Source: Candidatus Saccharimonadota bacterium (GTDB lineage: Bacteria; Patescibacteriota; Saccharimonadia; Saccharimonadales; Saccharimonadaceae). Taken from it: a DNA stretch of 64,000 bases. Below the pieces are notes generated by a model that saw only the letters and a list, made by a program, of their open reading frames with translations, was not told the DNA's origin and did not search any database. The DNA is taken from NCBI GenBank assembly GCA_027492465.1, contig JAPUET010000024.1:62001-126000 (forward strand). Direction: 5' to 3'. Positions 1 to 64,000 of this stretch are shown in pieces (position 1 is the stretch's first letter; every line of letters starts with the position of its first letter). The translations under genes and the position numbers were made by a program.

Positions 1-512
1 TTATGCTCTGGTGCGAATTCGTGGTGCATTTGGGCGAGGACTTTCGCCTCGGTATCAAACGAGCCAACATGGAGCGTTTGTATGCAGGCGCCTTCATGTA
101 GCGTTTCCAGGCGCACTTTATCAAGGTTTGCCGGTGGGTCTTTTTCGCTGACTTTTTGCAATGCCTCCTGGAACATAGCTTCGGTAATCCACTCGGGTTG
201 CAAAATCATCAGCGTGAAATCCCACTGCGACTTATCGCGCGCGGTGGTAAAGCTCGACATATCATCTGCCCACCACAGGCCCTCCAGTGGCATGACCACA
301 TAGTCTTTACCAAGGTTCAACTTGCTGGCAAACTTTAGCTTATACGCCACCGGGTAGAGCGCACGAATAGCCTCGGCAAACTCCGGGCTTGTATTTGGGT
401 CGCCATGTCCGTCTATCATCAGGTACTGGCGGGGTGGAATATCGACGATTGCCAGCTCGTGGTGTGCGGCGCTGTAGTCAGATATTTCCTTTTTGAGGTC
501 TACTTTTTGCAC
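1..512 (-). CDS. GyrI-like small-molecule-binding domain protein (3' end outside window)
   Basis: Reading the minus strand from a GTG at 512 gives 170 codons without a stop, leaving the window at its left edge. The product starts VQKVDLKKEI and contains a GLWWADDM motif and a DKSQWDFTLMILQPEW stretch, which I recognise from the GyrI-like (SOUL/Rob-type) effector-binding family of about 200 residues. These usually bind small molecules; some are stand-alone. The GTG lies just after the TAG of the DUF1697 gene (517-519), so the two are probably co-transcribed. I see no clear Shine-Dalgarno site, so coupling is likely. About 30 C-terminal residues are missing. Function beyond ligand binding is unknown. 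Confidence 0.8.
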   Translation of the reverse strand, partial: MQKVDLKKEISDYSAAHHELAIVDIPPRQYLMIDGHGDPNTSPEFAEAIRALYPVAYKLKFASKLNLGKDYVVMPLEGLWWADDMSSFTTARDKSQWDFTLMILQPEWITEAMFQEALQKVSEKDPPANLDKVRLETLHEGACIQTLHVGSFDTEAKVLAQMHHEFAPEH

Positions 513-516
513 ACTG

Positions 517-1059
517 CTATTGTACCAGTTCTGCCAACTTCCGCGCCGTATTCACATTACGCACGGTCATTTGGCTATAGAGTTTACTGCCGACGAGCTT
601 TTGTAAACTGCCTTTCAACTGGTTAGCCCGAGTGATATTGGCAAGCACAGCACCATCGAGGTATATCATGGTTTCTATTTCTGGTTTGTGACCGATTTTC
701 TTCAAAACATCAGACGTATTAATTTCGTCAAATAGATACAGCACGTCGGACTTTTGGCCTGATTTGTCAGGCTTGGGCGCGTCATTCGTCCAGTCGGCCG
801 GAATCTTCGCCGCAATCGCTTTTATTTTTTCGCCGGGCAAGAGGAGCGTTGGGATACTAAATCCAAACCGCTTTTCAAGCGCCGCCTGTACGTCTTCGCA
901 CTTTAGCTTATGCTCACTGGTAAATACTGCGTTGCCGGAATTAAGGTAAATCACCACATCACTACAGCCCAACCCCTCAAGCACTGCCTTAAAGTCTGCC
1001 TTCGGCACGCGGTGGTTCCCGCCAACATTCACCCCACGTAGCAATACAACATATTTCAT
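517..1059 (-). CDS. DUF1697 family protein
   Basis: 180 residues, the normal length for DUF1697. The N-terminus MKYVVLLRGVNVGGNHRV is the family hallmark (LLRGINVGG), followed by YLNSGNAVF and a GFSIPTLLL segment. It is a soluble cytoplasmic alpha/beta protein of unknown biochemical role that is widespread in bacteria. It is the second-last gene of a minus-strand run of four tightly packed small genes (2315 down to 1). The gap to the upstream VOC gene is only 4 bases, which suggests translational coupling. Confidence is high for the family and low for function. Confidence 0.88.
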   Translation of the reverse strand: MKYVVLLRGVNVGGNHRVPKADFKAVLEGLGCSDVVIYLNSGNAVFTSEHKLKCEDVQAALEKRFGFSIPTLLLPGEKIKAIAAKIPADWTNDAPKPDKSGQKSDVLYLFDEINTSDVLKKIGHKPEIETMIYLDGAVLANITRANQLKGSLQKLVGSKLYSQMTVRNVNTARKLAELVQ

Positions 1060-1063
1060 GGTT

Positions 1064-1966
1064 CTAATACTCTGCGATAATGATTTTGTGCTGCTCCATC
1101 ATTATTTTGTATGCATCAGGCTTTTTCATTAATTCGCCCATATTTTCTGGTACGATCTGCCAACTTACGCCGTATTTATCTTTGCACCAACCACACTGCT
1201 CAAATTCTGGAACACTCGATAATTTGCCCCAGAAGTAATCTATTTCATCTTGGTCTTTACACACAACACTGTATGAAACTGCTTCGCTAAAGTGCTGTTC
1301 TTGATCGGTGCCATTATCCATCGCTGACATCCATTCCCCCGGCGCAAGCTCCATATCCCCATAGGCCACCGATTCACCAGCTTTTGCCGGGCCAGTATCC
1401 TCCTCATACTTCATAACGTAGCCGACGCGCGCATCTTTAAATACCGATACGTAAAAGTTAATCGCTTCTTGCGCCTTATTTTGTACCCTACCCGAAAACA
1501 ACAGACTTGGAACTATGCAGGTAAATTCACCTTGTGGCTCCAGTACCATCAATTGCCAGCTATAGCCGTATTTATCTTGCACCCAGCCGTAGTACTCACT
1601 AAATGGATACTTACCAAGCTCCATCAGTACTTCGCCGCCTTCGGCTAATTTCGCCCATACTTGGTCAAGATGCTCTCGCGCCTCAGGATCCTCTTTGGTA
1701 TTAAAATTCACAAACGTAGAGTTCGCTGGGGTTGGCGTAAACTCAGGTCCAGCATTAATCAGCGTAAAATCATGCCCCGCAAGCATCATGTCAATCGTAA
1801 GGTCTTTGCCGGCGAGCTCACGCTGAAAATCAGCCAAGCCATCTTCTTCGCTCTCTGGATATTTGCTACCACCCGTTATTTTGCTCCCCGGGAAGATCGA
1901 TGTATAGAAGTCGGCCATTTCTCGCGCGTTACCCCGGCACCATAAGTTTGGGGTTATCTTTTGCAT
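1064..1966 (-). CDS. VOC/PhnB-like protein, two tandem domains
   Basis: 300 residues made of two glyoxalase/PhnB-like repeats. The first begins ITPNLWCRGNAREMADFY and the second at about residue 150 (CIVPSLLFSGRVQNKAQEAINFY). Each ends in a DKYGYSWQ/DKYGVSWQIVP motif, as in the '3-demethylubiquinone-9 3-methyltransferase' group of the vicinal oxygen chelate superfamily. Despite that name, these proteins lack a methyltransferase fold; they are metal-binding or resistance-like proteins of uncertain substrate. It sits 4 bases after the DUF1801 gene, as so often for PhnB-like proteins, which supports a shared operon. Confidence 0.85.
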   Translation of the reverse strand: MQKITPNLWCRGNAREMADFYTSIFPGSKITGGSKYPESEEDGLADFQRELAGKDLTIDMMLAGHDFTLINAGPEFTPTPANSTFVNFNTKEDPEAREHLDQVWAKLAEGGEVLMELGKYPFSEYYGWVQDKYGYSWQLMVLEPQGEFTCIVPSLLFSGRVQNKAQEAINFYVSVFKDARVGYVMKYEEDTGPAKAGESVAYGDMELAPGEWMSAMDNGTDQEQHFSEAVSYSVVCKDQDEIDYFWGKLSSVPEFEQCGWCKDKYGVSWQIVPENMGELMKKPDAYKIMMEQHKIIIAEY

Positions 1967-1970
1967 TGCA

Positions 1971-2315
1971 TTAGCTCCTTTCGTTTACTTGCTCTTTTCG
2001 GTATACGATTACTCGTTTAATGACATCAATCGGTAATGGTTGGTTATTCGGAAACTGCACCGAACCTTTGCCTTGCTTATATTTCGAAAATTCCTTCGCA
2101 AAGGCCTCGTGGCCATTTGGCGTTGCATAAAACCCAATATGTTTTTCATATCCGGCAAAATACACGAGAGGCTTGCCATTCTGTTTATAGGCCGGCATCC
2201 CATACGATACCGACTCCACGGCATCAGGTGCTACAGCTCGTACCAGCTCGCGCATGGTAAGTAAGCGGTTTTTCACTTCGCCCTCGAATTGGTTGATATA
2301 CGCCTCCACATCCAT
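1971..2315 (-). CDS. DUF1801 (YdhG-like) protein
   Basis: 114 residues starting MDVEAYINQFEGEVKNRL, with the family's SYGMPAYKQNGKPLVYFAGYEKHIGFYATP core and a C-terminal GKGSVQFPNNQPLP motif. DUF1801 proteins have a small frataxin/YdhG-like fold; Bacillus YdhG has been proposed as an iron chaperone, but the role is not settled. It is first in a minus-strand operon with VOC, DUF1697 and GyrI-like genes, a combination common in bacterial accessory operons. Start chosen from the conserved N-terminus. Confidence 0.85.
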   Translation of the reverse strand: MDVEAYINQFEGEVKNRLLTMRELVRAVAPDAVESVSYGMPAYKQNGKPLVYFAGYEKHIGFYATPNGHEAFAKEFSKYKQGKGSVQFPNNQPLPIDVIKRVIVYRKEQVNERS

Positions 2316-2349
2316 AGGCCAACCCCCTTACTTAAGCTTATAAAGCCTA

Positions 2350-2664
2350 TTATATACGTTTACGCCTTGCCTGAACAATCCATCGCGCTACGACCCAAAT
2401 AGTAATTCCAACCCCACCAAGAGATGTAGCAATCATGACGTTAAAATACATTACTCCTGTAGGATTAGTCTGTTTGCGTACGCCGTCTGAGCATAGTTCG
2501 CTGCTGCCAGGATGTAATGAAGGGCTAGGCACTTTCTTGCACTCACCATACGAAACAAAATCCACAGTCGAAGGAATGATACCACTTTGAACGGCCCGTA
2601 ACCGTACGTAGGGTGGTAGCAAGATGAGTGCAAGGAGCCCAATGATGATGAAAGCTTTCTTCAT
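2350..2664 (-). CDS. small two-TM membrane protein, unknown
   Basis: 104 residues. A hydrophobic segment at about residues 4-22 (AFIIIGLLALILLPPYV) and another at about 74-95 predict an N-in/C-in hairpin with an external loop carrying two cysteines (C42, C58) that could form a disulfide. The C-terminus is basic (ARRKRI). It lies 9 bases downstream of a DUF2207-like gene and is probably co-transcribed with it. I recognise no family. Confidence 0.6.
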   Translation of the reverse strand: MKKAFIIIGLLALILLPPYVRLRAVQSGIIPSTVDFVSYGECKKVPSPSLHPGSSELCSDGVRKQTNPTGVMYFNVMIATSLGGVGITIWVVARWIVQARRKRI

Positions 2665-2673
2665 AGCTACTCC

Positions 2674-3672
2674 TTATGAACCCGGTCCACCCGTGCGGTT
2701 CATCAAACTTATTAGTCTCACAAAACTATACATTGCATTTGCAAATTTCTCCGCAGTAAAATCAGCCGGATTAGCGCTACTATACCAATCAGGGCGAGTG
2801 TTGGTAGCCACATAATACTGCCCGAGTTGCGTTAGCCAACGCTCTCCCTCGCCAAACATAATGGCATACGGCAGCAATCTCTCGGTTTGACCGTCTGACT
2901 GCTGCGCCGTACTGATATACATACGCAGCCCTTTGACGCGTCGATACACCGCGAGGCCTTTATCGGTAAGCGGCCGCAAGGTAAGTCCAAGCAATAACAC
3001 AAAGATTCCCGCCACTAACGCAAACAGACTAAGCGTCACAGCTGCGAGAATAAACAACCCTACCGCCACCCGCTTAAATACCCTCGTCTTTGCCTCATCC
3101 CTCCCACGCAGGCCATCCGGACCATCGGTAATTTTCTTCACTTTTTCAGGATTATCGGCCAGTCGTGTTGGGAACAGTATATCTTTCCGAAGTGCCGTAG
3201 TACTCACCTTTGCGCCAACAGATAGCTCTTGGAATACATCTTGCAGCACTTCTTTTTCTTCTTCCCGCAAATCGTCAACTGGCCGCACAATTTCCAGCTC
3301 GTACTCCACTGCCCACGGTGACAAAAAGCTGCTTTGCCGTATCTCATATATTTTTATATAGCCACGTATTGCAAAGTCAATTAACTCTGCGGCTAATGTA
3401 GAGCCTACCGAAAGCGCAGCTATCATTTCAACTACTGGTAACGAAACGTCTTGTAGTGATTCTGGCGTAGGCGCAATCACTCCAAGCTCAGCTTTACGCG
3501 CCGACCATCTGGTATAGCAAATTATCATAAACACAAGGATACAAACCGCTAGCACTCCGACACTTGTATTTACAATATGCCATATCGGCGCCCACGCATT
3601 CCATATCGATGAAGCGGTGTCGATGTGCTGTCCAAGCGCCTGGTAGTGCGACATGTCGCTCGCGTCTGTCAT
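2674..3672 (-). CDS. DUF2207-like membrane protein
   Basis: 332 residues with TM segments at about 32-55 and a paired hydrophobic stretch at about 204-232. The C-terminal part (YRRVKGLRMYISTAQQ ... RLLPYAIMFGEGERWLTQL) resembles the cytoplasmic C-terminus of DUF2207/YciQ-type predicted membrane proteins. The long N-terminal extracellular domain of full DUF2207 proteins is absent, so this is a short version. Its start is 3 bases after the thioredoxin stop, suggesting one transcript. Function unknown. Confidence 0.6.
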   Translation of the reverse strand: MTDASDMSHYQALGQHIDTASSIWNAWAPIWHIVNTSVGVLAVCILVFMIICYTRWSARKAELGVIAPTPESLQDVSLPVVEMIAALSVGSTLAAELIDFAIRGYIKIYEIRQSSFLSPWAVEYELEIVRPVDDLREEEKEVLQDVFQELSVGAKVSTTALRKDILFPTRLADNPEKVKKITDGPDGLRGRDEAKTRVFKRVAVGLFILAAVTLSLFALVAGIFVLLLGLTLRPLTDKGLAVYRRVKGLRMYISTAQQSDGQTERLLPYAIMFGEGERWLTQLGQYYVATNTRPDWYSSANPADFTAEKFANAMYSFVRLISLMNRTGGPGS

Positions 3673-3675
3673 ACT

Positions 3676-4014
3676 TTAGCCTTTAGCAAGCTGCTGCAAC
3701 ATATCTGCTAAATGAGCTTTCGGTGCCATACCAACCAATCGTTCAACTTCTTTGCCACCTTTAAATATCGGCATGTTCGGGATACTTTGTACTTTGTATT
3801 CGCCCGCAAGCTCGGCGTTATCTTGGGTATCTTCAATGTCAACTTTAACAATATCAGCTATAGCATCTTGCTCTTCTGCGACATCGTGCAACAATGGCGC
3901 CATTGCACGGCACGGTGGGCACCATTCGGCCCAAAAGTCTACCAGTACTACCTTATCGCTTTTTAGTACCTTTTCTTCAAACTCCTGCTTTGTTGTAATT
4001 GTATATAAAGCCAT
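3676..4014 (-). CDS. trxA: thioredoxin
   Basis: 112 residues with the classic WCPPC redox motif at residues 31-35 after a VVLVDFWAE strand, a partner-binding SIPNMPIF loop with the cis-proline, and a final helix. WCPPC instead of WCGPC raises the disulfide redox potential slightly and occurs in many CPR thioredoxins. It should reduce cytoplasmic disulfides. A minus-strand -10 (TAATAT, 4021-4026) lies only 6 bases before the ATG, so the transcript probably starts at or next to the start codon. Confidence 0.93.
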   Translation of the reverse strand: MALYTITTKQEFEEKVLKSDKVVLVDFWAEWCPPCRAMAPLLHDVAEEQDAIADIVKVDIEDTQDNAELAGEYKVQSIPNMPIFKGGKEVERLVGMAPKAHLADMLQQLAKG

Positions 4015-4058
4015 ATAACCATATTACACCTGATTAAACCTTAAAGCGATCGTATACC

Positions 4059-4547
4059 TTATTGATGGTAGTCGTAACTGAGACGATTATACTCGTCTAG
4101 CGGGTATATATCTGCGCCATTATTATTCCATAGGGCGAAATGAGCTACCCGAGCCTGCATAACCAAGCGACTGCACGTCGTACAATAAGGATCGCCGGCA
4201 TCCGTAAAATTACCAGCTTCATCAATCCGCATAAAGTAAAGGGTCGCGCCAGCCATACGGTCTGGCGCCGACCCGCATCCATCTAAGACCGCATTCCATT
4301 CAGCGTGCACACAGCATGTTTTGTCATATTTTGGCCTGCGCGTTAGGTCAAAGTTTATAGTACAGGCACGCTGCGACTCATCACCGAGCGGTGGAGCATT
4401 ATAGCCTCTTCCGATTACTCGGCCATCAAGGGCAACAATCGCCGACCCACACTTGGCCCGAAGACACGTCGCTTCCGTGGCCACCTGCGCGGCCTCCTCA
4501 AAAAAAGGTCTGATGCTCGCTACGGCTTCGCCTTCTATCCGTATCAT
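4059..4547 (-). CDS. CMP/dCMP deaminase-like zinc hydrolase
   Basis: 162 residues of the cytidine/deoxycytidylate deaminase superfamily. The zinc site is visible: HAE at 81-83 (H81 ligand, E83 proton shuttle) and Cys122/Cys125 in YCTTCSRL. The TCLRAKCGSAIV strand near residue 27 and GRGYNAPPLG loop match ComEB-type dCMP deaminases, which supply dUMP for thymidylate synthesis. The usual PCxxC proline is present one residue early (DPYCTTC). Substrate is not proved; it could deaminate another cytosine compound. It follows a zeta-like kinase gene with a 10-base gap. Confidence 0.8.
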   Translation of the reverse strand: MIRIEGEAVASIRPFFEEAAQVATEATCLRAKCGSAIVALDGRVIGRGYNAPPLGDESQRACTINFDLTRRPKYDKTCCVHAEWNAVLDGCGSAPDRMAGATLYFMRIDEAGNFTDAGDPYCTTCSRLVMQARVAHFALWNNNGADIYPLDEYNRLSYDYHQ

Positions 4548-4557
4548 TCTCTCTCTT

Positions 4558-5214
4558 CTAAGACTTAAGTCTTGCTATTGTTAGTTTTAAGGCGGCTAGA
4601 ACTTTTTTGTGATCAAATACAGATGCATCATCAAGCATTACATCGGCAGTGTATACATTAAAAAATCGTTTTAAATGAATTTTTTGATCAGGAATCAACT
4701 GATAAAATCGCTCCGCAGTGGACGTGGGAGTATCACCTCGTGCGGCTATAAGTTCACGCATTTTTTCTTCAGATAGGTTGTACCCGATAATAAACAGCGT
4801 GTACCCTTGAGCCTCAAAAATGGGTAAAATTCTATCATAATACCAGGTGATAATCCCATCCCGAATCACGAGCCCATTATTTGTTAAACTACTGAGTCGC
4901 TTATATAAGTTCATCGTATAACGCCAGGTAATGTTATGTAGTTCATCCGTCATAGCAAGTTCAGGTTTCAACCTTAAAACTGCCCGCTTCACTCCATCGT
5001 TTTCCAATCGAATACCGTGCAGCTCTTCGGCTATCTTAGCCGATAATGTAGACTTACCAACGGCATTACCCCCTGCAAATACAACAAGCACTTTAGGATT
5101 CATCTCGTTGATATGCTCAAGTTTTTGAAAAAACTCACCATCTAGATAGTCACGCAGTTCTGGATCAATGCCTTCATCTGTATCGTTGCGGTATAAGGGC
5201 GAAAGTTTATTCAT
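4558..5214 (-). CDS. zeta-toxin-like P-loop kinase
   Basis: 218 residues from the chosen ATG at 5214, preceded by an AGAGG ribosome site at 5-6 bases. A longer open frame to 5316 would overlap the upstream sulfurtransferase and lacks such a site. Walker A is GGNAVGKST at about 48-56, within VLVVFAGGNAVGKSTLSAK, the pattern of zeta toxin/UDP-sugar kinase-like or DUF-type AAA kinases. A conserved R-D-G stretch (VIRDGIITWYYDR) follows. No antitoxin gene is next to it, so I would not call it a toxin. It may phosphorylate a small molecule. Confidence 0.65.
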   Translation of the reverse strand: MNKLSPLYRNDTDEGIDPELRDYLDGEFFQKLEHINEMNPKVLVVFAGGNAVGKSTLSAKIAEELHGIRLENDGVKRAVLRLKPELAMTDELHNITWRYTMNLYKRLSSLTNNGLVIRDGIITWYYDRILPIFEAQGYTLFIIGYNLSEEKMRELIAARGDTPTSTAERFYQLIPDQKIHLKRFFNVYTADVMLDDASVFDHKKVLAALKLTIARLKS

Positions 5215-5227
5215 ATATACCTCTAAT

Positions 5228-6139
5228 TTAAGCGACGATTCCAACTTTAGCGTCATGCCGTACTTTGCATGCATTGGTATGAAATAGTAAGTCAGCATCT
5301 TCTTTACACGTTTCACAAATTAACACTAAGTCGTTACATTCTGCGAGTGCACAATTTTCAAAGTTGCTTGTTTTACCAGCGCAGTGTGTGCATTCACCAA
5401 TCGTTTTAGTATGGTCGCTGAAATTTACCGTCATGCGGTTATCGAATACGCGTAAACTCCCCTCCCACAGTCCATCGTCACCATACGCTTCACCATATTT
5501 CACAATGCCACCATCAATTTGATAGACATCTTTAAAGCCACGTTTTTTCATCATGGCGCTAATCACTTCGCAGCGAATGCCGCCCGTGCAATATGTTATG
5601 ACCTTTTTATTTTTAATGTCGTCATATTTATTGCTCTCTAGCTCGGCAATAAAATCTCGGCTAGTGTTAGTATTCGGAACAATGGCATTTTTGAATTTAC
5701 CAATTTTTGCTTCGTGCTCGTTACGGCCGTCAAAAAACACCACGTCATCGCCAAATTGTTCTACCAGTTCATGAACTTGTTTCGGTTTTAGGTGTTGGCC
5801 ACCATCGACTACACCCTTTTCATCGACTTCAAATTCATCGTCACTATTTTGAAACCCAACCAGTTCGCGGCGGTGTTTTACACTCATGCGAGGAAAATCT
5901 TCGCGCGTGCCGTCGCTCCATTTAAAAACAATGTCTTTAAATCCTTCGAGCTTCTTGGTCTCTTTGATGTACTTTTTTAGATCATCCATCTCGCCACCAA
6001 CGGTACCATTAAGGCCTTGGCGGGTGATTAGAATGCGCCCACGTAAATTAAGCGAATCGCAAAGTGTTTTTTGCCATAACTTCACTACCTCAGGATCAGC
6101 GAGGGGTGTGAATTTGTAGTACAACAATATTTTCTGCAT
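5228..6139 (-). CDS. trhO: tRNA U34 hydroxylase / rhodanese-like protein TrhO
   Basis: 303 residues. An N-terminal acylphosphatase-like domain (RGRILITRQGLNGTVGG, about 34-50) is followed by a rhodanese domain with active-site loop CTGGIRCE, catalytic Cys184, and a C-terminal cysteine-rich tail (CTHC, CETC). This order is that of YceA/TrhO, which hydroxylates uridine 34 of tRNA on the way to cmo5U/mo5U. The -10 box TATACT (minus, 6148-6153) is 8 bases before the ATG, predicting a leaderless mRNA. Family assignment is firm; the tRNA role is by homology. Confidence 0.9.
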   Translation of the reverse strand: MQKILLYYKFTPLADPEVVKLWQKTLCDSLNLRGRILITRQGLNGTVGGEMDDLKKYIKETKKLEGFKDIVFKWSDGTREDFPRMSVKHRRELVGFQNSDDEFEVDEKGVVDGGQHLKPKQVHELVEQFGDDVVFFDGRNEHEAKIGKFKNAIVPNTNTSRDFIAELESNKYDDIKNKKVITYCTGGIRCEVISAMMKKRGFKDVYQIDGGIVKYGEAYGDDGLWEGSLRVFDNRMTVNFSDHTKTIGECTHCAGKTSNFENCALAECNDLVLICETCKEDADLLFHTNACKVRHDAKVGIVA

Positions 6140-6178
6140 TACCTATTAGTATAGCAAAAAATGACCCCTGTTACTATA

Positions 6179-6436
6179 TTAGTCTACTACTGCAGCGAGC
6201 TTCATGCGTCGCACGGCAAATACAACTGCAACTACAGAAAACGAGGTAAATAGCAGGCCGCTAACACATAGGTGTAGTAAACTTGCGCCCTGAAACAGAA
6301 GTGCCGTCCCGCTAATGAGTGTGCCTGCAATGAGGCCGAGTTCCACTTTTACGAGGGATTTGTTTGGTCGCGCCAATAAGACAATGGCGATGATTAGGCT
6401 AATAATTGCGATAACAATATGTGTAAGTAACATCAT
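6179..6436 (-). CDS. small three-TM membrane protein, unknown
   Basis: 85 residues, strongly hydrophobic, with predicted membrane spans at about 3-22, 30-49 and 54-73, and short charged ends. The ATG at 6436 lies 7 bases after a TATACT -10 (minus, 6444-6449), so the transcript is probably leaderless. No family recognised. Confidence 0.6.
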   Translation of the reverse strand: MMLLTHIVIAIISLIIAIVLLARPNKSLVKVELGLIAGTLISGTALLFQGASLLHLCVSGLLFTSFSVVAVVFAVRRMKLAAVVD

Positions 6437-6473
6437 AAATTTTAGTATAGCATAAGTAGATCTTCTGAAATAC

Positions 6474-6502
6474 TTGACAAAGCATTAAAAGTTTGCTATA
6501 AT
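6474..6502 (+). promoter_or_regulatory. consensus promoter of RNase J gene
   Basis: TTGACA (6474-6479), a 17-bp spacer and TATAAT (6497-6502) with an extended TG just upstream. It is a perfect sigma-70-type match and drives the plus-strand gene at 6614, leaving a leader of about 105 nt. Confidence 0.9.
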
Positions 6503-6509
6503 GAGAATA

Positions 6510-6613
6510 GCTAATATTTCTTGTAGCAACTTTCTTTCCGTTAACTTCACGGAAGAGCAATATTTTTTTACCTCTGTAAAAATAAATGATTTAACAACAA
6601 ATTAAGGAAAAAC
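6510..6613 (+). promoter_or_regulatory. 5' leader of RNase J mRNA
   Basis: About 105 nt between promoter and ATG, unusually long for this window. It holds a small hairpin (TTCCGT 6536-6541 with ACGGAA 6549-6554) followed by a T-rich run at about 6564-6570, and an AAGGA ribosome site 7 bases before the ATG. RNase genes often control their own leaders; that is only a suggestion here. Confidence 0.45.
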
Positions 6614-8530
6614 ATGAACCAACAAGCTAAAAAGCTACGTGGCGCGGCTATTCGCGCCCAAAAACGTAACCAAGATAACGCCGTGCGTGCGGTAAGTAAA
6701 CACGGAAGTGCCCAGACGATGCAAGTAAAACCCTTCCCGCTCGCAGCGTCTACTAAAACTAAACTCAAACTTACTTTTCTAGGCGGCCTCGAAGACGTCG
6801 GTGAAAAAAATATGGCCGTTATAGAATACCAAAACGAGGCGATTATTCTAGACTGCGGAAACAACCTTGGCGTAGACTTACCGGGCATTAATTACGAGAT
6901 CAACGACACAGCGTACCTGGAAACAATTAAGCACAAGATTAAAGCCTACGTCATTACACACGGCCACCTTGATCATATCGGTGGGCTGCGCCATACGGTA
7001 CCGAAATTCCCAGCACCCATATACGGTTCGCGCTACACTGTAAGCGTAATAGAAAAGACTTTTGCAGAAGATAGTCTGCTTAGTGGCGGTAACTTTGTGC
7101 CCGATTTTGTTACAGCCGATCTTGAAAGCCACGCTAGTTTGAGGGTGGGCCAGTTTGCTTTAGAATTTATTCGGATTACCCATTCCCTACCCGATGCAGC
7201 CGCACTATGCATTACTACTCCAGTGGGTCGCATTATCGCAACCGGTGATTTTCGGCTCGACCCTGAACCACTCGACCACAAGCCGAGTGACGTTACGCGG
7301 CTGAAAGAGTTGGGCGACAAAGGCGTATTGTTACTACTGAGCGATAGCAGTTACGCCGATGTCGAAGGGCGCGTACCTACCGAAAGCACCTTGCAGCAAA
7401 GTTTTCACGATATTATCGGTAATGCCGAAGGACGTATATTTGTCGCGGCATTTTCTAGTAACATGAACCGTGCCCAAATGATTATCAACGCGGCAGTCGC
7501 GGCCGGTCGCAAAATTGCACTGGATGGCCGCGGTATGATGAACTACGCCGAAATTGCCGTTCGCCAAGGAGTATTGCGAATACCAAAAGGGGTTATCGTG
7601 CCCGTTGCCGAAGCCTCGTCTATCCCAAACGATAAAATTTTAGTCATGTGCACCGGTGGCCAGGGCGAGCCAAATGCCGCCTTGCAACGCATGAGCGAAG
7701 GCAACCACAAACACGTAAAGTTACACCAAGGCGACACCGTTGTTATCAGCTCGTCGCCAATTCCTGGTAACGAAGTGAGTTACGATATGCTGGGCAACCA
7801 GTTAAGCAAGCTTGGCGTGCATTTATTTCGCCACCCAACGCACGAATTGGATGGCTGTGGACCACTTCATGTTTCGGGCCACGCCCGCCGCGGAGAACTG
7901 CGCGAGATGATCCAGTTAACGAGACCAAAGTTTTTTATACCCGTACATGGCGGTGCCCTGCGTCGAAAGTATCACGCCGAACTTGGTATAGAAGAAGGTA
8001 TTCCCAGAAAGCATGTTGCCCTGCCTAGCAACGGCGACAGTCTTTACTTCACCGCAACGTCAATGGAGTCGGCCGGAAAAGTTCCGCACGGTAGTCTACT
8101 TGTAGATCAAAACGATACCGTCGTTGACGGTATCGTCGTAAAAGACAGGCTCATGCTGAGCGATCAGGGAATTTTGACTGTGGTTATAACGCTTCACGCT
8201 AGTTCTGGCCAGCTGCTGGTACACCCAGACATTATTAGCCGCGGGTTTATTGCCCTTAAAGATAACGGCCAACTCCTTGGCACATTTCGAAACGAACTAC
8301 GCACTATTATTGCAAGGCGTTACAAACGAACCCATATCGAGCGCTTTAAGCAAGAGCTGCGCGATTACATCACCCACTTTATGTATGAACACACGGGTCG
8401 AAGCCCCATCATTATTCCTGTAGTTAATATAGTTAGCGACAAGTCATTACAGACAAAACACGCCATCAAAGAACCGGCACATTTTCAAGAGCTACGCGCT
8501 CAACTTGTTGGTCACGATCAACGCGACTAG
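6614..8530 (+). CDS. rnj: ribonuclease J
   Basis: 638 residues, longer than the usual 550-560 because of an N-terminal basic extension of about 50 residues. The metallo-beta-lactamase motif HGHLDH is at about 116-121, followed by the beta-CASP domain (LLLLSDSSYADVEG, SSNMNRAQM) and a C-terminal HVSGHARRGELREMIQLTRPKFFIPVHG motif, all typical of RNase J. It degrades and matures RNA with 5'-3' exo- and endonuclease activity, the central mRNA decay enzyme in bacteria lacking RNase E. The basic N-tail may bind RNA. It has its own consensus promoter and a clear ribosome site. Confidence 0.95.
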   Translation: MNQQAKKLRGAAIRAQKRNQDNAVRAVSKHGSAQTMQVKPFPLAASTKTKLKLTFLGGLEDVGEKNMAVIEYQNEAIILDCGNNLGVDLPGINYEINDTAYLETIKHKIKAYVITHGHLDHIGGLRHTVPKFPAPIYGSRYTVSVIEKTFAEDSLLSGGNFVPDFVTADLESHASLRVGQFALEFIRITHSLPDAAALCITTPVGRIIATGDFRLDPEPLDHKPSDVTRLKELGDKGVLLLLSDSSYADVEGRVPTESTLQQSFHDIIGNAEGRIFVAAFSSNMNRAQMIINAAVAAGRKIALDGRGMMNYAEIAVRQGVLRIPKGVIVPVAEASSIPNDKILVMCTGGQGEPNAALQRMSEGNHKHVKLHQGDTVVISSSPIPGNEVSYDMLGNQLSKLGVHLFRHPTHELDGCGPLHVSGHARRGELREMIQLTRPKFFIPVHGGALRRKYHAELGIEEGIPRKHVALPSNGDSLYFTATSMESAGKVPHGSLLVDQNDTVVDGIVVKDRLMLSDQGILTVVITLHASSGQLLVHPDIISRGFIALKDNGQLLGTFRNELRTIIARRYKRTHIERFKQELRDYITHFMYEHTGRSPIIIPVVNIVSDKSLQTKHAIKEPAHFQELRAQLVGHDQRD

Positions 8531-8542
8531 GTTATTTACCTT

Positions 8543-8682
8543 TTGCGTTATTGGCAAACTGTTATATACTAAAACGACTATGATTCATTAGAATCCTCTA
8601 TTCGTGCATGCTGGGACGTGACCAGCCGCTGGCGATTATTCACTGCGTCTACTAAACTAGTTCAAAGAAAGGTTTTTTCACG
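8543..8682 (+). promoter_or_regulatory. promoter and leader of ABC exporter operon
   Basis: A likely promoter TTGCGT (8543-8548), 16-bp spacer, TATACT (8565-8570). The roughly 105-nt leader has two small hairpins (GATTC/GAATC near 8582-8595 and GCTGG/CCAGC near 8610-8626) and ends in AAAGAAAGG before the TTG start. Exporter leaders of this kind can sense translation blockage, but no leader peptide is evident. Confidence 0.5.
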
Positions 8683-10431
8683 TTGAGCACAAATCGTAAC
8701 ACAATCAAACTATACTGGGAGCAGGTCCGAAAATATAAGCCAAGCTTTTTTACTATGCTTCTTGCAATCCCAGCTGGGGCACTTTTCATTGATACTTTGC
8801 TCCCATATTTTCTTGCCCAAGCAATCGGCGGTCTAGCAAACGGAGACCAAACATTTGTCACCAGTAAGCTATGGCTGGCCGCAATTGTCGGTATCACTGG
8901 AGCGGCACTGAACATGCTGGGCTTTCAGGCAATGGTGCGTCATGAGTCAAATGTTAAAGCAGAATTAGGCAGCTCAGTATTTGCCCGGATTATTCATAAA
9001 GACCTGCGCTTTTTTGTCGACACCAAAGTTGGCGCACTCACATCACGCTATATCGATTTCAATCGCAGCCAAACTGTTTTACAGGACTTACTTATTATTC
9101 GTACGCTTGGCTTTGTATTATCGGTTGGCGTGGGCTTGGTAATTCTTTTCAGCTCTTCGGCAGTTGTTGGACTCATTATTGCGGCGCTGATTCTTGTATT
9201 GATAGTACAAATTCGCTGGAGTATCAAAAAACGCACACCTTTTCGGCACGAACGCAAAGAGCTTGTTGGCAGTATCCACGGACATGTAGCAGATACGGTA
9301 ACTAATAATCTTATAGTGAAAACTTTTGCCAATGAAAAGCGAGAGGTCGCGACCATAGATGTATTAAACGATCGATTTCGTACGGTATACCGAAAAGATA
9401 TCGGCTTTATTACCTATGAAGGCTCGACGCGCGTTGCACTTATGGTATTGGTGCAAATTATTGCCATAGCAGTAGCAGCTTATCTAATGTTTACCGGTCA
9501 GATAGTAGTTGCTACTGCGATATTTGTTCTAGCCTACCTGCAGCGTATTGGTTCGCAACTATTTGTATTAGGCGACATACTGAACGGATACGACCAGGCG
9601 CTTCTTGACGCTGCACCAATGAGCGATATACTCATGCGTAAAGTTCATGTTACCGACTCACCTAAGGCTGCAACGCTTATCGTCTCAACCCCGTCAATCG
9701 AGCTATCGAATGTTTCATATAGCTACGAGGACTCGAGTGAAAACGTTATCAACAATATATCTTTAACCATTCCGGCCGGTCAAAAAATAGGACTTGTTGG
9801 CCATTCTGGTGCCGGCAAAACCACCATTACACACCTGCTTCTGAGGTTCGACGATGTCACAAGCGGCGCTATTTTGATTGACGGTCAAGATATCAGTACT
9901 GTTACACAGGAGAGCTTACGCCAGAATATTGCTTATGTCCCCCAAGAAGCGATGTTATTCCACCGGACTTTACGTGAAAATATTGCATACGGCAAGCCAG
10001 ATGCTAGCGATACGGAAATCCGTAAAGCAGCCAGACAGGCAAACGCTCTCGAATTCATAGAACAACTTCCCCACGGATTAGATACGCTAGTTGGCGAACG
10101 TGGTATTAAGCTCAGCGGCGGACAACGACAACGCGTGGCTATTGCACGTGCCATCCTAAAAGACGCTCCAATCCTTATTCTAGACGAAGCAACAAGCGCA
10201 CTCGATTCTGAAAGTGAAAAGATCATCCAGGCAAGTCTCGATAATCTTATGAAAGGTCGTACCAGTCTTGTTATTGCCCACCGCCTATCTACCATTGCCA
10301 AACTTGATCGCATTATCGTACTCGATAATGGTAAGATTGTTGAAGATGGATCGCACACACAATTACTCAAAAAAGGCGGCATCTATGCAAAATTATGGAA
10401 CCACCAAAGTGGCGGATTTATAGATGAATAA
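8683..10431 (+). CDS. ABC exporter half-transporter (first subunit)
   Basis: 582 residues starting at TTG (8683) after an AAAGAAAGG site. Six membrane segments fill about residues 20-300, then an ATPase domain: Walker A GHSGAGKTT at about 373, signature LSGGQRQRVAIARA, Walker B LILDEATSALD with the catalytic Glu, and H-loop IAHRLST. This is the ABCB/MsbA-type exporter layout. It overlaps the next gene, a second half-transporter, by 8 bases, so the pair probably forms a heterodimer exporting lipids, peptides or drugs. Both ATP sites keep catalytic residues by this reading. Confidence 0.92.
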   Translation: MSTNRNTIKLYWEQVRKYKPSFFTMLLAIPAGALFIDTLLPYFLAQAIGGLANGDQTFVTSKLWLAAIVGITGAALNMLGFQAMVRHESNVKAELGSSVFARIIHKDLRFFVDTKVGALTSRYIDFNRSQTVLQDLLIIRTLGFVLSVGVGLVILFSSSAVVGLIIAALILVLIVQIRWSIKKRTPFRHERKELVGSIHGHVADTVTNNLIVKTFANEKREVATIDVLNDRFRTVYRKDIGFITYEGSTRVALMVLVQIIAIAVAAYLMFTGQIVVATAIFVLAYLQRIGSQLFVLGDILNGYDQALLDAAPMSDILMRKVHVTDSPKAATLIVSTPSIELSNVSYSYEDSSENVINNISLTIPAGQKIGLVGHSGAGKTTITHLLLRFDDVTSGAILIDGQDISTVTQESLRQNIAYVPQEAMLFHRTLRENIAYGKPDASDTEIRKAARQANALEFIEQLPHGLDTLVGERGIKLSGGQRQRVAIARAILKDAPILILDEATSALDSESEKIIQASLDNLMKGRTSLVIAHRLSTIAKLDRIIVLDNGKIVEDGSHTQLLKKGGIYAKLWNHQSGGFIDE

Positions 10432-12196
10432 AATCAATCATACCGTAAAATCTTTTGACATTTATCGATATTTTATTAAAGTTCCTATACCTAGACCATT
10501 CATGAAATGGATTATTTTTCTGCTTGTTCCCAGTACCGTTATTCTAGAACGCTATATCTCGCCGCTTATTATTGCAGTTATCTTGAATGACATACAGCAC
10601 AGCAGTATTACGTTAACTTCAGCACTCTGGCTCATCATTATCTATGCTGCCATCCAGATTTTTGTGCAAGTAGTGGGATATCGCCTGATTCTGTTCTGTA
10701 TGTGGGGGGCTCAGGTTCAGGGCGCCAGAAACATGTATAACGAACTATATAAAAAAGTGACTGCACATTCACTTAATTTCTTTAATAATCAATTTGTCGG
10801 CTCGCTCGTCTCGCAGTCCAGTAAGATTGTTACTGCTTACATAAATTTCTGGAATCTTATTACATATAAAGTGCTGTTCGTCGTAACATCAGTCATTGCG
10901 ACAATTGTTGGTCTCTCATTTATTATGTGGCAGTTCGCATTAGTTACTTTGGTTCTAGTGGCCCTATTTAGCATCGCAGCTGGATACGGCATGAAATTCA
11001 TTAGGCCGAAATTCCAGGCTCGCTCCGAAGCATATTCAAAAATTTCAGGAGCTTTATCCGACTCGTTTTCAAATATACAAGCTATCAAAATGGACGGAAT
11101 GGAACGTCGAGAATTCACAGAAATACAAAAACATAGTCAAGCCGTTACGCGCGCAGAGCTAGATGCTCGAAATAGTTTTGTAGTAGTATCTTCTATTTAT
11201 TCGCTCATCATGGCTCTCATACGTATAGGCGCGCTTGTCGCATCGGTACTCGCAGTACAGTACGGATTTGCCAATGCGGGACTAGTCTACATAAGCCTTA
11301 CCTATAGTTTTAACCTTATTGAGGAAATATGGAATATCAGCGATATCATACGAGATCATCATCAAATCATCTCCGATTCAACCGAGATGTATACTATCAT
11401 GCATATGAACCCTGAGGTAAAAGATAATTCAAATAAGGATCTCAGTGTGTCAAATGCTAGTTTAACATTTGACAATGTTACGTTTAAGCATACGGGAACT
11501 GATGGTTCACTGTTTGAACACTTTAGCCTCAAGATTCCAAATGGTCAAAAAGTGGGTGTTGTTGGTATTAGTGGCTCTGGCAAGACAACGCTTACAAAAT
11601 TACTTCTGCGATTCATGGATATTGAAGATGGCGCAATACGTATTGATCACCAAGACATTGCAAAAGTTTCGCAGCAGAGTTTGCATAGAACAATTAGTTA
11701 TGTACCGCAGGAACCTATACTCTTTCATAGAAGTATTGGGGAAAATATCGGCTATAGTCGTACAAACGCCTCACAAGATGACATACGCAGTGCCGCGAAA
11801 CAAGCTCATGCTGACGGCTTTATTGAAGAGCTTCCTGACGGCTACGAAACAATGATTGGTGAGCGTGGCGTGAAACTATCAGGTGGTCAGCGTCAGCGTA
11901 TAGCCATTGCTCGCGCAATTTTAAAAGATGCCCCCATCCTTATTCTGGACGAAGCTACATCGGCCCTCGATTCTAAAAGTGAACTTCTTATTCAGAAAGC
12001 TATCGAAAACTTATGGCATAATAAAACAGCCATCGTCATCGCTCATCGACTCTCCACTATAGCACGACTTGATCGCATTATCGTTTTACACGATGGCAAG
12101 ATTATTGAAGACGGGACCCACGCAAATCTTCTCGCAAAAAACGGCACCTACGCGAAATTATGGAACCACCAAAGTGGCGGGTTTATTGAAGAGTAG
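10424..12196 (+). CDS. ABC exporter half-transporter (second subunit)
   Basis: 590 residues with six membrane spans and an ATPase domain (Walker A GISGSGKTT at about 384, LSGGQRQRIAIARA, LILDEATSALD, IAHRLST). It is paralogous to the first subunit and overlaps its end, so translation is probably coupled. A 26-bp stretch coding for the C-terminal KLWNHQSGG is identical in both genes (10390-10415 and 12155-12180), suggesting recent conversion or strong constraint. A terminator follows at 12211. Confidence 0.92.
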   Translation: MNKINHTVKSFDIYRYFIKVPIPRPFMKWIIFLLVPSTVILERYISPLIIAVILNDIQHSSITLTSALWLIIIYAAIQIFVQVVGYRLILFCMWGAQVQGARNMYNELYKKVTAHSLNFFNNQFVGSLVSQSSKIVTAYINFWNLITYKVLFVVTSVIATIVGLSFIMWQFALVTLVLVALFSIAAGYGMKFIRPKFQARSEAYSKISGALSDSFSNIQAIKMDGMERREFTEIQKHSQAVTRAELDARNSFVVVSSIYSLIMALIRIGALVASVLAVQYGFANAGLVYISLTYSFNLIEEIWNISDIIRDHHQIISDSTEMYTIMHMNPEVKDNSNKDLSVSNASLTFDNVTFKHTGTDGSLFEHFSLKIPNGQKVGVVGISGSGKTTLTKLLLRFMDIEDGAIRIDHQDIAKVSQQSLHRTISYVPQEPILFHRSIGENIGYSRTNASQDDIRSAAKQAHADGFIEELPDGYETMIGERGVKLSGGQRQRIAIARAILKDAPILILDEATSALDSKSELLIQKAIENLWHNKTAIVIAHRLSTIARLDRIIVLHDGKIIEDGTHANLLAKNGTYAKLWNHQSGGFIEE

Positions 12197-12210
12197 TTAG
12201 TGAGGGTAAT

Positions 12211-12243
12211 AAAAAGAGCGATTCTTGATGAGCCGCTCTTTTT
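12211..12243. terminator. bidirectional terminator between ABC operon and L25
   Basis: AAAAAGAGCG at 12211-12220 pairs with CGCTCTTTTT at 12234-12243 around a 13-base loop. The A-tract and T-tract allow termination of both converging transcripts (ABC exporter plus strand, L25 minus strand). Confidence 0.88.
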
Positions 12244-12254
12244 ATGCGAACTGA

Positions 12255-13022
12255 CTATTTATTAGCGTCGACGTTTGACTGCTTTGGCTCGTCTTGCAAT
12301 TTACCGCCTGGACGAGTTTCTTCAGCAGATGTTTCTTCTGAATCACTTCCATGTTCAGCTTCCACCTCTGATTCATCTGCAGCATCGCCGGCAGCCGCTT
12401 CGTTAGCAGCTTCAAGCGCAGCTGGCTCGTACACACTTGCTACAACAAGATCAGTAATCGATGGCTTTTCTTCGTCTTCGTCTTCATGATGGCCGGTGTC
12501 GTGTTCGACAAATTCAACACCTTCTGCGAGCTTTGCATCGCCAAGAGTCACTTTTTCGCCCGCCTCAGTAAGGGTGGTGATGTCAATTTCGATTGCTTCA
12601 GGCAACTCCATCGGAAGCGCCTTAACTTCAACTTTATCGATTGCCTGGAGAACAACAAGGCCAGCCTTTTCAGCGGCACTCTCACCTACACCTACAAGGT
12701 GAACCGGTACTTCTGCAACAACCGGCTCGTCCGCCTTTACTGCATGAAACGATACATGGCGAACCACGCCCGCTTTTGTAGGATGAAATTCAATGTCTTT
12801 AATCATTGCAATACGACGCTTAATGCCTGTTAAACTTATAGGCGTGTGCTTACCGGCGGCTAAAACGACGCGGCGCATTTCACCCGCCTCTGCCTGAACT
12901 GGAGTCGCCTCCAAACCATGACCATACACGACACCGGGTGTAATACCTTGCTGGCGCAATGATTTTACTTTCTTGCCATGAACGGTACGTTCGTCTAATT
13001 TAAGTGTTATCTTTTCTCCCAT
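12255..13022 (-). CDS. rplY: 50S ribosomal protein bL25, CTC form with acidic tail
   Basis: 255 residues. The N-terminal L25 domain (LKLDERTVHGKKVKSLRQQGITPGVVYG) binds 5S rRNA, and a C-terminal TL5/CTC beta domain (about 95-185) follows. The last 70 residues are an acidic, Glu/Ala-rich low-complexity tail, longer than in typical CTC proteins (about 200-220 residues). A ribosome site (GAAAGGAAG) precedes the ATG, and a -10 TATACT at 13075-13080 (minus) gives a leader of about 45 nt. That conventional leader contrasts with the leaderless genes nearby. Confidence 0.93.
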   Translation of the reverse strand: MGEKITLKLDERTVHGKKVKSLRQQGITPGVVYGHGLEATPVQAEAGEMRRVVLAAGKHTPISLTGIKRRIAMIKDIEFHPTKAGVVRHVSFHAVKADEPVVAEVPVHLVGVGESAAEKAGLVVLQAIDKVEVKALPMELPEAIEIDITTLTEAGEKVTLGDAKLAEGVEFVEHDTGHHEDEDEEKPSITDLVVASVYEPAALEAANEAAAGDAADESEVEAEHGSDSEETSAEETRPGGKLQDEPKQSNVDANK

Positions 13023-13074
13023 TTCTCTCTTCCTTTCGTTAGATACCTTTTCGGAGGTTGATATTGTACTTATT

Positions 13075-13096
13075 AGTATACCACATATGCTACAAT
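13075..13096. promoter_or_regulatory. divergent -10 elements for L25 and DedA
   Basis: Minus-strand TATACT (13075-13080) serves L25, and plus-strand TACAAT (13091-13096) serves the DedA gene. The DedA ATG follows its -10 by 8 bases, so its mRNA should be leaderless. Confidence 0.65.
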
Positions 13097-13104
13097 AAGG
13101 GCTA

Positions 13105-13758
13105 ATGGAAGGCTTACTTCATTTTATTACCGGCTACGGCTGGCTCGCAGTTCTTATAGTCATTTTTGCCGAATCGGGGCTGATGGTTGGCTTTTTTCTG
13201 CCTGGCGATAGTCTTTTATTTATTGCCGGTACGCTCGTACAACAGCAAATTTTTCACATTAATATTTACCTATTCGTAGCTATGTTATTTCTCGCCGCTG
13301 TAGTTGGGAATAGCTGCGGCTATTATATTGGAAGAAAATTCGGTCGCCGAATGTTCCAAAAACCAGACAGTCGATTCTTCCGCCAAGAGTTTCTGCAACA
13401 GGCCGAAAAATTCTATGAAAAGAACGGCTCTAAGGCCATTGTACTTGCGATGTTTGTACCGATTGTTCGCGCGTTTTCGCCAGTCGTGGCCGGTATTGCC
13501 CACATGCCGTATCGAACATTCATAACTTTCAACGTTTTGGGTGCGGCGTTATGGACTGGTATTTTCACTTTACTTGGTTATTTTGCCGGCAACATTATCG
13601 AGGAAATGGGAATAAACATTGAAGTTGCTGCACTCATTATTATTTTCTTGTCACTACTACCTGGCGTCGCACATGTACTCAGCGAACCGGAAAACCGCGC
13701 TAAAATAAAGCACCACGCTAAAAAGCACGTCGAAAAACTCCGTCGAAAAAAGAATTAA
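13105..13758 (+). CDS. DedA family membrane protein
   Basis: 217 residues with the DedA/SNARE-associated signature: [24 protein letters not shown] near the N-terminus, the [15 protein letters not shown] segment, and [23 protein letters not shown] with the conserved arginine. DedA proteins are membrane transporters or flippases, recently linked to undecaprenyl-phosphate or phospholipid recycling and to proton-gradient homeostasis. The C-terminus is basic and cytoplasmic. It ends 4 bases inside the opposing uvrA gene. Its -10 lies 8 bases before the ATG (leaderless). Confidence 0.9.
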
Positions 13759-16565
13759 AGCAACGCCTTTAGATACTTGCCTGTAAAACTATCTGGTAGT
13801 TTTGTGATAGCCTCAGGGGTACCTTCACCAATCACACTACCGCCACCCTGACCGCCCTCTGGACCCATATCAATAATATGATCGGCGCATTTAATGACCT
13901 CGAGATTGTGCTCGATAATGATCATACTGTTGCCGCCCTCGACAAGTTTTTGCAAAATCTCAAGCAGTTTTTTAACATCTGCAGTATGCAAGCCGGTTGT
14001 TGGCTCATCCAAAATATACAGTGTCTTGCCAGTGCTCCGTCTACTCAGCTCGCTCGCAAGTTTAATACGCTGCGCCTCGCCGCCACTGAATGTCGTAGCT
14101 GGTTGGCCGAGCTTAATGTAGCCAAGGCCAACTTCGTGAATAGTAGCCAGTTTACGGTGAATTGCGGGCACGTTTTCAAAGAATTCTACCGCCTGCTCGA
14201 CCGTCATTTCGAGCACGTCACTAATCGTTTTGCCCTTGTATTTAATTTCCAGCGCTTCACGGTTGTAGCGCCTCCCTTTGCATTCCGGGCATTGCACATA
14301 TACATCAGGCAAAAAGTGCATTTCAATTTTGATCACGCCGTCGCCCTGACAGTTTTCGCAGCGTCCACCCTTCACATTAAAGCTAAAGCGCCCTGCCTTG
14401 TAGCCACGAATATTGGCCTCGGGCGTTCCAGCAAAGAGCTCACGAATTGGCGTAAACACACCCGTGTAGGTTGCCGGGTTAGAGCGTGGCGTACGGCCAA
14501 TTGCAGACTGATCGATAATTATTGCTTTATCAAGTTGGTCGATTCCCTCTATGTTTTCGTGCGCTCCCGGCACCTCCTGCGCACGATGCAGCCGAGCAGA
14601 GAGTTCTTTGGCGAGAATATCGTTTACTAAAGTAGACTTACCACTCCCGCTGACGCCTGTCACGAGCGTCATGACACCAAGCGGGAAAGCAACATCAATA
14701 TTTTTTAAATTATTTTCGCGTGCACCGCGAATAATAAGCTTTCGATCTTTTTGCACTTCACGACGCTTTTTGGGTACAACAATTTTTTCTTTACCTGAAA
14801 GATATCGCCCGGTAATACTATCGGGATTCTTTGCCACTTCGGCTGGCGTGCCGGCCGCAACGATATTACCTCCATGCACTCCGGCACCTGGCCCAACATC
14901 AATCAAGTAATCGGCCTGTGCGATCGTATCTTCGTCGTGCTCTACCACGAGAACAGAGTTACCAAGATCTCGTAAATGCTGCAACGTGCCAATCAAACGA
15001 TCGTTATCGCGTTGATGCAGGCCGATCGATGGCTCATCGAGTACATATAAAACACCTTGCAAGCCAGAACCAATTTGTGTCGCCAGACGAATACGCTGCG
15101 CCTCGCCGCCACTTAACGTATTAGCAGCCCGAGAAAGCTCAAGGTACGTGAGCCCAACATTACTCATAAACCCTAGGCGCGCCATAATCTCTTTCAGCAC
15201 CAGCTTAGCAATCGTCATTTCTTCGTCATTGAATTTGAGGTTATTAAACAAATCTATGGCATCGTCGACACCAAGGTTACAAATATCCATAATAGAAAGA
15301 CCATGCACCGTTACAGCAAGGACAACGGGCTTCAAACGCTGGCCTTTGCATGCATGACACTTGCGTTCCCGCATAAAACGCTCAATATCTTTACGCATAA
15401 ATTCGCTGTCGGTTTCTTTATGGCGACGCTCCAGATTAGGAATAACTCCCTCATACGTAGAGTCGTAGTGACGACCACCGCTCAGGGTGATACGGTACTT
15501 TTGGCTACCCGTGCCATAGAGCACTTTTTGCAAATCCTCTGGTTTGAGATCTTTCACGGGAACTTGGACACTAAATCCATGGGCTTCTGCCACTGTCGCA
15601 AGACGCTTCATATACCACGCGTCGCTATTCACTCGGTTATAGGGCCGAATTGCACCCTCGGCGATGGTGAGGTTAGGGTTAAACACAAGCTCAGGATCAA
15701 CCTCGAGCCTATTACCGAGCCCTGTGCACACTGGGCAGGCACCTTGCGGCGCGTTAAAACTAAAGAGTCGCGGCTCTAACTCGGGAATATCTTCGCCTGG
15801 ATGGTCGAGGCAGGCGTAGCGCTGACTATAGGTAGTAATTTCATTGGTATCGGCATCGAGCACCTGAACCACACCACCGGCAATCTCAAGCGATTGCTCG
15901 ACCGACTGGGTAATCCGGGTTACGGCGTCGGGCTTCAATACCAAACGATCCACCACGATCTCAATGTCATGTTTGTAGCTTTTTTGTAGCTCTGGAAATT
16001 CATCGAGAGCATACACCACGCCATCTACTCGTGCACGGGCAAATCCGGTACGTGTATACTGTTCGGGAATGTGCGCAAACTCACCTTTTTTCTGACTCAC
16101 AATTGGCGCAAGAATCATCGCCTTAGTGCCTTCAGGTAGCTTCATAATTTCATCGATAATTGCCTGGGCAGTGCGTCGATAGACTGGCTTACCACAAACT
16201 GGACAGTGCGGCACACCAATGCGTGCGTACAAAAGTCGCAAGTAATCATAAATTTCTGTCACTGTTGCAACCGTACTACGCGGGTTGCGGCTCGTTGATT
16301 TTTGATCAATCGAAATTGCCGGACTCAAACCATCGATACTATCGACATCGGGCTTATCCATAATTCCCAAAAATTGCCTCGCATAGCTAGAAAGACTTTC
16401 TACGTAGCGGCGTTGACCTTCAGCGTAAATCGTATCAAACACTAGGCTAGACTTGCCACTTCCGGAAAGACCCGTAACAACCACTAACTTATCGCGTGGA
16501 ATCTCCACATCGACATTTTTGAGGTTATGCTCCCTCGCCCCTTTGACTCGAATCGACTCAGACAT
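13755..16565 (-). CDS. uvrA: excinuclease ABC subunit A
   Basis: 936 residues, normal UvrA size. Two ABC ATPase halves are visible: Walker [10 protein letters not shown] near residue 32 and GVSGSGKST near 645, with signatures ([24 protein letters not shown]). Zinc fingers include [15 protein letters not shown] and the CENCQGDG...CPECKG pair. UvrA finds bulky DNA lesions and loads UvrB. The ATG is 8 bases after a TATAAT -10 (minus, 16574-16579), predicting leaderless mRNA. Confidence 0.97.
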
Positions 16566-16718
16566 GGCCTTAGATTATACATGAAATACCGCTTTTTTTC
16601 TAGTCCTCTAGCATCTACATCTAGATAACCCCTTCATTATGCTTATACTTTAAAATAATATTGAATATAATTCACAAATGTTGTAATATACTTATAACTT
16701 AATAAGTGGTGAGAATAT

Positions 16719-16997
16719 ATGAAGAAAGCCGTGTTTGCAGCAATTAGTAGCTTCGTTGCTATCGTCATTGTGACGAGAAGTGATCTTATGTTGCCAGTTC
16801 TTAGCTTTTTGGTGACCGGGCTTGTTCCTGGCACCAATTTCATCGTCCCATTTTGGGGCATGATGGCATTTTATTGCTTGCTTATTACCGTTATCGTCAC
16901 CTTTTATATTGAAGGCACTATTCTCTTTATCAAAACGCATCGCACCGCCCAAGCACACAAAGCGCGGCTCCCTAAACGACGCTACCACACTATCTAA
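16719..16997 (+). CDS. small two-TM membrane protein, unknown
   Basis: 92 residues; start ATG follows GGTGAG by 6 bases. Hydrophobic spans at about 5-38 (possibly two short helices) and 45-68, then a basic tail (KTHRTAQAHKARLPKRR). It converges on the exonuclease I gene and overlaps its stop by 4 bases. No family recognised. Confidence 0.55.
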   Translation: MKKAVFAAISSFVAIVIVTRSDLMLPVLSFLVTGLVPGTNFIVPFWGMMAFYCLLITVIVTFYIEGTILFIKTHRTAQAHKARLPKRRYHTI

Positions 16998-18409
16998 TTT
17001 GGTACCGGTAACACCGACTCAAGCCAAAGCTGAATTTCTTGTAATATAAACTGCTGCTCATCGTTTGCTGTCGTATTCAAGCGCTGTAACGATTTCATCA
17101 CGCCCGGCAATTGCCGCGTAAGACGCGTCGAACGCCACGCTTCCCACTCATTCATTTCGCTCTCACTAAGAGTTTTTGGATAATTTCGTGCTTTATAGTG
17201 GAGTAGTAGTGGCGACAGTCGCTCATCAACAAACTCCGGCTGAAAGTCTGCTAGTTCGCGCTCGGTGGCATTGCGTACCGTTTCCACGCGAAGCCTGTCG
17301 CGATCATTCAAAAATCCATCATACAGCTGCGCTTCCGGATCAACGGAAGGAGCAAATTCACGCTTTTTCTCGTACAGCGAACGAAGTCGCTCGGCAAATT
17401 CCGGGTGATCTAGAAGAGTGGCAATATGACGCTTAATCTCTGCTTCAGTAACGCCAGCCTTTTCCCAGCCATCGCCCTGGCTCAAGACTCCAAGAGGCGC
17501 CACCGCTGGGCAACGATTGTATTGGAGTACTTTTACTGGCACTTTTACAAAATCATCTTTTTTGCGCTCTTCCCAGGTCGCAAATACTTTGTCGGCAAGC
17601 TCCTTCTCGCCGAGAGTAATAAACGGTGCTGGATCGTACCGTAAATCATAGACAAGCACATTGCTATTTGGCGCAGCCGCAAGCGGAAAAGCAACCGTCA
17701 ATTTGTTCCATTCGTTTTCGTACCGCCCGCTCGCATAGACAAATGGCTGCTTATTATCCAGATTAACCAGCGCTTGCACCTCTTTTTTATTACGCATCTT
17801 TAATAGGTACTCGAATAACTGTGGCTGCTTGGTTTTAATAAGCCTCGTTACGTCAATGAGCGCCTCAACATCACTGAGCGCATCATGCGCACGTGTATGG
17901 GTAATGCCGTTGGCAGCCGCTATCGGCTCGAGACGGTTTACTGGCACACCTTCGTCGTTTACCGGCCACTCGATACCTTCAGGGCGAAGTGCCCGCGTCA
18001 TCCGCACAACGTCAAGTAAATCCCAGCGTGAACGACCATCCTTCCAGCTCCACTCGTAAGGGTCGTAAAAATTTCGCCATAACAAGTGGCGAATGAATTC
18101 ATCGTCAAATCGCACGTTATTGAACCCGACAATAATTGTATCGGGTGTAAAAATTTCTTCGGTAAGAATTTTAGCAAATTGCGCCTCGGTGTAGCCTTCG
18201 TCGACTGTTTTCTGTGGTGATATTCCCGTGACTAGTAGCGCCTCTGGGCTCGGAAGCGTATCGTCATTCAGTGCCACAAGTAAATTATACGGCTCGCCAA
18301 TCGGTTGCAAATCTATACTGGTGCGAATACCCGCAAACTGCATAATTCGATCATCTCGGGCATTTAAGCCACTGGTTTCTAGGTCGTAAAAGAAAAAGTT
18401 TAGAGCCAT
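16994..18409 (-). CDS. sbcB: exodeoxyribonuclease I-like 3'-5' exonuclease
   Basis: 471 residues from the ATG at 18409 (MALNFFFYDLETSGLN); an upstream in-frame ATG at 18433 would lie inside a terminator. The DEDDh exonuclease core is visible: FYDLETSG (D, E), GFNNVRFDDEFIRH and a late HDALSDVEA. The ExoI-specific C-terminal region follows (RCPAVAPLG, about 300). It degrades single-stranded DNA 3'-5' in recombination and mismatch repair. The -10 TATGCT (minus, 18416-18421) is 6 bases before the ATG. Confidence 0.88.
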   Translation of the reverse strand: MALNFFFYDLETSGLNARDDRIMQFAGIRTSIDLQPIGEPYNLLVALNDDTLPSPEALLVTGISPQKTVDEGYTEAQFAKILTEEIFTPDTIIVGFNNVRFDDEFIRHLLWRNFYDPYEWSWKDGRSRWDLLDVVRMTRALRPEGIEWPVNDEGVPVNRLEPIAAANGITHTRAHDALSDVEALIDVTRLIKTKQPQLFEYLLKMRNKKEVQALVNLDNKQPFVYASGRYENEWNKLTVAFPLAAAPNSNVLVYDLRYDPAPFITLGEKELADKVFATWEERKKDDFVKVPVKVLQYNRCPAVAPLGVLSQGDGWEKAGVTEAEIKRHIATLLDHPEFAERLRSLYEKKREFAPSVDPEAQLYDGFLNDRDRLRVETVRNATERELADFQPEFVDERLSPLLLHYKARNYPKTLSESEMNEWEAWRSTRLTRQLPGVMKSLQRLNTTANDEQQFILQEIQLWLESVLPVPN

Positions 18410-18423
18410 ACTTCTAGCATAAC

Positions 18424-18445
18424 AAAAAAACACCCTATTGGGGTG
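18424..18445 (-). terminator. intrinsic terminator of the GC-rich RNA locus
   Basis: On the minus strand, CACCC (from 18445) pairs with GGGTG (to 18431) around a 5-base loop, followed by seven T (18430-18424). It ends transcription arriving from 19077 and lies just upstream of the exonuclease I promoter. Confidence 0.85.
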
Positions 18446-19077
18446 CTTACGCTAACAATTGGATGATGACAGGTGGATACATATCTGGCAGAGAGAAGAG
18501 TTGGGGTGGTGGGACTGGAGAGGCGTGTGGCCTCGCGGATGGGCAGCATCGTCGCCGTCCCCAGTCCCACCACGAGTGGATGTGTACTTCGCGGCGGCTA
18601 CCTACGGTAGCTAGGTGTCACGCATGAGACACCTCCCTTCTGTGTTCGCCGAGTGGACTGTTCTGTGGCCGGTTACCCGGCTGTGGGCGGTGAACGGTTC
18701 ACCACTCCTCCTTTCCCCTATATGGGAGCCGATTGCCGCTTCCCCTCGTCGATGGTGGGGACGAGCGGCTGTTAACGTTGGCCTCGAGCTACTGGAACAG
18801 CGGCTCGGACGGAGCGCGGATCATTCCGCGCCTCCTTTCTCCTTCCACGCGTGGAAGGTTACGCGACATGGTCTCGGCCTTTATCGGGGCCTCACGCAGG
18901 CGCGAGGTCGAGACAGTTGATATCCAGGGGATACCAACCCCACGGCACATTACCGTAGGTGACAATCTACCACCTCTGATAGCCTGTCACCTACGGTAAA
19001 TACCGAAACAACTCTGTAAAATAATACATATCCAACCTGTCAAGGTACGGTTCGAAGGGTATGTTTCCTGCGACCGT
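18424..19077 (-). ncRNA. large GC-rich structured RNA, unassigned
   Basis: About 650 nt on the minus strand, bounded by a consensus promoter and an intrinsic terminator, with no convincing long reading frame. It is clearly richer in GC than its surroundings. Perfect or near-perfect helices include: 18951-18964 with 18985-18998 (14 bp, TACCGTAGGTGACA); 18506-18518 with 18561-18573 (13 bp, GTGGTGGGACTGG); 18841-18858 (18-bp palindrome); 18814-18820/18825-18831; 18689-18694/18698-18703; 18614-18619/18628-18633; 18597-18602/18606-18611; 18668-18672/18677-18681. Three purine runs (RGAARGGAGG-type) each precede a small hairpin (18831, 18707, 18632). I find no RNase P, tmRNA, SRP or 6S consensus. 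It lies between obg and the exonuclease gene. It could be a new RNA class or a foreign GC-rich remnant. Confidence 0.7.
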
Positions 19078-19083
19078 AATATC

Positions 19084-19112
19084 ATTATAGCATACTAATG
19101 ATAGTATGTCAA
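19084..19112 (-). promoter_or_regulatory. consensus promoter of the GC-rich RNA
   Basis: Minus strand TTGACA (19107-19112), 17-bp spacer, TATAAT (19084-19089) preceded by TGC (extended -10). Predicted start near 19077. It lies just after the obg stop. Confidence 0.88.
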
Positions 19113-19129
19113 TAATATTATTAAATTAC

Positions 19130-20419
19130 TTACTGTTCGATGACTGTAAAAGGCTGGCTGTCTCCAATCTGGACCCAACTTGCCCCCTCTGCACCGGCTC
19201 GCGTTAATTCATGGCTAATGCCCATTTTTTTCATGATATCACGCAGGCGATTAACGCTCTCAAAGTTATCGTAATTCGTTCTTCGAGCAAACTTTTCGAT
19301 CTTTTCTCCGTTTACACGGTAAACGTTTTCGGCTTCATCATAAGCGACTTCCCAATGCTTCGAAAGGGCTTCACCAGATAGGCGAATCACGGGCATGCCT
19401 TCTTCCTCTTCGATGACTTCTTCGTTACTTTGCCGTGCGGCGTCTACTTCTTTACGAAGGGCACGTAGCACCTCTGTAAGACCCTTGTGTGCCGTCGCCG
19501 AAATAGCAAGAATAGCTACATTTTTTGGTGTGACGGCACGAAGAGCGGCTTCTTGCATCGCAATCATCTCGTCATCAAGCCCGTCACACTTCGTAAGAGC
19601 AATCACTTCTGGTCGCTTCATAAGTTCAGGATTATATTTTTGCAGCTCGGTGCGGATGGCGCCGTAACTCGCAGCGACATCGTCGCTATATGCATCAATC
19701 AGATGCAGCAGCACCGCGGTACGTTCGACATGTCGCAAAAATGCATCACCCAAACCTTTGCCTTCGCTAGCGCCTTCAATAAGCCCCGGAATATCGGCGA
19801 TCAGCAGCTGGCTATCATCTACGCTTGCAACGCCAAGATTTGGCGTAAGAGTCGTAAAGGCGTAATCGGCGATTTCTGGCCGTGCATTACTAACAACGCT
19901 CAAAAAGGTCGATTTACCAGCGTTCGGAAAGCCGACTAGACCGACATCGGCAAGTAATTTTAGTTCTAATTCGGCCTCAAATTCGTCGCCCGGTTCGCCA
20001 AGTTCAGCCATACGGGGCGTTTGACGCGTACTTGATTTAAAATGCGCATTGCCAAACCCACCATCGCCGCCGCGCGCCACTACCACTTCTTGCTCGTGGC
20101 GTATAAGATCGGCGATGATTTCACCGTTGCGCTTTACAATAGTGCCCACCGGCACCTTTACATAGAGCGGCTTACCAGCACGTCCAGCCTTTTTGCGCTT
20201 ACTGCCGCTCACCCCTGATTCGGCCGCAAGGCGTGGCTGATACCGAAAGCTAAGGAGCGTGTTTAATTGCTCGGTCGCAACAAAAATAACGTCACCGCCT
20301 CGGCCACCATCACCGCCATCGGGCCCACCTTTGTCAACGTAAATTTCGTGCCGAAAACTAACGGCTCCATCGCCGCCCTTTCCCGCCTGAACCGTTACTG
20401 TTGCAGTATCAACAAACAT
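19130..20419 (-). CDS. obg: GTPase Obg
   Basis: 429 residues: glycine-rich Obg N-domain (GKGGDGAVSFRHE, PDGGDGGRGGDV), central GTPase domain with G1 GFPNAGKST at about 163-171, DIPGLIEGASEGKGLG and TKCD, and the C-terminal OCT domain (about 350-429). Obg helps 50S maturation and stress signalling. The -10 TATAAT (minus, 20428-20433) is 8 bases before the ATG, predicting a leaderless mRNA. Confidence 0.97.
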   Translation of the reverse strand: MFVDTATVTVQAGKGGDGAVSFRHEIYVDKGGPDGGDGGRGGDVIFVATEQLNTLLSFRYQPRLAAESGVSGSKRKKAGRAGKPLYVKVPVGTIVKRNGEIIADLIRHEQEVVVARGGDGGFGNAHFKSSTRQTPRMAELGEPGDEFEAELELKLLADVGLVGFPNAGKSTFLSVVSNARPEIADYAFTTLTPNLGVASVDDSQLLIADIPGLIEGASEGKGLGDAFLRHVERTAVLLHLIDAYSDDVAASYGAIRTELQKYNPELMKRPEVIALTKCDGLDDEMIAMQEAALRAVTPKNVAILAISATAHKGLTEVLRALRKEVDAARQSNEEVIEEEEGMPVIRLSGEALSKHWEVAYDEAENVYRVNGEKIEKFARRTNYDNFESVNRLRDIMKKMGISHELTRAGAEGASWVQIGDSQPFTVIEQ

Positions 20420-20620
20420 ATGTTCTTATTATATCACAGTTTGCGAATCTCGCATGGATTCCGCTCGCAGGTGCGGAATAACAACAGAGGAGCGAGCTAC
20501 GACTTTAGGATTTGAGTGCGGTTTGTTCGTTTTCGGGAGAAACGGAGTAAACTGTATTTTACATAAAGTGAGCGAGTGTCGCACTCGAAACGGGCAAAAT
20601 GTGCCAAATACTAAAGCCGC

Positions 20621-21814
20621 CTAGTGGATGTACTTATAGTAGCCGCTGGTCGCCTCTGTCCACGAAAGGTCGCCTCGGCCCACGCGAGCGAAACCGCCAC
20701 CAAAGCGATAGCCGTTCATTTCGCTAATCGTAATTGAAACGCCGGGGTTAACTGCTTCAACAATTGCTACGTGACCATAGCCGCCACCATTTTGCATAAT
20801 AGCGCCCGCTTCTGGATTACCGTCAACCAATAGTCCAGATGCTTGGGCGGCATAAGCCCAGGTGTTTGCATTACCCCAAAAACTACCAACTGGACGACCA
20901 AGCTGTACACGACGCTCATAAGCGTACCAAGTACAGTTACCCCAGGCGTAACGGTTGCCCGCCGAAGCGCTACTGTAATACGCGCTGCTTGAACCGCCTG
21001 AGTAGCTTGTGGTGCTATACGTAGTCGTACGAGGCGCAACGTAGCCAGGTCGCTCATTCGCAGGTAGTACGCCACCAGGCAAAATGAGCTGTGTGCCAGC
21101 CGCCGGAGCGCTCGCAAGCTCGAGGTCGTTATAGGCTATAATACTCGCCTTGTCGGTACCGTATTTACTAGCGATACTATCTGCAGTATCACCCGCTTTA
21201 ACAGTATAAAGAATACCGCTAATCGGAAGGATAGTGAGTGTTTTTCCCGGATCGAGAGCGTCAGAAGTAAGATTATTGGTCCACTTGATCGTATCGCCCG
21301 AGATACCATATTTTGACTCTAGTGCCTGCACAGTGTCGCCTGCGACAGTCGTATAACTCTGCGGCGTACGGCTACCACTCGTAAGCTGTACAATCTGAGG
21401 CTTACTGATGACATTTGAGTCGGTTTGTGCCAAAGCACTTTCTACCGCTAGTGACTGCGATAAGTTTGCAATATTGTTGCTAATTGGCATGTCAGTACTC
21501 TCCGCAAGCGAAGAAGCAAATTTTGTGGCCATAAGCTGGTCGACCGATGCAGCCGAACTCACAGTGTTGGCAGTAGGTGCCGCAACGGGGCTTGAAGCAT
21601 CCGCAAGCGCTTTTTTAGCGACAGGGGGGTGATATCCAAGTGCAATAACAGATACTACAAACAGAAAAACGCCAAAATAAGTGGCGACTGTTGTTCCGGA
21701 AATAGAGCCACGAGCTTTTCGAGCACGAAGATTCGGCTGTACGAAGCTTTCAGGGGATTCAAGTTGGCGAGCTTGGCGAATTGCCAAGTCAATTGATTGA
21801 TTACGAATAATCAC
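20621..21814 (-). CDS. secreted LysM-CHAP peptidoglycan hydrolase
   Basis: 397 residues. One N-terminal membrane span (about 43-64, ATYFGVFLFVVSVIALGYHPP) acts as signal anchor. Two LysM repeats (about 152-197 and 204-249, each TVxAGDT...) bind peptidoglycan. A C-terminal CHAP domain (about 285-397) has NRYAWGNCTWYAY with the catalytic Cys, and GYGHVAIVE with the catalytic His. CHAP domains cut peptidoglycan amide or peptide bonds. The apparent start GTG (21814) overlaps the AAGGAG site with no spacer, so the exact start is doubtful. A leader of about 230 nt precedes it. Confidence 0.88.
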   Translation of the reverse strand: MIIRNQSIDLAIRQARQLESPESFVQPNLRARKARGSISGTTVATYFGVFLFVVSVIALGYHPPVAKKALADASSPVAAPTANTVSSAASVDQLMATKFASSLAESTDMPISNNIANLSQSLAVESALAQTDSNVISKPQIVQLTSGSRTPQSYTTVAGDTVQALESKYGISGDTIKWTNNLTSDALDPGKTLTILPISGILYTVKAGDTADSIASKYGTDKASIIAYNDLELASAPAAGTQLILPGGVLPANERPGYVAPRTTTYSTTSYSGGSSSAYYSSASAGNRYAWGNCTWYAYERRVQLGRPVGSFWGNANTWAYAAQASGLLVDGNPEAGAIMQNGGGYGHVAIVEAVNPGVSITISEMNGYRFGGGFARVGRGDLSWTEATSGYYKYIH

Positions 21815-22079
21815 TCCTTGCGAAATACTATTACTAGTACCGCGGCTACCTTCACTCTGTCTTTCCCATCCGTAGATGGCAGAACGCGCTTGTCGACCGA
21901 TATTTAGATTAGTATCAAATAGTTAGGGTATCTCAGCGTTCGTAACGACATTTCAAGGTAGGCACTATTGCATTTCATGTGTATTTTCCACCCGCGAATA
22001 TCCAATAAAATATAGTTTCCTACCGATATCCGTGGCAATGTGCTTGTTTAATTTTACCAAATCAACCACCCTTTGTCAA
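21815..22079 (-). promoter_or_regulatory. promoter and long 5' leader of LysM-CHAP gene
   Basis: Minus-strand TTGACA (22074-22079), 17-bp spacer, TAAAAT (22051-22056). The leader of about 230 nt has several short helices, for example CCATC/GATGG with a 4-base loop near 21879-21892, and a conserved-looking GGGAAAGACAGAGTGAAGG stretch. Wall-hydrolase genes in other bacteria often carry c-di-AMP riboswitches; I could not match that consensus, so the leader is unclassified. Confidence 0.6.
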
Positions 22080-22108
22080 TAAATAGCGTAGCCACTTTCG
22101 TTAGGCTA

Positions 22109-23386
22109 TCAGAGGTCACCGCACAAAACTTGGCAATGATTTTTGATATTTGCCGTGTGTCCTGCCTCATCATTAGCAAAATAGATCAAACCATCGTCTC
22201 CCGCCAAAAAATAAAGCGCATCACTTGAGGCAGGGTTAGCAACAGAAAGCAACGCCAGTTTACCGGGCGAGGCAATGGGACCGGGTGGCAACCCAGCGTA
22301 TTTACGAGTGTTATAAGGGGAATCTACATCAATTGATGAGGCAACGCCGAGTTTATCTGAAGCGTAAATCGAGGTGACATCCGAACCGAGAGACATACTA
22401 AGCTTCAAACGATTCAAAAACACTCTTGCGATCTGTTGTTGATAGCTATAGCAACGCTCTTTACGCTCCTCGGTAGGCTTTCCTTCGCAATCAAGCTCTT
22501 TCTCGACCACCGAAGAAAGCGTTATCCCTTCGTACAAATTAAGGCCTTGGGCTTTAAATTTCGCCGCTAAATCGTTCTCTTGCACGATTTCATACATATG
22601 GGCAAACGCCACCTTAAGCACGTCTCTTGCGCTCGCATCGGTCGCAACATAATATGTTTCGCCAAAAACGTACCCTTCAAGCCCCGCACTGGCTGGCTTA
22701 TCGGCAAATAACGGACTATCATAAGAAGCCTGAAGCGCCGCGTCGATATCGGCAGAGCTAAACCCAGCAGCAAGCAAACTTGCCCGAATTGAAGGGTCTT
22801 TAAAGTCCTTATTCGACTCTTTGGCTTTTGTTTTGGCGTATAGCGATGTTGCAAGTGTCGCGCCCGGGTAGAAGGTGATCGACTTAAAGTCGTGGCAGCC
22901 ACTACTAATTTTGGCGAGTACTTCATGCGCCGATTCCGACGCCTTAAGATTGCATGTGCCGGCTTTTATGGCGTTTCTTTTGCCTTCAAACCCTGCTAAA
23001 AGCGAAAATGCCGTGCTACTGCGGATAATCCCTCGCTCTTCAAGCAGCTGTGCAACACTGCTCAGTGAAGCACCGTCTTTAATTTCAATTTTTTGGACCG
23101 TTTGATCTTCGGCATTAGCCGGCTGAATGTTATGTTGATACCAAAAATATCCGCTCACCACCCCCACGATGATCACTCCGAACAGGACAAGCACTGCCCA
23201 AAGAAAAATCTTTTTACGCCTAGGCTTGGTAGTTAATGTGCCTGAAGACTGAGGAGAAAGATCAATAACAGAAGCTGGCGCTACGCTTGCCGGACGATCG
23301 TCTCCTGAGCTTAAAGGACTGGTAAACTGCTCCTCACTGGACTTTGCTACTGGCTGCTTTGGTGTGGGCCGTTTAAATCCATCCAT
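22109..23386 (-). CDS. mltG: endolytic murein transglycosylase MltG
   Basis: 425 residues: a Pro/Ser-rich cytoplasmic N-region, one membrane span (about 66-88, FLWAVLVLFGVIIVGVVSGYF), a LysM-like subdomain (IEIKDGASLSSVAQLLEERGI) and the YceG catalytic domain with SSVVEKELD (catalytic Glu), ARVFLNRLKL and GLPPGPIASPG. It cleaves nascent glycan strands and sets their length. It overlaps ruvX by one base, the arrangement also known elsewhere (ruvX-mltG). It is the last gene of a four-gene minus-strand envelope operon. Confidence 0.95.
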   Translation of the reverse strand: MDGFKRPTPKQPVAKSSEEQFTSPLSSGDDRPASVAPASVIDLSPQSSGTLTTKPRRKKIFLWAVLVLFGVIIVGVVSGYFWYQHNIQPANAEDQTVQKIEIKDGASLSSVAQLLEERGIIRSSTAFSLLAGFEGKRNAIKAGTCNLKASESAHEVLAKISSGCHDFKSITFYPGATLATSLYAKTKAKESNKDFKDPSIRASLLAAGFSSADIDAALQASYDSPLFADKPASAGLEGYVFGETYYVATDASARDVLKVAFAHMYEIVQENDLAAKFKAQGLNLYEGITLSSVVEKELDCEGKPTEERKERCYSYQQQIARVFLNRLKLSMSLGSDVTSIYASDKLGVASSIDVDSPYNTRKYAGLPPGPIASPGKLALLSVANPASSDALYFLAGDDGLIYFANDEAGHTANIKNHCQVLCGDL

Positions 23387-23787
23387 TAACGAGCCTCCAG
23401 ATAGTCCTGCAAAATAAGACTGGCTGCAAGAGCATCAATATCAGCCTTTTCATACGGCTTATTTTGACGCTTAAGATATTCTTCCGCCTTTACGCTTGTG
23501 AGCGATTCGTCCTGAAAGACGATTTCTGAGGCAATATCGGTGAGCTTTTCGGCAAATGCTTCAACATATGCTGTCTGTTGGGTCGCCTCGCCCTGTTGAT
23601 TACGAGGATAGCCAATAACCACCGTTTTCGCTTCCTCTTGCTCGATAATTCGGGCAATTTGCTCAAGTTCGGTGCCATCTACCTCTAGTGTTTCAAACGC
23701 AATCGCAATCTTAACACTCGTATCCGCGATGGCAACCCCAATACGCTTCTCGCCCACATCAAGCGCGAGGAGGGTTTGGCTAGTCAT
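23386..23787 (-). CDS. ruvX: Holliday junction resolvase-like / pre-16S rRNA nuclease YqgF
   Basis: 133 residues, RNase H-like fold: LALDVGEKRIGVAIAD at the N-terminus (catalytic Asp), VVIGYPRN, and the C-terminal DIDALAASLILQDYL with an acidic residue. YqgF/RuvX processes the 5' end of 16S rRNA; an older proposal is Holliday junction cleavage. It overlaps the upstream gp47-like gene by 8 bases and the mltG gene by one. Confidence 0.93.
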   Translation of the reverse strand: MTSQTLLALDVGEKRIGVAIADTSVKIAIAFETLEVDGTELEQIARIIEQEEAKTVVIGYPRNQQGEATQQTAYVEAFAEKLTDIASEIVFQDESLTSVKAEEYLKRQNKPYEKADIDALAASLILQDYLEAR

Positions 23788-25384
23788 TTACCTTAAACTC
23801 TACGCTGATTCGCTTCGTATCATTCGGTGCTGCACTCACCCAAAAAGGAGCAAAGTTAACCGTTACGCTATCAATACCGTTAGTATTTTCGGCGTAACTT
23901 TGAATCTCTCCAAGACGCTTGCCTTTAGCAAATTCTTTTAGAGCGTTTTCGTCAATCTTAGGACCTACTTTGCCATTTGTCGTTACATTTGCACTAAAGT
24001 TACCCTCGACAGCATTGACATTGGTAAACGACACGCTCTTCAAGCCGTTATCGTAGATTTTTTGATCCGTTTTGCCATCAATCGACTGCGTAAAGTATGC
24101 TGTGAGGAATGTGCCCATTTCTGATTTTGGTACTGCCGCAAGAGTAAACGTAACGCTGCCCGAAAGTGTTGCTTTGCCATCAGCCACTTCCTGCCCAACC
24201 GCTGGCGACGGCTTGATAGCACTCTGATCGGATTTGAATGAGCTATCAAGAACAATGTAATCGCTCCCAAATTGTTTGTTAAGTGCCGTACGTGCTTCAT
24301 TGTTGTCGTTGGTCGACACAAGACTTGTCATTGCGGTATCGACATCATTTTGCTCAAGTACAGTAACCGTTTTATCGGTACCGCCAGCCGTAGCGCCACC
24401 AGTAATCGTGGCACTGACAGTTGAGGGCGCTCCACTCATTGAGCCCGTGGCACCGTTAAAGTTACTGCCGCTTGCGGTTGCGGTAATAGCGCTCGTTTTG
24501 GTATTTCCAGCGGTCGAAAGTGTCACAGCTGTATCAGTCGTGTACGTTTTACCTCCACTCGAAGTAAGCTGTGTGCCAGCGGGAATAGTAATACCTGCCA
24601 TAAGCGCCGAGAAAGAATCGGAAGTAAACTTCACCGTGCCGGTCGCTTTTTCGCCTACATCTTTTTTACCGGTTGCGGTAACGGGTACAGAAATATCTTT
24701 TTTCGTTGTTTTTACCGAAAGTTTAACCGTTCCTTCTTTTAGATTGGTCGTAAGGTCTGCACCCAGCTTAACCTGGGTGTTAAGAGCCGCATCGGAAGTG
24801 CGGGCAAGCACTGTAATACTCGCCGTTGGCGCAAATACAAACGCCCAGACCAACCCTCCAACCAACAGCACAGCTGCCACGATAATAAGGAAAAGTTTTT
24901 TGCGAAATTTATCAAAGTTCGGGATTTTTACCTTGCTCTTAGCAAGGGCTGCCGAACCAAGTGATGAGGCGACTTTCTTTGTGGACGTATCGGGTTCTTT
25001 ATCTTGTAAGATATCAACCGTTTCGGCTGCACTATTGCCGGGGCTCACAACTTCCGCCACTTCCCCATCAATAATATCTTCACCCTCGTCTATTTCAAGT
25101 GCCGGAATTTCAGCAAGCTCTGGCTTACTTTGCAAGTTTTTTGCTACCGGAATTCCAGCGCTCCCGGCGAGCGCCACGAGAGCAGCATTATTACTAATAA
25201 GCACCAAACGCTTGTCGGCCTGCTCGGCCGCTCGGTGTACAAGCTTCAAGTTTACTGCACTTTGAATTGCACCGATACGCTTAGGCGGAACAAGCGCCAC
25301 AATTTTGTTATCGGTAGCTTTAACCTTACCGATGATTGCGGTTATATCATCTTCGGTATCGATATAGATGACGTCTTTTTGCAT
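23780..25384 (-). CDS. single-TM surface protein with baseplate J-like domain
   Basis: 534 residues. The cytoplasmic N-terminal part (about 1-100, VIYIDTEDDITAIIGKV ... KRLVLISNNAALVALA) is followed by an acidic linker and a membrane span at about 168-190 (LFLIIVAAVLLVGGLVWAFVF). The large external beta-rich part includes IPAGTQLTSSGGKTYTTD, a pattern resembling baseplate J/gp47-type domains. It lies directly after the FtsA-like gene in CPR-type gene order. A role in envelope architecture or pilus-like assembly is an inference. Confidence 0.6.
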   Translation of the reverse strand: MQKDVIYIDTEDDITAIIGKVKATDNKIVALVPPKRIGAIQSAVNLKLVHRAAEQADKRLVLISNNAALVALAGSAGIPVAKNLQSKPELAEIPALEIDEGEDIIDGEVAEVVSPGNSAAETVDILQDKEPDTSTKKVASSLGSAALAKSKVKIPNFDKFRKKLFLIIVAAVLLVGGLVWAFVFAPTASITVLARTSDAALNTQVKLGADLTTNLKEGTVKLSVKTTKKDISVPVTATGKKDVGEKATGTVKFTSDSFSALMAGITIPAGTQLTSSGGKTYTTDTAVTLSTAGNTKTSAITATASGSNFNGATGSMSGAPSTVSATITGGATAGGTDKTVTVLEQNDVDTAMTSLVSTNDNNEARTALNKQFGSDYIVLDSSFKSDQSAIKPSPAVGQEVADGKATLSGSVTFTLAAVPKSEMGTFLTAYFTQSIDGKTDQKIYDNGLKSVSFTNVNAVEGNFSANVTTNGKVGPKIDENALKEFAKGKRLGEIQSYAENTNGIDSVTVNFAPFWVSAAPNDTKRISVEFKVND

Positions 25385-25394
25385 TATACCCCTG

Positions 25395-26657
25395 TTATAT
25401 ACGCAGTATTCTGTTTAATTTATCTTTTAGCGAATCGTTATCGCTCGTTCCTATCATTGTATCATAGCCAACCCTGAGTAATCCCATAGCGGTAATGAAG
25501 GTATGGTCGCTTGCTTCGTTAGTGGTATCGGTAATACCGACGACATCACTTGCACGAATGTGCTGTACGGTGACTTTCTTCGTAAATGGCAGGTCTTTAT
25601 GCCAATCAGATTTTTCAAGGGCCTCCACCAACTGTTTAAGGCTTGCGCCGCCGCCACATAAAAGAATTTTTGATGGCAAATGATCAACAGAGTCAAACTC
25701 ACTGAGCGCCAGTTCAACACCCGCAAGCCAAACATCCAGCGTTTTATCAACGGCACTCGCCACGTCTTTTTTAACCGATGCCTTTACTTTATCGTCGTCT
25801 ATATTCACCTTTAATTTTTCTGCCTGCGCGTAGCTAATGTCAAGCTCGCTCGCAATTGTATTAGTAAAACTACGGCCGCCAATCCCGAACATCTTCGTTC
25901 CCTCAACGCCACCGTCATTCACTACTGCAATATCGGTAGTACCACCGCCTACATCGGCTAAAATTGCTGTAAACGAGCTGTTGGTATCGGTACCTAACAC
26001 ACTTCGACTCACGGCAAATGGTTCAGCGGCTACCGCAACAAGTTCTAGATCCAACTCGTCCGCGACGCGTTCTAGCGCCCCAATATGCACCATTGGCGCA
26101 AAGGCCGTATAAATTTGTACCGCAACATCTTTACCCTGAAACCCAATTGGATTAGAAACTTTATAGCCATCGATATGAATGCTGACAAGCGCAGAGTTAA
26201 CAAGCTTCACTTCAACATCTTCGTTGCCAGTTTCGAGTGCAATTTGCTTTTGCGCCTTCGTGGCGGCCCTATCTTGCACTTTCTCAATAATGAATTCCAT
26301 TTCGGCTTCGTCGAGCGGGCGGTCGGGCTGAGGTCTGCGGTAGCGGATAGTGTTGGTTACCCCTTTTACCAGTTCACCGGCAATTCCAATCACGCAGCGC
26401 TTTGCCTGAAGACCTGCCTGCTCTTCGGCTGCAGCGAGCGCCTCTTCGCAGTTTTTCACTACACCGGCAATATCCGCAATCGCGCCTTCGTGCATATCGC
26501 CAAGCTCTTGATGAGCACGCCCTGCACCAATAATATCAATTTGTTCATCGTTGACTTTCGCAATGAGCGCTTTTACATACTCGGTACCAATATCAAGCCC
26601 CAGCAAGTAGTCGGCATCGGGTGCCTTTGACTTTGGCAGAAATTTTTCTAAAACCAT
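25395..26657 (-). CDS. FtsA/PilM-type actin-like ATPase
   Basis: 420 residues with actin-like phosphate loops: YLLGLDIGTEYVKALIA near residue 17, DVGGGTTDIAVVNDGG near 230, and ILLCGGGASLKQLVEAL near 330. An SHS2-like insertion follows the first subdomain. FtsA tethers FtsZ to the membrane; PilM does a similar job in type IV pilus machines. No FtsZ gene is in the window, so either is possible. -10 TATAAT (minus, 26665-26670) sits 7 bases before the ATG (leaderless). It is the first gene of the envelope operon. Confidence 0.8.
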   Translation of the reverse strand: MVLEKFLPKSKAPDADYLLGLDIGTEYVKALIAKVNDEQIDIIGAGRAHQELGDMHEGAIADIAGVVKNCEEALAAAEEQAGLQAKRCVIGIAGELVKGVTNTIRYRRPQPDRPLDEAEMEFIIEKVQDRAATKAQKQIALETGNEDVEVKLVNSALVSIHIDGYKVSNPIGFQGKDVAVQIYTAFAPMVHIGALERVADELDLELVAVAAEPFAVSRSVLGTDTNSSFTAILADVGGGTTDIAVVNDGGVEGTKMFGIGGRSFTNTIASELDISYAQAEKLKVNIDDDKVKASVKKDVASAVDKTLDVWLAGVELALSEFDSVDHLPSKILLCGGGASLKQLVEALEKSDWHKDLPFTKKVTVQHIRASDVVGITDTTNEASDHTFITAMGLLRVGYDTMIGTSDNDSLKDKLNRILRI

Positions 26658-26731
26658 ACTGTAGATTATATACCACTCGTGCTTTTCGCGCTAAAGTTGC
26701 ATAATTATATAAAATATGTTATAATGGAACT

Positions 26732-27586
26732 ATGAGTACAGATCCTGACCTCTTCCCCGATCCTCAAGATAGAATTGATTTTGTTGATGATCGTGATTTA
26801 CTGGAATTACTGAACGGTATTTTGGATGATAAAGACGGATACAAAGATATAGTCGAACGAATCGCCACGCTAAAAATACTCAAGGTAGAAGAATTACAAA
26901 TTCCATTAGATTTTGATTTGCAAGACATCCTCCATGGTGCAAACTTTGATGAAGGAGTTGTGCGCCTCACGGCCACGATATCTCAACATGATGCTACCGA
27001 AAAAGTCAGAGATGTTGCAGTCGCTTCACTCGATGCTGTTGATATTACCATTGAGGAAATATCAGGATCAAACTATCTCATTATCGAACCATACGGCGTG
27101 GTATCGGAAATGAGCCCAGCCAATTTTAATAGTATTTTCAAGGAGTTTCGCGATAGCAAATCCGGCCTAATTGATTTATCAAAAGTTAAAAGCCGATCAA
27201 TTCAAGCATCGATCGGTTACGACTATGAGATCGACCTATCGGACGGGAGAGTGGTTGGTAAAATAATTGAGCTCGAGACATTGGATGACACGGTATTTGC
27301 GTTTGAAATTAGAATTGAACGACCACAGCCCAATGGAGACATGGTAGGTACCCAACTGTCTGTTATTGAATCACTAAAAAAGCATAGTTCAATTGGGGTT
27401 GATCAGATAACTCCAGAACATAAAGTTTGGGTTGCCATCAGCAAGATGGGCAATGATACAGAACAGTATGAGCCCATTTCAATTGAAGCATTGAATCGTG
27501 TAACATCGTTTCCGGTTGAGCAAATATCTAAAACCGAAATTGAAGATATCATTGAAGCCGTATTCGCACTAAGAAACGCTAAGTAA
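26732..27586 (+). CDS. hypothetical acidic protein
   Basis: 284 residues, acidic, soluble, no membrane span, rich in Asp/Ile; N-terminus MSTDPDLFPDPQDRIDFVDD. I recognise no domain. It stands alone on the plus strand between two minus operons, and codon use is more AT-rich than its neighbours, suggesting late acquisition. TATAAT (26720-26725) is 6 bases before the ATG, so it is expressed as a leaderless monocistron. Confidence 0.6.
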   Translation: MSTDPDLFPDPQDRIDFVDDRDLLELLNGILDDKDGYKDIVERIATLKILKVEELQIPLDFDLQDILHGANFDEGVVRLTATISQHDATEKVRDVAVASLDAVDITIEEISGSNYLIIEPYGVVSEMSPANFNSIFKEFRDSKSGLIDLSKVKSRSIQASIGYDYEIDLSDGRVVGKIIELETLDDTVFAFEIRIERPQPNGDMVGTQLSVIESLKKHSSIGVDQITPEHKVWVAISKMGNDTEQYEPISIEALNRVTSFPVEQISKTEIEDIIEAVFALRNAK

Positions 27587-27704
27587 GATGGTCTTGCTCG
27601 GGTATCTTTTAGTAGATATCCTGCGATTATCGAGGCTTGCCGTATTGTTTCCAAGCGCCACCCGGTTTTATAGTTATACTGGAGCGTGAAGGTGTGTATC
27701 AAGC

Positions 27705-29654
27705 CTAGGTGAGAATGGCTTTAATACGTCGAATCCCGGCGCTGGAGGCTTCTTCTTTAGTGATTTTGAAGCGTTTGCCACCTTCGGCGAGCTGGCCGGT
27801 ATGGTCAACGTGCGGGCCACCACAGATTTCGAGGCTGGCGCATTGTTCACCTTCGCCCATTTGGTACACTTTCACTTCGTCGCCATAGCGTTCGCCGAAT
27901 GGACCGATAGCACCCATATCAAGGGCTTCCTCGGTCGGATACATCGTGTAGCTGACCGGCAAATCGTCGGCAATCCAACCGTTGACGAGTTCTTCAGCCT
28001 GAGCTTTTTCCTCTGGAGTCATTTTGCGCTCGAGATTGAAATCGAAGCGAAGGCGCTCGGTGGTGATATTGCTGCCGTGCTGCCGTAGTTCGGGGCCGAA
28101 AATCTGGCGAAGGGCCGACTGCAGCAAGTGTGTGGCGGTGTGGTATTTGAGGTGAATAAGGTCGTGACCTTCGAGTCCGCCCTTAAACGTACCTTTGGCA
28201 GCAGTCTGCGAACGCTCACGCTGCTGCTGCATCATAAGGTCAAAATCGGCTCGCCAACTGTCCGGCACCTCAATGTCTCGTTTGAAAGCTTCTTCAACTG
28301 AAAGTTCGACAGGAAACCCATACGTATCATAAAGCACGAAAATATCTTCGCCAAAGAGCGTTGCGTTCGCGTCTTTAGAGTGCGGCGTGACTGAGGTTCC
28401 ATCCTCATACGTTTGCTTATCGCCAGCTCGACGAGCAGCGATTTTTTCAAATTCCTTCAGGCCTTTGCGAATTGTTTGGCGGAAAGCCTTTTCTTCCTTC
28501 ACCAGCACGGCAATGATAGTCTCGCGCTGCTCTTTGACCTCTGGGAAATCATCGACGTAGAGGTCAGCGATAACCGGTACGACTTCTTGCAGGAAATTCT
28601 GCTCAATACCAAGGTCGAAGCTGTAGCGAATAGCACGGCGCAACAAACGGCGCATGACGTAGCCCTGCTCTTTGTTGCTTGGTACGCAGCCATCGACCGC
28701 TAGGAAGGTGGCGGCACGCAAATGGTCGGCGATGACACGCATGCTTTCGGTATGACTATCGTACTTTTTACCACTGAGGGCTTCAAGCTTTTCGATGATG
28801 GGCCATAGGAGGCTGATTTTGAAAACATCCGAGCTATCTAGCTTGGCTGCTGCGATACGCTCGAGACCGCCACCGAAATCAACGTTCTGTTTTGGTAGCT
28901 TCTCAAAACCAGTCTCTGTCTTGAGGTATTCCATAAAGACACTATTCCCGACTTCCATGAAGCGGCCACAATCACAGTTAGGATGACAATGCTCGCCCCA
29001 ACTTTTGTCATGCTCAATAGAGTCGAATTCATAAAACACTTCTGTATCTGGGCCGCCAGGTTCACCAGGCGTCATTTCGGCAATCTTGCTACCGCGCCAC
29101 CACCAGTTCTTATCGCCATCGTAGAGAAAAATCCTTTGCCCGGGCTGTACGCCTTTTTCGTATCCATCAGCCTCTGAGCCGATTTCAGCAATGCCGGCCT
29201 CGATACCTTTTTCGGCAAATAGCTTTTTCCATATCTCTACCGATTCCTCGTCACGCGGAATTCCACCCGCCTCATAACCAATGAAGGTAGTGACGTAGAG
29301 TTTACTCGGGTCAAGACCGACGACATCGGTCAAGAATTCCCAGAACCAGCGGATTTGGTCTTGCTTGAAGTAATCTCCGAGGCTCCAATTCCCCAACATC
29401 TCGAAGAATGTGGTATGGCGATTGTCGCCAACTTCTTCAATGTCTTGCGAGCGCAGACACGTCTGACTATCTACCAGGCGAGTGCCGTCAGGATGCGGCT
29501 CACCAAGCAAGTACGGCATTAATGGCTGCATACCAGCACCGGTAAATAACGTTGTTGGGTCGTCTTTCAAGACAAGCGGTGCACGGGGAATCACCGCATG
29601 CTGTTTGTCGGCAAAGAATTTGAGGTAGGCATTACGAATTTCTTGAGCGTTCAT
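27705..29654 (-). CDS. alaS: alanyl-tRNA synthetase, short form
   Basis: 649 residues against the usual 870 or so. The catalytic core (AQEIRNAYLKFF, TTLFTGAGMQPLMPYL), tRNA-binding middle and editing domain are present: HTATH at about 505 and CGGPH at about 611 supply the editing zinc ligands. The protein ends just after the editing domain, so the C-terminal oligomerisation/DHHA1 (C-Ala) region is missing. There is no frameshift: the stop follows smoothly. Reduced AlaRS of this type is plausible in CPR genomes. -10 TATAAT (minus, 29663-29668) is 8 bases before the ATG. Confidence 0.95.
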   Translation of the reverse strand: MNAQEIRNAYLKFFADKQHAVIPRAPLVLKDDPTTLFTGAGMQPLMPYLLGEPHPDGTRLVDSQTCLRSQDIEEVGDNRHTTFFEMLGNWSLGDYFKQDQIRWFWEFLTDVVGLDPSKLYVTTFIGYEAGGIPRDEESVEIWKKLFAEKGIEAGIAEIGSEADGYEKGVQPGQRIFLYDGDKNWWWRGSKIAEMTPGEPGGPDTEVFYEFDSIEHDKSWGEHCHPNCDCGRFMEVGNSVFMEYLKTETGFEKLPKQNVDFGGGLERIAAAKLDSSDVFKISLLWPIIEKLEALSGKKYDSHTESMRVIADHLRAATFLAVDGCVPSNKEQGYVMRRLLRRAIRYSFDLGIEQNFLQEVVPVIADLYVDDFPEVKEQRETIIAVLVKEEKAFRQTIRKGLKEFEKIAARRAGDKQTYEDGTSVTPHSKDANATLFGEDIFVLYDTYGFPVELSVEEAFKRDIEVPDSWRADFDLMMQQQRERSQTAAKGTFKGGLEGHDLIHLKYHTATHLLQSALRQIFGPELRQHGSNITTERLRFDFNLERKMTPEEKAQAEELVNGWIADDLPVSYTMYPTEEALDMGAIGPFGERYGDEVKVYQMGEGEQCASLEICGGPHVDHTGQLAEGGKRFKITKEEASSAGIRRIKAILT

Positions 29655-29684
29655 ATCTATAAATTATACCATATCAAAGAGGTA

Positions 29685-29713
29685 TTGACGAAACGTCATA
29701 AAGTATTTATAGT
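29685..29713 (+). promoter_or_regulatory. promoter of 29726 small gene
   Basis: TTGACG (29685-29690), 17-bp spacer, TATAGT (29708-29713). The ATG follows 12 bases later, giving a leader of about 5 nt. Confidence 0.75.
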
Positions 29714-29725
29714 ACTGCACTAGCT

Positions 29726-29941
29726 ATGAGCAACTATACAGAAATCCAACCATACAATAATGAGACGCCGAGGCTATTTGATCGATTAGGCGACCGTTTT
29801 CGTAAAGTCGTTGAGACGCTGGGGGCAAAAACATACACCTACGTTCAAACTGGGCGCGCTCAGGATAACGCTCGTGAACGCCAACGACGCCATAATTTAT
29901 CTCAACAAAATGCTCGCCTGAGCCAACCAAGAATTAGGTAA
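29726..29941 (+). CDS. small basic hypothetical protein
   Basis: 71 residues, basic and hydrophilic (C-terminus rich in R, Q, N: RERQRRHNLSQQNARL). It has a good promoter and near-leaderless start, which supports it being real. It converges on mnmA and overlaps its stop by 8 bases. No family recognised; the charge suggests nucleic-acid binding, which is only a guess. Confidence 0.5.
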   Translation: MSNYTEIQPYNNETPRLFDRLGDRFRKVVETLGAKTYTYVQTGRAQDNARERQRRHNLSQQNARLSQPRIR

Positions 29942-31025
29942 TAATTCCGCCGCCAAGGCAAACTTCACCATCATATATCACCGCCGATTGCCCGGGTGTC
30001 GCGGCTCGCTGCGAATCGTGCAAGTGCAATACGGCACCTGTCAATGTCGCAGGAATCAGTGGGCCCCGGTGACGCAACCGCACCTGGCAGTCGCCATTTA
30101 TTTCATTGTCAATCCAATGAATATCCCGCAGCGTAATTGCACTTCGCCACATATCGTCATCGTTCAAATTGGTGCTTACATACACTTCGTTCTTTGCCAT
30201 ATCTTTACCAACAACATAATATGGCAGGCCACCGCCAACCTCAAGACCGTGACGCTGTCCAAGGGTAAAGAATATCGCGCCGTCGTGTCGCCCTAAAACG
30301 TTGCCAGTTTCTTTTTCGATAATATCACCGGGCTCGGTCGTAACGTATTCGCTCAAAAATTCGCGCATACCGACACTTCCCACGAAGCATACGCCCATAG
30401 ATTCTTTTTTGCTTGCTGTCCAAAGGCCGCGAGCTTTGGCCAGCTCACGTACCTCGGATTTGGTATAGTCACCTAATGGGAATAAGGTTTTAGCTGCCGC
30501 TTCGGCGGTAATGCGGTACAGAAAATAGGTTTGATCTTTGTTAGTATCTTTTGCTCTTAGTAGTTTATAGCCGGTAGATGTTGGGTGTTGGGTGTTGGGT
30601 GTTGGGACAGCATCTCCATCATCTATAATCCATTTTCCATCACCTACCCGCGCATAATGTCCGGTCGCAATCATATCGGCACCATCTTCTAGCGCAGTTT
30701 CAAGAAATAGTTTAAATTTTACCTCCTGATTACACATAACATCAGGGTTTGGCGTACGGCCAAGCTTGTACTCTTCGATCATATAATCAACAACCTTATG
30801 CTTGTAAGCTTTTTCAAAATCAAAGACTTTAAAATCGATCCCTAGCTGCACGGCAACACGCTTTGCGTCTGCCAAATCTTCTGCCCATGGACATTTCATG
30901 CCAGGCAAGTCTTGGCTCCAGTTTTTCATATATACACCCGTCACTTCATGGCCTTGCTCCACCAAAAGGGCGGCAGCGACGCTCGAGTCGACCCCGCCGC
31001 TCATACCAACATATACTTTGCTCAT
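29934..31025 (-). CDS. mnmA: tRNA-specific 2-thiouridylase MnmA
   Basis: 363 residues: PP-loop GMSGGVDSSVAA at 7-18, NPDVMCNQEVKF with the first catalytic Cys, and KKESMGVCFVG with the second. MnmA makes 2-thiouridine at position 34 of tRNA Lys, Glu and Gln; tRNA-Lys and tRNA-Glu genes are in this window. A cysteine desulfurase two genes upstream would supply sulfur. A poorly conserved loop (VPTPNTQHPTST) is encoded by a 7-bp tandem repeat (30579-30606). Confidence 0.95.
   Translation of the reverse strand: MSKVYVGMSGGVDSSVAAALLVEQGHEVTGVYMKNWSQDLPGMKCPWAEDLADAKRVAVQLGIDFKVFDFEKAYKHKVVDYMIEEYKLGRTPNPDVMCNQEVKFKLFLETALEDGADMIATGHYARVGDGKWIIDDGDAVPTPNTQHPTSTGYKLLRAKDTNKDQTYFLYRITAEAAAKTLFPLGDYTKSEVRELAKARGLWTASKKESMGVCFVGSVGMREFLSEYVTTEPGDIIEKETGNVLGRHDGAIFFTLGQRHGLEVGGGLPYYVVGKDMAKNEVYVSTNLNDDDMWRSAITLRDIHWIDNEINGDCQVRLRHRGPLIPATLTGAVLHLHDSQRAATPGQSAVIYDGEVCLGGGIIT
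30579..30606. repeat. heptanucleotide tandem repeat inside mnmA
   Basis: Four perfect copies of TGTTGGG on the plus strand (28 bp). Gain or loss of one unit would shift the mnmA frame. Confidence 0.95.
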
Positions 31026-31031
31026 AAGAAA

Positions 31032-31646
31032 CTACGCACCACCTCTTACGCTAATAGAAAATAGCAGCGATTGAACGACCTCTGGAATAGCAAGCATCCA
31101 ACCAGTGGGAGTAAGCCACCAAAATGGTCCCCACTGATTATCGCTCGCAACCGGATGGCCGCGTAATTCAACGTCTTTCGTACTGCGTTCGAATTCGAGC
31201 ATTACTCGGCGCTCATGATACGCGCTCGTTACCAAAATAGCAGACTCCATACTACGCTTTGTAAAGATCGTAGATGTCTCTTTAGCATTTTCATGGGTGG
31301 TTTCGCTATTCTCTTCGATGAGAATATCGATTGGATCAACCCCTTCGTTGATTGCAAGCTGCTGCATAACGCTGGCATTGCTAGGGCCGGATTTATCGGC
31401 AGCGGCACCAGAGAAAATAATAATCGGTGCCCAGCCATTTTTATAAAGCTTGATCGCTTCTTTGGCGCGTGCAGACGTGTCTCCACCGCTTACGGCCACA
31501 ATTACATCAGCAGCATGACAACCCTTTTTAGCTGACGGCGTAGCGTCACAAGCAGCCAGATCGTCAACTGTTAAGTAGCTACTAACCCCCCAGGCGACTA
31601 AAAGCAGTGCCAGAATGACAATAACGATTATCTTTACTGCTTTCAT
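31032..31646 (-). CDS. YdcF/SanA-like DUF218 membrane protein
   Basis: 204 residues. One N-terminal membrane span (about 5-24), then a DUF218 domain: DVIVAVSGGDTSARAKEAIKLY, an acidic/Thr cluster ENSETTHENAKET and ILVTSAYHERRVML. DUF218 proteins (SanA, YdcF, ElyC) act at the envelope, some in peptidoglycan or lipid-carrier metabolism. It overlaps the cysteine desulfurase gene by 4 bases and precedes mnmA by 6, so it is embedded in the tRNA-thiolation operon without an obvious link. Confidence 0.8.
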   Translation of the reverse strand: MKAVKIIVIVILALLLVAWGVSSYLTVDDLAACDATPSAKKGCHAADVIVAVSGGDTSARAKEAIKLYKNGWAPIIIFSGAAADKSGPSNASVMQQLAINEGVDPIDILIEENSETTHENAKETSTIFTKRSMESAILVTSAYHERRVMLEFERSTKDVELRGHPVASDNQWGPFWWLTPTGWMLAIPEVVQSLLFSISVRGGA

Positions 31647-32797
31647 CTGCCCACTCGCTCCATTTCTGCACCAATAACTCTTATTAGTATAGCAGCTGCA
31701 GCCGAGATATTCTTGGTTGTTGAAAGTCGCCCCAAGGTTAAACGTAAACTACCGTCAGCCACTTCTGGAGCTAGACCAATCGCTGTAAGCACATGGCTAC
31801 GAGTACCCTTATTCGCGGCGCAAGCACTTCCCGTCGCAACATACACATTTTGTGCTTCAAGCAGAAAAATAAGGCGTTCAGCGTCTAGCCCCGGAAATGA
31901 AATATGCAAGTGTCCCGGCAAGCGTTTTTTGCGTGCCCCTGAAATTACCGCAGTAGGAAACGATGTAACGAGTTGCTTCTCAAGGCTATCGCGAAGCGCG
32001 CCAAGGCGCTTTGCCTCTCCTCCGGCATGCCCCGCGGCAAACTCGGCAGCTACGGCAAATCCAATCGTGCCCGCAACATTTTCGGTACCACTGCGTAGTC
32101 CACGTTCTTGGCCACCGCCGTATACAATCGGGGCAAGGCGTACAAATCGATCCGTCCATAGTGCCGCAACTTGCTTTGGTCCGTACATTTTACCAGCATT
32201 GATAGTCAGGGCGTCCACACCCAGTCGTGCCACATGTACATCGATTTGACCTAAGCCCTGCGAGGCGTCACTATGAAAATAAATCGGTCGAGATTCGCCC
32301 GCATCAGCTCTACGGCGTCGCTCTACGCGTACCACCTCGGCAATATCGCGAAGTGGCTGAATGGTACCGAGTTCGTTGTTTGCAAGTTGAATACTCACGA
32401 GTTCCGTATCTGGACGAATCGCCGCCTTAACACTCTCGGACGAAATCATGCCTTTTTCGTTTGGCACAACAAAGGTATGGTCGTGCTGTGCCGCCGCCTC
32501 AAGCACGGCGTGATGTTCGATGCTACTCGTGACGACATGGCCTGTGATACTTGCAAACATAAGATTAATAGACTCGGTAGCTCCGGCCGTAATAACAAGA
32601 TCGTTGCCTTTACCGCCAATCACCTGCGCAATGCGCTGCTTTGCTTCTTCGTACGCTTGGCGCACCTTTACTGCGGGAGCGTACGGGCTAGAAGGATTAA
32701 AGAAGTCATGCAAAAAATATGGCTGCATAGCTTCAAGGACGCGTTCGTCAAGCGGCGTTGCCGCCGCATGGTCAAGATAATATTGCTCGTGGTTCAC
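31643..32797 (-). CDS. iscS: cysteine desulfurase (IscS/NifS family)
   Basis: 384 residues from a GTG start. PLP-lysine in INAGKMYGPKQVAAL (about 200), SIQLANNELGTIQPL, SDASQGLGQ, and the sulfur-carrying Cys in ATGSACAANKGTRS (about 325). It releases sulfur from cysteine for MnmA and Fe-S assembly. The TACAAT -10 (minus, 32805-32810) is 7 bases before the GTG, so an internal leaderless promoter is likely. The operon continues to mnmA. Confidence 0.93.
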   Translation of the reverse strand: MNHEQYYLDHAAATPLDERVLEAMQPYFLHDFFNPSSPYAPAVKVRQAYEEAKQRIAQVIGGKGNDLVITAGATESINLMFASITGHVVTSSIEHHAVLEAAAQHDHTFVVPNEKGMISSESVKAAIRPDTELVSIQLANNELGTIQPLRDIAEVVRVERRRRADAGESRPIYFHSDASQGLGQIDVHVARLGVDALTINAGKMYGPKQVAALWTDRFVRLAPIVYGGGQERGLRSGTENVAGTIGFAVAAEFAAGHAGGEAKRLGALRDSLEKQLVTSFPTAVISGARKKRLPGHLHISFPGLDAERLIFLLEAQNVYVATGSACAANKGTRSHVLTAIGLAPEVADGSLRLTLGRLSTTKNISAAAAILIRVIGAEMERVGR

Positions 32798-32802
32798 GTT
32801 AT

Positions 32803-33240
32803 TTATTGTACCAGGCTCTGACCGGTGGTTGGGTCGCGCCTATACACTTGGCGCGTCACTTGTTCGTAATACATGCGGATAGCAACGCCAAAGTTGCGCA
32901 GCTCTTCACCTTCTAGATAACTATAGCGTGCGCCTTCTTGGACCTTTAGCACGCCGTGTTCATTAACTTCGTACCGAATGGTACTGGTAGCGAGTTTCTT
33001 ATTTGCATCAAGCCATTCTTCGTGCCATATCCAAGTCTGGTTCTCAAGGTAAAAGAATTCGCGGCGGCGACCAGCAGGAATGGGGCCAAATAGTTTTGCG
33101 CCAACTTCGCTTTCTAGAGTGAGTAGCTCACGCTCAGATAACCCCTTTAATGGACGTTGCTTTGTGGGCATTTTTAACCAATCGGTTGACACATCGTCGC
33201 CGACAAGGAGCTGCAGAGCTTTTTTTAGAACACTTGCCAT
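32803..33240 (-). CDS. hypothetical protein (DUF4178-like)
   Basis: 145 residues, soluble. N-terminal SVLKKALQLLVGDD, central FFYLENQTWIWHEEWLD and C-terminal YRRDPTTGQSLVQ. The ENQTWIWHEEW pattern reminds me of proteins where a short beta domain binds a ligand (DUF4178-like), but I am not sure. It follows another small unknown gene by 9 bases. Confidence 0.5.
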   Translation of the reverse strand: MASVLKKALQLLVGDDVSTDWLKMPTKQRPLKGLSERELLTLESEVGAKLFGPIPAGRRREFFYLENQTWIWHEEWLDANKKLATSTIRYEVNEHGVLKVQEGARYSYLEGEELRNFGVAIRMYYEQVTRQVYRRDPTTGQSLVQ

Positions 33241-33249
33241 TGAGTTTCC

Positions 33250-33600
33250 TTACGCCGCGAGATTAAAGTCATCTTGAGAAAGTTTACGAATTGCTTCCAG
33301 ATGCAAGCCAACCGCGCGAAGCTGTTCTGCTGAGGTGAGTTCTAATGAAAAGCCAGGGTTCGGCACTTGCTCAGCACTCGTAGCAGCTGCAGTGACAACG
33401 CGTGCTCCTGTTACCTCATAGCGATTCGTCTCAGCCTCAACTCTGTTATGGTCAAAATTGTCTGGATTTGCTTCTTGTGCAGCTTGAGCGTATTCGCGCG
33501 CATCTTGCAGTAGCCGCTCTTGTTGCATCGCATAGTTAATAACTTCCGGAGAAGCAGGAACGGAGATAGTGTCGTAATTAGATTTACTGCCTGGTTGCAT
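33250..33600 (-). CDS. hypothetical soluble protein
   Basis: 116 residues, no membrane span, mostly helical and Gln/Ala-rich (MQQERLLQDAREYAQAAQEAN), with a charged central helix. Unrecognised. It lies 5 bases downstream of tatD and is probably co-transcribed with it. Confidence 0.5.
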   Translation of the reverse strand: MQPGSKSNYDTISVPASPEVINYAMQQERLLQDAREYAQAAQEANPDNFDHNRVEAETNRYEVTGARVVTAAATSAEQVPNPGFSLELTSAEQLRAVGLHLEAIRKLSQDDFNLAA

Positions 33601-33605
33601 AATAG

Positions 33606-34400
33606 TTATATCCCAAAAATACTCTTGGCGTTTGCGGTAGTAGTGCGCATAACATCGGTGGGCGAGACATTTTTAAGCATCGCCTGATGCTCCGCGACTC
33701 TACCCACATACGCTGGTATATTCATTTTACCACGAAATGGTTTAGGAGTCAAGAAAGGCGCATCTGTTTCGAGTACAATGTCTTCAAGCGGCACCTCTGT
33801 AAAAAACTGTTGCTGCTTTGCATCCTTAGTAAACGTACTAATTCCGTTCACTCCAATGGCAAGACCACGCTTTTTTGCCTCTTGATAATTTTGCTCTGTA
33901 TCTGTAAAGCTATGAAGAACGCCACGAATGCCAGGAAAGTCATCAAGAATCGGCCAAAAATCATCAAATGCCTCACGTACATGAAAACTTACCGGCAGAT
34001 TATAGTCGCTCGCAATTTGTAGTTGCTCGCGTAAGCGCTCGATTTGCACCTCGCGTGGACTGTGATCATAAAAATAATCAAGGCCTATTTCGCCAATACC
34101 GATAATGTTAGCATTTGGGGCTTTGGATTGTAGACTTTGAAGACCCTCTTCCACTAACAGGCGAATATTGGCAGCCGCATTGTCCTTAGCATCATGCGGG
34201 TGTATACCGACAATTGGGTAGCAGCCTTCATGTGTCTGGCAAAACTCTACCGCTTCGCGCGAGCTTTGCACACTTGTACCCACACAAAACATCACTACGC
34301 CCGCCGTACGGGACTGGCTATACGCCTCTTCTCTATTTTCGGGGTAAAACTCACTATCATGAATATGACAATGAGTGTCCACGACCAACCTAGCATTCAT
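33606..34400 (-). CDS. tatD: TatD family metal-dependent DNase
   Basis: 264 residues from the ATG at 34400 (MNARLVVDTHCHIHD). Metal ligands are visible: DTHCHIHD, GEIGLDYFYDHSPREVQIERLREQL, PVSFHVREAFDD, GVLHSFTD and VLETDAPFLTPKPFRG. TatD proteins trim DNA or RNA 3' ends in repair. The -10 TATACT (minus, 34408-34413) is 7 bases before the ATG, which supports this start over a longer frame. Near metG and rpfB-ksgA, as in Actinobacteria. Confidence 0.93.
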   Translation of the reverse strand: MNARLVVDTHCHIHDSEFYPENREEAYSQSRTAGVVMFCVGTSVQSSREAVEFCQTHEGCYPIVGIHPHDAKDNAAANIRLLVEEGLQSLQSKAPNANIIGIGEIGLDYFYDHSPREVQIERLREQLQIASDYNLPVSFHVREAFDDFWPILDDFPGIRGVLHSFTDTEQNYQEAKKRGLAIGVNGISTFTKDAKQQQFFTEVPLEDIVLETDAPFLTPKPFRGKMNIPAYVGRVAEHQAMLKNVSPTDVMRTTTANAKSIFGI

Positions 34401-34479
34401 TGGTACTAGTATAGCAAATTCTCTCTCAAGAACTGGGGCGCTTTTGCATCGACTCAACACCTGCTACTATAGATGTATC

Positions 34480-35091
34480 ATGCTTATGCAAAACACACGT
34501 CGCGGATTTACACTTATGGAAATTCTGGTGGTTTTTGTGATTATGGGCATTCTTACGACAATTGGCGTGGTGTACTACAAAGGGGCGCAGGAGCGATCGC
34601 AGAACGCCGTCATCGCTTCAGCCGTAAAATCGTATGGCAATGCCGTTACGTTATATAGGGCTAATAAAGGTTACTGGCCCCCCGCGCCAGCCAGCGCCGC
34701 TGTTAAGGCCTGTCTTGGCGTAGCCGCTAGCTACAGCAGCACGTATGGCTCACTCACCTCTGGAAAATGCAATACAGCTGCGGCTGCGGATGTTAATACG
34801 ACCTTTAATAGCGAACTTGCATCATATATTGGCAATGTGCCCAATCTAAGCTTTATGAAGCCCATGCAGTTTACTCCAACAGCGCAGTATGGCCGAGGAA
34901 TTTACTACTCGTTTAGCTGCCTAATAAGTTCGTGTGATTATGCAAACACGGCAGTAAATAAATTCGATGTAAGGATTAACTATGTCATTCCCGCTACAAA
35001 AACCTGTACCATCGGCGAGACTCAAACAAATACTCCAAGTAGCGGCTTTACTACCTGTACATACGTGATTCAGCAAGGCGCGACTAGCTAG
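34480..35091 (+). CDS. type IV pilin-like protein
   Basis: 203 residues from the ATG at 34480; -10 TACTAT (34465-34470) is 9 bases before. The class III prepilin signal is clear: basic leader MLMQNTRRG then F-TLMEILVVFVIMGILTTIG with cleavage between G and F and Glu5 (residue 14). The C-terminal globular part has paired cysteines (C-L-I-S-S-C, CTIGE...CTY). It would be cleaved and methylated by PilD and built into a pilus or pseudopilus. Pili matter for surface and host contact in Saccharibacteria. Confidence 0.88.
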   Translation: MLMQNTRRGFTLMEILVVFVIMGILTTIGVVYYKGAQERSQNAVIASAVKSYGNAVTLYRANKGYWPPAPASAAVKACLGVAASYSSTYGSLTSGKCNTAAAADVNTTFNSELASYIGNVPNLSFMKPMQFTPTAQYGRGIYYSFSCLISSCDYANTAVNKFDVRINYVIPATKTCTIGETQTNTPSSGFTTCTYVIQQGATS

Positions 35092-36578
35092 GCCTTAGGA
35101 GCGTGCGGATCTGGCGTGTGCAAATATATCTTTGGGAACAAAGGTGCAGTATCGCTTGGAACGACACCGGTTTCAAATATCTTGCGAATTGCCTCGGCGC
35201 TTCCTGGCATAAATGGCATCAGCAGATCGGCTATTTGTATGAGCGTACTTGAGGCATGAGCCAACACCTCCGCAAGGTGTTCGGTAGCTTCGGAGTCTTT
35301 TTCTCTATTTTTAGCAATTTCCCATGGTTTCACATTTTCAAGATATTGATTCAGCGAACGAACCGTATTCCATACCGTGTCGATGGCTTGATTAAACGCA
35401 TAGGCACTCATGGCATCGCGGTATGGCCCCATGTCGTGCTCGGCCTGCGGTGCATCACCAATTACACCCGCCTGGTAACGCGTAATCATAGCCGCAACGC
35501 GCTGCACGAGATTACCTAGGTCGTTCCCCAGCTCGTTGTTATAGGCGTTTTCAAACTTTTCCCAGGTAAAGTCGCCGTCTTCTTGAGTGGGAACGTGACG
35601 TGTCATGTAGTAACGATAGGCATCGAGACCGTACTGATCGATAATTTCGTTTGGATCTACCACGTTACCCACAGTTTTGCTCATTTTTGCCCCGCCGACA
35701 TTGATAAATCCGTGCACAAGGAGCACCTTTGGCAGCGGCAAGCCTATACCAAGCAGCATAGCCGGCCAAATGCCCGCATGAAAACGCAAAATATCTTTAC
35801 CGACAACCTGCACATCTGCCGGCCAATACTCACGCCAAGCTTCATTTTCTGGATATCCCAAGACAGTAATGTAATTGCTCAACGCATCGATCCAGACGTA
35901 CATGACTTGCTCTTCGTCGCCAGGGACACTAATCCCCCAGCTAAGATTTTTACGGGGTCGACTAATAGACACGTCTTTGATGCCGTCTTTAATGAGCTCG
36001 AGAAACTCGTTCTTACGAAACTCTGGCACAATCCGAAGGCGGTTTTTTTCTATAGCTTCGCGAATTTGATCGCTAAACTGACTTGCCTTGAAATAGTAGT
36101 TTTCTTCGCTGAGACGCTCATAAGGCTTTTGATGGTCTGGACAAGTGCCATTGTTTGCTGCCGCTTCTTTATCGGTGACAAAACTTTCGCAGCCAGTGCA
36201 ATACCACCCTTCATAACTGCCTTTATAGATCAGACCTGCCGCAGCGAGTTGCTGCCAGATGTATTGTACGGCACCGCGATGATGGCCATCGGTGGTACGA
36301 ATAAAATCGGTGTATGACGCACCAAGTTTGTCCATAAAAGTACGAAAACTTGCGTTCATTTGATCAACATACGCCTGCGGTTCTAGTCCGGCTTCTTGGG
36401 CTTTGGCGGCAATTTTGTTGCCGTGCTCGTCGGTTCCTACCTGAAAACGTACCTCATAGCCATTTTGGCGCATATAACGCGCCCATATGTCAGCGAGGAG
36501 CTGATCAAGGCCGGTGCCAATGTGCGGTGCGGCATTGACATATGGAATGGCAGTGGTAATGTAGGCTTTCTTTGTCAT
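35088..36578 (-). CDS. metG: methionyl-tRNA synthetase
   Basis: 496 residues, short class without a C-terminal dimerisation domain. Class I motifs: AIPYVNAAPHIGT (HIGH), a zinc knuckle (CTGC ... CPDH), YVWIDALSNYITVLGYP and GAKMSKTVGN (KMSKS). It charges tRNA-Met. Its stop overlaps the end of the convergent pilin gene by 4 bases. Confidence 0.97.
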   Translation of the reverse strand: MTKKAYITTAIPYVNAAPHIGTGLDQLLADIWARYMRQNGYEVRFQVGTDEHGNKIAAKAQEAGLEPQAYVDQMNASFRTFMDKLGASYTDFIRTTDGHHRGAVQYIWQQLAAAGLIYKGSYEGWYCTGCESFVTDKEAAANNGTCPDHQKPYERLSEENYYFKASQFSDQIREAIEKNRLRIVPEFRKNEFLELIKDGIKDVSISRPRKNLSWGISVPGDEEQVMYVWIDALSNYITVLGYPENEAWREYWPADVQVVGKDILRFHAGIWPAMLLGIGLPLPKVLLVHGFINVGGAKMSKTVGNVVDPNEIIDQYGLDAYRYYMTRHVPTQEDGDFTWEKFENAYNNELGNDLGNLVQRVAAMITRYQAGVIGDAPQAEHDMGPYRDAMSAYAFNQAIDTVWNTVRSLNQYLENVKPWEIAKNREKDSEATEHLAEVLAHASSTLIQIADLLMPFMPGSAEAIRKIFETGVVPSDTAPLFPKIYLHTPDPHAPKA

Positions 36579-36625
36579 TACTTACCAGTGTAGCACAAGG
36601 GGTGGTGAAATAACACTTAGCCTAG

Positions 36626-37276
36626 CTAGGCGAGCGTTTTGCGTACAGTTCGACTGTTTGAAAAATGTTCAAATCCACCATCCCAGTATTTATCAAAAAA
36701 GGCTTTATCGTTAATGAAGCCTTTAAAATAATAAGGAGTCGAGTAAAGCAGTGCATCCCTAAAGCCGGCATCATCGCCATTGGCCACAGTTTGAAATACT
36801 TTTGTAAATAAATTCGTTGCACAGATCTCACGTTCAACAAGATGCGGATTATCCATCAGCTCGCTGGTAATGGATTGTACGCTGTACGGAAAGTCGCCCG
36901 CAATAATTCGCTCGGCTATCATACGCGTTCGCGGCAGTAGTAGCTCAGAGGTAAAAATAATGACATTGTCAGGGTTTAATGCCGTGAGTAGGGGCTTAGA
37001 AAACGCAAAATTACCAATCAGCTCAACGCTAATATCCTCAGTAACTACTGTTGTATTTGGTAGCCGCTCTTTTATCCAGCGCTTACCTACCTCTGCCTCG
37101 GTGACGTCAAAGTCATCCGTGACATTCGTCCATCTACCCGACACGAAAAAGATGACATCTTGCTCGCTAGAGTGCTGCTGGTAATAATCAACTGCGGCCT
37201 TTAGGCGCAACAAAAAATGTGCAATTGGGGCCCGGCCCTCAACCTTCCCACCATGAACAAACAAAACGGTCTTCAT
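36626..37276 (-). CDS. YdcF-like DUF218 protein
   Basis: 216 residues, soluble, with VLFVHGGKVEGRAPIAHFLLRL, VVTEDISVELIGNFAFSKPLL and VIIFTSELLLPRTRMIAERI, the Rossmann-like motifs of DUF218. Unlike the 31032 paralogue it has no membrane anchor. Probably handles a nucleotide or lipid-linked substrate; function unproved. It lies 10 bases after rsmA in the same direction. Confidence 0.6.
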   Translation of the reverse strand: MKTVLFVHGGKVEGRAPIAHFLLRLKAAVDYYQQHSSEQDVIFFVSGRWTNVTDDFDVTEAEVGKRWIKERLPNTTVVTEDISVELIGNFAFSKPLLTALNPDNVIIFTSELLLPRTRMIAERIIAGDFPYSVQSITSELMDNPHLVEREICATNLFTKVFQTVANGDDAGFRDALLYSTPYYFKGFINDKAFFDKYWDGGFEHFSNSRTVRKTLA

Positions 37277-37285
37277 ATACTTAGC

Positions 37286-38059
37286 TTAATTTCCTACGGC
37301 GTCTTTAGCAAGGCGTAGCCAATCATTGATTGATAAATCTTCGGCACGCAATTCAGGGTTGATATTAGCGTGGCGTAGCAGTTCTTCGGCGGCAGGCTTA
37401 CCAATACCGAGCCCCGCCGATATAGAGCTACGTAACTTTTTGCGTTTAGCGGCAAAGCCGGCTTTCACTACCCTAAAGAATGCTTTTTCGTCCTCGGGCG
37501 CGACAAGCGGAGCAGCCAACGTTTCCAGCACTACGACCTGACTATCTACTTTTGGTGGTGGCGTAAAATAATCGCGCGGCACGAGCACACCTAAGCGGGC
37601 ATTCGCAAACACTTGGGCGCTTACGGCAAGGATACTCATATCGCCAGGACCGGCCGCTACCCGCTCGGCAACTTCTTTTTGTACCAGTATCACTACCGTA
37701 CTTGGCTTGTTTTTCGCCGTCATCAGCTTTTCGATGATTTTACTAGTGATGTAGTAGGGTACATTGGCAACTACTTTATAGCCGGCCGGCAAGCTATCTA
37801 GGTCAAATTGTAAAATATCTTCGTGTACCACCTGCAAGTTCTTACCCGGGAATTGCCCAGGCAGTTTGCGCGCTAAATCAGGGTCAAATTCTACCGCCAC
37901 CACTTGTCCCGCCCGGCGCAGTAATTCGCTCGTCAATGTTCCGAGTCCTGGTCCGATTTCAAGCACAGCGTCATCTGGTTCAAGATCAGCATCATCCGCA
38001 ATCGCCGCTAGTATATCACGGTCTTTTAGCCAGTGCTGGCCCAGCTCTTTTTTAGGCAT
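37286..38059 (-). CDS. rsmA: 16S rRNA m6(2)A1518/1519 dimethyltransferase
   Basis: 257 residues, KsgA/RsmA: MPKKELGQHWLKD, SAM motif VLEIGPGLGTLTSEL and catalytic NVPYYITSKIIEKL. It dimethylates two adenines at the 3' end of 16S rRNA. The ATG overlaps the stop of the rpfB-like gene (TAATG), so the two are translationally coupled. The rpfB-ksgA pair is an actinobacterial arrangement. Confidence 0.96.
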   Translation of the reverse strand: MPKKELGQHWLKDRDILAAIADDADLEPDDAVLEIGPGLGTLTSELLRRAGQVVAVEFDPDLARKLPGQFPGKNLQVVHEDILQFDLDSLPAGYKVVANVPYYITSKIIEKLMTAKNKPSTVVILVQKEVAERVAAGPGDMSILAVSAQVFANARLGVLVPRDYFTPPPKVDSQVVVLETLAAPLVAPEDEKAFFRVVKAGFAAKRKKLRSSISAGLGIGKPAAEELLRHANINPELRAEDLSINDWLRLAKDAVGN

Positions 38060-39243
38060 TAGCGATAGATGTCCGGCAGATTAGCTCCACAATTTGGCCA
38101 AGGTTGCCAACCGCGTCGCTGGTACGTTTCCCATGCCTTTTGGTCTTGCACGGCCGGTGGGGCGTCGGCTGGATCATAGTAGCCTTGGTAGTTGGCCCAT
38201 GTAGAGTAATCGTACTGATAGGCACCACGGTACTTTGGATTTTTCGTATTTGCGTAATTACCACCCGATTCACACTTACGTAACTGCGCAAGTGCCGCTG
38301 CAAAATCGCCGGTAAATACTGGTTTTGCGCCAACAATTTCGACCTGCTCTACAGATTGCTTAATCGCCACGCTATTAATTTCTTTGCGCGATACTTCGAC
38401 GCCATTTCGCATATCGATTTCATACGTTACCGTGCGCTTACCTTTTTCGCCAGGAGTTTGGACTTTCTTGTATCCAATTGGCTGGTCAACGTCGCTCACC
38501 TGTTTAGTCGTAAAAGCAACTTCTTCTTCAAGAGTTACGGTTTGAATGCCATTACGCCATAAACGGATCTGCATACCAGGGGTAATCGCTGCGGAAACAC
38601 TCGGCGTAATCTCGTCACTTTCAGCCATTTTAATACCCTTTTGCTTCAGCATATCGCCCACCGTGCGAGCCATTGTATAGCCCTGCTGGGCCTTGCCGTA
38701 AAAATCAAAATTGAACGCTGTTGCGCGGGTGATTGTCATAATTTCTGCAGCACCATCTGCAAGCGGGTCAGCCGAGGGCGTAAGTGCTGTTTTATCTTCG
38801 TCGTGCAACACAAGACGTGCCTGCTTGGCAATCTGCTTCGGAGTACGATATGAGGTAATGATCTTGGTTTCGGCGCTACCGTCACGAATGACGACCGGAC
38901 GAGCCCGATAGACATTCACCTGGTACGAGCCCGCCACGAGCGCTTCATCGAGCCCCGGTTCGGTTCTGTCAAGCCCATCAAGACGAATTTTTTGTTCTTT
39001 AAGCGCTTCGCGAAGCGTGGCTTTTTTGGTAATAAATCCTTTGTCTACGCCATCGTCATGAAGAGTAATAATATGACTTTCCGAAGCTTGTGATGGGCCC
39101 GTCGCAAATGCCTGATGACTCATGGCAAAAACGACTCCTAAAAAAACCAGGGCAGCTAGCGCTGAAAAAAGAAATCGATAGTGGTGGGAAATGCTCGCTA
39201 TATTCCGATCCATATCTATCAACACACCAAGGGAATAGTCCAC
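38059..39243 (-). CDS. RpfB-like resuscitation-promoting factor / transglycosylase
   Basis: 394 residues. N-terminal signal anchor (about 25-47); DUF348 ubiquitin-like repeats (ITLHDDGVDKGFITKKATLREALKEQ near 60 and AYTMARTVGDMLKQ near 185); a G5 domain (about 230-305, EEEVAFTTKQ ... GEKGKRTVTYEI); and a C-terminal Rpf lysozyme-like domain (LAQLRKCESGGNY with catalytic Glu, YRGAYQYDYSTWANYQG, QRRGWQPWPNC). This is the actinobacterial RpfB order. Start is the GTG at 39243 or the ATG at 39213; a TATAAT at 39260-39265 (minus) favours the GTG. It should cut peptidoglycan outside the cell, its own or a host's. Confidence 0.92.
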   Translation of the reverse strand: MDYSLGVLIDMDRNIASISHHYRFLFSALAALVFLGVVFAMSHQAFATGPSQASESHIITLHDDGVDKGFITKKATLREALKEQKIRLDGLDRTEPGLDEALVAGSYQVNVYRARPVVIRDGSAETKIITSYRTPKQIAKQARLVLHDEDKTALTPSADPLADGAAEIMTITRATAFNFDFYGKAQQGYTMARTVGDMLKQKGIKMAESDEITPSVSAAITPGMQIRLWRNGIQTVTLEEEVAFTTKQVSDVDQPIGYKKVQTPGEKGKRTVTYEIDMRNGVEVSRKEINSVAIKQSVEQVEIVGAKPVFTGDFAAALAQLRKCESGGNYANTKNPKYRGAYQYDYSTWANYQGYYDPADAPPAVQDQKAWETYQRRGWQPWPNCGANLPDIYR

Positions 39244-39259
39244 CGGGTACGTATGCTCT

Positions 39260-39285
39260 ATTATACCACACCGCTCTGCTACAAT
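39260..39285. promoter_or_regulatory. divergent -10 elements for rpfB-like and FkbM genes
   Basis: Minus TATAAT (39260-39265) serves the rpfB-like gene and plus TACAAT (39280-39285) serves the gene at 39292, whose ATG follows after 6 bases. Confidence 0.7.
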
Positions 39286-39291
39286 GGGGGG

Positions 39292-39975
39292 ATGAACGAA
39301 TCACTAAACTACTACCCCGGAACAAACACCTCTGGAAAAACATTTGACGAATGGGTAGCGGTACTTCATTTGCAGCGAGGCGGCAGCCTTTATTTTGTAG
39401 AAATTGGCGCTATGGACGGTGTCAATCATGACCCAATATACCGGCACATCATGGCCAATCCTGGCTGGTCGGGACTGCTAGTAGAGCCGCTCCCCGACAT
39501 GTTTGCAAAACTCAAAGCAAATTATGCCAAGCGAGAAAATCTTGCTTTTGAAAATGTGGCCATCACCGAGGCAGACGGCACTGCCGAAATTGCACGCATA
39601 CCAGCCGAAAAAGTAGGCAGCGAGGCACCAGCGTGGGCAGACGGTATATCGACACTAAAACCCAGCCAGCACATCTTAGGACAAGACCCCGCTCTTAGCC
39701 AGTATATGGTGACCGAAACCATCACAACCATGACTATGGCAAGCCTACTAAAAAAGCACGGCATTACACACATCGATCTATACGCCAGCGACACTGAAGG
39801 CTACGATAAAGTTATTTTCGAGCAACTGTGGCAAACGGGACTGCGTCCGCACATCATCAAGCTTGAAATCAACTATATGCCGTATCACCACGTCCGAGAT
39901 ATTTACCATCAACTTGCAAGTGATGGCTATACATGTTTTTATGAAGGCGACGATATGGTGGCAGTGAAATTATGA
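39292..39975 (+). CDS. FkbM-family methyltransferase
   Basis: 227 residues from the ATG at 39292, chosen because a TACAAT -10 ends 6 bases upstream. SAM motif FVEIGAMDGVNHDPIYRH, then LLVEPLPDMFAKLKANY and VAITEADGTAEIA, and a DTEGYDKVIFEQL late motif typical of FkbM. These enzymes O-methylate sugars or polyketides. It overlaps the following glycosyltransferase by 4 bases, so a surface glycan is a likely substrate. Confidence 0.88.
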   Translation: MNESLNYYPGTNTSGKTFDEWVAVLHLQRGGSLYFVEIGAMDGVNHDPIYRHIMANPGWSGLLVEPLPDMFAKLKANYAKRENLAFENVAITEADGTAEIARIPAEKVGSEAPAWADGISTLKPSQHILGQDPALSQYMVTETITTMTMASLLKKHGITHIDLYASDTEGYDKVIFEQLWQTGLRPHIIKLEINYMPYHHVRDIYHQLASDGYTCFYEGDDMVAVKL

Positions 39976-40880
39976 AACGCACCCTCTTCTATATTGACCA
40001 CGAGTGGGCGTTCGGACAAATCCATTATGAGCTTGCGAAAGTGTTGTACGCTAAAGGTATTGACGCTTCAGTGCTTCCCTGGCAACAACCCTACTCGGTG
40101 GAGGAGATGGCCGAACTTGCCGCCGTTACAGACGTATTCGTCACGAACCCAAACGGATACATCACGCTCCGACACGATTACGCCATTCCGGCGCACCAAA
40201 TTATTGTGGTCGCTCACGCGGTATACGACCTTCACTATTTGTATGATCGTTCAGGTGCTACAGCATTCGATGAGGCGCGTCAGTTTATTGTTGTGTCAGA
40301 ATTTTTACAAACTACCGCGAAGACGATGGGAATCGCGCGCACACCCACCTTGCTTCACCTCGGTATTAACATAGGTCGCTACACTATAGAACCTGCCACC
40401 ACTCTGCGAACCATTGGCATTGCCGGAAAATTCTACCGCGTAGACCCCCACACCGGCTACGACTTAAAACGCGGCTCCCTTATAGAGGAATGCGCTCGCG
40501 AGCGAGGCTTGTCTGTAAAAGTAGCCGAACACTATCATCATAGCTTCGTCACTATGGCAGGATTTTATCCCACAGTGGACTGCGTTATTATTGCCAGCAC
40601 CGAAGAGGGCGCTGGACTACCTGCTCTTGAGGCCGCTGCTGCAGGACGACTCGTTATTAGCACGCCCGTTGGACATTGGCCGGAACTTGCCGGCACCAAA
40701 GGCGGCATAACGGTTCCAATTGACGAAGCAGAATTTAAAAAAGAAGTGCTTACAATCCTGGAGAAATACCAAAACGACCCAAAAGCGTTTGCCGAAAAAT
40801 GTCAGGCAATCCAAAAGCATGCAGCTACCTACGACTGGGCGCGGGTAGTAGATGAATGGGCAGCAGTATTTACTAGCTAG
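39972..40880 (+). CDS. GT4-like glycosyltransferase
   Basis: 302 residues, short for GT-B enzymes (about 350-400). Start overlaps the FkbM gene (ATGA). The C-terminal half has the sugar-nucleotide site CVIIASTEEGAGLPALEAAAAGRLVISTPVGHWPEL, with the EEGAGLPALEA motif of group 1 transferases. The N-terminal acceptor domain is reduced. With the FkbM enzyme it forms a two-gene glycan-modifying unit. Confidence 0.85.
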   Translation: MKRTLFYIDHEWAFGQIHYELAKVLYAKGIDASVLPWQQPYSVEEMAELAAVTDVFVTNPNGYITLRHDYAIPAHQIIVVAHAVYDLHYLYDRSGATAFDEARQFIVVSEFLQTTAKTMGIARTPTLLHLGINIGRYTIEPATTLRTIGIAGKFYRVDPHTGYDLKRGSLIEECARERGLSVKVAEHYHHSFVTMAGFYPTVDCVIIASTEEGAGLPALEAAAAGRLVISTPVGHWPELAGTKGGITVPIDEAEFKKEVLTILEKYQNDPKAFAEKCQAIQKHAATYDWARVVDEWAAVFTS

Positions 40881-40886
40881 AGACGT

Positions 40887-42989
40887 TTATAGCTTTTCGA
40901 GACGAGCATACTCTACATTCAGCTTTTTGTGAGCACCGCCAGCAAATAGTACCGTGACCGCAAGACCATCGATATCGACGATTTCACCGACGCCAAACTG
41001 TGCAGAACGAACACTATCACCAATATCATAATCCATGACATACTCGTGAAATTCGTTGTAGGTTGGCTCATGGGCCTGCTGCGCACGCGCCACTTCATAG
41101 CCCATGTCATCAAGAAATCGTGACGGCGAGTTATACGCACGCGTCCCAAACTGCGTACGACTCCCGGCATAACTTAAGTGCAGCTCTTCGCGAGCACGAG
41201 TCATACCAACGTAACATAGGCGACGTTCTTCCTCAAGCTGTTTCGGGCCTTCTTCGAGCGCACGAGAACTAGGGAATAAGCCATCTTCCATCCCCACCAT
41301 AAATACTACCGGAAACTCCAAGCCTTTAGCAGCATGCAACGTCATTAAGGTAACTTTTGATTCGTCGCTTGCCGTATCGGCACTACTCATTAGCGCCACT
41401 TCTTCCAGAAAATCAGGTAGAGCGGCGAAGGACTTTGCGTCACTCACAAGGACGCCAAGGTTAGCTTCTCGGTCTTCAGCTTGCGGTGTGCCGTCTAAAA
41501 TAAATTCTCTGTAACCGGTACGCTCGATGAGGCGTTCCAAGATATCGCTTGGTGACGCACCGGACTCAATCATCGCCTGCACTTCCCTCAACTGTTCACC
41601 AAGATGGATTAATGCATTCTTTGCCCGCGAGGTCAGGCTACTCGTTTGATCAGCGTTAACCAGTGCTGAAATAATATCCATGCCGGAATTTGCCTGCCAT
41701 AGAATGAATTTCTCAAAACTTGCCGCGCCAATACCGCGTGTCGGCACATTGACAATTCGACTAAAGCTCATGCGATCGTTTGGTTGGTACACAAGACGAA
41801 GGTAAGCAAGAATATCTTTAATTTCTTTACGATCATAGAACCGCACACCACCCACAAGCTGATAGGGTATATGGTGTTGTAGAAACGCGCGCTCAAAGGC
41901 AAAACTTTGCGCATTGGTGCGATACAACACGGCAAAATCACCGTAGTCCCGCGCCCTAGTTGCAACCTGCGCACTCACACGACTTGCAACAGCATAGGCT
42001 TCTTCGGCCTCATCGTATACAGCCTGAACCTCTACGGGCGCACCTTTTCCGGCATCTGTCCATAGTTGCTTTTCGGTTCGTTCAACATTTTTCGTAATAA
42101 CATTATGAGCTGCTTCAAGAATCGAGCCGCTTGATCGATAATTTTGCTCTAATTTCACCACCAGAGCGCCCGGAAAATCCCGCTCAAAATTAAGAATATT
42201 CTTAAAATCAGCCCCACGCCAACTATAGATCGACTGCCAGTCGTCCCCTACTACGCAAATATTTTTCTGATCATTCACAAGGTACTTCACAATTGCATAT
42301 TGTGCGGCGTTAGTATCCTGATACTCATCAATTAAAATATGCTTAAATTGTTTTCTGTAGCGTGCCTTCACCTCTGGCGCATCACGCAATAACCGCACCG
42401 TTTCGATGAGTAAATCGTCAAAATCGAGCGCTCCGGCAGCACGGCGTAATTGTTCGTAGCGTTCGTACAGTTTTGCAATAATTTGCTGGTTTGGGTAGTG
42501 AGCATGCGCAAGGTATTCTTCTGGGTCAATAAGTTCATTTTTGGCGCTACTAATTGCAGCGCTCACGCTACGAGGCTTGATTTGATCGTTGCTCACCGAG
42601 AGCTCTTTCATAACCTGCTTAATTAGACCCTGCCTATCGTCTTCATCATAAATAACAAAATTCGGCTGAATACCGATAGCACCGCCGTCTTGACGCAGTA
42701 AGCGCACGCAAATACCATGAAATGTTCCCATCCACGACATAAAACTACGGCTATTAGGCTGCCGTATAAGGGCGGATAGGCGCTCACGCATCTCGCGCGC
42801 CGCCTTATTAGTAAACGTTACCGCTAAAATTTCGTTCGGCCAAACAGCTTCATGCATTAATAAATGAGCGATTCGATGGGTGAGCGTTTTTGTTTTGCCA
42901 CTTCCAGCACCAGCCAAAATAAGCAGCGGACCGCTGGTTGTAAGCACCGCCGACTTCTGCGCATCATTAAGCCCCGCTAGACTATCCAT
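40887..42989 (-). CDS. uvrD: UvrD/PcrA-type DNA helicase
   Basis: 700 residues with superfamily 1A motifs: GAGSGKTKTLTHRIA (I), TFTNKAAREMRERL (Ia), DEYQDTNAAQYAIVKYL (II), GDDWQSIYSWRGAD (III), LEQNYRSS (IV), TLHAAKGLEFPVVFMVGMEDG (V) and CYVGMTRAREEL (VI). It unwinds DNA 3'-5' in nucleotide excision and mismatch repair; uvrA is also in the window. The C-terminal Tudor-like domain (DIGDSVRSAQFGVGEIVDI) is that of PcrA. Confidence 0.95.
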   Translation of the reverse strand: MDSLAGLNDAQKSAVLTTSGPLLILAGAGSGKTKTLTHRIAHLLMHEAVWPNEILAVTFTNKAAREMRERLSALIRQPNSRSFMSWMGTFHGICVRLLRQDGGAIGIQPNFVIYDEDDRQGLIKQVMKELSVSNDQIKPRSVSAAISSAKNELIDPEEYLAHAHYPNQQIIAKLYERYEQLRRAAGALDFDDLLIETVRLLRDAPEVKARYRKQFKHILIDEYQDTNAAQYAIVKYLVNDQKNICVVGDDWQSIYSWRGADFKNILNFERDFPGALVVKLEQNYRSSGSILEAAHNVITKNVERTEKQLWTDAGKGAPVEVQAVYDEAEEAYAVASRVSAQVATRARDYGDFAVLYRTNAQSFAFERAFLQHHIPYQLVGGVRFYDRKEIKDILAYLRLVYQPNDRMSFSRIVNVPTRGIGAASFEKFILWQANSGMDIISALVNADQTSSLTSRAKNALIHLGEQLREVQAMIESGASPSDILERLIERTGYREFILDGTPQAEDREANLGVLVSDAKSFAALPDFLEEVALMSSADTASDESKVTLMTLHAAKGLEFPVVFMVGMEDGLFPSSRALEEGPKQLEEERRLCYVGMTRAREELHLSYAGSRTQFGTRAYNSPSRFLDDMGYEVARAQQAHEPTYNEFHEYVMDYDIGDSVRSAQFGVGEIVDIDGLAVTVLFAGGAHKKLNVEYARLEKL

Positions 42990-43018
42990 TGCTATCCATT
43001 ATACGCTACGAAGACTGC

Positions 43019-44128
43019 TCAGTGAGTTAATAAAAAGTATCCAACCCCTGCCCCACCGCCAAGTACAATAAGTCCGAGAGCGATCAAAATCCATTTAAGC
43101 GGAGAGGACTTCTTTTTTACAGGAGCGACAGCCGTAATGGGCTGATGATACGCGGCCGTATCGTAAATTGAGCCATTCGTCTGATCGCCAGTACTAGGCG
43201 ATTCGGTATATTGCTGAGCTATTGAACCTCCGGCCGGTACCGTTGTCGTTTCGGCTGGAACCACGTCGGGCATAGAAGCCTGTTCCTCCACTACCGCAGC
43301 AGGTTCTGATACATTCTCTATTACGGGCGCCGGCACTTCACCAGTGGTTACCGTCTCACTTGCAACCTCCGGCTCTTCTGTGTGATTCGATAGGTCATTT
43401 GATTCCACCGATAATACATCTGTATGAAGCTCTGCCGGGAGCGAATCGTGCAAAGAATCTGGTTCAGCTGGTGGCGGTGTTGGTATGGCTGATTCATCGA
43501 CAGGCGCAGAAAGCTCACTTGGAGCAAGACCGCCTAGGGGACGCTTTTCTGGCTTGGCATCTGGCAAAAATGGCGATGAAAGTGGCTCAGCTACACTATC
43601 GTCGGCAGCCGTATCTAGAGAGATGTCGGCTGCTATAGGCTCCGGTGCTGGCTCGGCGACAGACTCAGGCACTTCAATCTCTGGTTCAGCCGGCTCTACT
43701 ATTGGAGCAGTAGGTGCAGGGTCGCTCATAACAAGCGGCGCTGGAGCGCTTACCTGAGGTAATGGTGTGCTAGGAGGTGCGATAGTTACACCTTGGCGGC
43801 TTGGCTGTCTTGGCGTCGATTTCATATCCGAAGACGGATGGATCATATCCATAAACTGTCCGCGACGCTTCGCGGCCAGCGGCGTAGTAGTGGGTGCACT
43901 CGGTGCAGGATCGGCCACTGGGCTACTTACTGGCGCTACCGGTTCTGTAACAGGTGAGCTAGGAGCTGGAGAAGTGGCAGGCGTTGCCGGGCTTTCATCG
44001 CTTACAGAGCCAAGTGTCACCACCTTATCCTCTGGGTCATCAAGGGCGGTATTACGTTTATTAGTATCGACGTTTGACATTAGTCCTGCAACGGCTTTAT
44101 CTAGTTCTTCAAAATCAAGTTCTGTCAT
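43019..44128 (-). CDS. Pro/Ser-rich tail-anchored protein
   Basis: 369 residues. A short conserved N-terminus (MTELDFEELDKAVAGLM) leads into about 300 residues of low-complexity Pro/Ala/Glu/Ser/Val sequence. It ends in a single membrane span (WILIALGLIVLGGGAGVGYFL) with only three residues beyond, so it is tail-anchored with the long disordered region in the cytoplasm. Function unknown; similar tail-anchored proteins are familiar from CPR genomes. It is 1 base from tpiA, perhaps co-transcribed. Confidence 0.65.
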   Translation of the reverse strand: MTELDFEELDKAVAGLMSNVDTNKRNTALDDPEDKVVTLGSVSDESPATPATSPAPSSPVTEPVAPVSSPVADPAPSAPTTTPLAAKRRGQFMDMIHPSSDMKSTPRQPSRQGVTIAPPSTPLPQVSAPAPLVMSDPAPTAPIVEPAEPEIEVPESVAEPAPEPIAADISLDTAADDSVAEPLSSPFLPDAKPEKRPLGGLAPSELSAPVDESAIPTPPPAEPDSLHDSLPAELHTDVLSVESNDLSNHTEEPEVASETVTTGEVPAPVIENVSEPAAVVEEQASMPDVVPAETTTVPAGGSIAQQYTESPSTGDQTNGSIYDTAAYHQPITAVAPVKKKSSPLKWILIALGLIVLGGGAGVGYFLLTH

Positions 44129-44129
44129 G

Positions 44130-44909
44130 TTACGCCTTCTTCTTTACTGATTTTTGACCATGCGCCATTTTTATAATTTCGGAAAATCCATGGACATCAA
44201 GACTTGCACCACCAATAAGCAGCCCGTCTACACCCTCGATACCCAGAATACTCGCAGCGTTATCTACCGAAACACTGCCTCCGTACAATACTCGTACCGC
44301 TTTGGCGGTCTCGGGCCCAAACAAATGTTTTACCTGCGAGCGAATCGCTCGAACAACACGTTCAATATCCCCGGGAGTTGGCACTTTACCAGTTCCAATT
44401 GCCCACACCGGCTCGTATGCTATCACAAGACGCTCAGCCTCTTCGCTCGTGATGTTTGAAAGTCCGCCGACAAGCTGATCATGTAAAACATCGTTTGTTT
44501 CGTTATCGGAGCGTTCGGTGGCAGTTTCGCCCACACAAAGTACCGGAATGATATCGTTACGATACGCTGCCTGAACTTTATTGCGTAACTCTCGGCCGCG
44601 TTCACCAAAAATATGACGTCGTTCACTGTGACCAACAAGCCCGTACTTTACAAGGCCGTGAAGCTGAGCGGCCGAGACTTCGCCGGTGAAGGCGCCACTG
44701 TCCTGCCAGTAGAAGTTCTGTGCAGCAAGATTGAAATGATGATGCTGTACTTGCAAATGGAGTGGCTGGAGGGCCAACATTGTCGGCGCAATCACTATTT
44801 CAACATTGGCATGCTTACCAACCAATGAGTCAAGTTTGTGCACAAAAAGGCTGCCTTCGCTGACGCCAAGGTTCATCTTCCAGTTTGCGATGATAAGTTT
44901 CTTGCCCAC
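44130..44909 (-). CDS. tpiA: triosephosphate isomerase
   Basis: 259 residues from a GTG start (MGKKLIIANWKMNLG). Catalytic Lys in ANWKMN, His in VGHSERR, Glu in IAYEPVWAIGTGKVP, and the GGSVSVDNA phosphate site. Interconverts DHAP and glyceraldehyde-3-phosphate. It follows pgk and pyk in the same direction, a glycolytic cluster. Confidence 0.96.
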   Translation of the reverse strand: MGKKLIIANWKMNLGVSEGSLFVHKLDSLVGKHANVEIVIAPTMLALQPLHLQVQHHHFNLAAQNFYWQDSGAFTGEVSAAQLHGLVKYGLVGHSERRHIFGERGRELRNKVQAAYRNDIIPVLCVGETATERSDNETNDVLHDQLVGGLSNITSEEAERLVIAYEPVWAIGTGKVPTPGDIERVVRAIRSQVKHLFGPETAKAVRVLYGGSVSVDNAASILGIEGVDGLLIGGASLDVHGFSEIIKMAHGQKSVKKKA

Positions 44910-44955
44910 GTAATAAAAATGCTTATAGTTATTTAGTTCTAGTTTACTACAGATG

Positions 44956-46191
44956 TTAGCGCGCGTCTAGCAAACTTTCGATTCCAGGCAACTTGTCACC
45001 TGCCATAAGTTCAAGACTAGCACCACCGCCAGTCGAGACATGTCCAAAGCTAGCGCCGGCTTTTTTATCCCAGTGCAGCACGAAATCTGCCGTATCACCA
45101 CCGCCAATGATTGATTTAATAGAACTCTTATTGTTAGCAAGTACCTCTGCTAAAGCTGCTGAAGCTGTTTGAAAAGCCGGCACCTCGGCATATCCTAGAG
45201 TGCCATTCCAAATAACAGTATGAGCACGGCCAACAATCTGCTCGATAAGCTTTGCCGATTCTACACCAAGATCAAGCGCCATCGTTTCGGCGGGAATCGC
45301 TTTCACCGATACATCCTGCCGGGTCGCTGCAGGCTCGGTTGACGTACCTACACCGACATCAACCGGCAAAATCAAAAACGAGTCGACGCGCTCTCGCCCA
45401 ACTTTTTTTATCGCTTTTTCGTAAATTGCATCAATAACGTCATTTTGATCTGTTTCAACTTTACTCTTACCAATGAACGTTCCTTGACGCGCTAAGAAGG
45501 TGTTTGCCATAGCGCCACCGATAATAATCGTATCGGCAACATCAACAAGTTTTTCGATCACACCAATTTTATCGCTCACTTTTGCGCCACCAAGTACCGC
45601 CACAAGCGGACGCGCTGGTTCTTTCATTGCACCAGTGATCGTTGTGTATTCCCGTTCAAGCAATAGGCCCGCAACACTAGGAATAAGGGTAGTGATAGCA
45701 GCTGTACTCGCATGAGCACGATGCACAACACCAAACCCATCTTGCACAAAATAGTGAGCTCCGCTTGTTTTCGCAAGATCACGAGCAAATTCCATGTCAT
45801 TTGCTTCTTCGCCAGCGTAAAAACGGAGATTTTCGCATACCGTTACGCTAATTTTTGGTGCACGTTTTATCGCCATTCGCGTCTTTTCGCCGATACAATC
45901 ATCAACAAATCGTACCGGTTGGCCCAGTAGTTCTGCCAAACGCGTTGCTGCTGGCTCTAAACTATATTCCATCTTGCGCTCGCCATCTGGCCGGCCAAGA
46001 TGACTAATAATAACTACTTTACACTTATCGGCAAGCAGCGCCTTGATCGTTGGAACGCTCATGCGAATGCGGTAATCATCTGCCACTGTACCGTCTTCAT
46101 TGAGCGGTACGTTATAATCAGCCCGCACCAAGACTGTTTTGCCTTCAAGCGGCACATCGTTCATTGTCAGTTTAAAGAATTTCCCACTCAT
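44956..46191 (-). CDS. pgk: phosphoglycerate kinase
   Basis: 411 residues from the ATG at 46191, which follows an AAGGA site and gives the conserved MNDVPLEGKTVLVRADYNVPL. A longer frame to 46329 would overlap pyk and lacks homology. Further motifs: VVIISHLGRPDGE, LGGAKVSDKIGVI and IIGGGDTADF. It makes ATP from 1,3-bisphosphoglycerate. A perfect hairpin lies just upstream (46206-46237). Confidence 0.96.
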   Translation of the reverse strand: MSGKFFKLTMNDVPLEGKTVLVRADYNVPLNEDGTVADDYRIRMSVPTIKALLADKCKVVIISHLGRPDGERKMEYSLEPAATRLAELLGQPVRFVDDCIGEKTRMAIKRAPKISVTVCENLRFYAGEEANDMEFARDLAKTSGAHYFVQDGFGVVHRAHASTAAITTLIPSVAGLLLEREYTTITGAMKEPARPLVAVLGGAKVSDKIGVIEKLVDVADTIIIGGAMANTFLARQGTFIGKSKVETDQNDVIDAIYEKAIKKVGRERVDSFLILPVDVGVGTSTEPAATRQDVSVKAIPAETMALDLGVESAKLIEQIVGRAHTVIWNGTLGYAEVPAFQTASAALAEVLANNKSSIKSIIGGGDTADFVLHWDKKAGASFGHVSTGGGASLELMAGDKLPGIESLLDAR

Positions 46192-46205
46192 AATCCTTAT
46201 GGTAA

Positions 46206-46237
46206 CAGAATGCCTATGCGTGTGCATAGGCATTCTG
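46206..46237. repeat. perfect hairpin between pyk and pgk
   Basis: CAGAATGCCTATGC (46206-46219) pairs perfectly with 46224-46237 around a GTGT loop. There is no T-tract, so it is not a normal terminator. It may protect or set the processing of the pyk-pgk mRNA, or mark a protein site in DNA. Confidence 0.85.
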
Positions 46238-46267
46238 TCAGAAAGGGCTAACGCAATTAAAGAGAGA

Positions 46268-47692
46268 CTACTCGATAACCCGAACACGAACAGTGTCGGT
46301 GCCACCCACAACACCTGGTTGGCGACCACTTACAATCACTGCAATAAGCTCTTCGATATCGCCAAAGTAGTGCTGAGCCTTGAGCTCACGCGCAAGATCT
46401 GAACCGGCTTTTTCACCATCTGCACGCACAAAACTTCTCGTAGCATAGGTTAACGCAAGTTGCTGAGCCGCCCGAGGGTTACTCGTAACTACGCAAATTG
46501 GTAAATGTGGCCGCATTTTAGCAATATTTGCCGCAGTTGCACCAGACTTTGTCTCGGCAATAATCGCGGTTGCATTAATTTCTTCGGCAATTGTCACTGC
46601 CGCATGCGCAATGGCATTGCGCCGAGTATTAAGGTGTGTAACTGGTGTTGTTTCTGACTCATTTACGGGCCAATTATCCTGAGTGTATAGGATTGTTTTG
46701 CGCATTGCACTCACCGCCTCAATAGGGTACGAGCCATTCGCCGTTTCGTCCGAAAGCATCACCGTATCGGCACCCTGAACCACTGCGGTTGCGATGTCAC
46801 TTATCTCGGCACGAGTTGGTTCCGGAGCGTCCACCATGCTTGCGAGCATTTGGGTAGCGACTATACTTAATTTGCCATGCTTGCGGCAAAGGGCAATAAT
46901 TTGGCGTTGCACGATTGGCACCACTTCGGCGCCAGCTTCGACAGCCAGATCACCCCGGGCCACCATAATACCATCGCTCGCCCTAACAATTGCCTCTAGC
47001 GTCTCAGGACGAATCGCCGCCTTAGTCTCGATCTTAGCAATAATTTGCGCCCCACTCCCATGGCCGGTCAGGATTTGGCGCAGATTATTAATGTCTTCTT
47101 CGCTTTGCACAAAACTCAGTGCAACATAGTCATAATCTTGCGTGGCGCCAAATTCAATGTCGGCTAGGTCTTTTTCGGTAAGAATATCGCCGCCAAAATC
47201 CGTATCGGGCAAGTTAATGCCTTTTCTGCTCATTAAGAAGCCGTCGTTCTCAACGCGTAAAGCAATCGCTGTTTCAGAGACAATTCGCGTGACAGTTGTT
47301 CGAACCTTACCGTCAAATAGATAGATTGGCTCGCCTACTTTTACCTTTTCGGCAAGATTATACTGGACAGGCAAAACATTGCCATTATGTTCCGCTGCAT
47401 GATCAAGAATAATTTCATCGCCCTTTTTCACATCGTGACGATTGTCATTCAGTGTGCCCAGACGAATCTTTGGCCCCTGCAAATCTTGAAGTACCGCAAC
47501 AGTACGGCTATTTGCCGCGCTCGCATCACGGATCCATTTAATTTGTTCAAGCCGCTCTTCATGAGAACCGTGGCTAAAATTAAACCGAAAACCGTTTGTG
47601 CCCGCTTTAATGAGTTCGTCGATTTTTTCTGGTGTTGATGTTGCTGGCCCCAGAGTTGCCAAGATTTTAGTACGTTTAAAGATTGTGTTCAT
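46268..47692 (-). CDS. pyk: pyruvate kinase
   Basis: 474 residues: ILATLGPATSTPEKI, GTNGFRFNFSHGSHE, IIAKIETKAAI with the catalytic Lys, MVARGDLAVEAG, and MLASMVDAPEPTRAE. The C-terminal allosteric domain is complete. Converts phosphoenolpyruvate plus ADP to pyruvate and ATP. First gene of the pyk-pgk-tpiA run. Confidence 0.97.
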   Translation of the reverse strand: MNTIFKRTKILATLGPATSTPEKIDELIKAGTNGFRFNFSHGSHEERLEQIKWIRDASAANSRTVAVLQDLQGPKIRLGTLNDNRHDVKKGDEIILDHAAEHNGNVLPVQYNLAEKVKVGEPIYLFDGKVRTTVTRIVSETAIALRVENDGFLMSRKGINLPDTDFGGDILTEKDLADIEFGATQDYDYVALSFVQSEEDINNLRQILTGHGSGAQIIAKIETKAAIRPETLEAIVRASDGIMVARGDLAVEAGAEVVPIVQRQIIALCRKHGKLSIVATQMLASMVDAPEPTRAEISDIATAVVQGADTVMLSDETANGSYPIEAVSAMRKTILYTQDNWPVNESETTPVTHLNTRRNAIAHAAVTIAEEINATAIIAETKSGATAANIAKMRPHLPICVVTSNPRAAQQLALTYATRSFVRADGEKAGSDLARELKAQHYFGDIEELIAVIVSGRQPGVVGGTDTVRVRVIE

Positions 47693-47728
47693 TTTTATAA
47701 TAATATCACATTTTACAGATATAGAACA

Positions 47729-48724
47729 CTAGCCTTCGCTGCTAAACGATACTCCAGCCTCCACAAGCGAGCGGTAGTTCCATATTCCCGGGTCTTCTGT
47801 TTTATATGTCCAGTAGAACCAAGCAGTGGCGTTTTTATAGCTTTTTATCTGGCGCTCAATATGCGCTCGTTGTAGCGATTCGTGCTGGTCGCTCGGGTAG
47901 CGACGCAAACCCTGATGCGACAACACTCCGCTCCATTCGCCAACCACAATTGGCTGCTGACGGCCCAATCGCCGAAGTAAGCGCCTGTGCCCTCGTACCA
48001 CCTGCCAGTACCAGCTTAGGGGCGCTCGTTTATGAGCCCAAAAACCAAAATGGTACCAATGGACATCCATCATCACGGGAGGACGAGAGCCACCAATTGC
48101 CGCGTTCAAGAGCCGAGGCGTAAAAGCATCACTAAATACAATTGCCGTCTCAGGCCTAATGATACTCGAAAGCCGAGCATATGCTTCGCGGTAGAATGCC
48201 CGAAGTTTTAACTGAAACAACGCCGTTTTTGGTTCGTTTAATAGCTCAATACCCCATAAAGCCGGCTCTTCACGGTACCGCGTTGCGAGGCGCTCTAACA
48301 CATCAAGTGTGCGCTCGCGATAAGCGACTTCTTTATACCAAAGGGCTTTTCCAACCCTGCCGCTATGATCATGCCCATTCTGACTACCCGGCGCACCATG
48401 AAGGCATAAGAGAATCTTTAAGTCGTAGCGTTTGGCCATCGTAAATGCCCAATCAAGCCGGCCAATACTCGCTACAAACGGATTGTCGCCCTCTAAAATC
48501 CAGTAGCCCACGGGAATCCGAACCGCCTTAACCCCATGTTCGGCAAGCCACTTAAAATCAGCTTCACGAATAAAATTCTTTTGATGGTTACGTAGCTTTG
48601 CCCTAGCACCTGGTGTTTGCATAAACGTGTATTCATCGCCCGCATCGGTACCAGCAAAAAGAGACGGCGTCATCCACTTCTCAAGCACCAGCCATCCGCC
48701 AAGGTTTACACCTTTCATTACCAT
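47729..48724 (-). CDS. glycoside hydrolase family 5 (glucanase-like)
   Basis: 331 residues starting MVMKGVNLGGWLVLEKWMTPSLF, the exact opening of yeast-type exo-beta-1,3-glucanases (GH5_9). The acid/base Glu is in WGIELLNEPKTA and the nucleophile Glu in PIVVGEWSGVLS; VHWYHFGF lies between. No signal peptide is visible, so it may act inside the cell on imported oligosaccharide, or be exported another way. A beta-glucan or similar glucoside is the likely substrate. Confidence 0.87.
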   Translation of the reverse strand: MVMKGVNLGGWLVLEKWMTPSLFAGTDAGDEYTFMQTPGARAKLRNHQKNFIREADFKWLAEHGVKAVRIPVGYWILEGDNPFVASIGRLDWAFTMAKRYDLKILLCLHGAPGSQNGHDHSGRVGKALWYKEVAYRERTLDVLERLATRYREEPALWGIELLNEPKTALFQLKLRAFYREAYARLSSIIRPETAIVFSDAFTPRLLNAAIGGSRPPVMMDVHWYHFGFWAHKRAPLSWYWQVVRGHRRLLRRLGRQQPIVVGEWSGVLSHQGLRRYPSDQHESLQRAHIERQIKSYKNATAWFYWTYKTEDPGIWNYRSLVEAGVSFSSEG

Positions 48725-48781
48725 AGACTTACTATATCACTAGGAGTATATGTCGTATTAGCTATAAAAGTTAGAGAGTCA

Positions 48782-49501
48782 CTAAACGATCGCCGTGCCA
48801 AATGCCACCCCAACAGCATAGGTAACGGCCATCGCCAGTACGCCACCAAGCAACACCCGAGCTACGGCGCGTACCCGCGAGGCATTCCCGGCCACCGCAC
48901 TTAAGTAGCCGGTAATTGTGAGCGCCACCAGCACGGCTATTGCCGTTGCCCACACTCGCCAGGGCCCAGGCGTCAATGTCATGGCTAAAAACGGAATTAG
49001 CCCACCGGCCGAAAATGCCACCAGCGAGGCAATCGCTGCCTGCCAAGGGCTATTAATATCATCGGGGTCAAGATTAAAATGCATACGCAAATGTGCCCTA
49101 AGAGCATCTTTTTTTGTTAGCTCTTCCGCTACAAGTTTTGCGGTTTTTTGGCTCACACCATGCTTCATATATTCGTGGGTCAGCTCATGAAGTTCAAGGC
49201 CAGGCAGTTTTTTGAGTTGCTCTTTCTCCCAAGCAATATAGGCTTTTTCGGCATCACTTTGGCTACTTACTGATACGTATTCACCGACCGCCATCGAAAG
49301 CGCACCGGCAATTAATGCCGCCAAACCAGAAATCATAAGCGTATTGGCATCTGCAGTTGCACCAGCTACGCCCATAACGATGCTCGAAACACTCACTATA
49401 CCGTCATTCGCTCCTAATACAGCGGCGCGGAGCCGGTTTAGTTTACCGTTTTCGGCTTTATCCGAGGGGAGCTCGTAAGTAGTACCTTTATAGTTTGGCA
49501 T
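48782..49501 (-). CDS. VIT1/CCC1-type Fe/Mn transporter
   Basis: 239 residues with the family opening RLRAAVLGANDGIVSVSSIVMGVAGA (first span), then LAALIAGALSMAVGEYVSVSSQSD, a cytoplasmic loop of about 60 residues rich in E/K (metal-binding), and three C-terminal spans. It exports or sequesters ferrous iron or manganese. It stands alone on the minus strand between the GH5 gene and the tRNA-Glu region. Confidence 0.92.
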   Translation of the reverse strand: MPNYKGTTYELPSDKAENGKLNRLRAAVLGANDGIVSVSSIVMGVAGATADANTLMISGLAALIAGALSMAVGEYVSVSSQSDAEKAYIAWEKEQLKKLPGLELHELTHEYMKHGVSQKTAKLVAEELTKKDALRAHLRMHFNLDPDDINSPWQAAIASLVAFSAGGLIPFLAMTLTPGPWRVWATAIAVLVALTITGYLSAVAGNASRVRAVARVLLGGVLAMAVTYAVGVAFGTAIV

Positions 49502-49608
49502 ACCTTTTAGTGTACTCCTGCCTTGCCGGATTATCGAGCCCCTACAGAGAGGCAGCGAGTAGTAATAAAAGACTACGCAGGATATTAAGTCGCTACGAGT
49601 TGTTAGTA

Positions 49609-49902
49609 TTATTTTCGTTTTGCTATGGTAGCGGCACCATAAGAAAGCAAAAAGGTAATAGTGGCAAGGGCAAGCAAATCGAGTGCAAGGGTGCCAATAT
49701 CAGTTTTTACTTCTCTAACGCCTGCAAATCCCCCAGATCGTGTTATTTTAAACACTAGTGGAAATCCGTAGGATTTCTCAATAAATTGATCGGGACTGGA
49801 CCCATTACCTCCTGTAGGGAGCGGAACGAAGAGCATAATAGCAGCCCCAATTACAGTTACAGCAAAAGTGCAGGCAATCGAATATATAAAAGATTTCTTC
49901 AT
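49609..49902 (-). CDS. small membrane protein, unknown
   Basis: 97 residues from the ATG at 49902; -10 TATACT (minus, 49909-49914) is 6 bases before it, which excludes the longer frame. Spans at about 7-25 and 72-92 flank an external loop (GGNGSSPDQFIEKSYGFPLVF). It is similar in layout to the protein at 2350. Function unknown. Confidence 0.55.
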   Translation of the reverse strand: MKKSFIYSIACTFAVTVIGAAIMLFVPLPTGGNGSSPDQFIEKSYGFPLVFKITRSGGFAGVREVKTDIGTLALDLLALATITFLLSYGAATIAKRK

Positions 49903-49938
49903 AATCTTAGTATACTTGGTACAGCAACCTAGATAAAA

Positions 49939-49953
49939 GTGATCCCACCGGGA
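49939..49953 (-). pseudogene. fragment of tRNA-Glu 3' end
   Basis: GTGATCCCACCGGGA (plus strand) is identical to 50116-50130, the acceptor/T-arm end of the intact tRNA-Glu, in the same orientation 177 bp away. Confidence 0.6.
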
Positions 49954-50073
49954 AATCACCAGCAAGCTGGCTCTTCCGTTCATTCATGAAAAAATGTAAA
50001 CACTTTTTCATTTTATTCACTACACACCCTCTTTTGCTATGCAAAAGCCCGGGTTCAATTCGCCATATGGCGT

Positions 50074-50119
50074 TCACCAAGAAAATTACCCATCAAACGA
50101 TGGGTAATTTTCTTGGTGA
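50074..50119. terminator. 21-bp perfect palindrome at tRNA-Glu 3' end
   Basis: 50074-50094 pairs perfectly with 50099-50119 around AAAC. On the minus strand it follows the tRNA and includes the T-run (TTTTCTT) of a terminator. The 5' arm begins within the tRNA itself (…CACCA), so the pairing covers the CCA end. Confidence 0.85.
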
Positions 50120-50188
50120 TCCCACCGGGAATCGAACCCGGATTGCCAGGATGAAAACCTGGTGTCCTAACCGTTAGACGATGGGACC
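50114..50188 (-). tRNA. tRNA-Glu (anticodon TTC)
   Basis: 75 nt including an encoded CCA. Acceptor GGTCCCA pairs with TGGGATC; anticodon stem CCAGG/CCTGG with loop TTTTCAT gives TTC; T-arm CCGGGTTCGATTCCCGG. A TACAAT box at 50198-50203 (minus) lies 9 bases upstream, so the precursor has almost no 5' leader. The terminator palindrome lies directly downstream. Confidence 0.95.
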
Positions 50189-50246
50189 ATAGCATGTATT
50201 GTAGAAAGGTATAAGATTTGGCTTTGCAGAGTTCTTTTCGGACAGT

Positions 50247-50362
50247 CTGGTGTCCTAGCCACGTTCCGCGGCCCCGCGAGTCAGGCAAATGAGCATAGCT
50301 CATTTGTGACATCGCCTTGCGACCCGCCACTGGCGGCTCTCACGTTAGACGATGGGACCATA
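50247..50362 (-). pseudogene. tRNA-Glu 5' half interrupted by an 85-nt insert
   Basis: 50343-50362 repeats the first 20 bases around the tRNA-Glu 5' end (50172-50191) exactly, and 50247-50257 repeats the next D-arm/anticodon-stem bases (CTGGTGTCCTA). Between them lie 85 nt (50258-50342) with two hairpins (AAATGAGC/GCTCATTT near 50287-50305; CGCCA/TGGCG near 50325-50335). The 3' half is missing. Confidence 0.75.
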
Positions 50363-50492
50363 CCTAACTAGCTTGATCTTACAAACCGTAGATTATTGTA
50401 GCAGATTATCCCTTTATTTCAAGTAGCCAGAGGTGCTCTACCAAAGGATATCTTACATCTATTGCGCTAGTGCTTGTTTTATTATATATGTA

Positions 50493-50521
50493 TTGACATT
50501 TATGCAATTTTGTGATAATAT
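50493..50521 (+). promoter_or_regulatory. promoter reading into the GC-rich block
   Basis: TTGACA (50493-50498), 17-bp spacer, TAATAT (50516-50521). Transcription would start near 50528 and give a leader of about 290 nt before the ATG at 50820. Confidence 0.7.
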
Positions 50522-50527
50522 GGAAGA

Positions 50528-50819
50528 GTCACAGTGAGCGAGGTGGAACGCGCTTGCTTAAGATGGGAACATTGACAATCAGACTATACCTTATTGTATT
50601 AGTCTGTTATAGGGGTAGCAACAGTTGTCATGAACGCTCACGGCCACTGTTGCTGCTCTTATAGCAGCAGAGTACACGAATCAAATATATGGTTTCTCCT
50701 GAAGTGAGGGTAGCATGGTTGCGCTTAATATATTAGGCTCAAGCATGCTGCCCTCACAAAGGGGCGCAGCAGATCGTAACGGGACAGTCCCGTCGATCGT
50801 GCCCCTGAAGGAGGCCAAA
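50528..50819 (+). promoter_or_regulatory. structured 5' leader of GC-rich genes
   Basis: Possible pseudoknot: GTGAGCG (50534-50540) with CGCTCAC (50635-50641), interlocked with AGCAACAGT (50617-50625) and ACTGTTGCT (50646-50654). The latter competes with TGCTGCT/AGCAGCA (50651-50657/50663-50669). CAGACTA/TAGTCTG (50580-50586/50600-50606) nests inside. A 14-bp hairpin with one G-U pair (50704-50717/50744-50757) and then a GAAGGAGG ribosome site precede the ATG. It looks like a regulatory RNA; no known class recognised. Confidence 0.5.
50567..50579. repeat. left copy of 13-bp direct repeat
   Basis: GAACATTGACAAT, identical to 52706-52718. The two copies bracket the GC-rich block (2,139 bp apart). 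Confidence 0.7.
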
Positions 50820-51245
50820 ATGCCCATGTCCAACGTTACTTCCAAGGCCCTCCCGTTCGCCGGAATTCTCAGCGTGGCCCTCGGCGCTCTCAGCACCTGG
50901 ATCACGCTCGTTCCCGGCAAGCTCACGGCCAAGAACACCCCGTTCTGGCCGTTCGTCGTGGCCGGCCTGATCACCCTGGTGGTGGTCTTCGCCATCGCCA
51001 AGGCGCGCAAGCGTCAGCGACGCACGACGCCCCCGAGCTTCTCGTGGGGTCTGGTGATCGCCATTGTGGCAATCGCCGTGATCCTGGCCGGCGCACTCGG
51101 TGCGCTGAGCAGTCTGCTTGTCGCTGGAACCCTCAAGATGACCGCCTTCTGGTGGTCAATGATCTGGGGGATTGCCGCGGGAGCGGCCGCCGGCCTCGGC
51201 ATCGCGATCGTCGACCGGGCAATCGCCCGGGCGAAGACCAACTGA
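50820..51245 (+). CDS. GC-rich small membrane protein, unknown
   Basis: 141 residues from the ATG at 50820, which follows GAAGGAGG by 6 bases. Four hydrophobic spans at about 10-30, 40-60, 75-98 and 105-125, with a basic loop (KARKRQRR) after the second. Codon use is strikingly GC-rich in third positions, unlike the rest of the window. It precedes the lipoprotein gene by 35 bases in the same direction. No family recognised; actinobacterial-style codon use suggests transfer. Confidence 0.65.
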   Translation: MPMSNVTSKALPFAGILSVALGALSTWITLVPGKLTAKNTPFWPFVVAGLITLVVVFAIAKARKRQRRTTPPSFSWGLVIAIVAIAVILAGALGALSSLLVAGTLKMTAFWWSMIWGIAAGAAAGLGIAIVDRAIARAKTN

Positions 51246-51280
51246 ACCAACCAACCCAACACCGAAAGGAAGGTACGCTG

Positions 51281-52582
51281 ATGAAGCGCACCACCACCTG
51301 GCGCGGAGGGTTGGTCGCCCTCTTCGTCCTCTTCGCGCTCGCCCTCACGGGCTGCGCGGGGGCGGCTCCCCAGGAGCTACCCAAACTGACTAAGACGACG
51401 CAGATCGAGAAACTCGACTGCGCCGCCGTCGGGAACGCGCTCGACCGTCTGAGTGCGGTCGAGAAATCGTCCGCAACAAAGGAGGAGAAGGCTGCGTTCA
51501 GGACGGAGACCGGGATTGACCCGGCCGACAAGAAGGCGGTCAAGGAACTGCGCAAGCGGCTCAAGGCGCGCGAGAAGGTGGCATGTGAGGCCGACCGCCA
51601 GTTCACCGTGCCGGTGAACGAGGAAGAGGTGAACGCTTCGGCGTTCAACGCCCTCGTGAGCCGGTGCGGCGCGCGGCTGGACCGCTCGTCGATCGTGGCC
51701 CCCGCCAAGGGCGACAAGGCGTCCTTCTTGCTGAAAGGCAAGGGGGACGCAGTAAAATCCTGGCGGGACTACCAGTGCCATCTGGTGCGCAACCCCACGC
51801 TCGCAGATGCGTGGGGTCAGGCGATCAGTGCCCTGAAGACCCCCAGTGGGTCCACGGGCAAGGCACTGAACAGCGGCTGGCTGCCGGCGGCGCTCAACAA
51901 GGGCAAGGACTCCCTCGCGGAGGCCTGGCTCGAGAAGAGGGGCGACGGTAAGCTGTACGTCACACCCGACTTCCAGCGATTCGCGTTCAAGATCGTCACG
52001 ATCTTGAACCGTCTGGAGAAGAAGCGTGGCGATGGGTTCGCCAAGTGGAGCTACGCCCTCGAGACCTTCAGGGGCGACGGGCTGCCGCGCGCATTCCGCA
52101 CCACCAAGGGTTACTACGGGCAGTTCATTCTGCTCAAGTACACCCCGAAGGGGTGGTCGTGCTCCTCCGTCGTCTTGGGGATCAACGTCAAGGACGGCCG
52201 TCCGGCCGGTCTGAAGACGTACTGCTCGTCAAGCGGCAAGCCGACCGGCACGCCACCCGGTGAGCACAAGTACACCTGCAAGGGTGGAAAGTGCAAGACG
52301 GCGCCTCGATGCAAGCACGGCGTCTGCCCCAAGACCGGGAGCAATCCCGGTCTGACAACCCGAGGAGAACACCACTCCGTCTCCAATGGAGACGGGAGCA
52401 AGATCTCCAACGGCAAGCAAGGCAATCCCAAATCCGACGCCAAGAAGGCCAAGAAGAAGGCCAAGGCAGAGGAGGCAAAGAAGAAAAAGGAGGCCGAGAA
52501 GAAGAAAAAGGAGGCCGACACCGATTCCGGTGGCGGCGACGAGGACCACGGGGAGTCGGGCACCCCCGATTGGGAGGGGTGA
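51281..52582 (+). CDS. GC-rich secreted lipoprotein with Lys/Glu-rich tail
   Basis: 433 residues from the ATG at 51281 after GAAAGGAAGG. The signal RGGLVALFVLFALALTGCAG contains a lipobox (LTGC), so it is probably a lipoprotein anchored at Cys. The middle (about 30-290) is a soluble domain with DAWGQAI and KLYVTPDFQRFAFKIVTILNR that I do not recognise. A cysteine-rich segment follows (CKGGKC, CKHGVC). The last 80 residues are a charged Lys/Glu/Ala repeat ending in GESGTPDWEG. Codon use is GC-rich like the gene before it. Likely surface-exposed; function unknown. Confidence 0.65.
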   Translation: MKRTTTWRGGLVALFVLFALALTGCAGAAPQELPKLTKTTQIEKLDCAAVGNALDRLSAVEKSSATKEEKAAFRTETGIDPADKKAVKELRKRLKAREKVACEADRQFTVPVNEEEVNASAFNALVSRCGARLDRSSIVAPAKGDKASFLLKGKGDAVKSWRDYQCHLVRNPTLADAWGQAISALKTPSGSTGKALNSGWLPAALNKGKDSLAEAWLEKRGDGKLYVTPDFQRFAFKIVTILNRLEKKRGDGFAKWSYALETFRGDGLPRAFRTTKGYYGQFILLKYTPKGWSCSSVVLGINVKDGRPAGLKTYCSSSGKPTGTPPGEHKYTCKGGKCKTAPRCKHGVCPKTGSNPGLTTRGEHHSVSNGDGSKISNGKQGNPKSDAKKAKKKAKAEEAKKKKEAEKKKKEADTDSGGGDEDHGESGTPDWEG

Positions 52583-52589
52583 TTGATTC

Positions 52590-52656
52590 GTGTGCTCCAC
52601 CCGGGGCACCGTGCGCAAGTAGATCCGTCTACCGCGTGCGGTGCCCCCGGGCACAC
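52590..52656 (+). terminator. GC-rich hairpin ending the block
   Basis: GTGTGC (52590-52595) pairs with GCACAC (52651-52656), outside a near-perfect stem (52601-52616 with 52634-52650). It lies just after the lipoprotein stop. There is no T-run, so it resembles the hairpin-only terminators of high-GC bacteria. Confidence 0.6.
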
Positions 52657-52705
52657 ACCTACTACAAAAAGGTATAGTTTGATTGTTCCAGCCCGTGCAG
52701 GTGAT

Positions 52706-52753
52706 GAACATTGACAATTTAGTTTTGCTTATTGGTTATTTATTTTGTCAATG
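52706..52753. repeat. right copy of 13-bp repeat and dyad before surface protein
   Basis: GAACATTGACAAT (52706-52718) repeats 50567-50579. It also forms a 9-bp dyad, CATTGACAA with TTGTCAATG (52745-52753), upstream of the surface protein gene; this could be an operator. A weak promoter TTGTCA (52745-52750) with TTTACT (about 52768) may start the gene. Confidence 0.55.
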
Positions 52754-52787
52754 CTTATTACTAATAATTTACTAAAGGAGAATGTAT

Positions 52788-54833
52788 ATGAAACTTACAT
52801 CGATGCTTGCAAAGGTATCGAAGCGTACGTGGGCAGTTGTAGCAATGGCTGCTGCTGTAGTAGTTGTTCCTGCCGGGCTACTTGCCTGGGGTCCAGATCG
52901 ACCTACCTACACAATGGCTCATCCTGCCGACCATGTTACGTTTAACTCGATTACCGATGCAACTAATTATGGTGACGAACGAAATTTCGTTACTATTAGT
53001 GCAGATGGAAAAACATACAGTGACGACATTACTGTTCAAAACGGTAAAGAATACACTGTACGCATTTACGTACACAACAACGCCGCAAGCAACCTTAATT
53101 TGGTTGCCCAGAACGTTGTTACAAAACTAAACGTTCCAACACAAACCGCCAGCCGCATTCAAATTGATGGCTACGTTGATTCAACCAACGCAAAGCCAAA
53201 AAGCGTCTGGGACCAAGCCGTATTCCACGGTGCCAACGACTCACCTTTTAAGCTCGATTTTGTAGCTGGCTCTGCTTACTACAAAAATGCCAAAGGTCAG
53301 TTCGCACTTGCTAACAGTATTACCGGAAGCGGCGCAAAACTCGGTTACACCAAAATGGATGGCAAAATCCCTGGCTGTTTCGAGTATAGCGGTGCTGTTT
53401 ACCTAAAGGTAAAAGCATCAACTGCTGACTTTTCAGTTAAAAAGACTGTGCGCAAAAACGGCTCAACAACGTTTGACAAAACCGCAGCAGTAAACCCTGG
53501 CGACAAGGTTGACTACCAACTGTACTTCAAGAACACTGGCGGCATTAAGCAGACAACCGTATCGATGAAAGATACGCTCCCTGCGGGTGTTACCTATGTT
53601 CCTGGTACTACCTATGTTCACGATGATAAGGGTACCCGCCAAGTTGCCGATGGCATTACTGCCGGCGGCATGACAATGGGTAACTACGTGGCAAATGGTG
53701 ATGTATACGTAAAGTTTACTGCCCAAGTAGCGGCGAACGACAAACTTGAAAAGTGTGGTTCTAACACGCTTGTCAACAAAGTGAGCGCAACGACTGCTGA
53801 ATCGGGTACGAAAACCGATACTGCAACCATTACGGTTAACAAAACTTGTGAGGTTAAAAAGGTTACTGCATGTAACCTAAAGACGAAGAAAATTGAGCAA
53901 GTTGAAGAGTCGAAAATTGACAATGTCAACTACACACTCGACTTAGAGAAGTGTAAAGAAGTTGAAAAAGTTACTGCTTGTAACTTAAAAACGAAGCAAA
54001 TTGAGCAGAATGTTGACAAGACAAAGATCGACAACATCAACTACACGCTTGATCTTGACAAATGTAAGCCAGAAGATAAGGATATCCAAGTTTGCCGCCT
54101 AAGCGACAAAAAGTATCCTGTTACCATCAAAGAAAGCCAGTTCGATAGCACTAAGTACTCTAAGAATCCTGAGGATTGTAAGGCTGAGGAAAAAACCATT
54201 AAGGTTTGTCGTCTTAGCGACAAGAAGTACCCTGTAACTATTAAAGAATCAGAATTTGATAGCAGCAAGTACTCTAAAAACCCTGATGACTGTAAGCCAG
54301 CTGAGAAGACTATCGAAGTTTGCCGCCTAAGTGACAAGAAATATCCTGTTACGATTAAGGAAAGTGAATTCGACAGTAGCAAGTACTCTAAGGATCCTAA
54401 GGACTGTAAGACACCTGAGGATAAAGACATCCAAGTGTGCCGCTTGAGCGACAAGGTCTACCCTGTTACCATCAAGGAAAGCCAGTTCGATAGCACTAAG
54501 TACTCGAAAGATCCTAACGACTGTAAGGCTGAGGAAAAAACTATCGAAGTTTGCCGTCTTAGCGATAAAGAGTACCCTGTAACTATTAAAGAGAGTGAAT
54601 TCGACAGTAGCAAGTATTCGAAAGATGCAAGCGACTGTGATGAAACTCCTATGTGTGAGATCCCCGGTAAAGAGAACCTTCCTGCGGACAGCAAAGACTG
54701 CGTAGAGGAAGAGACTCCTGAAGAGCTTCCACACACCGGTATGAGTGAAGGAATTTTGAGCGTACTTGGTCTTGGTTCGCTTGTAAGCGCCACTGGTGCC
54801 TACATTGCAAGCCGCCGCACGCTCAATAAATAA
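52788..54833 (+). CDS. LPxTG-anchored surface protein with cysteine repeats
   Basis: 681 residues from the ATG at 52788, because AAAGGAG is 7 bases before it; the ATG at 52782 would have no spacing. N-terminal signal (about 12-36), a beta-rich region, a DUF11-like domain (about 215-350, NPGDKVDYQLYFKNTGG ... VKDTLPAGVTY-type), then seven tandem repeats of about 39 residues. Each is bounded by two cysteines (first two C-N-L-K-T-K type, next five CRLSDKxYPVTIKES...DCK), followed by a shorter eighth cysteine pair. C-terminus: ELPHTG, hydrophobic stretch, SRRTLNK, a sortase signal. Repeats probably make disulfide-locked stalk modules. Terminator at 54884. Confidence 0.88.
   Translation: MKLTSMLAKVSKRTWAVVAMAAAVVVVPAGLLAWGPDRPTYTMAHPADHVTFNSITDATNYGDERNFVTISADGKTYSDDITVQNGKEYTVRIYVHNNAASNLNLVAQNVVTKLNVPTQTASRIQIDGYVDSTNAKPKSVWDQAVFHGANDSPFKLDFVAGSAYYKNAKGQFALANSITGSGAKLGYTKMDGKIPGCFEYSGAVYLKVKASTADFSVKKTVRKNGSTTFDKTAAVNPGDKVDYQLYFKNTGGIKQTTVSMKDTLPAGVTYVPGTTYVHDDKGTRQVADGITAGGMTMGNYVANGDVYVKFTAQVAANDKLEKCGSNTLVNKVSATTAESGTKTDTATITVNKTCEVKKVTACNLKTKKIEQVEESKIDNVNYTLDLEKCKEVEKVTACNLKTKQIEQNVDKTKIDNINYTLDLDKCKPEDKDIQVCRLSDKKYPVTIKESQFDSTKYSKNPEDCKAEEKTIKVCRLSDKKYPVTIKESEFDSSKYSKNPDDCKPAEKTIEVCRLSDKKYPVTIKESEFDSSKYSKDPKDCKTPEDKDIQVCRLSDKVYPVTIKESQFDSTKYSKDPNDCKAEEKTIEVCRLSDKEYPVTIKESEFDSSKYSKDASDCDETPMCEIPGKENLPADSKDCVEEETPEELPHTGMSEGILSVLGLGSLVSATGAYIASRRTLNK
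53842..54655. repeat. tandem about 117-bp coding repeats
   Basis: Seven in-frame units in the surface protein gene. The last five are close to one another at DNA level (for example five copies of AAGTACTC/AAGTATTC-type segments), so unit number could change by recombination without frameshift. Confidence 0.85.
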
Positions 54834-54883
54834 GCAAAACTAGTCTGACCGCTCGTAGGTAGAATACGTTTCTCGTACTGTAC

Positions 54884-54920
54884 AAAACCACCCGTACTGT
54901 TTATAAGTACGGGTGGTTTT
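54884..54920. terminator. bidirectional terminator
   Basis: CCACCCGTACT pairs with AGTACGGGTGG around GTTTATA, flanked by AAAA and TTTT. It ends both the surface protein gene and the converging histidine kinase gene. Confidence 0.92.
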
Positions 54921-54935
54921 CGTTATGGGCATAAT

Positions 54936-57116
54936 TTATTCGGCAACAACCTGTGGCACTGGAGGCTGCGATAACTTTTTTATAGGCAAACGGAATCCAA
55001 ATGTGCTCCCCTTACCTTCTTCAGAGCTAAAAACGAGTGATCCACTATGACCATCGACCACTTTTTTTGCAAGATATAAGCCAATACCGGTGCCATCGGG
55101 CCGCTGCTTGCGCGCGTTTTCGGCACGGAAAAACTTTGAAAAGAGCTTCTTTTGCACTTCGACCGGCACGCCCATACCTTTATCTATCACCCGTAGCACC
55201 GCATAGCCGTCTTCGACGGCAAGGGTGACTTTTATTTCTTTGCTTTCAGGCGAGTAATAAATGGCATTATCCATAAAATTCATTATTACCTGGCGAATTT
55301 TACCTTCGTCTAAATACAATTCCGGAAACCTGGCCGGCCGCTTGTAGCGAACCGCGATACCGTGCGCTACAGCCACCGGCTGAATGCCCTCTACCTCCTG
55401 CTGAACAACTTTCGCAAGATCAACCACGTGTCGATCGATAATAAACTTACCCGTTTGCAAACGACTCACATTAAGAAAATCGCCAATCAAATGCACCATG
55501 CGCTCACTACTACCATAGGCTTCTTCCAAAAGTTGGCGCTGGGCCGGCGTGATTTTACCCACATCGCCTTCAAGCACCATACTAATATAGCCCTTAACAC
55601 TTGTAAGCGGGGTCCGCAGCTGATGGCTTGCCATACTGACGAATTCATCTTTTGTTTGGTCAAGTTCTTCAAGCTGCTGATTTTTTTGCTTTAATTCTCC
55701 TGTGGCCTGAGTAATTTCGCGGCGCAAGCGACGATTAAAGTCTTGCACTTCGTCGAGTAACGATAGTTTTTGCATTGACATACTTAGGTCGCTCGCAATG
55801 ATTACAAGCACGCGTGTATCAGCGACGGTGTAGCTACGACTACGCTGAGCACCTAAACACATGAGGCCAACGACGTTCTCGCCAGCGCGGAGTGGCAACA
55901 CCAGTACGCAGTCGCGACGAGCTACGAGGCTTTCGATGGCATTTGGATAGCGCATATATTTATCTACCTCTAGATAAGCTACTGTCTGGCTGGCAAAATA
56001 TTCAATGAGTGTATTTAATTCTGTTTTAGTGAAAATTATTTTGCCACCTAACGACTCGTGCTCCCAATTACCATCTGACTCTTGGTAATACACCGCTGCT
56101 TTTTCTGGCTGCATAGCAGCACCAATAGCATTTACCACAGCGCTCGCTGCTTGACGTACACCGATTGATTCAGAAAGCTGGCTCGATATCGAGCCATAGA
56201 GCTCGGCACTATCGTAATGGTGACGGTAAAAAACATGAGCGGTAGCGCGATCAAAAAAGGTACGCAGCGGCGCAAACAGCGCCGACACGGTGACAATAAT
56301 CGCGATATTCATAACGGTTGAGTTCACTCCGCTTAGGCCCGACGCTCCCGCTACATACGCTGCAACCGCCACTAGGAAAAAATATAATCCAATGACTACA
56401 CCGAGCGCTATGGTATAGCCAACACTACGAACAATCGCAAGCCGGATGTCGAGCAATTTATGCCACACTACGGCATACACCAGCACTACGGTCCACACTA
56501 CAACAGGCACCCACGCTAAATGCGAGGACTGGAGGGTGTAGTCTAAATTTGGCAAAATCGCATTACTCACAACACCAGCCACCGCGCCAAACACTAGACC
56601 CGACAACACAATAAGTATCTGGGTTTTGGTTCGGCTTGGTTGGATTGTGCGGTAATATGTCACCAACCGCACTAGCGCCACAATTACCTGCACTAGAATA
56701 AAGGCGACAACTACAATATAGAGCGGTTCGCGCGTTGGCTGAATAGCAGTGCCATTATGGCTCAGCCCACTTACCACAAGCGGGCTTATAGCGAACAACA
56801 TGAAAAGCACATTTGCTCCAAGCCACAATCTATTGTCGGGTAATGGCCGACGCATTAAAACGTACGCAAATCGTAAGATGTAGTAAGACATACCGATTGC
56901 CGAAACAAAAGCGAGTCGAATAAGTGTAAGATTGAGCCATTCGGGCAAACTAGGGCCAGGAATGCTACTGGCAAGCCCCCATACAGAGCAAAAATAAAGT
57001 AATACACCTATCGTACGGTGAAGCTGGCTGCGGTGGTCGCTGGCGATCACGATGGTACCTACCACTATCGTGATAAGCAGTGGCAGTATTGCGAGTAAAT
57101 TGAAATTAGCGCCCAT
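54936..57116 (-). CDS. membrane sensor histidine kinase
   Basis: 726 residues. Eight or so N-terminal spans (about 8-300, like a histidine kinase 7TM sensor), then a GAF domain (about 320-460), coiled coil, HisKA with H-box SMASHQLRTPLTSVKGY (about 490) and HATPase (N box FMDNAIYYSPESK, DKGMGVP, GTGIGLYLAKKVV). It senses a signal within or near the membrane and phosphorylates a response regulator, perhaps the one at 57967, encoded two genes away in the opposite direction. Confidence 0.92.
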   Translation of the reverse strand: MGANFNLLAILPLLITIVVGTIVIASDHRSQLHRTIGVLLYFCSVWGLASSIPGPSLPEWLNLTLIRLAFVSAIGMSYYILRFAYVLMRRPLPDNRLWLGANVLFMLFAISPLVVSGLSHNGTAIQPTREPLYIVVVAFILVQVIVALVRLVTYYRTIQPSRTKTQILIVLSGLVFGAVAGVVSNAILPNLDYTLQSSHLAWVPVVVWTVVLVYAVVWHKLLDIRLAIVRSVGYTIALGVVIGLYFFLVAVAAYVAGASGLSGVNSTVMNIAIIVTVSALFAPLRTFFDRATAHVFYRHHYDSAELYGSISSQLSESIGVRQAASAVVNAIGAAMQPEKAAVYYQESDGNWEHESLGGKIIFTKTELNTLIEYFASQTVAYLEVDKYMRYPNAIESLVARRDCVLVLPLRAGENVVGLMCLGAQRSRSYTVADTRVLVIIASDLSMSMQKLSLLDEVQDFNRRLRREITQATGELKQKNQQLEELDQTKDEFVSMASHQLRTPLTSVKGYISMVLEGDVGKITPAQRQLLEEAYGSSERMVHLIGDFLNVSRLQTGKFIIDRHVVDLAKVVQQEVEGIQPVAVAHGIAVRYKRPARFPELYLDEGKIRQVIMNFMDNAIYYSPESKEIKVTLAVEDGYAVLRVIDKGMGVPVEVQKKLFSKFFRAENARKQRPDGTGIGLYLAKKVVDGHSGSLVFSSEEGKGSTFGFRLPIKKLSQPPVPQVVAE

Positions 57117-57132
57117 CCTAGAACGTATTTTA

Positions 57133-57948
57133 TCAGATTCTAGTTATAGCCTGAAAAGAACCTACTCTGTTACGAAAATATTCAAATATCAGTAAGTGCA
57201 TCGCAACAGTTGTTAAACTACGCCCCACTCCTTGTGTCGGAGTATCACCATCGACATTTACTCCAAAAATAGCCTCTGGCCAGTTTGTCGATACATGGCC
57301 ATTTATACTATCTTGGTATATTCTTGCGGAATTCCTAACATCAAGTACTACTCCCATCTTCTCAGCACCCTTGGCTCCGGGTGGATATACCCTCTTATCA
57401 GGCGCGTGCATAAGACGTACGCCATCAGCAAACATATGCTTATAGGCTGGCCAAATGCTTGGATGTAATCCAGCAACAAAATAACGTATGTCGTTCTCTT
57501 CAGCAAAGCAGAACATTTCGCGGTAAACCGCCATCGTGGCAAGCTTTGACACTTTACCCCTTACCTTTGCCATACTACCTATTTCGGCAACGCTACCGGT
57601 GGGCAATTGGCGCAGATAATCAGCCACAGCCGGGTCAAACTGTCTGGGTGGCGTACGAAGATCTTCAATAGTGGCTGCCCGATTCCAAAAGAGGGTGCCC
57701 GCGGCCACCTGTGTGTTATCGCTGCCACGATAGGCTCCAAAATAATTACCGTACCCTCGCTTATAAAATAAATCAGCAAGTGAGGCACCCGTAAGCTCAC
57801 GCGTAAACTCGCGGCTCTTCTCTATTGCTTTATACTCTTGTAGTGCTCGGGCGTTATATTTCCCCTTATCAAACAGCCGCTCAAGCGCTACTTCCGCCGC
57901 TATCTCTCCCCCTAGTCGCAGCGCTTCTACCGGTTTATTTTTGCTCAT
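57133..57948 (-). CDS. GNAT-like acyltransferase (autoinducer-synthase-like fold)
   Basis: 271 residues from the ATG at 57948; a longer frame would cover the divergent response regulator. The middle (about 75-200) reads as a GNAT/LuxI-FeeM-like fold: TQVAAGTLFWNRAATIEDL, GSVAEIGSMAKV and YFVAGLHPSIWPAYKHMFADGVRLM. Such proteins make N-acyl amino acids or acyl-homoserine lactones, or modify other substrates. It is 16 bases upstream of the histidine kinase and back to back with the response regulator. Assignment is by pattern only. Confidence 0.5.
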   Translation of the reverse strand: MSKNKPVEALRLGGEIAAEVALERLFDKGKYNARALQEYKAIEKSREFTRELTGASLADLFYKRGYGNYFGAYRGSDNTQVAAGTLFWNRAATIEDLRTPPRQFDPAVADYLRQLPTGSVAEIGSMAKVRGKVSKLATMAVYREMFCFAEENDIRYFVAGLHPSIWPAYKHMFADGVRLMHAPDKRVYPPGAKGAEKMGVVLDVRNSARIYQDSINGHVSTNWPEAIFGVNVDGDTPTQGVGRSLTTVAMHLLIFEYFRNRVGSFQAITRI

Positions 57949-57950
57949 GC

Positions 57951-57964
57951 TACAATAAATAATA
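57951..57964. promoter_or_regulatory. overlapping divergent -10 boxes
   Basis: Plus TACAAT (57951-57956) for the response regulator and minus TATTAT (57959-57964) for the acyltransferase, each 10 bases from its ATG. The two starts are only 18 bases apart, so expression is probably mutually exclusive or co-regulated. Confidence 0.55.
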
Positions 57965-57966
57965 TC

Positions 57967-58338
57967 ATGACCCGAATCGCAATTATTGAAGATGACGCCG
58001 TCATTAATCAGATGTACCGCATGAAGTTTGAAGCGGCGGGATTTGAAGTTGCGACAGCAAGCGACGGCGAAACTGGCGTTGCCATGGTTGAGCGCTTTAA
58101 ACCAGAACTGATTTTGTGCGATCTTCAGATGCCACATATGAATGGCGCCGAAGCACTTGCCCACATTCGAAAAGAAAGCTGGGGGGCATCAGTTCCAGTT
58201 ATTATTTTAACTAACCTTGGCGAAGAAGAAGCCCCAAAAGAGCTTAAAACCCTAAACGTGGCAAGCTACATTGTAAAAGCTGAGCTTACTCCTAGCCAAG
58301 TAGTAGCTCGCGTAAAAGAAGTCTTAGCAGACGCCTAA
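57967..58338 (+). CDS. single-domain response regulator
   Basis: 123 residues, receiver domain only, CheY-like: acidic pair EDD near residue 8-10, phospho-acceptor Asp52 in ILCDLQMP, Thr in IILTNLG and Lys in YIVKAEL. It has no DNA-binding output domain, so it must act by protein contact. Divergent from the acyltransferase and histidine kinase genes, its likely partners. Confidence 0.92.
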   Translation: MTRIAIIEDDAVINQMYRMKFEAAGFEVATASDGETGVAMVERFKPELILCDLQMPHMNGAEALAHIRKESWGASVPVIILTNLGEEEAPKELKTLNVASYIVKAELTPSQVVARVKEVLADA

Positions 58339-58349
58339 CTTTTTATATT

Positions 58350-59168
58350 TTATAGCTTGCCCGCTTGGCGTAAGCAAGCTTCAATAAGGTGGTCAAATAA
58401 CACCGTATAGGTAAGTGGCCCTACGCCGCCTTTTACAGGGGTAATCGTTACGTCATGACGCTTACGCACCTCAGGGTCCACATCGCCCACTATCGCGCCA
58501 TTTTCGCTAGCCGTACCGGCATCTACCACAACAGCACCCTGCTTTACCTGCCCCGACTTGATCAATCGTGGTACGCCAGTGGCAGATACTACCACGTCAC
58601 TTGCCTGCAATACTTCACTGACATTGGTAGATGTATCATCAAGAATTGTCACCAGTAGCCCGCGGCGTTTCCACATCTGTCCTAGCGGGTTACCGACCAG
58701 CTTTCCGCTACCTACAACAGCAATATGCTTGCCCTCTAGCTCTATATTGTAACCGGCTAATAGCCAATCGATCGCTTGCGCGGTGGCACTTGGGTACATC
58801 GCACTTTCGCCAAGACCATCTACATCTTTTTTTGAGTCAATGGTATTACATATTTCATTTGTTTGACTAGAATTTTCTAGAGGTAACTGCACAATTATAC
58901 CTTGTATACTTGAGTCAAGATTTGCCTGTACTATGCGACCTTTTATGTCTACTTCGGCAACCGTCTCTACCACTACCTCTACCATAATATCTTCGGCATA
59001 GCGGGTTTTCATACGCACGTAGGTATCGATAACCGGGCTTGCCGCTGGGCTTTTAATAATAAGGAGTTTAGGAATAATTTTATGCTCTTGGCGCAGATTG
59101 CGCACCTGGCGCAGCTGACGCTCCTTTATAAACCCCTGCAACTCAAGGCCATTTAGTTCTTTACTCAT
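58350..59168 (-). CDS. folD: FolD methylenetetrahydrofolate dehydrogenase/cyclohydrolase
   Basis: 272 residues with TYVRMKTRYAE (catalytic Lys of the YxxxK motif), KKDVDGLGESAM, VVGSGKLVGNPLGQM (dinucleotide site) and TPVKGGVGPLT. It produces formyl-tetrahydrofolate and NADPH. The dinucleotide loop reads GSGKLVGNP rather than the usual GRSxIVGxP, a mild divergence. One base after the upstream membrane gene, so probably co-transcribed with it. Confidence 0.92.
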   Translation of the reverse strand: MSKELNGLELQGFIKERQLRQVRNLRQEHKIIPKLLIIKSPAASPVIDTYVRMKTRYAEDIMVEVVVETVAEVDIKGRIVQANLDSSIQGIIVQLPLENSSQTNEICNTIDSKKDVDGLGESAMYPSATAQAIDWLLAGYNIELEGKHIAVVGSGKLVGNPLGQMWKRRGLLVTILDDTSTNVSEVLQASDVVVSATGVPRLIKSGQVKQGAVVVDAGTASENGAIVGDVDPEVRKRHDVTITPVKGGVGPLTYTVLFDHLIEACLRQAGKL

Positions 59169-60734
59169 CTATATCCTATCCTTCCTATCGTCAATAAACG
59201 CGCCCCACTGACGAACAAGCCGTAGCACAGTTTTTAGAGGTAGTTCTATGAGCATATCTAAAATTAAAGCAACAATATTGATTTTTGCATATTTTTCACT
59301 CATCCAGCGGCCCACCACAACAAACGGTAGGTAAATAAAATCACGAATAAACGTAAGACCGTTGCTTTTAGAGCGTACTACCTCGAGCTCGCGAATAAGC
59401 CGGCTAATACGAAAACCAAGGAAGCTGGCAGTAGAAATAAATATTAAAAATATAGCAATGTGAACAAGTGAGAACCCAAGCGTTAATAGCAGCCACATGA
59501 CTGCCGAAAAGACAATGAGACACGAAAGAACATATACCGCAGAGAACACCTGTCCGTAGCTGCGAGAACCCGCGGTTGTTTTAGCAAGTGAAACGCGGTC
59601 GCCATAGAGCATTACATCGACACGGTCTACCAGCGCAGTGGTATTTGCGTAGCCTGGCAGATTAAGGGTTAAACGTAGCGCAATCATATAGAGCGGCGGG
59701 AAAAATAGGTTGATAATGAGTGGCTGCCACATGATTCCATCGTGCGCCCAAAAATCGTACGGAACTTCGATTGCAATACCTACGAGGAATTTTGTGATTA
59801 CCAAGAAAATAACACTTCGTACAATTGCTCGATTTACCTTACTAGCAATATGCGAGTATTCTTTGCCTACCTGTTGCTCAAAGGCGTCTAAAAATGCATT
59901 ACGCCGAGGTAAAAGCTGTAGAAAATCAGGTCGATCCTCGATCATGCGACGAATAATCCTTAAGGGCGCACCCTGCCTATCCACCATGCGGTAGAGCGTA
60001 TCTTCGCCCGGAGATTGAAGTAATCGATCAATATGCTGGTTGTATGCAATGTAACGCTCAAGGTCGTTAACGCCAATGCCATAGCGGTCCATCAGTCCAC
60101 CACGAATGGTTGCCGTATCGGATTTTAACAGCGCTTTATGCACGGCGGCAAATAGAGACGCACCGGTGTCATCATCTTCACTCGTATTTTTGGGGGCATT
60201 TGCAAGCTGAACCTTTTCAAAGTAGAGATAGGCAACATCAACAAAAGCCGTATCTTGCCATACCGGGCTCACAACATGTGATACCGCAACCGAAAGCGTA
60301 TCGAGCAACCATGCGGTCGAGGTGTCAGGGTTAATACCACGACGTTTTTGGAGTTTTTCGTAGGCTTTATAATGACTGGTGGCAAAATCGGAAATTGTGT
60401 CGAGCTGCTCTTTGACTAGAGTGTTGTTGGGCAAGTATCCGGCAAGTGTGAGCTCTACGGCAAGTTCATTTCCACTCGTCGCGAGCAAGCGTTCGTCACG
60501 CGTAACGAAAAGCTGCTTATAAAACCTTCGAATAGCGTTTTGAAGCAACAGATGTTCTTCGGTGTTTTCGGCAGCATTCCTTAGCTGCTCATATGCGGCC
60601 GTGAGCGCACCGCCGGCACCAACAATATTTACCTTTTCGGTATGTGCCGAATCTTTACGCGCTGCATTTTCGCGCGCGTCGGCATTCAGAAGTTCCGCCT
60701 CGAGGCGGCGTCCAGTGGTGTTCAACTCCGCCAT
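59169..60734 (-). CDS. large unknown membrane protein
   Basis: 521 residues. The N-terminal 280 residues are soluble and helical (coiled-coil-like, RRLEAELLNADARENAARKD; NAIRRFYKQLFV); then membrane segments at about 308-330, 338-358, 399-418, 424-446 and possibly 465-490. A motif YGIGVNDLERY and YRMVDRQGAPLRII are of unknown meaning. Unrecognised, but well formed and next to folD. Confidence 0.55.
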   Translation of the reverse strand: MAELNTTGRRLEAELLNADARENAARKDSAHTEKVNIVGAGGALTAAYEQLRNAAENTEEHLLLQNAIRRFYKQLFVTRDERLLATSGNELAVELTLAGYLPNNTLVKEQLDTISDFATSHYKAYEKLQKRRGINPDTSTAWLLDTLSVAVSHVVSPVWQDTAFVDVAYLYFEKVQLANAPKNTSEDDDTGASLFAAVHKALLKSDTATIRGGLMDRYGIGVNDLERYIAYNQHIDRLLQSPGEDTLYRMVDRQGAPLRIIRRMIEDRPDFLQLLPRRNAFLDAFEQQVGKEYSHIASKVNRAIVRSVIFLVITKFLVGIAIEVPYDFWAHDGIMWQPLIINLFFPPLYMIALRLTLNLPGYANTTALVDRVDVMLYGDRVSLAKTTAGSRSYGQVFSAVYVLSCLIVFSAVMWLLLTLGFSLVHIAIFLIFISTASFLGFRISRLIRELEVVRSKSNGLTFIRDFIYLPFVVVGRWMSEKYAKINIVALILDMLIELPLKTVLRLVRQWGAFIDDRKDRI

Positions 60735-60805
60735 ATCCTTTTATTATACACCCGTAGGGGCTTCTTAGGTGGTAAAGACGTACTATTTCTGCAGTAATGT
60801 AAGGC

Positions 60806-61204
60806 TTAGTGTGTTTTACTTAATTTAAAATCAAAGACTAAGAACGGGTCGCTGTCGCTAATCTCGCGCCCTAGATAAGCATAGTACCCTGAAAGCACCT
60901 TCCTTTGATGTTCTTTGTCGGTGAATGATTCATGTACGCCTGTTTGAATTGGCAAATCGCGGAAAGTGGTTCTTGCTTTGTTAATGATCTTGGCCTTAGC
61001 CATTATCTTACCCGTACTTGAGTCTTGAATACCAATTTCATCACCAACCTTCAGGTAATCATATTTGTCACCATACCGGTATGTGGTTAGTTTAAGATTT
61101 TGCAAAATAAAATCTACCAGTTCGGGAGCAAATGCAATTGCGTACTTATCTGGCGTAAATTCTTTTTCATTAGTTGAAGTTGTATCTGGGACTCGGAAAA
61201 TCAT
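60806..61204 (-). CDS. ASCH-domain protein
   Basis: 132 residues. KLTTYRYGDKYDYLKVGDEIGIQDSSTGKIMAKAKIINKARTTF is the ASCH/PUA-like beta-barrel pattern (K-x-T-x-R, then VGD). These domains bind RNA or modified bases, sometimes acting on N4-acetylcytidine. It precedes the tRNA-Lys region. Function not proved. Confidence 0.7.
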   Translation of the reverse strand: MIFRVPDTTSTNEKEFTPDKYAIAFAPELVDFILQNLKLTTYRYGDKYDYLKVGDEIGIQDSSTGKIMAKAKIINKARTTFRDLPIQTGVHESFTDKEHQRKVLSGYYAYLGREISDSDPFLVFDFKLSKTH

Positions 61205-61330
61205 GTTTTATATAATAACAAAAATAGTGCCCACTTTTTCATTTCATTTACTGAAGCACAGAGGTAGAGGACAACCATTTTTTTTGGATTAGGCCCAAAA
61301 AGTCGAGACATCAAGTCCGGCCTGGCTGCT

Positions 61331-61375
61331 TCCATGAAAAAAGATCTGTCCTATGGACAGATCTTTTTTCATGGA
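61331..61375. terminator. 21-bp perfect palindrome at tRNA-Lys 3' end
   Basis: 61331-61351 pairs perfectly with 61355-61375 around TAT. On the minus strand it contains GATCTGTCC/GGACAGATC and a TTTTTT run. The 5' arm starts exactly at the tRNA discriminator base and includes CCA. Confidence 0.9.
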
Positions 61376-61448
61376 GGGCCAGGAGAGACTTGAACTCTCG
61401 ACACCCTGCTTAAGAGGCAGGTGCTCTAACCAGCTGAGCTACTGGCCC
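61372..61448 (-). tRNA. tRNA-Lys (anticodon CTT)
   Basis: 77 nt with encoded CCA. Acceptor GGGCCAG/CTGGCCC; D-arm AGCTCAGCTGGTTAGAGC; anticodon stem CCTGC/GCAGG with loop CTCTTAA gives CTT; T-arm GAGAGTTCAAGTCTCTC. A TATAAT on the minus strand about 40 bp upstream may be its promoter. Confidence 0.96.
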
Positions 61449-61587
61449 GCAAAGACAGACAAATCGTTCAATTTACCTTAGTCAATTATACTGCAAACAG
61501 TGCTAGATGTAAAGCATGGGTTTCGTAATTTTATACTACGCAGACTAGCAAAACGTAGTACAATACCACTATAGAAAAGGAGTATCC

Positions 61588-62271
61588 ATGACGCACGAAG
61601 TAGTTAACCCCACACCGCCCATACCGCCCCAGCCTCAATCGGGTCGGCCGAAACGCTATGCAACAGCAATTGGACTAAGTCTGGCCGGAGGAACAATGGG
61701 TATTGATCGGTTCTACCTTGGCTATGTAGGGCTCGGCATCCTTAAACTCTTAACAGGTGGTGGGTTCGGCATTTGGGCCTTGGTTGATTCCATCCTCCTT
61801 CTACAGGGGAAACTTGGTTCGGCCGATGGCTCCCCATTAGAACAATCACCAAACGACAAAAAATATCTAAAAATCGCCGTTATCGTCTATTATGTTTCGA
61901 TTGGCGTTACCGTACTCCTTTCCATAGGGGTCATAGCAACATCGATTTTTATAGCCAGCACCAATCCAAAAGCATTTTCTTCGCAACAATCGAGCACGCA
62001 AGAACTCACGCGCGACGAAGTGTATGCAAAACTAAGCGTAGGTATGAGCGAATCAGATGCAAAAGAGATCTTAAGCAATGCCAAGTACTCAAAGAATTGT
62101 AGTAAAAGTACCGATGCGAACGGCACTATCGAGGACTGCACCTACTGGAGATTCTCATGGCAAGACAACGACCAGATTATCGTTCGATACGTAAATGGTA
62201 AGGTATTTGAAATACGCCAATTCAGTTCCGACGATTCAACCAACTATAATCCCTCGATACTTGAGAGCTAA
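61588..62271 (+). CDS. TM2 domain protein with BamE-like tail
   Basis: 227 residues; an AAAGGAG site precedes the ATG by 6 bases. A Pro-rich N-terminus, then a TM2 unit ([40 protein letters not shown]) and a third membrane span at about 93-120. The C-terminal part ([23 protein letters not shown] ... [24 protein letters not shown]) looks like a BamE/SmpA-type alpha-beta domain outside the cell. It neighbours another TM2 gene, suggesting duplication. Function unknown. Confidence 0.8.
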
Positions 62272-62281
62272 GGCAAAGACT

Positions 62282-62656
62282 ATGGCAACACAACCTCACC
62301 CCCCTACTCCACATACCCTACCGACCGATGGTACAAAAAGTTATATGACCGCCACCCTTCTTAGTCTTTTTCTTGGCATGATTGGTGTTGACCGTTTTTA
62401 CCTGGGCCAAATTGGCCTAGGTCTTGGAAAACTGTTTACCTTTGGCGGATTGGGCGTATGGTACACCATCGATCTTGTACTCATTGCAACCGGTGCGGCC
62501 CGAGACGCCGATGGCAAGACACTTACTGGCTATGAGCGTGACCATAAAAGTGCATGGCTTATTATTATGATCTTGTGGTTACTTAATATCGGCAGTAGCC
62601 TTTTGAGCCTTGCCGTAAGTGGCTTAGCTTTGGTATTTGGCGCATCAACTCGTTAA
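62282..62656 (+). CDS. TM2 domain protein
   Basis: 124 residues from the ATG at 62282. Pro-rich N-terminus, TM2 core ([41 protein letters not shown]) and a third span at about 95-118. It begins 10 bases after the previous TM2 gene, so it is co-transcribed. The DRFYLGxxGLGxxKL motif is shared by both. Confidence 0.85.
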
Positions 62657-62795
62657 TCAGAGCCTCTACGAAATCACTCGTATAGTACCGCTCTCTGGCA
62701 AAAGCAAGCTTTTCCAGAACTTTGCCGCACTCCACCGAACGTACGGCTGCGCTAGCTAAAGCTGTCGCCCGTATGTGCAAATCGTTTGCGGCGCA

Positions 62796-62838
62796 ACCAA
62801 TGAAAAAAGAGTAGTGTTACTACTCTTTTTTCATTGGT
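62796..62838. terminator. 20-bp perfect palindrome at tRNA-Arg 3' end
   Basis: 62796-62815 pairs perfectly with 62819-62838 around GTT. On the minus strand it carries a TTTTTT run. The 5' arm starts exactly at the tRNA discriminator (ACCA). Confidence 0.9.
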
Positions 62839-62911
62839 ACACCCGGTACGATTCGAACGTACGACCCTCTGTTCCGAAGACAGATGCTCTAATCCACTGA
62901 GCTACGGGTGC
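62835..62911 (-). tRNA. tRNA-Arg (anticodon TCG)
   Basis: 77 nt with encoded CCA. Acceptor GCACCCG/CGGGTGT (G1-U72 wobble); anticodon stem TCTGT/ACAGA with loop CTTCGGA gives TCG; T-arm TACGTTCGAATCGTA. It should read CGA, and by wobble other CGN codons. Confidence 0.95.
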
Positions 62912-62998
62912 ATATGGTAAATTCTCACTTTACAGTAGAAATAACTTTATACCTCTTCATTATACCATGCCTCTATAAGTGTTATACTGATAATTACT

Positions 62999-64000
62999 AT
63001 GGATATCCACATGAAAATACCCCTTAAAAACTACATCACCATGCATATTGGTGGTGAAGCCCGTTTTATGGCAGATATTCGTACGTCTGATGAAGTAGCA
63101 GAGCTTATTGCTCGCGCAAGAGCCCAGAATGTACCGTTTTATATACTTGGCGGAGGTAGTAATACCCTTGTTCGTGATGAGGGATTTAATGGACTTGTTC
63201 TTCACAACCGCATTCAGGGCTTTGAAATCATAAACGAAACCCCGACTGACGCCACAATAAAAATTGGCGCTGGCGAAAACTGGGATGATATTGTACGAAA
63301 AACCATAGAAAAAGGCCTGAGCGGTATTGAATGCCTCTCGGCAATTCCCGGCACCGCTGGAGCCGCGCCCGTCCAAAATATTGGAGCGTACGGTCAAGAG
63401 GTTTCCGAGACACTCATAAGCCTTGAAGCATACGATACGGTCAGCGAAACCCATGTAACACTGACTAACGAAGAGTGCGGATTCTCGTATCGTCACAGCA
63501 TTTTTCGTGGCGATGCCACGGGACGCTACGTTATTACCTCGATTACTCTCAAGTTATTTAAGGCGACCCCCCAACCCCCTTTTTATCAGGCAGTCCAAGA
63601 TTATCTCGATGCTCACGAGATGAGCCTCGTTACCACCCAAATCTTACGCGATGCAGTTATCGCTATCCGAGCCGATAAGCTCCCCGACCCCAAACAGCAT
63701 CCCAATACTGGCTCGTTCTTCAAGAATGTAATCGTAGAAGAATGGCAGTTGAAAGAGTTACAAAACGAATACCCAGACGCACCTTATTACAAAATGGCCA
63801 ATGGAGGCTTTAAGATACCGACCGGCTGGCTCATTGAACAGGCTGGCTTTAAAGGCAAAATCCTGCACGGCATGCGTGTTCATGATAAAAATGCACTGGT
63901 ACTTATTAATGAGTCCGCGACAGGTTATGGCGATGTTGCAGCTGCCCGTGACGAAATCATTGGTGCTATCCGAGATCGCTTTAGGATCATCATCGAGCAA
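62999..64000 (+). CDS. murB: UDP-N-acetylenolpyruvoylglucosamine reductase (3' end outside window)
   Basis: 334 codons without a stop to the window edge. Family signs: NYITMHIGGEARFMADI, YILGGGSNTLVRDEGFNGLV (FAD site), LSAIPGTAGAAPVQNIGAYGQEVSE, SYRHSIFRG, NTGSFFKN with the catalytic Ser, and GWLIEQAGFKGKILHGMRVHDKNALVLIN. It is a type I MurB, which reduces UDP-GlcNAc-enolpyruvate to UDP-MurNAc. -10 TATACT (62983-62988) is 10 bases before the ATG, so the leader is at most about 4 nt. Only a few residues should be missing. Confidence 0.96.
   Translation, partial: MDIHMKIPLKNYITMHIGGEARFMADIRTSDEVAELIARARAQNVPFYILGGGSNTLVRDEGFNGLVLHNRIQGFEIINETPTDATIKIGAGENWDDIVRKTIEKGLSGIECLSAIPGTAGAAPVQNIGAYGQEVSETLISLEAYDTVSETHVTLTNEECGFSYRHSIFRGDATGRYVITSITLKLFKATPQPPFYQAVQDYLDAHEMSLVTTQILRDAVIAIRADKLPDPKQHPNTGSFFKNVIVEEWQLKELQNEYPDAPYYKMANGGFKIPTGWLIEQAGFKGKILHGMRVHDKNALVLINESATGYGDVAAARDEIIGAIRDRFRIIIEQ

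Follow-up and report, generated by a model that had tools for sequence, protein, structure and literature searches.

A structured RNA gene between obg and exonuclease I

The window, a stretch of 64 000 nucleotides from a tiny epibiotic bacterium of the Saccharimonadaceae (contig JAPUET010000024.1), carries on its minus strand a GC-rich RNA gene of ∼650 nt between obg and the exonuclease I gene (Table 1). The original prediction had placed a promoter and an intrinsic terminator around this segment, and both were found, on the minus strand; the promoter consists of TTGACA (19112-19107), a 17-nt spacer and TATAAT (19089-19084), with the extended TG present. As had been foreseen, the segment lacks a long ORF: the longest sense frame, which starts at a TTG, would encode 58 aa, and a 101-aa frame at the locus is antisense. 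The GC content is elevated (61% at 18500-19000 vs 47.6% window-wide), and the two strong hairpins that had been noted are both present. The minimum free energy (MFE) of the 653-nt RNA is −297.7 kcal/mol (z = −13.3), a value that none of 20 dinucleotide-shuffled sequences reached. Three features were absent from the original prediction, namely a long-range helix that closes the RNA body, a boxA-like element, and three micro-ORFs preceded by Shine-Dalgarno (SD) sequences. As in rRNA (rrn) operons, the boxA-like element (19045-19038) follows shortly after a leader hairpin, and the closing helix, in which 19042-19024 pair with 18484-18467 and a single U is bulged, starts at boxA.

Table 1. Features of the RNA gene, and further units built like it, one in the window and five in the genus mate G001.
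Feature	Position	Strand	Remarks
Promoter, σ70-type TTGACA-17-TATAAT with TG extension	19084..19112	−	12/12 match
Leader hairpin	19047..19077	−	boxB-like position, about 7 nt past the −10 box; fold z −3.4
boxA-like element CCTTGACA	19038..19045	−	in register with TTNAMA motifs of orthologs and of the G001 rrn leader
Closing (leader-trailer-like) helix, 5′ half TGACAGGTTGGATATGTAT	19024..19042	−	pairs with 18484-18467 in the MFE structure, and equivalently in orthologs
Strong 5′ hairpin	18950..18999	−	15 bp perfect inside a 23-nt arm pair
Micro-ORF MIRAPSEPLFQ	18789..18824	−	preceded by AAAGGAGG
Micro-ORF MVNRSPPTAG	18673..18705	−	GTG start; preceded by AAAGGAGG
Micro-ORF MRDT	18611..18625	−	preceded by AAGGGAGG
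Strong 3′ hairpin	18506..18573	−	15/16 pairs (arms 18506-18521/18558-18573)
Closing helix, 3′ half ATATGTATCCACCTGTCA	18467..18484	−	MFE pairing and ortholog comparison
Intrinsic terminator	18428..18448	−	8-bp stem, then T-rich DNA
Second unit of the same plan	50493..52690	+	promoter 50493, boxA about 50570
Second unit, closing helix ACAATCAGACTATACCTT / AAGGTATAGTTTGATTGT	about 50574-50592 / 52671-52690	+	
G001 unit			67-aa orphan
G001 unit			DUF1523 protein (PF07509; phrog_301)
G001 unit			SPFH/Band_7 protein (phrog_200)
G001 unit			231-aa protein
G001 unit			142-aa + 473-aa pair, same DUF11 locus as the window's second unit

An Rfam search had been proposed as a check on novelty. With Rfam 15 (4227 families), neither the whole window nor the RNA region, the latter searched with E-values up to 10, gave a match for the RNA; only chance-level miRNA and lncRNA matches appeared up to E 10, and a search of eight related loci returned nothing for this RNA. 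No hallmark of RNase P, tmRNA, 6S or SRP RNA had been recognized from the letters, in agreement with this result. The RNase P RNA (RF00010) and tmRNA (RF00023) models did not match at the locus, and in the window's genome, as in its genus mates, their genes lie elsewhere: the former at G000:C2:16156-16494, with one copy per genome in 13/13 genomes, the latter with its best match at G000:C2:12999-13395. Likewise, 6S RNA, SRP RNA, riboswitches, group I/II introns and the large RNAs ROOL, GOLLD and OLE, where in Rfam, gave no gathering-score match. An rRNA was rejected as well, the window being free of rRNA matches and the body between the helix halves varying by species. Our literature searches found no description of such an RNA class.

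Two known elements scored above their gathering thresholds elsewhere in the window: MDR-NUDIX (RF02918) at 8577-8635 (+) and lysM-TM7 (RF03005) at 21814-21963 (−), the latter 3 kb from the RNA and upstream of a LysM gene beside obg. A recurrent leader, AAGCTTTT..AAAAACAAAAAGC..CCTTAACA, was observed downstream of a promoter at G000:C2 (L196, about 11912-11988, minus strand) and in many genomes of the family; in several genus genomes it lies about 1-3 kb from tmRNA, and no closing stem was found with it.

Orthologs share a building plan

When the RNA was compared with 13 genus genomes by blastn, only the promoter of one relative matched. Rapid sequence divergence makes blastn blind to the orthologs, and we therefore located them by synteny and architecture. 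The order of obg and exonuclease I is kept in many Saccharibacteria, and the gap between the two genes was inspected in 80 GTDB loci and in genus mates. Units of the same build were present in the genus mates G001, G009, G010 and G004, and at loci L010, L015, L016, L019, L023, L024 (two units), L029, L031 and L035, with tandem units at L016 and L031. The gap lacks the RNA in several genus mates (e.g. G005, G007 and G012); since other relatives have no insert at this site, the element is accessory.

The sequences of the orthologs diverge almost completely, whereas the building plan is constant. A promoter is followed by a leader of 30-50 nt with a hairpin (mean fold z −2.1 in 21 units), an rrn-type boxA with the motif TTNAMA, one half of the closing helix, which starts inside or just after boxA, and a strong 5′ hairpin. 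After a variable body with SD-led micro-ORFs come a strong 3′ hairpin and the other helix half, with the terminator or the next gene following closely. All 21 units examined have strong hairpins immediately inside the two helix halves, with a mean z of −5.7 for the 5′ and of −5.3 for the 3′ hairpin. The conserved part is the wrapper, i.e. leader hairpin, boxA, closing helix and flanking hairpins, and the interior is hypervariable.

This comparison bears on two further proposals of the original prediction. A 10-nt arm, ACCTACGGTA, does occur at both 18600-18609 and 18989-18998, and had been taken to allow the 5′ and 3′ domains to swap pairing. The recurrence is confined to the window's RNA and essentially absent in the orthologs, where one other unit has a 9-mer, so that the switch is unsupported. 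The second proposal, a new class of large ornate RNA, survives in altered form. The RNA gene is real on comparative grounds, and it is large, structured, outside the known families and has homologs in other Saccharibacteria; the notion of a lone RNA with a conserved internal fold was not upheld.

The closing helix covaries and distinguishes the units

Covariation in other Saccharibacteria had likewise been suggested as a test, and the closing helix covaries strongly. We aligned 15 units by boxA register with a fixed linker, after removing the bulged U from the window's sequence. Changes on both sides were seen at 14/14 pairs, with 88.6% of cells pairing and a covariation score of 0.927 vs 0.249 for shuffled and 0.10-0.17 for slid sequences; pairing is inflated here by the choice of the 3′ halves as best complementary stems. 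Because of this selection, the loci were also tested individually against shuffled downstream sequence, and the closing helices of the units outscored almost all of these composition-matched shuffles.

The combined promoter, leader and boxA pattern has exactly two matches in the window, with 0.00 expected. Promoter plus boxA, for which the boxA motif is short, proved only modestly specific and was rejected as a detector: it occurs in 198/245 genomes of the family and also in 152/287 across the phylum. It is the closing stem alone that discriminates units from such background loci: it is significant at 19/38 of the family's promoter-boxA loci, compared with 2/20 of those from other families. 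One of these two, L262 (G371), looks like a genuine unit. It combines a leader hairpin and boxA with a closing stem of 15 perfect base pairs (TGACAAAGCAAGGTT) that spans 726 nt, so that units of this kind may also occur outside the family. GC-rich islands were discarded as a marker: the first 950 kb of G001 contain 29 of them, and only 6 correspond to units. Many of these islands (L090-L137) hold genes with a G+C content at third codon positions (GC3) above 0.8, and those outside boxA-closed units may be recent acquisitions.

The units are laid out like an rRNA operon

In a blind screen for a promoter and the best long-range stem, with boxA not required, the G001 rrn operon (score 52.5) ranked near the top beside the units. 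Its boxA (GTTATTTAACAA) runs directly into the 16S processing stem (TTTAACAATTTGGTTGTGCAA/TTGCACAACCAAATTGTTAAA), which is the layout of the units. For the antitermination complex of E. coli rrn operons to form, boxA is both required and enough; 30S subunits cannot form without the leader-trailer helix, and boxC is proposed to stay close to the polymerase until the trailer emerges and can pair with it (PMC10250234). The units resemble this boxB-boxA-boxC leader in their leader hairpin and in a boxA placed directly before the 5′ half of a long body-closing helix. The protein side of the parallel is present too: a NusB gene was found in 13/13 genomes of the genus, and G001 has an RNase III-like ORF. 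The units differ from the rrn operon in their body, which is not rRNA, is hypervariable and holds micro-ORFs or protein genes, in that many have their own terminator, and in that several can occur per genome.

A search for Rho (TIGR00767) in the 13 genus genomes gave nothing above the cut-off (best 57 bits vs 509 needed), the weak hits probably being ATP synthase subunits. With Rho not detected in the genus, we rejected a Rho-antagonising antitermination leader; classical protection from Rho is an unlikely reason for the boxA, and assisted helix closure seems the better reading.

Micro-ORFs and enclosed protein genes

Units of the non-coding type carry SD-led ORFs of 4-50 codons. In 9/32 of them, micro-ORFs end in a C-terminal [STAGRN]GFx(0-2)-stop signature (e.g. 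MHTSGFT, MFTSGFE, MYTSGFI, MVRSGFT, MEYTAGFV and MLYWSGFI), compared with a mean of 0.11 and a maximum of 2 in 200 rounds of shuffled units, and 0 on the antisense strand. In the units of relatives these micro-ORFs are conserved at the peptide level with varying synonymous codons. The three micro-ORFs of the window's RNA lack the signature.

Other units enclose full protein genes. The second unit of the window holds two genes (GC3 0.85 each), one for a membrane protein of 141 aa and one for a putative lipoprotein of 433 aa, and five further units in G001 enclose ORFs (Table 1). The 433-aa protein is 32% identical over 155 residues (E 2e-10) to the 473-aa protein of G001; it had no match among phages and viral contigs, and we discarded a phage origin for it. 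The corresponding DUF11-locus unit in genus g2 has closing helices of 18-33 nt with z up to 13.6.

Between the closing helix of the second unit and the DUF11 surface protein gene (52782), a second boxA-like motif (GAACATTGACAATTTAG) was noticed at 52690-52781. G009 and g2 genomes have AATTAACAATT(C/T)(G/A)G at the equivalent position, an arrangement resembling the 16S-boxA-23S layout of rrn operons. Two identical copies of a promoter-like sequence, each with an inverted repeat of 22 bp, lie 2.5 kb apart in G001, at 139135 (+) and 141744 (−); this pair is probably an insertion sequence.

A model for boxA-closed transcripts, and its alternatives

We hold with moderate confidence that the locus yields a stable, stand-alone RNA that is transcribed and packaged like an rRNA precursor, as one of a family of 'boxA-closed' transcripts. 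The RNA would belong to a widespread and apparently undescribed class of transcripts closed in the rRNA style, some with tiny or full-length protein genes. The computational analysis establishes the architecture, the synteny, the covariation, the micro-ORF conservation in relatives and the GC3 bias described below. The strong promoter would initiate the transcript, and the leader hairpin and boxA could recruit NusB/S10 to RNA polymerase. The 5′ strand of the helix, next to boxA, would be held while the body is synthesized; as its partner appears towards the end of the transcript, a leader-trailer-type helix would close co-transcriptionally before the terminator, as in pre-16S rRNA. Trimming of this helix by RNase III is predicted to leave an RNA with joined ends and a strong hairpin inside each, which should be a hard target for exonucleases and so presumably stable. 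The fast-evolving, GC-rich body with its several SD-led micro-ORFs may be translated, and given these micro-ORFs the RNA is probably dual-function, i.e. both a structural RNA and a micropeptide message.

A possible but unlikely alternative is that the wrapper is a stabilized expression platform producing abundant, long-lived mRNA, with the members at obg/exonuclease I being micropeptide operons rather than functional non-coding RNAs. Genes for full-length proteins do lie inside the same wrapper, both in G001 and in the window, among them those for the DUF1523 and SPFH/Band_7 proteins with PHROG matches. Coding is also suggested by the synonymous changes in the conserved micro-ORFs, and by the SD-led ORFs of at least 15 codons in the structured units at obg/exonuclease I, in which GC3 is 0.86 vs 0.53 for GC1 and 0.58 for GC2. 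However, most of the ∼650 nt of the window's RNA is strong structure, its ORFs have 4-11 codons, and no sequence conservation links the interiors of different species.

The codon usage raises a second alternative, which we regard as improbable: that the RNA is exported into the actinobacterial host, e.g. via a type IV secretion system, and is translated or acts there. ORFs enclosed in G001 units have a GC3 of 0.90 (TTC 0.96, AAG 0.95, ATC 0.97, TTA 0), whereas the genome as a whole has 0.48 and a region of ribosomal-protein genes 0.45; the SD-led ORFs of the structured units have 0.86. At the DUF11 locus GC3 remains at 0.77-0.91 in three genus genomes (0.85 in that of the window, 0.88-0.91 in G001, 0.77-0.88 in G009) despite the far-diverged proteins. 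Two encoded proteins match phage protein families, and Saccharibacteria possess an essential conjugation-like type IV secretion system (PMC10633639). On the other hand, the g2 units at the DUF11 locus are near-native in GC3 (0.39-0.69), and host codon usage fails as a universal rule. The bias could stem from selection on the ORFs to be read in a host of high GC content, or from sequences picked up repeatedly from such hosts and from phages; recent transfer from these sources would likewise raise GC3. The epibiont's own 16S rRNA has a standard anti-SD, so that translation at home is not prevented. The boldest form of this idea is a bacterium-to-bacterium RNA delivery system, in which the micro-ORFs and genes of rRNA-mimicking, end-closed RNAs would use host-like codons because these RNAs enter the actinobacterial host cell and are read there; we consider it very improbable.

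Scarcely plausible is a mobile DNA cassette with the stem halves as terminal inverted repeats and the hairpins as recombination sites: the patchy occupation of a hotspot downstream of obg, the tandem units at L016 and L031 and the hypervariable inserts would fit, but conservation reaches past the 'repeat' to the promoter, leader hairpin and boxA outside it, the repeat sequence varies between units and covaries, the rrn operon has the same layout, and no transposase or integrase was noted in the units.

The favoured boxA-closed transcript also stands apart from other known systems. ROOL, GOLLD and OLE are likewise hundreds of nt long, highly structured and largely non-coding (PMC12286853), whereas the window's RNA has no Rfam match (at gathering score or E up to 10), its interior is not conserved, and the units combine micro-ORFs with a boxA adjoining the closing helix as in rrn. 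The lysM-TM7 RNA (RF03005) is also a structured RNA of Saccharibacteria; it is, however, a cis-regulatory element of ∼140 nt, and no similarity between it and the window's RNA was detected. Antitermination by boxA also operates on non-rRNA transcripts, e.g. CRISPR array leaders. These share with the units a boxA outside rRNA and a long, poorly translated RNA; the units differ in having a closing helix and flanking hairpins, in having no noted CRISPR-type repeats, and in a genus in which Rho was not detected. What is new is the combination, as its parts, boxA and the leader-trailer helix, are already known from rrn operons.

One of the most abundant groups of uncultured bacteria would have borrowed the route of rRNA production, boxA plus leader-trailer closure, for non-ribosomal RNAs and messages. 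The units offer a testable case of boxA use where Rho was not detected, together with a conserved micropeptide signature (SGFx-stop). They are candidate loci for how epibionts make unusually protected RNAs, possibly of relevance to the interaction with their hosts.
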